Positions 1 to 36,669 of a stretch of 36,669 nucleotides of DNA are shown piece by piece; positions within the stretch are counted from its first letter, which is position 1, and each line of letters begins with the position of its first letter. Where the stretch lies: positions 1 to 36,669 of the forward strand of contig JAGWZB010000007.1 in NCBI GenBank assembly GCA_018969045.1, written 5' to 3'. The stretch comes from Planctomycetota bacterium. GTDB lineage: Bacteria; Planctomycetota; Planctomycetia; Pirellulales; Pirellulaceae. Under the pieces are notes generated by a model. That model was given only the letters and a program-made list of their open reading frames with translations, was not told the origin of the DNA and made no database searches. Position numbers and translations under genes: made by a program.

Positions 1-8
1 GGCTCCCA

Positions 9-2444
9 TTACGGTTCCAATTCGTCCTTGGGTCTTGGAGGCATCAACCTCAGATCGTGTTGGATTGCGCCAAGCGATGGGGCTTTGGCATGCATCAGGA
101 CCATGGTGGTGGAGCGAGTCTGCAGGGTCTGGGGGGTGATTTGGAGTTTGGAAAGATTGGCATCTGTCCAGCCGATCGCTATCCACTCTCCGGCTTGAAG
201 CGGATAGCTTTTCATGATCGATTCGAGGGTCATCTCGAGTACAAAGTCGCGCTGTTGGTCTGGAGAAGAACCGCTGGTGTTTTCTTCGACCGTTAAGTAC
301 TTCGCGATCTGCTCAGTGGCTTCTTGGAAATCTACCGAAACCGATTTGCCTTGCGACTTACCTCCACCGGACCGGATCGTTCCGACTTGGCCCAGGAAAA
401 GATTGCCTTGAGGGCTAAGTCCAAGCAGCAGTACGTCATGAACTGGGGCGGCGCTATCGTTGGTAACTTCGAAAATGCCGGATGTTTGGTCGATGTTCCA
501 GGACAGGTTTCCACCTAGCGAAACGACTTCTTCGGATTGCACCATGCCGATGGTGTTTGAGAGAACGGGGAAGGATTGGAACCCCGATCCGTCTTCGTCG
601 GCGATTCGATACGGCAACAATTCATTTCGAGTCGTCAGGCTCCTTTGGCGGTGCTGGGGCATGGGGCTGACGACACCTTGGCCCTCGGGATAGACGATTT
701 TGTAGTTGGTTGTCAGCGAGCTGTACAGTGAGTGGTAGCAGGAGAGCATGCCGCGTGGGTAATCTGGATGGACTTCGACCAGTTGGATACTTGTTTGGCT
801 TCGGGAAAACCCAACGTCCAATTGGACCGCTTTGGCGATAACAAACACACCGGCGATTGCGATCAGGGGGGCGGCTACCCATGCGAGTTCGAGTCTTCCG
901 ATGAGCCGGAAAAAGAGCCAGTTGATGGGTACCAGGACAGCAAGGTAAGCAAGGAGCCACTTGATGATCGAATTGATATTTGGGACGGAGATCCCTGAGA
1001 GGTTCTTGAGATAACTCGCTGCGGCATTGGTCACAAGCGATTGTTCGTTCCAAGCTCCATAGGCGATTGATTTTTTGGGTAGGGAGCCCAGAGTAAGCAG
1101 CGATTTTAAGCCATCTTTGGAGGTGTTGGCTTCCAGATCCCTGGCCCAAAGGCGCATTCTGGTATTGAGTCGCATGTCGCGCTCGAATTCCCCTTTGCCC
1201 TCATAGTAGTACATGCTGTAGTCTTTTCGCTCCTGGTCATACCGAACATCACGCCTAGGCTTGCGCAGGATTGCATTGTGGATCAAGGACGAGTAGGAGG
1301 GCCAATTGATCAGCGAAGCGTGGTTCATCGGAAAGCTTGTCATGACGATCCGACCTTGGCCGACTAGCCGTTCGCAAACCAATCCTTCGAGTTTGGGCAC
1401 CCAGGAGCTTTCTGGTCCGAGTTGTCCGGTGAGAATCGAAATCGGCCCGTTGGGTTTAAATGGTATGGATCCTTCCAGAGCGGGTTTATCGGCAACGCGA
1501 AGGCACCATGTGTCTGGATCGCTTAGCGAATCGATATGTTCTTGGGACATCTGGCCCGAAGCTGTTTTTTGAAGTGGGGCGTAGTCTTTGAGAAACGAGG
1601 TTTCAATCCCAGCGATTGCTTCTGGGCCGTTGATGATGACGGTTCCGCCAAAGTGAAGCCAATCGAGCATTGCTTGCTGTTGGTTTGATGGGAGGATATT
1701 CAAGGAAACATCGTTGATGACGATGTGAGAGATACTGGTCATGGTCATCAACTCGCTGGGGATGGCTTGGACCATTTCCTCCTCTGCGATGTCGATAATC
1801 CGATGCGGGTTGACTTTGAATCTCATGTCCGGTTCGTACAAAGGCCAAACGATGCAATCGAGCCCCCGCCAGAAGATATGATTGGGGACATTTCGGCTCA
1901 GCACGAGCATGTCGTATTGGTAGTCTTCGAGAATTCGGGTCATGAATGTCTCATCGACGATTGGGGCTCCAAGTCCACGCTGGGCGTATCGCATGAAGAT
2001 CGAGACTGAGGGTTTGCCTGAGTACCCCGTGGCAGAATCCGTACTAGGGGTCCTGGGTTGCGTCTGCAGGACTTTCATTTCGATGGTCTTTTCTTGACCT
2101 TTGGCGATCGTCAGATCGCGCTGGAACTGGATTGGCAAACCCATGTTCCAGAGGCTTGTCGGTCGCTGATCGCGATCGATTTCATACAAAGAAGCGGTCA
2201 AGGCTTCATCGTTCAAGTTGGCTTTGACCTTTTGGCGAGTTTGGTACCAATGGCCGGGTTTGACCGAGTTGCCGACGATTTCTTTGGAAAAAGGCAACGT
2301 CCTAAGTTCATCCGAAACCAGCCGGAGTTTCTTCTTTTGCTTGTCCTCCTTGGCTTGCTCTTCGGGGTCTTTGGTGCACCCTTTGCAACCGGCTACCAAG
2401 ACCAACAACGACAGGAGCCAAGCGAGCTTAGGGATTGGTTGCAT
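9..2444 (-). CDS. Lipoprotein-signal membrane protein with GATase-like segment and two central TM helices; hypothetical planctomycete-type protein
   Basis: Long ORF. Internal ATG at 2444 gives MQPIPKLAWLLSLLVLVAGCKGC, a lipobox-like signal. TM segments around IIKWLLAYLAVLVPINWLFF and LAWVAAPLIAIAGVFVIA. GGTVIINGPEAIAG resembles GATase1-like folds. Confidence 0.75.
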   Translation of the reverse strand: MQPIPKLAWLLSLLVLVAGCKGCTKDPEEQAKEDKQKKKLRLVSDELRTLPFSKEIVGNSVKPGHWYQTRQKVKANLNDEALTASLYEIDRDQRPTSLWNMGLPIQFQRDLTIAKGQEKTIEMKVLQTQPRTPSTDSATGYSGKPSVSIFMRYAQRGLGAPIVDETFMTRILEDYQYDMLVLSRNVPNHIFWRGLDCIVWPLYEPDMRFKVNPHRIIDIAEEEMVQAIPSELMTMTSISHIVINDVSLNILPSNQQQAMLDWLHFGGTVIINGPEAIAGIETSFLKDYAPLQKTASGQMSQEHIDSLSDPDTWCLRVADKPALEGSIPFKPNGPISILTGQLGPESSWVPKLEGLVCERLVGQGRIVMTSFPMNHASLINWPSYSSLIHNAILRKPRRDVRYDQERKDYSMYYYEGKGEFERDMRLNTRMRLWARDLEANTSKDGLKSLLTLGSLPKKSIAYGAWNEQSLVTNAAASYLKNLSGISVPNINSIIKWLLAYLAVLVPINWLFFRLIGRLELAWVAAPLIAIAGVFVIAKAVQLDVGFSRSQTSIQLVEVHPDYPRGMLSCYHSLYSSLTTNYKIVYPEGQGVVSPMPQHRQRSLTTRNELLPYRIADEDGSGFQSFPVLSNTIGMVQSEEVVSLGGNLSWNIDQTSGIFEVTNDSAAPVHDVLLLGLSPQGNLFLGQVGTIRSGGGKSQGKSVSVDFQEATEQIAKYLTVEENTSGSSPDQQRDFVLEMTLESIMKSYPLQAGEWIAIGWTDANLSKLQITPQTLQTRSTTMVLMHAKAPSLGAIQHDLRLMPPRPKDELEP

Positions 2445-2448
2445 GACA

Positions 2449-2676
2449 TCAGTTCCCGAACATGCAACCCCGTGCGCACTGAGGTCTTCCGCATTCACCA
2501 GGGTCACTCTTGCTCGGTTTGCTCGTCGAGCCAATCACCGGAGCACCGATGACACTTAGGAGTTTCTCTAAATGCGAGGATCCGCACTCGGGACATTTCG
2601 GTTTGGATTCCAGACTCTTGACCAGAATTTCCGACTGCTCGTCGCAGTCTTTGCATCGGTATTCGTACAAAGGCAT
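2449..2676 (-). CDS. FmdB-family zinc ribbon protein
   Basis: MPLYEYRCKDCDEQSEIL...CPECGSSHLEKLLS is the typical FmdB/CxxC regulatory zinc ribbon. Confidence 0.88.
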   Translation of the reverse strand: MPLYEYRCKDCDEQSEILVKSLESKPKCPECGSSHLEKLLSVIGAPVIGSTSKPSKSDPGECGRPQCARGCMFGN

Positions 2677-2689
2677 CGTTAAGACCTCT

Positions 2690-2881
2690 TTAGCCGATCC
2701 ACCACATGGCAATTCCTAGAGCAAGTGCAATTGCTCCTAGGAACGTTAAAGTCCATAAACCGGAACTGATAGCTTGCTTGACGATCAAATCCCATCGTTC
2801 GTGACGCGTCGCAGCCATGACCAAACTCACGGCCACAAGGACCGGAATCGACCAAAGCAAGTAGACAAGTGAGATCGGCAT
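2690..2881 (-). CDS. Small two-TM membrane protein, hypothetical
   Basis: 63 aa ORF, two hydrophobic segments, collinear with neighbours. Confidence 0.5.
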   Translation of the reverse strand: MPISLVYLLWSIPVLVAVSLVMAATRHERWDLIVKQAISSGLWTLTFLGAIALALGIAMWWIG

Positions 2882-2911
2882 CGTCGGTAGGTAACTGAAT
2901 TTGCGTTTGAG

Positions 2912-3346
2912 TTATCGGGGACTGGGCAGAGCACCGGTGGAAATCAGAACGGGTTCAAGATCGACTCGCTGCGCATCTCCCCAGAGACCTTCTAAGTCGT
3001 AGTACTCACGGTGCTCTTGGTCGAACAGATGAACGATGATCCCACCGTAGTCGATCGCGATCCATTGACTCTCGTCATATCCGGACATGGTCAGTCGGAC
3101 CTCTCCTCTTGCTTTGAGTTGGCGATCAATTTCCTCTGCAATCGCATGGAGCTGACGCCTTGAGGTTCCAGTGACGATCAAAAAGCAGTCAAAGATGCTC
3201 GTCTGCTTCGAAAGGTCCAAGAGCACGATGTCCTGCCCTTTGTTTTCCGCTGCGATCCGCGCGGCGGCTTTGGCCGACTCGATGCTGTCGGCGACAGTCT
3301 GTGCGTTGTTGGCCAAAGTGGTAGGGTCTGATTGTACGTTGCTCAT
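2912..3346 (-). CDS. rsfS: Ribosome silencing factor RsfS (Iojap family)
   Basis: KGQDIVLLDLSKQTSIFDCFLIVTGTSRRQLHAIAEEI...WIAIDYGGIIVHLFDQEHREYYDLEGLWGDA matches the RsfS signature. Confidence 0.93.
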   Translation of the reverse strand: MSNVQSDPTTLANNAQTVADSIESAKAAARIAAENKGQDIVLLDLSKQTSIFDCFLIVTGTSRRQLHAIAEEIDRQLKARGEVRLTMSGYDESQWIAIDYGGIIVHLFDQEHREYYDLEGLWGDAQRVDLEPVLISTGALPSPR

Positions 3347-3428
3347 GCGTTGAAGACCGCGATCAAGAGCGGTCGGTTAGGTTCTCAAACTTGGTTGGTT
3401 GGTATTCTAAGCAGAAACGCTGAAATTG

Positions 3429-4211
3429 TCACGACTTGCGATTTTTCTGCCTTGCCAGGAAAGCATCGTAATCTTCCCGGGTGTCGATCCCGCGCGCCGC
3501 ATGGCTGACAATCCCCACAGAGATTCGATAGCCTGCTTGCAAAAAACGCAATTGCTCTAGCTTCTCGATTTGTTCTAAGGGACTCTTGGGGAGTTGGGCT
3601 AGTTTCAATAGGAAATCGCGGCGATAAGCGTAGATTCCCAAATGCTGAAGGTAGACATTTTGCTCCAAATGAGCCATGGAAAGACCGGAAGCATCGCGCC
3701 GATGGGGGATTACCGAACGGCTGAAGTACATAGCCATCGAGTCGTGCGAGCAGACGACTTTCACACACGCTGGATCCTCCAAATCCTTTAGGCTGTGGAT
3801 TGGGGTCGCAAGCGTGGCGATCATCGCTTGGGGGTTGCTGGCCAGTAGCTCGATGACTCTGTCGATCGACTCGCCGGCGATTTCCGGTTCGTCCCCCTGA
3901 ACGTTCACAAAGATGTCCGTTTCGGGGGATCGACGAGCCACCTCAGCAATTCGGTCGGTTCCGCTGGCAGCTTGGGGATCGGTCATCACCCAATCGGCTC
4001 GAATCTGCTGAGCCACCTGAGCGAGTTTCTCATGGTCGACGGCCAAAGTCACCTGCTGGGCCAATCGGCTTGTTTTGGCCGACGCGTAAGTATGAGCAAT
4101 CAGCGGCATGCCAGACTCGCTCAATAGCAACTTTTCCGCTAGACGCGTCGAAGCCAATCGAGCAGGGATCACGATTCGAACCGAAAGATCTTCGGTACCT
4201 ACAGCTTGCAT
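3429..4211 (-). CDS. kdsB: 3-deoxy-manno-octulosonate cytidylyltransferase
   Basis: VIPARLASTRLAEKLLL...GTDRIAEVA...VNVQGDEPEI...HLGIYAYRRDFL...LEQLEKLEQLR-type motifs of KdsB. Confidence 0.92.
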   Translation of the reverse strand: MQAVGTEDLSVRIVIPARLASTRLAEKLLLSESGMPLIAHTYASAKTSRLAQQVTLAVDHEKLAQVAQQIRADWVMTDPQAASGTDRIAEVARRSPETDIFVNVQGDEPEIAGESIDRVIELLASNPQAMIATLATPIHSLKDLEDPACVKVVCSHDSMAMYFSRSVIPHRRDASGLSMAHLEQNVYLQHLGIYAYRRDFLLKLAQLPKSPLEQIEKLEQLRFLQAGYRISVGIVSHAARGIDTREDYDAFLARQKNRKS

Positions 4212-4263
4212 CCGCCTAACCTCGACGATTCAACGACCCGGCGGTCAGCTGACCAGAAAAAGA

Positions 4264-4335
4264 GGCTCCGGTGGGAGTTGAACCCACGCATGGCGGATTT
4301 GCAATCCGCTGCCTTAGCCACTTGGCTACGGAGCC
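4264..4335 (-). tRNA. tRNA-Cys (GCA)
   Basis: Reverse complement GGCTCCGTAGCCAAGTGGCTAAGGCAGCGGATTGCAAATCCGCCATGCGTGGGTTCAACTCCCACCGGAGCC folds as a cloverleaf; anticodon loop TTGCAAA. Confidence 0.95.
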
Positions 4336-4376
4336 TAAAGCACCCAGCGCGACATCAGTCGGCTCGGCTCGCTAGC

Positions 4377-4405
4377 GTTGTAGTGAAATTCATCCTTTTG
4401 GTCAA
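4377..4405 (-). promoter_or_regulatory. Sigma70-like promoter for tRNA-Cys
   Basis: On the minus strand TTGACC - 17 nt - TACAAC, ending about 42 nt before the tRNA 5' end. Confidence 0.5.
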
Positions 4406-4573
4406 CACGACTCGACGATTCTTTGCGAACCGACCTGCCTTGCATCGAAACCTCTATATCGCAGCAAAGCGACCAATTCACAGCAAACTGCGTACCATTT
4501 TTTGCTTTTTTGAAAATCGATCCTCCCCTTGGTGGTCCCAAAGGGTAAAATCAAGGGAGATTCGATTGCTTGG

Positions 4574-6100
4574 ATGCCATCGAACTTGAATCCACCTTCT
4601 GTGACACAGGCCATGCGTCTTTCGTTCGGACTCGAAGCCCGGCAAATTCAAACCCAGAAACTGGCTCCCAGGATGATCCAGTCGATGGAGATCCTGCAGC
4701 TTCCCATCCAAGCTCTCCAGGAACGGATCGAGCAGGAGATGGAAGAAAATCCGATGCTCGAGGTCGCCGATCGGGACGAAAACCTTCCGGACGAGGAGCT
4801 CGACCCTGACGATTCCTCGAAATCTTCCCGGACCGAAGATGAAAAAGAATTGGTGGTACGCGAAGACTCTTCCAACGCCGAAGATTTCGAGCGTCTGGAA
4901 AACATGGGCAACGACATGCCCGACAATTTCGACGATTTCCGGCGATCCAGCAATCGGATCCAAGAGGACTCTGACCGCCATCAAGATCTGATGGCCAACG
5001 CTCTGGAAAGACCCGAATCGCTCAATGATTTCCTGCTGCACCAACTGGCCGAGCTGGATATCGACGACGACATCGAGAGAATCGCCGAGCGAATTATCTC
5101 GTGCCTGGACGCTCGCGATGGAGGATACTTCCACTCTTCGCTGGCCGATATGCTCCCCCCGGATCACAAACCCCAGGATCTTCAGAAAGCCGAGGAAGCC
5201 CTCAGGATCGTTCAAGGGCTCGAACCCTCAGGCATCGCAGCACGATCCCTCAAAGAGTGCTTGCTGAATCAACTGGCCGATGACACCGAAATGGCTGATA
5301 AGCTCCGGGTGATCATCAGCAATCACTTGGATGATCTAGCCGAAAATCGCATGCTGATCATCCAAAAGAAAACCGGCTACTCCATCGATACCATTCAGAA
5401 GATCCGCGAAGAGCTTCACAAACTCAATCCCAAGCCCGGTGCCTCGTTCATGGAGTCCTATGTTCCACTGGTGACTCCCGACGTGATCGTCGAACAGCAA
5501 GATGACCAGCAGTATGCCGTCAAGCTTGTCGATGAATACATCCCTACCTTGCGTATCAGCGAATACTATCGCCGTCGATTGATGGATCCCAAAGCCACCG
5601 AGGAAGAAAAAGAGTTCATCAAACGAAAAGTAGGTGGTGCTCAGTGGCTCATCGAATCGATCCAACAGCGGCAACGCACCCTCTTTCGGGTGGCAACGGC
5701 GATCGTCAAATACCAACAAAAGTTTCTCGACGAAGGGCCCGAGGCAATCGTTCCGCTGAAGATGCAGCAGATCGCCGACGACGTCGGTGTTCACGTCACG
5801 ACAATCTCCCGCGCCGTGGACGATAAATGGATCCAAACCCCTCGTGGTATCTTCCCCTTGCGTCGCTTCTTTGTCTTCGGAACGCAAACAGCCGACGGCG
5901 AAGACATCGCCTACGAGACCATTCGCTTGAAACTTCAAGAAATCATCGACAAAGAAGACAAAACTCGTCCCTGGAGCGATGACGAACTGATGGAACAACT
6001 TCAAAAACATGGACTCGGTGTGGCCCGTCGAACCATCACCAAGTACCGCAAGAAGATGGGAATACCCAGTTCACGACAGCGTCGCGATTGGTCGAAGTAG
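4574..6100 (+). CDS. rpoN: RNA polymerase sigma-54 factor
   Basis: LSFGLEARQIQTQKLAPRMIQSMEILQLPIQALQERIEQEMEENPMLE N-terminus; C-terminal RpoN box ARRTITKYRKKMGIPSSRQRR. Start uncertain (4529, 4574 or 4613). Confidence 0.95.
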   Translation: MPSNLNPPSVTQAMRLSFGLEARQIQTQKLAPRMIQSMEILQLPIQALQERIEQEMEENPMLEVADRDENLPDEELDPDDSSKSSRTEDEKELVVREDSSNAEDFERLENMGNDMPDNFDDFRRSSNRIQEDSDRHQDLMANALERPESLNDFLLHQLAELDIDDDIERIAERIISCLDARDGGYFHSSLADMLPPDHKPQDLQKAEEALRIVQGLEPSGIAARSLKECLLNQLADDTEMADKLRVIISNHLDDLAENRMLIIQKKTGYSIDTIQKIREELHKLNPKPGASFMESYVPLVTPDVIVEQQDDQQYAVKLVDEYIPTLRISEYYRRRLMDPKATEEEKEFIKRKVGGAQWLIESIQQRQRTLFRVATAIVKYQQKFLDEGPEAIVPLKMQQIADDVGVHVTTISRAVDDKWIQTPRGIFPLRRFFVFGTQTADGEDIAYETIRLKLQEIIDKEDKTRPWSDDELMEQLQKHGLGVARRTITKYRKKMGIPSSRQRRDWSK

Positions 6101-6102
6101 AC

Positions 6103-7305
6103 TCAGTAAGCCCAATCCTCGCGACTAGACTCCAGGTACTGTTGCTCTTGGCTCTCCCATTCTTTGGCAATCTCCTGCCAACGGACTCCCTGCTCAATCG
6201 CCAAACGCTCTTGGCTTGATCCAAACAGCAAATCGATCGCGATCGGCTCACGTACAAACTCGTAAATTTCCGTTCGCCAAGCAAACCGCTCCACGCTTTG
6301 GCTTCGCATCTGAATCAGCAATGCCAGCGACGTTCTTACAGGCAGGAACAACTCCCGATTCGTTACATGGATTTGAACCCCGCCACAGTCCATGCCCGCA
6401 TGCTTTTGAAAGGTAGGACGAAACCAAACCGGTCGAAAGACAACCCCAGGCAAGCCTATCTTCTGCATCGCATCGGCAAGATGCACTGCATCGATCCATG
6501 GCGCACCGCATATCTCAAAGGGTCGCGTGGTCCCTCGCCCCTCGCTCAAATTGGTCCCTTCCAACAAACACTGGCCAGGATATACGATCGCTGTATCGAG
6601 CGAGGGCATATTCGGACTTGGCAGTACCCACGGCAAACGGCAGTCATCAAAGTACATTTGCCTGGACCAGCCCTGACAAGCGATCACTTGCAATTGACCA
6701 AGCCTATGGTCAGGATGATCTTGGCTGATCTGCCGATGATAGATCCTGGCAAGCTCGCCTAGGGTCAGCCCATGACGCACGGCCATCGGATGCGCTCCGA
6801 CGAAACTCTCATATCCAGCTTGTAGCATCGGGCCTTCGACCTGCAAACCACCGATGGGGTTAGGGCGATCCAGCACCAATACGTTCAAACCCATCGGCAA
6901 TGCGACTTGCATGCAGTATTTCATCGTGGCTTGAAACGTGTAGAAGCGACTTCCGACATCCTGCATGTCGATGATCAATAGATCCAAACCCGCAAGCTGC
7001 TGGGGTGTCGGTTTGAGGCTCTCAAAAGTCGTCCCATACAAACTGACGACACGGGGATGTCGCTGGCTAGCGATCGGGCCGGCTTGGTCATCATCGACTC
7101 CGATCAAGTCCTGGGCTTGGCCATGAAGCCCATGCTCGGGACCAAAGACGATTGGCAAGGTGACGCCAGGAATCGCACAAAGCCGATCGATGCTGCTTCG
7201 TAAATGCCTGTCGACTCCAGCCGCATGGGTTACCAAACCTATCGTCTTGCCTTGAACTAGATCGCCCCCCTGCGACACCAGCACATCGAGTCCGCTGAGA
7301 ACCAT
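6103..7305 (-). CDS. DUF1343 / NamZ-like exo-beta-N-acetylmuramidase family protein
   Basis: GLDVLVSQGGDLVQGKTIGLVTHAAGVDRH...FGPEHGLHG...DLLIIDMQDVGSRFYTF...VLDRPNPIGG...GRGTTRPFEICGAPWID. Confidence 0.9.
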   Translation of the reverse strand: MVLSGLDVLVSQGGDLVQGKTIGLVTHAAGVDRHLRSSIDRLCAIPGVTLPIVFGPEHGLHGQAQDLIGVDDDQAGPIASQRHPRVVSLYGTTFESLKPTPQQLAGLDLLIIDMQDVGSRFYTFQATMKYCMQVALPMGLNVLVLDRPNPIGGLQVEGPMLQAGYESFVGAHPMAVRHGLTLGELARIYHRQISQDHPDHRLGQLQVIACQGWSRQMYFDDCRLPWVLPSPNMPSLDTAIVYPGQCLLEGTNLSEGRGTTRPFEICGAPWIDAVHLADAMQKIGLPGVVFRPVWFRPTFQKHAGMDCGGVQIHVTNRELFLPVRTSLALLIQMRSQSVERFAWRTEIYEFVREPIAIDLLFGSSQERLAIEQGVRWQEIAKEWESQEQQYLESSREDWAY

Positions 7306-7362
7306 CTGTTGATTTCCAATTCCTAATTCTTTTGCCGAAGGAGTCTTTCGATTACGTTGCTG

Positions 7363-8184
7363 CTACTTATTGTTGACATACAACGACTCAGGGTACTGAA
7401 CATGCATCAAACACAATCCTCTTGCTGGTGCTGTTTGGCCTTTCGGATCCCGCATCCTAGACTCGATCACTCCATCGAGCCAGCCTAGCCCCAAACGCCC
7501 CTTTCCGATCTCTACCAGCGCTCCGGTGATGTTTCGGACCATATTGTAAAGAAATCCATCGGCCTGAATCTCGATTTGAACCTCTGTTCCAGCCAGTGCC
7601 TGTGTCGCGGTGACTCTAAGCATGTGAACCGTCCGAACCGATGTCTTGCGGTTCGAACCCAGGGACTCAAAGGCCTTGAAGTCCATGGTGCCGACCAACC
7701 TGTCTGCACCCATTTGCATTCGATCCGGATCAAGCGGACGAGGTATCCACCAGTGATAAGCTTGCTTCAAGGGATCCGGAACCCTCGAATTTCGGATGGT
7801 ATATCGATACGTTTTGGACACCGCACTTCGAATCGGATCAAATCCAAGGACCACCTCATGGCAATCCAAAACCGAGATGTCTTTAGGAAGGTGCTGGTTG
7901 ATCGCACGAACCAGCTTACCGGGCTCATGATTCCAACTCGAAGTACGAAATGCGCCGATTTGCCCCTGAGCGTGGACTCCTGCATCGGTTCGACCGCTCC
8001 CATGGAGCACGACTCGATGCCCCAGAACCTTGGCAAGACTTTGGCCGAGAATTTGCTGAATCGATACCCCGTTGGGCTGGATCTGCCAACCGGCATATCG
8101 GGTGCCATCGTAAGCGATCGTCAGCGCGAAACAGCGATCCTGGTCGAGGCTTGCTGGCTCGGTTTGCTCATCATCGGTTTGCAT
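7363..8184 (-). CDS. truA: tRNA pseudouridine(38-40) synthase TruA
   Basis: LTIAYDGTRYAGWQIQPNGVSIQQ...GSGRTDAGVHAQGQIGAF...FLYNMVRNITGALVEIGKG. Alternative start at 8214. Confidence 0.94.
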   Translation of the reverse strand: MQTDDEQTEPASLDQDRCFALTIAYDGTRYAGWQIQPNGVSIQQILGQSLAKVLGHRVVLHGSGRTDAGVHAQGQIGAFRTSSWNHEPGKLVRAINQHLPKDISVLDCHEVVLGFDPIRSAVSKTYRYTIRNSRVPDPLKQAYHWWIPRPLDPDRMQMGADRLVGTMDFKAFESLGSNRKTSVRTVHMLRVTATQALAGTEVQIEIQADGFLYNMVRNITGALVEIGKGRLGLGWLDGVIESRMRDPKGQTAPARGLCLMHVQYPESLYVNNK

Positions 8185-8527
8185 CGCTTCGGACTCGAAT
8201 CGAACGGATGGCAAACTCGGGCAACTTTTCTTGAAAGGCCCTTAGGATCTGAGATTTCATGTAATCCAATTCGGTCGCCACCACCTTGTTGGACGCAACG
8301 ACCGTCAATTGCCCTTTTTCCACTTTTCCAATCATCGAATGCTGTGCCAAGTGGTCACCCACAATTTCCCTCCAAGCGTTCCTGAGTGAATCGGACGATT
8401 GGATCGACGAGTAACCTTTCTGCTGGATGACTTTGCGAACAACCGAAGAGATCTTGGTCGCCTGATAACGGGATCCATGTTTCTGTGGAATCTGACTCAG
8501 GTACCGAGCTTCCTCGTTCGCATCCAT
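8171..8527 (-). CDS. DUF721 (DciA-like) domain protein
   Basis: LRNAWREIVGDHLAQHSMIGKVEKGQLTVVASNKVVATELDYMKSQILRAFQEKL pattern typical of DUF721; overlaps the truA 5' end. Confidence 0.75.
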   Translation of the reverse strand: MDANEEARYLSQIPQKHGSRYQATKISSVVRKVIQQKGYSSIQSSDSLRNAWREIVGDHLAQHSMIGKVEKGQLTVVASNKVVATELDYMKSQILRAFQEKLPEFAIRSIRVRSDANR

Positions 8528-8539
8528 CGATCAACAGAC

Positions 8540-8779
8540 TTACTTCTTGGTTTTCTTTTTCGTAGCAGTCTTCTTGGTTGCGACCTTTTTTGCAGCCGCT
8601 TTCTTTGCTGTAGGCTTGGTCGAAGCTTTCTTGACGGCAGACTTCTTAGCACTAGCTTTCTTGGCTGTTACCGCTTTGGCCTTAGCACCGGTCTTGGGTT
8701 TCTGGCCACCGAAGATAGCCGACCAACCTTCAGCATACTTCTCATTCGTTCCAACGCGCGTAATCGTCACCTTAGTCAC
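8540..8779 (-). CDS. Histone H1-like Lys/Ala-rich basic protein
   Basis: GTG-start ORF; short N-terminal block MTKVTITRVGTNEKYAEGWSAIFGGQKPK, then AKKASAKKSAVKKASTKPTAKKAAAKKVATKKTATKKKTKK. Confidence 0.75.
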   Translation of the reverse strand: MTKVTITRVGTNEKYAEGWSAIFGGQKPKTGAKAKAVTAKKASAKKSAVKKASTKPTAKKAAAKKVATKKTATKKKTKK

Positions 8780-8908
8780 CTCAATGCAAACTCAGGAAAA
8801 AGAACTAATCCGCAAGCAGGTTCGAGCAAGCAGGCTCAGAACCACACAGTGCTTGCGTTCTAGAGTCTAGCGAATGGACAAGTTTTTTTCGAGAGCATCC
8901 CTGGTCGA

Positions 8909-11824
8909 TCATTCAGATCCTTGCAAGGGAGACTTTGGAACGTCCGAACTTCCGGGGGCTTGGCCCGCAAGCTCGGCCATCTGAAGGATGACACTCGGTA
9001 GAAACACAACGCCCGAGTAATGATCGGCGGGCAACTCGATATGGTGGCCCTCAGGAAGCTTCGCCGCATCGGCATATTTTTTCGAACTGACCGGTGGCAC
9101 GACGGTGTCGTGGGTTCCCGAGTAGAGCCAAGTCTTTTGGGCCGAGACCCGATGAGCCAGCCTCAAGGGTTCGATCGAATAGAGGGCTTCCTTGGCTTGG
9201 TCCATGCTGATGCCGCTTTTGGCAAGTTCTTTGCGTGTTTTCTCGGCATCCCGATCCCCGTTTGCTAGAACTCCATAGAGATCTCCCCCGGCTAGCAGAA
9301 TGATGGAGCGATGGTAAGCGGCATCCAGACCCGTCGTGGTTGCCACGACAAAACCTCCCAAACTGGTTCCTTGGATCGAGACTCGCTGGGGATCGATCTG
9401 GGGCAAAACCCGCACTGCATCATAAGCCCTTCGTGCATCGGCGATTCCTTGTTTAAGCCCGGCGATGAGTGTTTCACCCTCTCCTTTGGTGTTTGCCGGA
9501 TTGCGTCGCATCCCGTAGGTTGGCAGTTGCAAAAGCAGGGCATGAACGCCTTGATTGCTCAATCCACGAGCGATCATCTTGCCGACGGTCATTCCTCGCC
9601 CGGATTCATGGACCACGACCACCGCTGGGGCGTTTTCGACGAGCTGGCCTTTCTTGGTAGCTCGGTACCATTCCATGGCTACCAGATCATTGACTGGATC
9701 GCCGCTTGGCACCGGAGAAGGGAATCGGACGATGCGATCGATCCCGCTTCGGCGCTGATTCTGATCGGCATCATCGATGCGCACCTGGAAGCTCCCTTTT
9801 TCCCAGCAAAGCCCATCCAGACACCGCTTGGCATCGTCGGAGGACTCATCCAGGACATTCATCTCCAGGGAGTCTTTGGCTTCGAATACTCTCTGATCGA
9901 GCGCAACGGGTTGTTTGGTTTGTCCTGCAGCCTCTTTTTGGGACTGAATTTCTCGGAGCAAGGCTGTCAGATCGAGCTTTGCATAAGGCATCTCTGCAGC
10001 AGGTTTCGAGTGGCTTGCGTTGGCCACGTACAACAGTCCATCCTCGGGAACAAACAACACGTTGTGAAGATTGGAATCCATGGCCACCGGACGGCACATC
10101 AGTTGTGTGGCGGCTTGGGTGTCGATCTTGCCGTACTGTTGGCGAACTCTGGTTTTGAGTTCGGTCAGCCGTGAGCCTGCCGACAAGACCACTGCGTTAG
10201 GGATTCCATCTCCGAGCAGTTCATGGGCTTGACCTGGCGCCACGAAATCGATTTTCTCAGGGGTCGCTGCCACTCCCACTGCAGATTTTTCCTCGCCGTC
10301 GGCAAAAACATAATAGTATTCGCAAGTCCGTGGGCTGGTTTTCCAAAGCTGTTTGACTTCTTCGAGCGAATCGCACTCCTCCATGGCCCGTCGCATGAGT
10401 GTCGCCATCGGCACCCCGTTCCATTGGCCTTCGCCTTTGCCTCCCATCTCTCCAAGCGAGATTTTTTCGGCGTTCATCCCGCTGACACTACCGATGAATC
10501 CTGCGTATCCGATGTTCGCAAATGGAATTTGACCTTCGGGTGCAACGACAAACGTGGTGGCTGCATCCTGCAGTCCGATGGCGGTCATGTAATCGAGCAC
10601 TCTGCCGTGATAAAGTTTGCCACCGACGGTCGCATCCCCAAACAAAGCGAAACCCGAGCAATGGAATAGCTCTGGGAATACATTGAGGGTCTCGACAAGC
10701 TGCTGGTCCAGTTGGAGCGATTTGGCCATGGCTCGGGTTTCGACCAAGTGACGCTCGGGAATATGAGGCTTAAGCTGAGCATAAGCTCGATCGAGGTCTT
10801 TGCGAAACCAACGTCCATTGGCGATCGTTTGAGCAAAACCAAATCCGTACAGAACCGAATCGATGCATCGCATGGCTTCGGCTTTGAGCAATTGCCCGTG
10901 GGCCTTACCGATCTGCTCCGGGGTACCATACAGGAGAGCAACTCGCTGACCATCGATCCAACGAAGCTCTCCGTTTTCGACCTTGCGACCTTTTTGAGTC
11001 GGCTCGGTCAGACGGCTCGAAGGTGCAAGCACCTCGGTAGCGCGGTGAATACCCCGAGCGATGGTCCGTTCGATTTCAGCTCGATCGATCGGTTCCGCTT
11101 CGTAATCAGGCCAATGGACCTGGAGCCACCTCTGGGCGCTTTGACCTTGCTGATTCTCAAACGCGACTGGATGTTCCTTCGACAGGGTCATCGATACCGA
11201 AAACTCTTGGGTCTGGGCCGAAACACTGCTGCGGAGTGCATCACCCGATAGTTGCACCTTAACGTCATCGGCCAGCAATGCCAAACTGCTTTGATTGCCC
11301 CAACCGAGCTTTGCTTTTGTAGAACTCAAGAGCAGTTCGGCAGCGGCACTGCCTTGGAGGTATTTGATCAGCTCAAAAGGAGCCGCTATTTCCGTGGTGC
11401 CTTTGATCGTTCGCTTGAGCAAGTCCTTGCTGTTGAGATGGTCCTCAGCATCCACAATCCCCTGACCCCAAAACACCTTGCGATGCTTGGGCAAAACCAC
11501 AGCCGTTAACTCCTGGGTTCGAACGATCGTTACGGCATACTCTGGATGCGTCACGGCAAGTTCGAAATGTTCGTCGGAGTGCCTCGATAAATGGAGCTCG
11601 ACGGTTTGGGGTTTGTTATCGATGCGAACGTCGCCTAAAGCCTTAAGCGAAAACTGCTCGGTTTTTAGTTGGAGAGCAGCTAGCCATGGATCTAGCTGAG
11701 CACCTAACTGATCGGCTGAGGGACCGACGGATTTGTCCTGAGCCATCGCTGGATGGAACAAAACTGGATCGACGATCCAGAGGCTTGCTAGGCCCGCGGT
11801 GCAGGCCAGAGCAAACCGCTTCAT
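8909..11824 (-). CDS. Exported multidomain protein: N-terminal uncharacterised region + C45-like acyltransferase/autoproteolytic domain + C-terminal alpha/beta hydrolase
   Basis: Signal peptide MKRFALACTAGLASLWIVDPVLFHPAMAQ. Middle region HCSGFALFGDATVGGKLYHGRVLDYM...GFIGSVSGMNAEKISLGEMGG...YYYVFADGEE resembles C45/AAT. C-terminal QGTSLGGFV, HDTVVPP and GHHIELPADH match an alpha/beta hydrolase. Confidence 0.8.
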   Translation of the reverse strand: MKRFALACTAGLASLWIVDPVLFHPAMAQDKSVGPSADQLGAQLDPWLAALQLKTEQFSLKALGDVRIDNKPQTVELHLSRHSDEHFELAVTHPEYAVTIVRTQELTAVVLPKHRKVFWGQGIVDAEDHLNSKDLLKRTIKGTTEIAAPFELIKYLQGSAAAELLLSSTKAKLGWGNQSSLALLADDVKVQLSGDALRSSVSAQTQEFSVSMTLSKEHPVAFENQQGQSAQRWLQVHWPDYEAEPIDRAEIERTIARGIHRATEVLAPSSRLTEPTQKGRKVENGELRWIDGQRVALLYGTPEQIGKAHGQLLKAEAMRCIDSVLYGFGFAQTIANGRWFRKDLDRAYAQLKPHIPERHLVETRAMAKSLQLDQQLVETLNVFPELFHCSGFALFGDATVGGKLYHGRVLDYMTAIGLQDAATTFVVAPEGQIPFANIGYAGFIGSVSGMNAEKISLGEMGGKGEGQWNGVPMATLMRRAMEECDSLEEVKQLWKTSPRTCEYYYVFADGEEKSAVGVAATPEKIDFVAPGQAHELLGDGIPNAVVLSAGSRLTELKTRVRQQYGKIDTQAATQLMCRPVAMDSNLHNVLFVPEDGLLYVANASHSKPAAEMPYAKLDLTALLREIQSQKEAAGQTKQPVALDQRVFEAKDSLEMNVLDESSDDAKRCLDGLCWEKGSFQVRIDDADQNQRRSGIDRIVRFPSPVPSGDPVNDLVAMEWYRATKKGQLVENAPAVVVVHESGRGMTVGKMIARGLSNQGVHALLLQLPTYGMRRNPANTKGEGETLIAGLKQGIADARRAYDAVRVLPQIDPQRVSIQGTSLGGFVVATTTGLDAAYHRSIILLAGGDLYGVLANGDRDAEKTRKELAKSGISMDQAKEALYSIEPLRLAHRVSAQKTWLYSGTHDTVVPPVSSKKYADAAKLPEGHHIELPADHYSGVVFLPSVILQMAELAGQAPGSSDVPKSPLQGSE

Positions 11825-12018
11825 CGAGGCCAATAAGGTGGTATATGTAAGATGATGTTGAACGACCATGGATGGGGCTCTCCGGGAAAGGTAGCGGTCG
11901 ATAATGGAACTTTCCCTGTAATGTAACGGCAGATAAAAACACCCCGCAACGCAGAACTACCCTAAAATTCCTAAAAAAGGGTCCTCCGGTTGGTTTTCCC
12001 AAGCACCAGCGATCGAAC

Positions 12019-13377
12019 TTAGGCGTCCTGCATGAGCGTTTTTGCTTTTTGGATCAAATCCTTGGCAGCCTGAAGATCAGGAGCCTCAGCAATCAGTCGC
12101 ACCAAGGGTTCGGTATTGCTGGCCCTGAGCAGTAGCCATCCATCAGCCCAATCGAGCCGAACACCATCGAGCGTACTGACTGAGTCGGCTTGCAAACCCT
12201 GCCGCAATAGTTCGATCGATGCATCGAGTTTGTCCTTGCTCAAGGTCATTTTGTCTTTGATCATCGCAAAGCGGGGCAAGGAGTCGACTAACTGGGAAAT
12301 CGATTTGCCAGTAGCCGCCATCAAATCCAAAACTTGAGCCATTCCCACGATGCTGTCTCGAACCAACACCACACGCGGATCGATCGGTCCTCCACTTCCT
12401 TCGCCTCCGTAGAGAGCATTGTGCTTGAGCATGCAGTCGACGACGTTGGCTTCACCAACTTTGGATCGAAAGAAAGCGACGTTGTGCTTGTTGGCCAGAT
12501 ACTCGGTCATGGAACTTGAGGCACAGTTGGTGACCAACGGACCGCGATGGAGCATCAGAGTCCTGCTCATGCATAAAACCGGCGTGTATTCCTCGCCGAT
12601 GTAAGCTCCATGTTCATCGAGGATCGCCAAGCGATCCGCGTCGGGATCTTGGCAGAATCCCACTGCAAAACCTCCTTGAGCAACACTCGAACCGACGGCA
12701 GCAAGGTTTTCATGGATCGGTTCCGGAGGATGGCTGAATCGTCCGTCGGGTTGATCCCCGATGATTTGATACTCACACCCCAGAGCGTCGAGCAATCGTC
12801 TGGCAAGAATCGAGCCGGCACCATGGTTGCTATCGACCAAGACTCGCAGCTTGCTCTTGCGTATGGCTTGAACGTCGACGGTTGCCAGGACGCGTTCAAG
12901 GTGTGTTTGGTGGGGATCCTCGATCGCGATTCGCCGACCGATCGAATCGAAGGGTGCCCAGTGCACTTTGTGGGGCGACTCTTGTGCCTTGCGATAACTA
13001 GAAAGCACTCGATTCCCAAATTCTGCAGGGACGATTCGCCCATCAGGCCCAAAGAGCTTCATGCCGTTGTACGGAGGAGGATTGTGGCTTGCCGAGACTT
13101 GGATCCCCCCGGCTCCGCCTTGCGATTGGACTTCAACACCCAAGGTTGGCGTGGTGACTACATCGAGGTAGCGGCATTCTCGCCCGCAGGCGACGATGGC
13201 CGAAGCGATCGCGTCGCACAGAAACGGCCCACTGGTCCGACCGTCGCGTGAGAGCAGGATGGGTCCGGGCCCCAACTGGGTGCAAAAGGCTTGGGTAAAT
13301 CGGATGGCTACCTCTGGAGTAAGCTCCGATCCGATGATCCCACGAAGTCCGCTAACGCTGATAATGGGTTCCGACAT
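12019..13377 (-). CDS. glmM: Phosphoglucosamine mutase / phosphohexomutase family
   Basis: SGLRGIIG...QVSASHNPPPYNGMKLFGPDGRIV (phosphoserine loop), DPDADRLAILDE (metal-binding loop), RASNTEPLVRLIAEA (phosphate-binding). GlmM versus another hexomutase not settled. Confidence 0.85.
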   Translation of the reverse strand: MSEPIISVSGLRGIIGSELTPEVAIRFTQAFCTQLGPGPILLSRDGRTSGPFLCDAIASAIVACGRECRYLDVVTTPTLGVEVQSQGGAGGIQVSASHNPPPYNGMKLFGPDGRIVPAEFGNRVLSSYRKAQESPHKVHWAPFDSIGRRIAIEDPHQTHLERVLATVDVQAIRKSKLRVLVDSNHGAGSILARRLLDALGCEYQIIGDQPDGRFSHPPEPIHENLAAVGSSVAQGGFAVGFCQDPDADRLAILDEHGAYIGEEYTPVLCMSRTLMLHRGPLVTNCASSSMTEYLANKHNVAFFRSKVGEANVVDCMLKHNALYGGEGSGGPIDPRVVLVRDSIVGMAQVLDLMAATGKSISQLVDSLPRFAMIKDKMTLSKDKLDASIELLRQGLQADSVSTLDGVRLDWADGWLLLRASNTEPLVRLIAEAPDLQAAKDLIQKAKTLMQDA

Positions 13378-13516
13378 GGGGTGCTCGCTGGAAAAGTTTC
13401 TTCAGTCAAAAAGTCTTCAAAAATCGAAAAAATCACAGATATTCCGAGAATCGAGCGCAATCCTCCCAAGGTGAAAAGTCGTCAACAGGTCCCCAACCCT
13501 CCCGGTGAACGTGTCC

Positions 13517-13545
13517 TTGACACCCGAATTTCATCAACTTACCAT
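13517..13545 (+). promoter_or_regulatory. Sigma70-like promoter upstream of the 13684 CDS
   Basis: TTGACA - 17 nt - TACCAT, leaving a roughly 130-nt leader. Confidence 0.4.
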
Positions 13546-13683
13546 CGGTTTTGTCTCAAAAATAATAGGACTGCCGAATATTTCCAACTATGCTAGGGAA
13601 TTCTTGGCTGTCTTGGCGATGATAGCCGAGTTATCCGGCGCTTCCTAAATTCCTTTTTCGATTAACCCATCACGGCTGACCTC

Positions 13684-15231
13684 ATGGACTTAATGGGAAT
13701 AATAGTATGGCTAGCGGTCCTGGTGACTTTGGCCCTATTGATCTGGATGATCGTCAAATCGGTCAAAGAGTGGGGCGCTTTGCATGCTACCCTCATGGCG
13801 CTACTGTTCATCCAGGTCTGGTGCTTCCTGCTCTTTTCTGCCGGTGTGGCCAGTCGCCGCAATGGCTACATGAAAGCCCACTCGGTCCTAGAAAAGCGGG
13901 TTGCCGAGCGAGAAAAGGAACTGCAGAAGGTTCGAAATGGCGATAGGCTCGACCCGAACCCGGACATGACAAGCTATGTGCCACTGACCAACGAACTGAA
14001 CCGACTGAATGTCGAACGGGGACGAGTCTGGCGTGGTGCTACCGTGGCAGGATTGGCCCAAGGCGAAGCGACCTTGCAATTAGGGATGGTGGCTCCGATC
14101 GCTCCAAACGCCGCAGATCCCAACGCCAATGCTGCCGACCCGAGCGCCCCGGCCCCAGCTGCCGCTCCTGCTGCCCCTGCAGATATTGGCATTACGTCCC
14201 AGACCATCGTGCATGTCTTTGGTGAGACCAGCGATCCGCGTGGACTATTGCCTACGACTTACTTAGGCGAATTTGTCGTCTCGGAATCCAACGGAGGTCT
14301 GATCAAGATCAAGCCCACAGGAACCCTGACGCCTGAGCAGATCGCCGCCATCGGATCGGGGCAGTTTCCATCATGGTCTGTTTACGAATTGATGCCACTG
14401 GATTCGCACGATGCTTTTTCCGTCGAAGCCTCGAAGTCCGACGAGAATTCGATCTTCGGTCGAAGGGACCTCAATGAACTTGCCGAATTGCTGAAGATCG
14501 ATCCTGCCCTTGCTACCGCAGAACCCACAGGCTTGAGCGTCAAAGATGCAATCAAAGCCAGGGTTCTTCAGTCCTACCTCAACGATGGAGCAAGACCTCC
14601 TGAGGGAACCCCGCCCGAACAAGTCTACGTCCGCGTCGAGTTCCTAAAAGATCACACCATCGAGGTAGATGCTCAGGAACAACGCAATGCCACCGAAGGT
14701 GGTTTCTTCGACCTGAGCGGTCGCTCGGTGGACGCTCGACTCAAGCGTGGTGAGGAGGGAGCCAAGGTTTCCTTCAAGCAAGGCGACCGGATCGTTTTCG
14801 ATTCTTCAACCGCCAATGATCTTGGCAAACAAGACATCGTCAAGCCAGTTGCGCCAGTGTTCGTTCGACAACTCAACGACTACGAATACGCATTCCGAGA
14901 AGTCCGTCGCCAAATCACCGCCGCCTTGCAAGACGCCGTGCTGATCCGACGCGAACTCGATGAAATGCAAAAGTCCCAAGGGATCGCCGATAACCAAGTC
15001 CGAATCGGACAGGACGAGAGGTCCAAACTCGACAAGGATTTTGCTCAGTACAAAAAAGAACTCGATGTGATCAGCGCCGAAGCCAAGAGGCTCGGGGACG
15101 ACGTCCAATCGACCCGTGCGGAAATCTCGGCTACCTTCAAGCAAATCCAAGCCATGCGTGACCAAATCGTCGCTCGGCAAAAAGCCCTCAGCCAAGCCAT
15201 CAACGCCGTCTCTGGCAGTTCGAACCCTTAG
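13684..15231 (+). CDS. Membrane-anchored coiled-coil protein with Pro/Ala linker, hypothetical
   Basis: Two N-terminal TM helices (MGIIVWLAVLVTLALLIWMI; ATLMALLFIQVWCFLLFSAG), PNANAADPSAPAPAAAPAAPAD linker, C-terminal coiled coil. Confidence 0.75.
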   Translation: MDLMGIIVWLAVLVTLALLIWMIVKSVKEWGALHATLMALLFIQVWCFLLFSAGVASRRNGYMKAHSVLEKRVAEREKELQKVRNGDRLDPNPDMTSYVPLTNELNRLNVERGRVWRGATVAGLAQGEATLQLGMVAPIAPNAADPNANAADPSAPAPAAAPAAPADIGITSQTIVHVFGETSDPRGLLPTTYLGEFVVSESNGGLIKIKPTGTLTPEQIAAIGSGQFPSWSVYELMPLDSHDAFSVEASKSDENSIFGRRDLNELAELLKIDPALATAEPTGLSVKDAIKARVLQSYLNDGARPPEGTPPEQVYVRVEFLKDHTIEVDAQEQRNATEGGFFDLSGRSVDARLKRGEEGAKVSFKQGDRIVFDSSTANDLGKQDIVKPVAPVFVRQLNDYEYAFREVRRQITAALQDAVLIRRELDEMQKSQGIADNQVRIGQDERSKLDKDFAQYKKELDVISAEAKRLGDDVQSTRAEISATFKQIQAMRDQIVARQKALSQAINAVSGSSNP

Positions 15232-15240
15232 TCAGCATTT

Positions 15241-15274
15241 GCAAATGGTTCGGATTTGCATCCGAGCCATTTGC
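15241..15274 (+). other. Strong intergenic hairpin (15-bp stem, TTGC loop), no U-tract
   Basis: GCAAATGGTTCGGAT-TTGC-ATCCGAGCCATTTGC, 14 Watson-Crick pairs plus one G-U; starts 10 nt after the upstream stop. Confidence 0.65.
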
Positions 15275-15374
15275 CTGCTATGCTCGATGCTTGCGGCAGG
15301 ACAAGTTCTACGACAAGTTCCCCGCGATGTGCTTTCTTCCCCCCTATGAATTCCCTCCCTTGGAGCCCTGTCCC

Positions 15375-16682
15375 ATGAGCCAATCGGACAACGCGTCTGT
15401 TTCCAATCCATCGTTGCAACGAAGGACATTTTTAGCAACCGCAGGGACCTTGGCCGCTGCTGCTAGTCAACTCTCTGCCAAGAGCTACGCGCGAGTCATC
15501 GGTGCCAATGACCGACTCGGTGTGGGCCTGATCGGTGGTGGCGTGATCGGCAAAGCCCACATGGGGGTGATCAACAACCTAAAAGAGAAAAACAACCTGC
15601 ATCCGGTCTGCGTTGCCGATTGCTGGAAGACCCGCGCCGAAGAGGGCAAGGCGACCATCCAAGCCGACCATGCCGAAACCGATTACCGAAAGCTGCTCGA
15701 GCACAAGGACATCGATTACGTCGTCGTTGCTACACCTGAGCATTGGCACTGGACCATGACCATCGACGCGATGGAAGCCGGCAAAGCCGTCTACTGCGAA
15801 AAACCGCTGACCCATACCATTCCTGAAGCACAAGCGGTTGTCAAGAAGCAAAAGCAGACCAAAAGACCTGTCCAAGTCGGCGTGCAAGCGATGTCCGATG
15901 ATAGCTACATTTCGGCGGGCAAAGCGATCCAAGAAGGGATGATTGGTAAAGTCCTTCAAGCCCAAATCGAGTATGTCCGCCGCTACAGCAAAGATGCGGG
16001 ACCATGGCGAGAGCCAGGCTTGGTCAACCAGTACAAAGACAAACCAGCAGACCTGGATTGGAACGCATGGCTAGGAACAGCCCCAAAAATCGATTGGAAC
16101 CCAAACCATTACTTCGAATGGCGATGCTATTCAGCTTACTCGGGTGGCATTTGCACCGACCTTTTCATCCACCGCATCACCCGGATCATGAAGGCATGCA
16201 ATCTGCTCTACCCCCGACGTGTGGTCGGTATGGGTGGAATTTGGCAATGGCCAGACGGACGAGACTTGCCCGACAACATCGAGATGATTTGCGAATACCC
16301 TCGAGGGATGACCGTCTACGTTCTAGGAACGATGGGCAATCGCGTTCGAGTCGATCACGTCATCCGAGGATACGAAGGAACGCTGTTCTTCAATAACGAA
16401 GGATGGATTGCCAAAGATCCCGACGGCAAGGTGCTTGGTCAACACAAAAAGACCGGTGGCGAAGACCAAAATCTCCACCACACCAACTTGCACAACCACT
16501 TGCGAAATGGGGAACCGCTCAATTGCCCGATCGAATTGGGATTGGCCGGTGTTGTGGCCGTCAATATGGCCAACGAGAGCTGGAGAAGCAATCGCATGAT
16601 GGGATGGGATCGGGTCAACGAGAAAATGGTCCCAGCCGATCTTCTCCAAGATAGCCATCAGCCCGAAGACGTCACAGGTTAG
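15375..16682 (+). CDS. Tat-exported Gfo/Idh/MocA family oxidoreductase
   Basis: Twin-arginine signal LQRRTFLATAGTLAAAASQ; DRLGVGLIGGGVIGKAHM Rossmann motif; VVVATPEHWHWTMTIDAMEAGKAVYCEKPLTHT. Confidence 0.93.
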   Translation: MSQSDNASVSNPSLQRRTFLATAGTLAAAASQLSAKSYARVIGANDRLGVGLIGGGVIGKAHMGVINNLKEKNNLHPVCVADCWKTRAEEGKATIQADHAETDYRKLLEHKDIDYVVVATPEHWHWTMTIDAMEAGKAVYCEKPLTHTIPEAQAVVKKQKQTKRPVQVGVQAMSDDSYISAGKAIQEGMIGKVLQAQIEYVRRYSKDAGPWREPGLVNQYKDKPADLDWNAWLGTAPKIDWNPNHYFEWRCYSAYSGGICTDLFIHRITRIMKACNLLYPRRVVGMGGIWQWPDGRDLPDNIEMICEYPRGMTVYVLGTMGNRVRVDHVIRGYEGTLFFNNEGWIAKDPDGKVLGQHKKTGGEDQNLHHTNLHNHLRNGEPLNCPIELGLAGVVAVNMANESWRSNRMMGWDRVNEKMVPADLLQDSHQPEDVTG

Positions 16683-16778
16683 GATCCCTGTTAGCCAAAA
16701 GACCAACCGGCTGACATCCTTGGATCGCTGCACAGCCGCGCGTGCTAATTCACATGCGCAAATTTAAGGGTGTAATTC

Positions 16779-16802
16779 CTAAAATCCGTGTTAGAATTTT
16801 AG
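16779..16802 (+). promoter_or_regulatory. Inverted repeat CTAAAAT-N10-ATTTTAG upstream of the DnaJ-like gene
   Basis: Perfect 7-bp dyad ending 43 nt before the ATG at 16846. Confidence 0.35.
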
Positions 16803-16845
16803 AAGGTCTCTGATACGGATCCATGAAGAAATACACGCTAGGGCT

Positions 16846-17823
16846 ATGGCAGAAGATTACTACAGCACATTGGGCATCAGCCGCTCGGCTAGCCAGGATG
16901 AGATTTTGAAAGCCTACCGAAGGCTCGCTCGGAAATATCATCCAGACTTGAACCCCGATGACGAAAAGGCCAAACGTCAGTTCCAAGCCGTCCAGGTCGC
17001 CTACGATACCCTGCAGGACCCAGAGAAACGCAAACTCTACGACCAATTCGGCGAAGGCTATGAGGCGTATCGCAACAATCCCTTCGGAGCAGGCCAAGCT
17101 GGTCCGGCAGGATTCGATTTCCGAGAAGCCTTTGAGAAATCCGAAGGCTTCCAGTTCTTCGATTTTTTCAAGGATGCCGCCTCGGGTTCTCAAGCCTCTG
17201 GCAAGTCCCAAGGTTCTAGCGCTCGATCGCGAAGGTCCGGGGCCTCCTCGCGCACATCCTCCTTTGAATCCGACCCCCATCAACCCGGCGATGTCGCTGC
17301 GGAAATACCTGTTCCGCTACGGATCATGGTCGAAGGTGGCGAAGTTCAGTTTCGACTCAATCGCGGCGATGGTCGCATCGAAGATTTAAGTGTCAAGATT
17401 CCCGCCGATGTATCTCCCGGCAAGAAAATTCGCCTCCGTGGATTAGGCGAAAGGAACCGATCCGGGGAAACCGGTGATCTCATCCTGACAATCCAATTGC
17501 AACCACATCATGCCATCAAGATCAACGGCAACAACATCGAGTTGAAACTGCCAATCACCCTATCCGAAGCGATCTACGGTGCCAAAATCGATGTTCCTTC
17601 ACTAGGAGGCGATGTGACCATTCGCATTCCTACAATGTGCGATAGCGGCAAACGACTTAGGGTCAAAGGCCAAGGCCTCAAAGGTCCCAATGGCTTAAGA
17701 GGTGACATGATCATTGAACCTCTAATCCAACTGCCTGAAGAAATCCCTGAATCTCTCGGACCGGTTATCAAGCAGTTCGAGAGCACTTACGATAAGAATC
17801 TTCGAGATGGAATCCGCTGGTAA
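16846..17823 (+). CDS. DnaJ/CbpA-like co-chaperone without zinc finger
   Basis: J domain with HPD (RKYHPDLNPDDEKAKRQFQAVQVAYDTLQDPEKRKLYDQFG); C-terminal DnaJ substrate-binding domains; no CXXCXGXG repeats. Confidence 0.93.
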   Translation: MAEDYYSTLGISRSASQDEILKAYRRLARKYHPDLNPDDEKAKRQFQAVQVAYDTLQDPEKRKLYDQFGEGYEAYRNNPFGAGQAGPAGFDFREAFEKSEGFQFFDFFKDAASGSQASGKSQGSSARSRRSGASSRTSSFESDPHQPGDVAAEIPVPLRIMVEGGEVQFRLNRGDGRIEDLSVKIPADVSPGKKIRLRGLGERNRSGETGDLILTIQLQPHHAIKINGNNIELKLPITLSEAIYGAKIDVPSLGGDVTIRIPTMCDSGKRLRVKGQGLKGPNGLRGDMIIEPLIQLPEEIPESLGPVIKQFESTYDKNLRDGIRW

Positions 17824-17865
17824 AGCACCATCTATCGAAGATCACTTTCAAAAAGGAACGATCGG

Positions 17866-18654
17866 TTGAACATTCTGCTTGCAAACGATGATGGCATTCA
17901 CGCACCAGGCCTACGGGCTCTGAGAATTGCATTGGAGTCTCTAGGTCGCGTCACCGTCGTTGCTCCGGCTACCGAACAAAGCGGTGTCGGTCACTCGATC
18001 ACTTACCTCTCACCCCTCACGTGCAAACAGATATTCGATGGTGAAATTTTTAGAGGTTGGGCCGTCGAAGGCTCACCTGCCGATTGCGTAAAACTGGGAA
18101 TCACCGAGCTGGCACCCAAACCGACCGAGTTGATCGTCAGCGGAATCAATGGTGGTCTCAACGCCGGGATCAACGTCTTGTACTCCGGGACCGTCGCAGC
18201 GGCCATCGAAGGAGCGTTCTTCCGAATCCCTAGCTTTGCGGTCTCCTTGGAAGAAGATCCTCATGCGGATTTCGAAGCCGCAGGATCGATCGCCGTACAA
18301 TTGATCCGCAAGATCCTTGACTACCAAGCCTTGGCTCCAGAACTATACAACATCAACATCTCAACCCAAGCAACACGAGAATACCGCGCAGGAAAAACAC
18401 CCCAGATTCATGTCGTACCCATGGGGGTCCAGCGCTACGGCGACCACTACATCAAACGCCAAGATCCCAAAGGCCGAAACTACTACTGGTCGACCAACGA
18501 TCCACCTCCTGAACCGACCGAGCATGAAACCGATCTGATGGCTTTGGCCCTCGGTGCTGTGACCATTACCCCGTTGCAGTTCGATATGACCAAACGATCC
18601 CAACTGGAGGCCATGAAAGGGTGGAATCTCTCGCTTGGTTCCCAGGAAAACTGA
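17866..18654 (+). CDS. surE: 5'/3'-nucleotidase SurE
   Basis: MNILLANDDGIHAPGLRALRIALE...VVAPATEQSGVGHSIT...VSGINGGLNAGINVLYSGTVAAAIEG; TTG start. Confidence 0.95.
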   Translation: MNILLANDDGIHAPGLRALRIALESLGRVTVVAPATEQSGVGHSITYLSPLTCKQIFDGEIFRGWAVEGSPADCVKLGITELAPKPTELIVSGINGGLNAGINVLYSGTVAAAIEGAFFRIPSFAVSLEEDPHADFEAAGSIAVQLIRKILDYQALAPELYNINISTQATREYRAGKTPQIHVVPMGVQRYGDHYIKRQDPKGRNYYWSTNDPPPEPTEHETDLMALALGAVTITPLQFDMTKRSQLEAMKGWNLSLGSQEN

Positions 18655-18662
18655 TCCGTCCG

Positions 18663-19886
18663 ATGACAAAGACATCCCCATTGATCCTGGAAAACAAAAG
18701 GATCGGCTTCTTGGGCAAGCTCGGTGCAATGACCCGAAAAGAAGCCTGCCAATGGCTTAAGCAATACCAAGTCACCGTCTGCGAGAAACTATCGGGCGAT
18801 CTGGACTTGGTGGTGATCGGAGCCGACGAGATGCCCGATGAAGACATCCAAGCGATGCTCCATGAAAAGCTTCGAGAGCGGATTGGAAACGGAACCACAT
18901 TGCTAATCCATGAACAGGATTTATGGTCGGCACTGGGGCTCGTCGATGACCCATCCCAAAAACAGCTTTACACTCCCGCGATGGTTGCAAGCCTGATCAA
19001 GACTCGCGTCAGCGCCGTGCGCCGCTGGCACCGCATCGGATTGCTTCCAAGCATCAAAGTTGCTCACAAGTTACCCTATTTCGATTTCGAGCAAGTCCAA
19101 TGCGCCAAACAGATCGCCGCATGGACCAAGCAGGGCGCGCGAGTTACCGATCTAAAAAAACAACTCGATGAGTTCGGCGACCGCATCGCAAACCGTAGCT
19201 TGATCGATCTGGATATCCGAATCGATGGCCGCCGTATCCTGCTTTGCGATGAAGGAAAATTGATCGGATCCCAAGGCCAGTTGCATTTGGATTTTGATGA
19301 GCCCTCCGATGGCCAGCACGATCCAGAGGGACCGCCCAGTATCCTGGTGATGGCTCCACCGGGTGGGAATGCAGGACTGCTCGATGTCCAAGACCGGCCA
19401 TCGCTGGAAATCGGGCAAGACAGCGGGACTTGGACCAAGGATGCCATGCTGGCAGCTGCCGAGGAACTCGAAGATGCCGGACGTATCGACGAAGCGATCG
19501 AATGGCACCGAGTGATTTTGGCCAAATATGTTCCTACCGCCGATATCGTTTTTGGTCTGGGGGAATTGCTGCTCAGGTCCGGTGAGGTTCAAGCCGCACG
19601 AGAACGATTCTACAATGCGATCGAAATCGACGAAGACTTTGTCGAAGCCCGAGCCAGTTTGGGCTGCGTGCTGGCCGAAACCGGTCAACTCGATCTAGCT
19701 GTTGCTGCTTTCGAAGGTGCGCTAGCAAAAGATGATCGATACCCCGATGTCCATTACCATCTAGCAAGGTCTCTGGATGAACTCGGACGCAGCGATCAAG
19801 CAACCAAACACTGGTTGAGATTCCTGCAACTCTCACCGCAAAGCCCTTGGGCCGACGAAGCTCTGGAAAGATTGGGTAGAAGCTAA
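18663..19886 (+). CDS. BRCT-like + MerR-type HTH + TPR multidomain protein
   Basis: N-term IGFLGKLGAMTRKEACQWLKQYQVTVCEKLSGDLDLVVIGAD (BRCT-like); YTPAMVASLIKTRVSAVRRWHRIGLLPSIKVAHKLPYFDFEQVQCAKQI (MerR-like HTH); C-terminal TPR repeats. Confidence 0.82.
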   Translation: MTKTSPLILENKRIGFLGKLGAMTRKEACQWLKQYQVTVCEKLSGDLDLVVIGADEMPDEDIQAMLHEKLRERIGNGTTLLIHEQDLWSALGLVDDPSQKQLYTPAMVASLIKTRVSAVRRWHRIGLLPSIKVAHKLPYFDFEQVQCAKQIAAWTKQGARVTDLKKQLDEFGDRIANRSLIDLDIRIDGRRILLCDEGKLIGSQGQLHLDFDEPSDGQHDPEGPPSILVMAPPGGNAGLLDVQDRPSLEIGQDSGTWTKDAMLAAAEELEDAGRIDEAIEWHRVILAKYVPTADIVFGLGELLLRSGEVQAARERFYNAIEIDEDFVEARASLGCVLAETGQLDLAVAAFEGALAKDDRYPDVHYHLARSLDELGRSDQATKHWLRFLQLSPQSPWADEALERLGRS

Positions 19887-19898
19887 GCTAAACCCTCG

Positions 19899-22535
19899 TT
19901 AACGAACTTGACGCTTCGCAGCGCCAGTTGCGATCGGATCGACAATCGGTGGCAAGCTCGGCTTGACCTGCTCCTGGGAATCCGACACTGCAATGGCTAA
20001 CCAACCATACTCCATCTGCAGCTGCGATACCTTCATTCCTTGAGCTAATGGATTGCTCATCAAGGAATCAGCAACCATCGGAATGTTCGTGTTCCCAGCA
20101 AAAACCTTCGTGAATATCGCCCGAATCGGGAACCGATCCTTGGACCCCAACCGATGACCATCAACACTGATCAGCGGATCGCGCTCAAGCGATGCTTGCA
20201 ACCCATCCACCGTGGGGATGTAAGAAGTCTTGACGGTGAAGTTCTTTAACTGAATGCGACCGGTTTGCTCTAAAGAAGCGATCCTAAGTGTCAGCCACAT
20301 TCGGCCCCGATCAAACTCGATAACCATGGGGTGAACATCCATGAATCGGATCACGACATCCTCGGGGGTATCCTCTGGCAACTCGAAAGCCGGTTGCTGA
20401 AGAATCTCCGAGATCTTGTCGGCCAACTGCCGGATCGTCCAATCCCGGTCGGTCGGTATGGCCTGGGCAATCAAGTTGTTGATTGCTGATTGATGCAACT
20501 GCAAAGACAACAAGCTTTCCGAGGGTGCCAAGGGCCTAGGGGTATAAGCAGCGATCTGATTGACCCCTGCAACGCGATACCGCGCGACCAATCGGGTATC
20601 GGTCGACTGCATATCGAGAATCATCGGCTGAAGATCCAGAGCGTGCAGAGGCCCGATGAGCCGCTTGTCGTATTGCTCCTGAGCACGGTCGATGTTGGTC
20701 TGAAGCTGTTTGTTGAACTCATCGTCGGTCTGCTTGGCGATCAGCCGCTGCGAAATCCTCTTGGCAATCGGCTTTTTCTCGTTGAACTCCTGCTTGGCCA
20801 CATAGCGGACCATATCACCAAAGATGGGGAGCTGATCCCAATTGGTCGAGAATTTACGCAGCGATTCCTGAGACTGCACGCTTGCTGGTTGCCCGTTGAT
20901 CGACAGCGAACTGGGATCGACTCTTACCTCTCGAACGGATTGGACTTTGGCGTTGCTAGAATTGTAGAAGGTCGCACCGCTACGACTGCTGCGCGTATTG
21001 GATTGAATGTTGCCATCAAGATTCAAACCCACTTTCCAACCTGTCGTATCGGGTAGAAAATCAATGCGCAAATTGGTTTGTATCTTGCTGGCCCCTTGAG
21101 TGTCGGCCCCGAGGATTTTCTGTTGGACCGGCCGTGTGCTGACTTGATCCCTGGGCAGCAATCGGTTCACAAAATCCTCAGATACACTCAGGCGAACATT
21201 CGCATTGCGATACTGCTGGTTCAGAGCGTTTGCGATCGAGTACTGGGGCTGCGAATCCGAGAACCTCAGCGACTGGATCACCTGAGCAATATCTTCACCA
21301 CAGCGATGCACCGAAACTTCTTCGATCGATTCAATATCCAAAAGCAATTTGCGATAGTCGACCGGACGTACCGTCAACGGACGAATGTTTTCTGCCAGCG
21401 CTTGTATCTCGCGACTGGTAAGCACCTTCTTTTGATCCTCAGAGATCCTGCTGAACGTCAACCGCCCCAGAAATTCCTGAGCGATTTCCATCTGCTCGGC
21501 CGGCTCGAGCACCTGACCGCTGGCAAGACGATCGATTTGATCGAGCAAAAGAAACTCTGTCCAGTTATCAACATCCGAAGTACCTTTTAATGCCCAGCGG
21601 ACCTGCGCCAAATCCTCTGCGAGCCTCGCATAATCCAATTGCGAACCAACCGTCGAGACCAACTTCTCGCCCCCCAGTTTGAGTGAATCGGAATTCATGC
21701 ACTCATGGACCTTGGACCAAACAATCGCCCGACGCCCCACCGCATGGGCCAACTGCGAAACACCGATGGCCTGCTGTGTCTGTGACTCCAAATTCGACTC
21801 CGCCCATGCAAATCCTCGTGCCGCCAGCGCCCGAGCTTGCTCAAGCAACTGGGCGGAACGATCCGAACCGATAGGGATTTGGGCAAACGTCTCAAAGAGT
21901 CGCTGAACATCGCTTGGCCAACCCGCGATTTCCTGCGATTGCAACTGCATGGCAGGATCCATAAGCCCCGAACACTGGGACAAAAGGCTCATCGCAAGTG
22001 GCCAATGGCGATTGCTTTGAACCGAACTCGATACCACCGGACGCTGAAACAGCGGATCTGTCGATTTGGTGACCAAGACCTCTGGGTCCTGAGATGGCGC
22101 TGCCACGGCAGACGAAATGTTGCGAATAGCACCGCCGGTGCTAGATCCCTCTTTGGCCGCTATCCATGCAGTAGGTCGACTCGACTCAAAAGGATTGCTC
22201 CACGGATGCGATACCGGTGCTGTGATCCGAACCCCACTGCTGGGCTCGACCATCGCAATCGATGTCGGGGCAGGAGTTCTATACGTACTCAAATTGGACC
22301 GTACGGCCAAGTCCTGCTGGGAATACGTATCCATCAGGATCGGTTCGGACACGATCTTGGACTTGGCCACCGGGGTTTCGATGGTCTGAACCACCGTAGT
22401 CCTCTCGGGGAATTGGACCCCGCGCTTCTTGGGCGCAACCAAATCCGGCCCAAACAAAAACAAAAAGGAAGCGACGATAGCTGCCAAGAGTGCAAAGATC
22501 CACCCGCTAACACTCTTTGTTGACCTAATCGTCAT
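19899..22535 (-). CDS. Large secreted or membrane-anchored hypothetical protein, planctomycete type
   Basis: 878 aa ORF; N-terminal anchor GWIFALLAAIVASFLFLFGPDLV; no family recognised. Confidence 0.75.
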   Translation of the reverse strand: MTIRSTKSVSGWIFALLAAIVASFLFLFGPDLVAPKKRGVQFPERTTVVQTIETPVAKSKIVSEPILMDTYSQQDLAVRSNLSTYRTPAPTSIAMVEPSSGVRITAPVSHPWSNPFESSRPTAWIAAKEGSSTGGAIRNISSAVAAPSQDPEVLVTKSTDPLFQRPVVSSSVQSNRHWPLAMSLLSQCSGLMDPAMQLQSQEIAGWPSDVQRLFETFAQIPIGSDRSAQLLEQARALAARGFAWAESNLESQTQQAIGVSQLAHAVGRRAIVWSKVHECMNSDSLKLGGEKLVSTVGSQLDYARLAEDLAQVRWALKGTSDVDNWTEFLLLDQIDRLASGQVLEPAEQMEIAQEFLGRLTFSRISEDQKKVLTSREIQALAENIRPLTVRPVDYRKLLLDIESIEEVSVHRCGEDIAQVIQSLRFSDSQPQYSIANALNQQYRNANVRLSVSEDFVNRLLPRDQVSTRPVQQKILGADTQGASKIQTNLRIDFLPDTTGWKVGLNLDGNIQSNTRSSRSGATFYNSSNAKVQSVREVRVDPSSLSINGQPASVQSQESLRKFSTNWDQLPIFGDMVRYVAKQEFNEKKPIAKRISQRLIAKQTDDEFNKQLQTNIDRAQEQYDKRLIGPLHALDLQPMILDMQSTDTRLVARYRVAGVNQIAAYTPRPLAPSESLLSLQLHQSAINNLIAQAIPTDRDWTIRQLADKISEILQQPAFELPEDTPEDVVIRFMDVHPMVIEFDRGRMWLTLRIASLEQTGRIQLKNFTVKTSYIPTVDGLQASLERDPLISVDGHRLGSKDRFPIRAIFTKVFAGNTNIPMVADSLMSNPLAQGMKVSQLQMEYGWLAIAVSDSQEQVKPSLPPIVDPIATGAAKRQVR

Positions 22536-22849
22536 CCGTGAATCCCCTAGGACAGCTCAGATTACGTGGCTCTGCCGCGACGGCTCCACCGATGGCCCCG
22601 CGGAGCGTCTGATGTCACCCCTCGTCCTTTCGTTTTCGACCTTCAACCCCCCAACGATGAAAACACTCTGGAACGAATTCGCCCAGTATTCCCAAACACG
22701 CTACCCCCCTGTAACGCCTAGATAAAATGGGAGGACCTTTAGATTTGCTAGCATGCAATCGATCCCATTTTTGATAGGATGATGCACCGACCAGATGGCC
22801 TACATCCCATCTGAAGGATTCTCACCTTGAATTATTCGAGTCGCTAATC

Positions 22850-25021
22850 ATGAAATGCTACTACTTGGCCCTCCTAGGGATCGGCCATCTGATTTCCCCG
22901 GCCGCCTTTGGACAAACTGCAAACCAAGCGGGTGAGGCTCAAGCGAAAGGACCAAGACCGGTGCAGATCCAGGACATGTTCAAGTATGTTCGGTACGCGG
23001 ATGCTCAACTAAGCCCAGACGGAAAATCCGTGGTTTACCAAGCCACCAAGTTCGGGGATCCTGCCAAGAACATCAAATCGACCAACCTATACCGAGTCGA
23101 CTTGCAGGATGGCAGATCCACCCAAGTCACCACTTCGGTCAAGTCCGACACGCATCCAAGGTTTTCCCCAGATGGCAAGCAATTGCTGTTTGAATCCACT
23201 CGAGATGGCACGTCCCAATTGTACATTCTGGATTCTTCAACCCTTGGCGAAGCCAGACAACTCACTGGGATTGCCACAGGTGCCTCTACGGGAATTTGGT
23301 CCCCCGATGGCAAACGCATCGCGTTTGTCTCGACGGTCCGTCCGGAATTGAGCAACTTGCCGTTTGCCGAGTCCGACGCCAAGAACAAAGAGGCAGACGA
23401 TCTAGCTGCATCCAGTCCGGTGAAAGCCAAGATCTTCACCCGACTGTTTTACCGACACTGGGATTCGTATGTCGAGGACAAGCGTCAGCACTTGTTTGTC
23501 ATCAATGCTGACGGGACCCAGTGCCGTGATGTAACTCCTGGCGATAGAGACGCTTATCCAACCAGCATGACATTCAGCGCCGGAGATGACTTTTGTTTCT
23601 CTCCCGACGGAAAGTATCTGATCATCTCTGCGGTGCCAGCCCAAGCAGAAAGTTGGACGACCAATTACGATCTTTGCCGAATCGACCTGAGTAATCCATC
23701 GAGCCATTGGCAAACGCTCACCCCCTCGAATGCAGCCGCCGATTGCAATCCCAAGTTCAGTCCCAGCGGCAAGAAAATGGCTTACCGAGCCCAAGCTCGG
23801 GCCACTTACGAAGCCGACAAATGGAACTTGATGGTCGTTGATTGCAATCCAGACGGCAGTTGGATCGGTGCCCCAAAAGCCTGGACGCAAAACATCGATC
23901 GTTCGGTCGGTGAATACAGTTGGCTCAGCGACGAAACGATCGCTTTTGTCGCAGAGCAAAACGGAGCCACAGCGCTCTTTAGTGTCGATGCAAAGTCGGA
24001 TCCAGTGCAAGTCCCTTTGCAGTTTCCAGACGATCTTGGAGGTCCGAACCGGGCCGGCCAAATCACCTCGATGCACACCCAATCCGACCAAGTTGTGATT
24101 GCCCGAGCAACGATGAATGGTCCTGCAGAAATCTACATCGGCAAGAAATCTGATTTAGCAAAAGTTCCTCTTCGCAAGATCACCCGTGAGAACGATCCTC
24201 TTGCGGCCTCCTTGGAACGAGCCGTTCCCGAATCGGTGTCGGTCGATGTCCAAGGGGATCAAGCCATGCAAATGTGGATCCTCAAACCGCCGGGCTTCGA
24301 CGCTTCGAAAAAATGGCCTGTCGCTTACCTGATCCACGGGGGCCCCCAAGGGGCTTGGGAAGACGGTTGGAGCTTTCGATGGAATCCTCAATTATGGGCA
24401 GCCCAAGGCTACGTGGTGGTGCTTCCGAATCCTCGCGGGTCGACCGGTTTTGGACAGAAATTCTGCGATGAAATCAGCGGCGACTGGGGTGGAAAATGCT
24501 ATCGGGACTTGGTCGCCGGCCTGGAAATGGTCAAAAAACTGCCTTACGTGGATCCTGCTCGCATCGGTTCTGCCGGGGCGAGCTTCGGCGGGTATATGCA
24601 AGATTGGTTCGCCGTCAACGAGATCTCCAAAGACCTTCGATGCCTGATCAGCCACTGCAGCGTTTATAACTTTGAAAGCATGTGGGGTACGACCGACGAG
24701 CTATGGTTCGATGAGTTCGAGCACGGTGGATTGCCATGGGAAATCCCGGGAAAATATAGGGAGTTTAGCCCTCACACGTTGGCTGGCAATCTGAGTAAGT
24801 ACAAAACACCCATGCTCGTTATCCACAACGATCTGGATTTCCGTTGCCCGATCGGCCAAGGCCATGAATTGTTCCAGGCGTTGCAACGCCAAGGTGTCCC
24901 GAGCCGATTTGTGAATTTCCCCGATGAAGGCCACTGGGTGAGCAAATCTGCCAACAGCATCGCATGGCACAACGAAGTGTTCGCTTGGCTGAAAAAGTAT
25001 TGCCCACCAGGTGGCAGATAA
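22850..25021 (+). CDS. S9 family peptidase (prolyl oligopeptidase-like) with WD40/TolB-like propeller
   Basis: Signal peptide; repeated FSPDGK motifs; GSAGASFGGYMQDWF catalytic serine; NDLDFRCPIGQGHELFQALQRQGVPSRFVNFPDEGHW. Confidence 0.94.
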   Translation: MKCYYLALLGIGHLISPAAFGQTANQAGEAQAKGPRPVQIQDMFKYVRYADAQLSPDGKSVVYQATKFGDPAKNIKSTNLYRVDLQDGRSTQVTTSVKSDTHPRFSPDGKQLLFESTRDGTSQLYILDSSTLGEARQLTGIATGASTGIWSPDGKRIAFVSTVRPELSNLPFAESDAKNKEADDLAASSPVKAKIFTRLFYRHWDSYVEDKRQHLFVINADGTQCRDVTPGDRDAYPTSMTFSAGDDFCFSPDGKYLIISAVPAQAESWTTNYDLCRIDLSNPSSHWQTLTPSNAAADCNPKFSPSGKKMAYRAQARATYEADKWNLMVVDCNPDGSWIGAPKAWTQNIDRSVGEYSWLSDETIAFVAEQNGATALFSVDAKSDPVQVPLQFPDDLGGPNRAGQITSMHTQSDQVVIARATMNGPAEIYIGKKSDLAKVPLRKITRENDPLAASLERAVPESVSVDVQGDQAMQMWILKPPGFDASKKWPVAYLIHGGPQGAWEDGWSFRWNPQLWAAQGYVVVLPNPRGSTGFGQKFCDEISGDWGGKCYRDLVAGLEMVKKLPYVDPARIGSAGASFGGYMQDWFAVNEISKDLRCLISHCSVYNFESMWGTTDELWFDEFEHGGLPWEIPGKYREFSPHTLAGNLSKYKTPMLVIHNDLDFRCPIGQGHELFQALQRQGVPSRFVNFPDEGHWVSKSANSIAWHNEVFAWLKKYCPPGGR

Positions 25022-25022
25022 C

Positions 25023-26363
25023 ATGGGGGCATCCTTGGATACATTGGATCGGAAATCAGGCCTGGGACTGCACTGGAAAATCCTCATCGGGATGGCCATC
25101 GGCGCGTTGACCGGCATCGCTTGCAATCTGATGGTGCGAGGTCAAGGTCCTGAGGCTATCGCCAAGTTGAAATGGTTTGCCGATACCTTTACCTTCCCAA
25201 TCGGAAATCTATTTCTGCGATTGATCTTTATGGTCGTCGTGCCGCTTGTCTTCTGCGCTTTGACATTGGGCGTCGCGGAGATTGGGGATGTTCGGAAACT
25301 TGGGCGACTCGGCATGCGCACCTTGGTCATGACGCTGATCTTTTCAACCGCCTCGGTCTTGATCGGCCTGACTCTTGCCAATGTCCTTCAACCAGGAAAC
25401 TTGATCACCCAGGAAAGTCGCGAGGCGCTCAAAGAGCAATACGCCGAAGACGCCAGCAAGAGCATCAAGTCGGCCAGCAAAGCCAAATCGATCACCGACA
25501 CCATTTTGGATATCATCCCCAAGAATCCTCTGCAAGAAGCCGTCGGTGCCCTCGATGGTTCTTCCCCAGGCAGTGGAATGCTGGGTGTGATGTTCTTTTC
25601 TCTGTGCTTTGGAATCGCACTGACGGTGATTCCCTCAGATCGATCGGAGCCTGTTCTGGAAGTCTTACGAGGTGTGTATGAAACGGTCATGGTGATCATC
25701 TCGGCTGCGATGAAGCTTGCTCCTATCGGAGTGGCTGCCTTGGTTTTCTCGATCTCTGCGGTCCTGGGACTGCAATTCTTCGTGGCCCTCTCCGGGTACG
25801 TCGTGGCGGTGCTGACAGGCCTATCGATCCACATGCTTGTCGTCTATTCCCTGGCCGTTTGGCTCATCGCAGGTCGGAACCCGATCGCGTTTTTCAAAGA
25901 CATCATCGAGGTCATTTTGACGGCCTTTGCAACCTCTAGCTCCAACGCCACCTTGCCTACCTCGCTTCGCGTGGTCGAGGAAAAACTCAAACTTGATCCC
26001 AAGGTTGGGCGGTTTGTTTTAACCATTGGATCGACAGCCAATCAAAACGGCACAGCCCTATACGAAGGAATGACGGTGCTGTTTCTAGCTCAAGTTTTCG
26101 GACAAAACCTAGACCTGACACAGCAGTTGACCGTAGTATTACTAAGCGTTCTTGCAGGCATCGGTACGGCTGGGGTTCCCGGTGGCTCTCTGCCACTGGT
26201 GGTCCTGGTCCTTCAGACAATCGATGTGCCAGCCGAAGGCATCGGGATTATCATGGGAGTCGATCGACTCTTGGATATGTCTCGCACCACCGTCAACGTC
26301 GTGGGCGATGTCGCTATCGCCGCCTGTGTCGATGGATGGGAACACCAACACCAACCCAACTGA
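25023..26363 (+). CDS. Dicarboxylate/amino acid:cation (Na+ or H+) symporter, DAACS family
   Basis: ATSSSNATLPTSLRVVEEKLKLDPKVGRFVLTIGSTANQNGTALYEGMTVLFLAQVFG and C-terminal MGVDRLLDMSRTTVNVVGDVAIA. Confidence 0.94.
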   Translation: MGASLDTLDRKSGLGLHWKILIGMAIGALTGIACNLMVRGQGPEAIAKLKWFADTFTFPIGNLFLRLIFMVVVPLVFCALTLGVAEIGDVRKLGRLGMRTLVMTLIFSTASVLIGLTLANVLQPGNLITQESREALKEQYAEDASKSIKSASKAKSITDTILDIIPKNPLQEAVGALDGSSPGSGMLGVMFFSLCFGIALTVIPSDRSEPVLEVLRGVYETVMVIISAAMKLAPIGVAALVFSISAVLGLQFFVALSGYVVAVLTGLSIHMLVVYSLAVWLIAGRNPIAFFKDIIEVILTAFATSSSNATLPTSLRVVEEKLKLDPKVGRFVLTIGSTANQNGTALYEGMTVLFLAQVFGQNLDLTQQLTVVLLSVLAGIGTAGVPGGSLPLVVLVLQTIDVPAEGIGIIMGVDRLLDMSRTTVNVVGDVAIAACVDGWEHQHQPN

Positions 26364-26400
26364 GTTATCATTCCTTAGTTTGTGCGTAAGGCCAAGGTCG

Positions 26401-27867
26401 ATGGTTCTCCTTACCGCCCTAAAGACACCTGGACTCCTTGGTACAACTTGCGCTTTGCTCCTGTGTATCTTGCCCGCAAGCCGCGCGGACTTTGTCGTGT
26501 ACCGTCTGCCGGGAACCCAAGTCACCGTGCTGCTCGAAGGTAAAACCAAAGGAGTCGGACACGGAACCTTCGAGTACACCCACCCTTCCTTGGGTATCCT
26601 GACCTTCAGCCATGACTCTGCTTTGATCATCAAAGCTCCCACCAAGTCCGAAGAGTATCGACGGCTTTGGAACCAAGCTCGCCAAGACTCATCCTTTGAA
26701 GCTTACATCCAAGCCGCCCGATTCGCCATCCGAAGCGGCTTGCTCGATGAGTTCAAAGAGTGCTGCAACGCAGCTTATAAAATCCAACCCGAGCATCCGA
26801 CCATGCTACGCCTGCTTGAAGCCCGCAAGAGGATCAAAGAACCCCTCGGACACTGGGAGCAATGCCAAAAGGAACTTCGCGAGTCGGTCCCTCTTTCCAC
26901 GATGAAGTTCGCGCAGAGCGAGCACTATCTACTGCTGCACGACACCGGCGAGAACAAAGTCGGCAGGACCCGACAAACGCGTGCTCAAAGCCGATTGGAA
27001 TTGCTCGAAAAAGTCTACGAATCGTATTTCATGAAGTTCGCCCTCGAAGGCATCGTGCTCGATACTCCCAAAGAACCCATGAAAGTCGTTCTCTTCGGCC
27101 AAGAACAAGACTATGTCAGCTACACCCAACAACGCGACAGTGCCTTGATCGGTGCCCTTGGGTATTGGTCCGCCCAAGACAATATCGCGGTGTTCTTCGA
27201 TCAAGGAACCACCCAACGCATGAAGGCGCTCGAGGAACACGCCAAGGAACTCCAAAAGAACAAAATGAGGTCTCGCGGTTCTCCACAAGCCAAAGATGCA
27301 GCCTACCTAGCCAACACCGTCGAACTGCTAGTGAAACTTACCCGACAAGGAGATGACATCGAAGTCGTTTCGCACGAAGCAACCCATCAACTTGCCGGCA
27401 ACTCCGGAATCATGCCACGCAACAAAGTTGCACTGCGTTGGGCGCACGAAGGTCTAGCGACCTATTTCGAAACCTCCAGCGATGCCCTCTGGGGAGGTAT
27501 CGGTGCGGTCAACGAAAGCCGCCTGAAAAGCTATTACCGCGTCTCCTCGGATCCACGACGCAGCGACATCGGCCTGCTGGTCTGCGACGGCCTTTTCGAT
27601 CTTGCTCAAAACCAACAAGAAGAAGCCGATGTGTACGGTCAAGCCTGGGGACTGACCCATTTCCTCATGGAACGACGCTTCGATGACCTCATGGATTACT
27701 ATCGAAAAATCTCCGCCATCGAATCGTCCAACCAAACCATCACTCGCGGTGACTTGGTCAAACTCTTCAGCGAATCTTTCGGCGATCTAAAGCTTCTGCA
27801 ATCCCAGTGGCAAGCCCACATGCGGGAACTCAAAACCGATCTGGATCGCGCCAAAGTAGACCGATAA
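26401..27867 (+). CDS. DUF1570-like secreted protein with HExxH motif (putative metallopeptidase)
   Basis: Signal peptide MVLLTALKTPGLLGTTCALLLCILPASRA; EVVSHEATHQLAGNSGIMPRNKVALRWAHEGLATYFE. Confidence 0.8.
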   Translation: MVLLTALKTPGLLGTTCALLLCILPASRADFVVYRLPGTQVTVLLEGKTKGVGHGTFEYTHPSLGILTFSHDSALIIKAPTKSEEYRRLWNQARQDSSFEAYIQAARFAIRSGLLDEFKECCNAAYKIQPEHPTMLRLLEARKRIKEPLGHWEQCQKELRESVPLSTMKFAQSEHYLLLHDTGENKVGRTRQTRAQSRLELLEKVYESYFMKFALEGIVLDTPKEPMKVVLFGQEQDYVSYTQQRDSALIGALGYWSAQDNIAVFFDQGTTQRMKALEEHAKELQKNKMRSRGSPQAKDAAYLANTVELLVKLTRQGDDIEVVSHEATHQLAGNSGIMPRNKVALRWAHEGLATYFETSSDALWGGIGAVNESRLKSYYRVSSDPRRSDIGLLVCDGLFDLAQNQQEEADVYGQAWGLTHFLMERRFDDLMDYYRKISAIESSNQTITRGDLVKLFSESFGDLKLLQSQWQAHMRELKTDLDRAKVDR

Positions 27868-27880
27868 GCCCCACCTCAGA

Positions 27881-28129
27881 TCAACCCGACCCAAGACACT
27901 CTGCCATCTGCAGAGCACCAGGGGTCTGAGACCAATCCAGAACTCCCAACGCACAGCGCACCTGCTCAAGCTGCTCGGGAACCGATAACGCTTCGTCCAC
28001 AAACAATATCGCCCGATCACCAACCCGAACCAATCCACCCCGCACCCCAGCGAGCCACTCGCTACGCACCTGAATCCCTTCTTCTTGGGCGATTGCTAGC
28101 ATTGTTTCGAGCGTTTCCAAGCTGTTCAT
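27881..28129 (-). CDS. Small conserved-looking hypothetical protein
   Basis: 82 aa from ATG at 28129 (MNSLETLETMLAIAQEEGIQVRSEWLAGVRGGLVRVGDRAILFVDEALS...). Confidence 0.55.
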   Translation of the reverse strand: MNSLETLETMLAIAQEEGIQVRSEWLAGVRGGLVRVGDRAILFVDEALSVPEQLEQVRCALGVLDWSQTPGALQMAECLGSG

Positions 28130-28259
28130 AGCGATTGGATTTCCGAGGTTTAATGAAAACAGAGTCATCGAGCAAGTTTCCGAAATATTTCCTAGCACAA
28201 TTGCTCAGTCCGTCGCAATCCTGGTGCATACCGATGCCCAAGAATCCGATACTCATCCT

Positions 28260-29048
28260 ATGGACCAAAACAAAATACCCACATCGGTTGATTCGGATTC
28301 GCAGCGTTGGATCCAAGAGCTTCAAGAACGCTTGGTGCAGTGCGAACGCCTTGCGGCCGTCGGTGAGCTGACGAGCACCACCACGCATGAGTTCAATAAC
28401 ATCCTCATGACCATCTTGAATTACGCCAAACTGGGACTGCGTCACAAGGATGACGCGACGCGGGAAAAAGCCCTGGCTCGCATCCTCGATGCAGCCAATC
28501 GCGGAGCGAAAATCACCAGCTTGGTCCTGGGCCTTTCCCGATCCTCTTCGGGAAGCCTCGACCCGGTCGATCTGGTAGCAATCGTCCAAGACGCCTTGGT
28601 CCTGCTTGAAAAGGAACTTCAAAAATACCGCATCCATGTTGAAAAAGAGTTTTCCAGCGTCCCTAACATTCTGGGTTCTGCTGGCCAACTTCAACGCCTC
28701 CTGCTGAACCTGATCACCAATGCCCGACAAGCGATGAAAGAAAACGGGACGCTCCGTATTGTGGTCAAGCATGACGCTAAAACCAACTCGGTGGTCCTTA
28801 CCGTCAGAGACAATGGTTCAGGGATTCCCAAAGAAGTCCTACCTAAGATCTTCGATCGGTTCTTTACGACCAAGTCTGGGCCGGATGCATCGGGCAAAGG
28901 GGGCACAGGCCTTGGCCTGTCGGCTTGCAAGCAGATCATCGACGAGCACAAGGGCCGTATCCGAGTCGAGAGCACGGTGGGCAAAGGAACCGCCTTTACT
29001 ATCCGATTCCCCGCGGCTGCGATGGCAAGGGCCACACCAGCGGCCTAG
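28260..29048 (+). CDS. Soluble sensor histidine kinase (HisKA + HATPase_c), no input domain
   Basis: ERLAAVGELTSTTTHEFNNILMTILNYAKLGL (H-box), LLNLITNARQAMKENG (N-box), VRDNGSGIPKEVLPKIFDRFFTTK, GGTGLGLSACKQIIDEHKG. Confidence 0.92.
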   Translation: MDQNKIPTSVDSDSQRWIQELQERLVQCERLAAVGELTSTTTHEFNNILMTILNYAKLGLRHKDDATREKALARILDAANRGAKITSLVLGLSRSSSGSLDPVDLVAIVQDALVLLEKELQKYRIHVEKEFSSVPNILGSAGQLQRLLLNLITNARQAMKENGTLRIVVKHDAKTNSVVLTVRDNGSGIPKEVLPKIFDRFFTTKSGPDASGKGGTGLGLSACKQIIDEHKGRIRVESTVGKGTAFTIRFPAAAMARATPAA

Positions 29049-29052
29049 CCTC

Positions 29053-32000
29053 CTAACGCGTTGCTTCCCTTCGGGCGTAGAAGAGCCAGTAGGTCACCGG
29101 GATCACAAAGAGTGTAAAGATCGTGCTGGCAATAAGCCCGAAAATCAGCGACCATCCCAAACCGGAGAAGATCGGATCGAGGGTGATCGGAATGGCCGAT
29201 AACATCGCTGCTCCGGCCGTCAGCAAGATCGGTCGCAAACGCACAACCCGACTCTCTAGGATCGCGTCGAACAACGGCCGACCATTGCGAACTGCTTGTT
29301 CCATAAAGTCCACCAAGATGATCGAATCCCGCGTGACGATCCCCGAAAGTGCGATCATCCCAATCATGGCCGTTGCTGTGAAATAGACCGGATCGGCATA
29401 GCCTCCAACATTCGTTGCCGCGATCTGATTGAGCATATAAAAGCCGGGCATGACTCCCAGTACAGTCAATGGAATAGCAAGCATCACAATGACGGGTATC
29501 AAGAACGATCCGGTCTGAGCGACCAGGATGATATAAATCAAAACCATCGCGGCTCCAAAGGCCAATCCCAAGTCGCGGAAGACATCCAAGGTGATCTGCC
29601 ATTCGCCTTCCCCAGAGAAACGGGCAGTAAGGCCTTCTTGCAACCCCCAAGCAATTCCAGAACCGTTGGCAAGGAAGGTTCGAGACCCAACCTTTCTCGC
29701 CGTTGTTTGGGCAACAAACGATCCGCCCGCCTGCATTCCAGTAGGTATTTCTTGATCGGCCAACACATCGACAATGCAGTCGGCGGGTGGACGGCCAGCC
29801 GTCTCGGCCATAACGTAAGCGACCCGCTGTAGATTCTTGTGATAGATCGTTTGCCCGACACTATCTTGTTGCCAATAACCGATCTCGGTCAATCGCACCA
29901 AGGATCCGCTGTGCCCGCGAACAGCGATCTGACTCAGTTCCAGTGGGTCCTGCCTGAGCGCCTGTGGCAGTCGAACGACAATCTCCAATGGCCTGCGTTC
30001 TGCGGGTACCCTAAGCAATCCGCTGGTCTCGCCGACGGAGGCTGTCCGCACTGCAGCAGCAATATCGCTGACGCTGATTCCGGCCAACGCAGCCTTTTCC
30101 TGATCGGGAACAAACGTCAGTCGCACCATGGGAGCTTCGGACATATCGTCGACTTCAACCACTCCAGGCTCTTGCTCGAGCCGCTTCTTGACAACCTTGG
30201 CCGAAGCAAGCAGGTCGTCATAGGAGGTTTCGGATTGCCCGTAGACTTCCGCCACGATCGATGCCAAGACCGGTGGTCCCGGCGGTAGTTCTACCAACCG
30301 GAGCTTGCCGCCGGCTCGCTGGGCCAACTGAGTCAATTCATCGCGCAGCCTCAGTGTGATCGCATGACTTTGCTGCACGCGATTCTTCTTGCCGACAAGA
30401 TTGACTCGTATCTCCCCCTGATGGGTCGCACCGCGAAGATAATAGTGTCGCACCAATCCGTTGAAATCGATCGGGCTGGGGCATCCCACATAGCTGGTGT
30501 AGTCGATCACCTCGGGTTCCCCAGCGATGCGATCTTCGATCTGTTGAAGGACCGCCGAAGTCCTCTCTAGCGTCGTGCCTTCGTCCATGTCCAAGAGCAC
30601 CAGAAACTCATTCTTGTTATCGAAGGGCAGCATCTTCAGTGGCACCATCCGCAGAGCACCAAGCCCCATGGCGGCAAAGGTCAAAACCCCAATGATCGCA
30701 AGAAAACCAAGAGCTCTCAGACGGTTCTTCAGCAGCGGGGCCATGATTGGTTTGAAAATCCGATACAGCAACGTCTTGCTGACTGCCTCCGGGTCGTAGG
30801 CCGCATGGTTACCGACGCTATCGGTCCCCCCCGAAGTCTCGGTGGTTGCCTCGTCGCTGTGCTCAAAACCATGCTTGAGCACATGGTAGCTCAGCCAGGG
30901 CGTGATCGTAAATGCAACGACCATCGACATGAGCATCGCCACCGGTACGTTCAATGCCATCGGGGACATGTATGGCCCCATCATGCCGGTGATAAAGAAC
31001 ATCGGCAAGAAACTGACGATAACGGCCAGCGTAGCACTGATCAGCGGCGGTCGAATCTCCGCGACAGCTTCAAGCACAATCCGCCGCGATGCTCTCTTCT
31101 TCTCATGGAAATGCCTTGCGATGTTCTCGACGTCAACGATCGGGTCATCGACCAGCAAACCCAAGGCCAGGATCAATGCAAAGAGTGTGACTCGATTGAT
31201 CGTAAACCCAAAGAGCAAATTGACAAACAAGGTCAAACCAAAAACCACAGGAACGGCGATAGCCACAATGAAGGCCTCGCGCCAGCCCATGCCAATGGTC
31301 AGCAGCAGTATCACAATCAGGATCGCGATTCCCAACGCCTCGATCAACTCGTTGACTTTTTCGTTAGCGGTAAGCCCAGCGTTGCGGCTGATGATCAAAT
31401 CCACATCGTCTGGCAAAACACTCTCTCGCAACCTCTCGGCTTGGTCGATCACCAAATTCGATACCCAGACTGCGTTGGCACCTTTTTGTTTCGAAATCGC
31501 AATCGTGACTGCAGGCCTGCTGTGCCGCTGTCGGTGAGAATCTGGCGAGGCCCCATGGATGTCTTGGTGATGGCCACCAAGAAAGGTTCCCGGAGTTCCC
31601 TCATGCTGCGGGAATTCCGATGCGGCACCCCAACCATGACGGACATACGTGCGCGGCTCGGGGGCTGAATCGATCACCCTTGCGATGTCTTTCAAATACA
31701 CCGGCATTCCCTGGAATACTCCGACGACCAAGTCGCTCAGCTGGCCAGGATAACGGAGACCAGCCGACGTGCGAAGCTGGATCTGCATGTCGGACCTTGC
31801 AATCTGATCACCAGGTGACACATCGTTGGCCGCTCGAATGGCCCGCTGAACATCGCTGAGGGTGAGCTGATAAGCCTGCAACCGATCTGGCGAAACTTCG
31901 ACTTGAACCACCCTCGATTCGCCACCGACGATATACGCTCGATTGACATTGCGAATGGTTGCAAGTCGTTCGATAAGCTCTTCGCTGATTCGACGCAACT

Positions 32001-32496
32001 GAAAACTATCGTCGCTTGCACCCTGGAGCGTCAGCGTCACGATCGGAACATCGTCGATCTCGACAGGTTTGAGGATCCAGTCTCGCACGGCCGAAGGGAT
32101 CGAATCTTGGTTCTCGTTGAGCTTCTTAAAAAGCTTGACCAAACTGCGTTCTCGATCTTGACCGACGTAGAATCGCACCGTGATGACCGCTTGGTCATCA
32201 CGCGACATGCTATAGACATACTCGACCCCATCGATCTGGGAGAGCATCCGCTCCAAGGGGGTCGAAACTAGCTGCTCGACCTGCTTGGAATCGTAACCAG
32301 GCGCGTTGACAAAGATGTCCGCAAGCGGCACGACGATCTGAGGATCTTCTTCGCGCGGGGTAAACCACAAGGCCGCTAAGCCGACCAATGATGCCGCGAT
32401 GATCAGAATGATCGACAGATTGCTGTCGACAAAGGCCCGAACGATTCCTGATAGAAAGTCGTTTGGCCCATGATCTTGTGATGGAGATTTGGACAC
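29053..32496 (-). CDS. RND-family efflux permease
   Basis: 1147 aa, GTG start; LLVDDPIVDVENIARHF TM4 motif, duplicated RND architecture, SGIVTRDSIILVDFMEQAVRNG. Confidence 0.93.
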   Translation of the reverse strand: MSKSPSQDHGPNDFLSGIVRAFVDSNLSIILIIAASLVGLAALWFTPREEDPQIVVPLADIFVNAPGYDSKQVEQLVSTPLERMLSQIDGVEYVYSMSRDDQAVITVRFYVGQDRERSLVKLFKKLNENQDSIPSAVRDWILKPVEIDDVPIVTLTLQGASDDSFQLRRISEELIERLATIRNVNRAYIVGGESRVVQVEVSPDRLQAYQLTLSDVQRAIRAANDVSPGDQIARSDMQIQLRTSAGLRYPGQLSDLVVGVFQGMPVYLKDIARVIDSAPEPRTYVRHGWGAASEFPQHEGTPGTFLGGHHQDIHGASPDSHRQRHSRPAVTIAISKQKGANAVWVSNLVIDQAERLRESVLPDDVDLIISRNAGLTANEKVNELIEALGIAILIVILLLTIGMGWREAFIVAIAVPVVFGLTLFVNLLFGFTINRVTLFALILALGLLVDDPIVDVENIARHFHEKKRASRRIVLEAVAEIRPPLISATLAVIVSFLPMFFITGMMGPYMSPMALNVPVAMLMSMVVAFTITPWLSYHVLKHGFEHSDEATTETSGGTDSVGNHAAYDPEAVSKTLLYRIFKPIMAPLLKNRLRALGFLAIIGVLTFAAMGLGALRMVPLKMLPFDNKNEFLVLLDMDEGTTLERTSAVLQQIEDRIAGEPEVIDYTSYVGCPSPIDFNGLVRHYYLRGATHQGEIRVNLVGKKNRVQQSHAITLRLRDELTQLAQRAGGKLRLVELPPGPPVLASIVAEVYGQSETSYDDLLASAKVVKKRLEQEPGVVEVDDMSEAPMVRLTFVPDQEKAALAGISVSDIAAAVRTASVGETSGLLRVPAERRPLEIVVRLPQALRQDPLELSQIAVRGHSGSLVRLTEIGYWQQDSVGQTIYHKNLQRVAYVMAETAGRPPADCIVDVLADQEIPTGMQAGGSFVAQTTARKVGSRTFLANGSGIAWGLQEGLTARFSGEGEWQITLDVFRDLGLAFGAAMVLIYIILVAQTGSFLIPVIVMLAIPLTVLGVMPGFYMLNQIAATNVGGYADPVYFTATAMIGMIALSGIVTRDSIILVDFMEQAVRNGRPLFDAILESRVVRLRPILLTAGAAMLSAIPITLDPIFSGLGWSLIFGLIASTIFTLFVIPVTYWLFYARREATR

Positions 32497-33614
32497 TATC
32501 GAACCTCCGCCGCAGTTTTGCGCACCAGGAGAATTTCTCCTTCTCGTACGCCTGCTAGGATCTGGACTTGATCTCCATACTCGCGGCCCAACTGCACATT
32601 GCGACGGCGCACGTGTCCATCCTCGGCGATGTTGACCATCGCCAACTGACCAATGCGCGTGATGGAGTCTTGAGGTACCAAGATCGCCGGTTCAGTACCC
32701 AAGGGCAATTTGAGTCTACCGAACATTCCACTGTAGATCCCTTCAGGCAATGCCCCTTTGACTTTGACCTCGAAGGAGTGTGTGGCCGAATCAGCCTGCG
32801 GCACCACTTCGCTTATGGTCGCTTGGGTCTCAAACTTCAGCGCATCCAAACTCGCGTTGATGCTTTGACCCGGCTTGAGCGACAGGGCAAGGCTTTCGCG
32901 GACTTGAGCGACCAGTTGCATTTGTGTCGGATCGTATATCCGGAATAAAACTTGACCCGGCACCGCCGTATCCCCTGCCCTGACTTGCTTGTCGACGATG
33001 ATGCCGTCAAAAGGAGCAGCGATGGTTGCAAACGACAGTTGGATACGAGCCTCCTCGATCGACTGCTTGGCCCTTTGGACCTCGGCATTGGCAGATCGCA
33101 AATCGGCTTCACGAGATTGGTATTCCGACTGCGAAATCGCTGATTGAGCCAACAGCGAATTGGCTCGCTGAAACTCCGATTGAGCTTGAACTTGCCTGGC
33201 TTGGGCCGCCACAAGGTTCGAGTCGACCTGGCCCAGCCGAGCTCTTAAGTCTTGATCTTGAAGCTTGACCAAGACCTCACCGGCACGAACTTTCTGACCC
33301 GCCGTAACGCTGACCTCCTCGATACGCGCAAGGATTTTGGAAGCCACCGCAGCCTCGTGAACCGCTTGGATCGTCCCAACGGCCGTCTCGTACCGAGGGA
33401 TGTCCACCGACTTCAAAGCCACAAGCTCGGCACCCTGCGGGATCGTCCGCGGCGGAGGATCTGCCAAGCCGTGGACCTTAGGGTGAAAAATTCCCGCCGC
33501 CCACAAGAGCATCCATAGGACCGCCGCAAGGCCAATAAGCACCAACAACCAGGACCTCAGCTCGCGCAGCAACACCGCAAGTCCAGCCAATCGAGTATTC
33601 ATCGCTTTGTTCAT
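32496..33614 (-). CDS. RND periplasmic adaptor (HlyD/MFP family)
   Basis: KILARIEEVSVTAGQKVRAGEVLVKLQDQDL lipoyl half-motif, coiled-coil hairpin, TIAAPFDGIIVDKQVRAGDTAVPGQVLFRI. Confidence 0.92.
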   Translation of the reverse strand: MNKAMNTRLAGLAVLLRELRSWLLVLIGLAAVLWMLLWAAGIFHPKVHGLADPPPRTIPQGAELVALKSVDIPRYETAVGTIQAVHEAAVASKILARIEEVSVTAGQKVRAGEVLVKLQDQDLRARLGQVDSNLVAAQARQVQAQSEFQRANSLLAQSAISQSEYQSREADLRSANAEVQRAKQSIEEARIQLSFATIAAPFDGIIVDKQVRAGDTAVPGQVLFRIYDPTQMQLVAQVRESLALSLKPGQSINASLDALKFETQATISEVVPQADSATHSFEVKVKGALPEGIYSGMFGRLKLPLGTEPAILVPQDSITRIGQLAMVNIAEDGHVRRRNVQLGREYGDQVQILAGVREGEILLVRKTAAEVR

Positions 33615-33635
33615 TCTGTAAGTGGGGCGGAGCCT

Positions 33636-34166
33636 TTACGACTTGGCTTGATTCCAGGGCATTTTGGCAAGGCACATACCCATCATGCAGCTATCAAAAA
33701 GACCTGCATGCAGCAGGCCTGCTCCCATCAAACCCGATAGAACGGCCCATCGAGTATCATGAACCAATGCCAGTAACGAAAAAAGAAAGATCAAAGAGCC
33801 TGCCAGCATGCGAACTTGGCGATCCAACGCAATGGTTTTTTTGCCTCGGGTGACCGGCAAGCCGGCTTGGTCCCAAGCCATCGTGCCACCTTCGACATTC
33901 ACGACGTTGCTCAGTCCTGAGCCGAGCAGGCTCTGGCAAGCCTGACTGCCCCGCGCACCAGATCGGCAAATCACATAGATCGGCTCTGTCGAATTTGGAT
34001 CCACTCCAAGGGCCGAAGGACTGAGCTTATCGAGCGGGATGTTTTTAGCGATGTCGACATGAATCTCTTGGTACTCCGCCGGGGTTCGCACATCGACCAA
34101 GTGGATCGATTTGCCTTGCGTCATCAGTTCAAAAAGTTGCTTCGGAGAGATGGTCTGGTTGGACAT
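33636..34166 (-). CDS. Rhodanese domain + C-terminal TM (DUF2892) protein, YgaP-like
   Basis: LVDVRTPAEYQEIHVDIAKNIPLDKL...VICRSGARGSQACQSLL (CRSGARG active loop), then RMLAGSLIFLFSLLALVHDTRWAVLSGLMGAGLLHAGLFDSCMMGMCLAKMPW. Confidence 0.9.
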   Translation of the reverse strand: MSNQTISPKQLFELMTQGKSIHLVDVRTPAEYQEIHVDIAKNIPLDKLSPSALGVDPNSTEPIYVICRSGARGSQACQSLLGSGLSNVVNVEGGTMAWDQAGLPVTRGKKTIALDRQVRMLAGSLIFLFSLLALVHDTRWAVLSGLMGAGLLHAGLFDSCMMGMCLAKMPWNQAKS

Positions 34167-34233
34167 CGGAGGTGGTCTTGTGGATAGAGGAACGATTGGA
34201 AGGATTTAGGTCGATAATGGATTTGTCGATGAT

Positions 34234-34545
34234 TTACTTTTTGGCACCGAAGCGGTCTTCGATGCACTGAAGGATATTTTTCAGGTGGGGTTCGATGACC
34301 TCGTAGTAAACCTTTCTGCCGTCGCGTTTGCTGGCTAGGAATCCGCATCGTTGCATGAGCCGAAGGTGTTCGGAGGCCATGGGGGTGGGGATCTCGCAGG
34401 CTTGGGCCAGTTCGGTGACCGTGAACTGTTGGGCCATGAGCATTTGCAGCATGCGCAGGCGGTGCGGGTGGGCCAAGACCCTTAAGCATTCGGCGGCTTG
34501 GCCAAGCGATTCCAGACTCGTTAGTTTGACTTTGGTCGTAGACAT
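34234..34545 (-). CDS. ArsR-family winged-helix repressor
   Basis: ECLRVLAHPHRLRMLQMLMAQQFTVTELAQACEIPTPMASEHLRLMQRCGFLASKRDGRKVYYEV. Confidence 0.92.
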   Translation of the reverse strand: MSTTKVKLTSLESLGQAAECLRVLAHPHRLRMLQMLMAQQFTVTELAQACEIPTPMASEHLRLMQRCGFLASKRDGRKVYYEVIEPHLKNILQCIEDRFGAKK

Positions 34546-34600
34546 TGCGGTTTCCTTCCAGAGCCCATCGGTTGCGGTTGGATCCGCGCGGATCTCCCTT

Positions 34601-34644
34601 ATTTCAATATATCGGAACTTAGCTAACTATCCAATAGTAATTGG
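34601..34644 (-). promoter_or_regulatory. Dyad-rich AT-rich candidate operator upstream of the ArsR gene
   Basis: ATTTCAATATATCGGAAC (imperfect dyad around ATATAT), TTAGCTAA (palindrome, 34619-34626) and CCAAT-AGTA-ATTGG (34631-34644). Confidence 0.35.
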
Positions 34645-34731
34645 TTGAAAATGGGGCGAATGTTCAGAGAATGCAGGCAAATAGTGCTTGGACTGGGCTG
34701 TCCGGGGCTGGGGAATGGGTATGTTTTTGGC

Positions 34732-34759
34732 TTGACAGTTTCGGCCCGTGGCTTACACT
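34732..34759 (+). promoter_or_regulatory. Sigma70-like promoter for tRNA-Glu
   Basis: TTGACA - 16 nt - TACACT, about 83 nt upstream of tRNA-Glu. Confidence 0.6.
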
Positions 34760-34842
34760 TTCGCGTCCTAACTTTGCCTTGGCAAACGCGGGGCAGCGCA
34801 CAAAAAGCGTTGGAAGCGTTCAAAACGCTCAAAGCAATGATT

Positions 34843-34915
34843 GGCCCCGTCGTCTAGAGGCCTAGGACATCGCCCTTTCACGGCGGTAACACGGGTTCGA
34901 CTCCCGTCGGGGTCA
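34843..34915 (+). tRNA. tRNA-Glu (TTC)
   Basis: GGCCCCGTCGTCTAGAGGCCTAGGACATCGCCCTTTCACGGCGGTAACACGGGTTCGACTCCCGTCGGGGTCA, standard tRNA-Glu features. Confidence 0.95.
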
Positions 34916-34950
34916 CTGCTTGAACATCCATGAGGCATCTGCCACCATCA

Positions 34951-34976
34951 ACACCCAGCAAAACGCTGGGTGTTTT
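34951..34976 (+). terminator. Intrinsic terminator after tRNA-Glu
   Basis: ACACCCAGC-AAAAC-GCTGGGTGT followed by TTT. Confidence 0.8.
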
Positions 34977-35040
34977 GGTTTCTGCTCCGCTCAAGCCCCA
35001 AGGCACCGGCGAATTACGCCCAACGCTTGCGCTTGATCGG

Positions 35041-35450
35041 CTAACAACAGCCGGCCCTTCGGGCCTGAAAACCAAACAGCCAAGTGATTTCGGAGAAATC
35101 ACCGACTGTGTTTACCAGCTTACAATCAGAAAACATCTCCCCGATCTGATCCGGTCGACCGAGATCCGTAATCGCATCGGATAGTCCAATCTGTACGGCA
35201 GGAGAGAAGTATTCGAGGATGCCTCGCCAAGTACTCTCATCGTTTGCACCACCTAGATGGCATTCGTCGACAATGATGATGTCGAAGAAATCGGGAGGGT
35301 ATTCGCCGAAGTAGGGTGACGGCTCTCCGTCTTCGGTTGGCCCACACATAAAGGTCTGGAAGATGGTGAAGAACAAACTGCCGTTCTTCGGAACCTTGCC
35401 TTTCTTCTTGATGTCACCCGGCTCTATCGTCCGTTTGCTACCCGTCTTCG
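35041..35450 (-). pseudogene. Truncated type I restriction enzyme HsdR (motor subunit) fragment
   Basis: KKKGKVPKNGSLFFTIFQTFMCGPTEDGEPSPYFGEYPPDFFDIIIVDECHLGGANDESTWRGILEYFSPAVQIGL matches the HsdR DEAD-box region; homology stops right where GLTATP (motif III) is expected, and the surrounding protein is absent. Confidence 0.75.
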
Positions 35451-35466
35451 AAGAGTGGATTCGGGA

Positions 35467-35632
35467 TGTAACCCACGCGCTCCAAGTTATCGAATGAAAT
35501 CTTTTTGAAACACAGAGACACAGAGAGCACAGAGCCTTGAGGACCTTGCTCTCTCTGTGTCCTTTGTGTCTCTGTGTTTTCGATCTTTGAACCCTTTCAA
35601 ATCAATTTATGCACTCTCAGAGGTGGGTTACA
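35467..35632. repeat. MITE/REP-like nested inverted-repeat element
   Basis: Outer 10-bp inverted repeat TGTAACCCAC (35467-35476) / GTGGGTTACA (35623-35632); inner 15-bp perfect inverted repeat AAACACAGAGACACA (35508-35522) / TGTGTCTCTGTGTTT (35565-35579). Confidence 0.6.
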
Positions 35633-36173
35633 GTGACTTCATAAACCACTGTCAACACGTTCTTGAATCTCAAAGTTACCGACACAGGCTCAGTGGGAAT
35701 ACGCTTGCCGCGCTGGCACTTCGACGGTATTTAGTCGTCATGAAAACGGAAAACCAATCTGGCGCGATGCGGAACGTGGCTTTCTTGGACCAGCAGTTTG
35801 AGTCCAAGCGGGATCGGAATGCTCGCCAGCATGTTCGTAGCATTCGCGGTTTTTTTGCTCGGCGTTTCTATGCGAAACAAACTGGTTGCTTATTCATCAA
35901 TGCTACCGGGATTCGCTTGGTTTGCTTCATGCTCAATTCTCGGGACTACCGAGTCGTACTTGACCGACACCCTAACGCACTCTCAGGGCTGACACCTAAA
36001 CGGCATCGTCGCGAGCTTGTCAAGTAAAAATTTCAAGATTGCTCCCGTCGGGCGCAATCCGAAGCGGAGGTTATTGGATAGTCGACGTTCGAATATCAAA
36101 CTGGAGAACTCGTTCAAACACGGTGTGTGTGTCGATCTTTATGTATTGAAGGAATGAAAAGAGGTAAGATTCG

Positions 36174-36669
36174 ATGGGCATTCAATCAAAAGCCACTGCA
36201 TTGGGAGCCATGTTCCTTGGATTACTGACACACACGGCCTTGGCCAGTGTTATAGGTCTGTGGACCTTCGAAGGTGGAAGCTTGAAGGATTCGACCGGTA
36301 ATTTCAGCGACTTGACGCTTCATGGCAGTGCAACGATATCGAATGGGGAGTTGGTAGTTTCTAGTCAACCTGGAGTAATCCAAGTTCCAACGGGTTGGGC
36401 TGGAACCAATGGGACGTATTCCGGGCCAACAATTTCTAACAAGACCATGGTCGTTTGGTTGACGCTTACAAGCATCAGTAACAAACAGGGGTATGGTTCG
36501 GCGATGACAATCGATTCATTAACGACAGATAAATTTGATGGGATGGTCTTCGGAGAATTTCAGACCGATCGCTGGGCAGCCGGCAGCAATACAGCAACTC
36601 GATCCCAAAACTTCAATCCCGGATTCCAGGAGACGACGACTGGAACGATGTTTCAATTGGCGTATTCCT
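36174..36669 (+). CDS. Secreted LamG/concanavalin-like beta-sandwich protein, 3' end outside window
   Basis: ATG with upstream GAGGTAAG; signal peptide MGIQSKATALGAMFLGLLTHTALA; SVIGLWTFEGGSLKDSTGNFSDLTLHGSATISNGELVV. Open to the window edge. Confidence 0.7.
   Translation, partial: MGIQSKATALGAMFLGLLTHTALASVIGLWTFEGGSLKDSTGNFSDLTLHGSATISNGELVVSSQPGVIQVPTGWAGTNGTYSGPTISNKTMVVWLTLTSISNKQGYGSAMTIDSLTTDKFDGMVFGEFQTDRWAAGSNTATRSQNFNPGFQETTTGTMFQLAYS

Follow-up and report, generated by a model that had tools for sequence, protein, structure and literature searches.

A conserved planctomycete protein combining BRCT, MerR-type and TPR domains is homologous to proteins encoded beside Ku and is a probable DNA-repair adaptor

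What might a protein do that joins a BRCT-like N-terminus to a MerR-type helix-turn-helix (HTH) and a set of TPR repeats? The question is raised by a gene in a 36,669-nt stretch of DNA from a planctomycete of the family Pirellulaceae (contig JAGWZB010000007.1; the whole stretch is called the window below). The preliminary description, made from the letters of the sequence, placed this gene at 18663–19886 on the forward strand, recognized the three domains and suggested a DNA-bound adaptor or regulator. The frame is indeed open at that position; an alternative GTG start at 18621 gives a longer reading frame but overlaps the SurE gene, which ends at 18654. The three domains were recovered both by sequence profile and by fold, whereas a fourth small domain (residues 172–213), the order-wide conservation of the gene and the link to Ku and LigD had been missed. 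The features of the locus are as follows.

17866–18654, forward strand: SurE nucleotidase (PF01975, E = 4e-54), 8 bp upstream of the studied gene.
18663–19886, forward strand: BRCT-MerR-GQ-TPR protein of 407 aa, open frame from the ATG at 18663 to the stop ending at 19886.
18678–18938, forward strand: BRCT domain of the LigA/RFC1 class, residues 6–92 (profile, Pfam in orthologues, Foldseek, pocket alignments).
18969–19172, forward strand: MerR-type HTH with wing, residues 103–170 (PF13411, orthologues, GlnR/TnrA, fold).
19176–19301, forward strand: GQ domain, small and beta-rich, residues 172–213, ending in GQLHLDF (conservation, profile-profile match).
19302–19436, forward strand: flexible linker, residues 214–258, variable in length and sequence, with pLDDT below 50 over residues 220–254.
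19437–19880, forward strand: TPR superhelix and C-terminal helix, residues 259–406 (TPR models, AlphaFold).

Using a set of 53 orthologues for the profile work, we found that Pfam BRCT (PF00533), which is sub-threshold in the window sequence alone (E = 0.19), matches 45 of them, the best at 4.5e-8. The N-terminal family profile matched the BRCT domains of E. coli LigA (E = 6.8e-6) and human RFC1 (3.9e-5). AlphaFold gave the window protein a mean pLDDT of 86 and a pTM of 0.49, meaning that the domains are modelled with confidence and their relative placement is uncertain. Because Foldseek against the PDB returned TPR matches only for the full-length model, a separate structure search was run with a model of residues 1–215. 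This retrieved the BRCT domains of LigA, RFC1, PARP1, REV1 and XRCC1, together with the MerR-DNA complexes of RacA, NmlR, BmrR and GlnR, all with probabilities of 0.97–1.00 and modest E-values (3e-3 to 0.1). The absence of a BRCT fold at the N-terminus, named in the preliminary description as what would overturn its BRCT call, was therefore not what the model showed, and the call stands on orthologues, LigA profile match and fold.

In sequence profile and fold the domain resembles the single, DNA-binding BRCTs of LigA, RFC1 and PARP1, with which it has in common a G-K-L..M-T/S-R-x-E-A core including the Gly and the Arg that belong to the phosphate site of RFC1. It differs from them in being N-terminal and fused to an HTH and TPRs, whereas the BRCT of LigA or RFC1 is fused to a ligase or a clamp loader, and in lacking, in Pirellulales, the Thr of the TG motif. 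In yeast Rfc1 the 5′-phosphate is held by Thr166, Gly167, Arg174 and Lys209 (PMC9359705). Alignment showed that the window BRCT keeps the pocket Gly and Arg (G18 and R25) but has L17 in place of the Thr, and that the Lys-bearing segment is remodelled in the window BRCT and the Pirellulales core; the full T-G/Arg/Lys pocket of the DNA-phosphate-binding subclass is accordingly incomplete. The Thr was found in none of 52 aligned Pirellulales core BRCTs, in all eight Planctomycetales core copies and in 9 of 14 Ku-linked copies. The lost Thr and the remodelled Lys region make phosphate-end recognition by the window BRCT doubtful; end recognition may be lost in the Pirellulales core BRCTs, and protein binding by the domain is a live alternative. 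XRCC1, the non-enzymatic eukaryotic BRCT scaffold that is recruited to breaks, is an analogy for how such a protein could work; its fold partners differ and no membership is claimed.

The MerR-type segment is the clearer of the two N-terminal domains in the single sequence: MerR_1 (PF13411) scored above the cut-off there (E = 3.7e-6) and matched all 53 orthologues, and the segment also matched GlnR/TnrA by sequence. Orthologues show strong conservation at R120, W122 and R124 and in the PYFDF wing. The MerR assignment was thus upheld, and the modelled segment has a fold of DNA-binding type, as opposed to the missing DNA-binding surface that had been named as contrary evidence. The winged HTH is the same in sequence and fold as that of the regulators GlnR, TnrA, RacA, NmlR and BmrR, but lies between a BRCT and a GQ domain, and neither a coiled-coil dimerization helix nor a ligand domain appears in the AlphaFold model, where a helix (residues 161–170) is followed by the beta-rich GQ domain. 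Within GQ, G205 and Q206 are invariant in the 53 orthologues and are followed by a conserved F211; a Pfam search with the orthologue segment gave no match. As for the TPRs, also correctly recognized beforehand, several TPR models exceeded the cut-off in the single window sequence (to 3e-12), and the region consists of tandem 34-residue helix-turn-helix repeats, modelled as nine helices (pLDDT 87–98) that match consensus-TPR and OGT TPR structures at E of about 1e-7.

An architecture search across Planctomycetes, proposed in the preliminary description, revealed that the gene is order-wide in Pirellulales. All 60 relatives searched encode the protein, mostly at full length, and in a class-wide sample the MerR-GQ part was present in 50 of 50 Pirellulales genomes; the full architecture also occurs in one Planctomycetales family (f22), and several other Planctomycetia families do not carry it. 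Compared with the three nearest species, the whole window gene gave a dN/dS of 0.05–0.08, with dS near saturation. Constraint against the nearest species is tighter on MerR-GQ and TPR than on the BRCT, for which dN/dS is about 0.11–0.14 and which most orthologues keep. Judged by these sequence comparisons, the window gene is a core gene of Pirellulales under purifying selection. At least seven Pirellulales core copies (L104–L109, L116) keep MerR-GQ-TPR and have no BRCT, so the BRCT is dispensable in places. In one genome (G238) the BRCT-less core copy (L104) coexists with a Ku-linked copy that carries a BRCT (L135). A locus of Thermoanaerobaculaceae (L019) initially returned as a relative proved to encode an unrelated TPR protein.

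The strongest indication of function came from outside the class. Ku is the protein that starts the rejoining of broken DNA ends, and the nearest proteobacterial relatives of the window protein are MerR-GQ-TPR proteins on plasmids, encoded right after Ku. Of the 33 full-length relatives on Burkholderiales plasmids, 31 lie 5–235 bp from Ku (match to match), downstream and on the same strand, several overlapping Ku by 4 bp; in one of the two exceptions the match is cut by the record origin with Ku just across it, and in the other, a record without annotation, the vicinity of the gene showed no Ku. Outside the class, 18 genomes of Planctomycetota have a match, which in 16 of them is on the contig and strand of Ku, 0.3–3.4 kb downstream and often with a LigD-matching gene in between (for scale, a chance model kept crude on purpose puts p at about 1e-41). 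The 20 strongest matches in Acidobacteriota comprise 16 located 0.30–0.47 kb downstream of Ku, one adjacent to Ku but divergent and three unlinked; MerR-TPR matches there below about 170 bits (e.g., in G596, G548 and G605) were left out of the count, and these are not beside Ku and look like other paralogues. In Rhizobiaceae the gene order is LigD-Ku-X-hydrolase-XthA (e.g., L198:638-6516, forward strand), where X has a BRCT by family profile (E = 4e-12), a GQ domain, TPRs and a degenerate HTH whose N-terminal half no longer matches the family profile; Pfam called neither BRCT nor MerR in X, and the family profiles alone detect them. The same run suggests that the AP endonuclease XthA is part of the repair locus. 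Two further observations concern Ku loci: a 206-aa TPR-only frame directly after Ku (L132:4093-4710, reverse strand) may be a reduced version of the family's protein, and tandem pairs of Ku genes occur in Planctomycetota (L140:3943-5816 and L184:2641-4462).

These relatives are homologous to the window protein. Profile-profile comparison of Planctomycetota with Burkholderiales gave a probability of 99.0 (hhalign, E = 3e-18) for MerR plus GQ, and 96.9 (E = 1.5e-10) for GQ alone against the same segment of the Ku-linked proteins; by hhalign and tree, the window protein belongs with the Ku-linked MerR-GQ-TPR family across MerR, GQ and TPR. The Ku-adjacent genes of Burkholderiales, Acidobacteriota and Rhizobiaceae annotated ‘tetratricopeptide repeat protein’ encode a MerR-type HTH, GQ and TPRs homologous to those of the window, although the Burkholderiales proteins have no BRCT, the Rhizobiaceae ones have a BRCT and a degenerate HTH, and the window copy is Ku-free. 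A BRCT is carried in two of the four Ku-linked bacterial groups.

Direct adjacency to Ku does not hold for the window gene itself. Bacterial non-homologous end joining (NHEJ) loci, with Ku and LigD, encode members of this family, but in the window genome (93% complete) no match to Ku or to the LigD polymerase was found, and the single-contig relatives G093, G108 and G145 show the same pattern. Ku is rare inside the class (15 of 199 genomes); the core copy was present in all 50 sampled Pirellulales, 45 of which have no Ku, and some class members carry a second, Ku-linked BRCT-MerR-TPR copy (L073, L129, L131, L135, L141). In a tree of 69 sequences, with an assumed Burkholderiales root, bootstrap values not fully settled and the Rhizobiaceae proteins left out, BRCT-less Ku-linked proteins branch first and BRCT-bearing Ku-linked ones next, and the Ku-free core copies of Pirellulales and Planctomycetales, the window protein included, form one clade (99/92) nested among Ku-linked copies.

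Around the window gene the neighbours are SurE and DnaJ, of which SurE is the only stable one: it lies directly upstream in every locus of the window's genus examined and in no other genus examined. SurE is thus a probable co-transcribed neighbour, in this genus only, and was rejected as a functional partner because the linkage is limited to that genus. No shared repair gene was found beside the core copy across the genera examined, and most of its recurring ‘neighbours’ are shadow frames of the gene itself. An 878-aa protein encoded convergently at 19899–22535 of the window (reverse strand) has no Pfam or NCBIfam match, and a membrane-type protein of about 580 aa, also with no Pfam match (L053:1006-2772, reverse strand), recurs near the gene in nine Pirellulales loci.

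Given that relatives in four bacterial groups are encoded directly beside Ku, the window protein is probably a DNA-repair adaptor. ‘DNA-bound adaptor or regulator’ still appears to be the best functional class on architecture and gene context, and within it we favour, with somewhat better than even confidence, a DNA-bound repair adaptor that was ancestrally an end-joining accessory and has been retained in planctomycetes without Ku. We infer DNA binding, partner recruitment and any repair role of the window protein from the same two sources. The BRCT and HTH would place the protein on DNA or a repair complex, the BRCT recognizing a repair partner or the phosphates at DNA ends or nicks and the HTH adding duplex binding, while the TPR superhelix, on its flexible linker, would bring in a partner protein. 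Linkage of the relatives to Ku points to NHEJ as the ancestral pathway, and the family may have arisen, or been long kept, as a Ku/LigD accessory encoded right after Ku. One lineage in Pirellulales and Planctomycetales would then have become an independent core gene; since it persists in genomes without Ku and LigD, it must serve another route there, which could involve LigA or homologous recombination. Against this reading, no repair gene adjoins the window copy, whose sole stable neighbour is SurE, in one genus; the Pirellulales core BRCTs have lost the Thr and remodelled the Lys region, and some core copies have no BRCT; and the proposed history depends on an assumed root and on bootstrap values not fully settled.

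The main rival is a transcriptional regulator in which the HTH would bind promoters (e.g., of repair or surE-operon genes), the BRCT would detect a partner or a sign of damage, and the TPRs would recruit or sequester a co-factor. The universal MerR_1 match, the folds of MerR-DNA complexes, the well-kept HTH of the planctomycetes and the annotation of some Ku-linked relatives as ‘MerR family transcriptional regulator’ all favour it. However, the model has GQ where a MerR regulator would have its dimerization helix or ligand domain; the genes of the relatives follow Ku and are read in its direction, whereas regulators are often encoded divergently; and the Rhizobiaceae proteins keep BRCT, GQ and TPR with the first half of their HTH decayed. 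We regard a regulator as unlikely, at perhaps one chance in four. Less probable still, and by a good deal, is that the window copy no longer takes any part in DNA repair and is a scaffold of a general kind, chromosome-associated or stress-related, linked to stationary-phase metabolism of the SurE type. The constant pairing with SurE in the window's genus, the lost phosphate-pocket Thr, the loss of the BRCT in some relatives and the Ku- and LigD-free genome would fit such a role, but a linkage confined to one genus and absent from every other genus examined cannot explain conservation across the order, and most orthologues keep a BRCT under constraint. That the BRCT resemblance is spurious, or the fusion an accident of a metagenome-assembled contig, might be read from the sub-threshold Pfam match of the window sequence; this was refuted by the same full-length frame in dozens of genomes, single-contig ones included, by the LigA profile match and by a BRCT significant in 45 of 53 members and by fold, which leave it almost no probability.

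If the repair-adaptor reading is right, it bears on how end joining is understood. Every component domain except GQ is already known, as is the NHEJ setting. Open-access literature yielded no paper that connects MerR and TPR with Ku, or BRCT and MerR with Planctomycetes, and a term search of a bacterial NHEJ survey that covers Ku and LigD (PMC7719229) showed no such gene; the earlier statement that the protein has no obvious described function agrees with this, and a description in a subscription paper is possible. Members of the family carry the annotations ‘tetratricopeptide repeat protein’, ‘helix-turn-helix domain-containing protein’ or ‘MerR family transcriptional regulator’. Descriptions of bacterial NHEJ have two proteins, Ku and LigD, and the proposed adaptor is not among them; a conserved gene right after Ku in four groups, with a BRCT in two, suggests a third, scaffold-like component. 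It seems to us an evenly balanced proposition that such an unrecognized component (HTH-GQ-TPR, often with BRCT) is common to the end-joining loci of four or more groups and that planctomycetes made it a core, Ku-independent factor of break repair or chromosome maintenance. Why an end-joining accessory persists, strongly constrained, in almost every Pirellulales genome after the loss of Ku is the question that follows. Sinorhizobium meliloti, a species with existing Ku genetics, has a family member, whose role is therefore open to direct testing; in strain 2011 it is the TPR gene that immediately follows the Ku gene of pSymB (NC_020560.1:1490720-1491802).

Other BRCT proteins were seen in Planctomycetia. 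Four loci (L098–L100 and L117, families f21/f23) encode a protein of about 1100–1200 aa that contains HEAT-like repeats and, internally, a BRCT (Pfam, 1.6e-6); the BRCT-MerR-TPR protein is mostly missing from these families. Three more loci (L101, L102, L103) encode exonuclease (RNase_T) proteins of 317–367 aa with a C-terminal BRCT.
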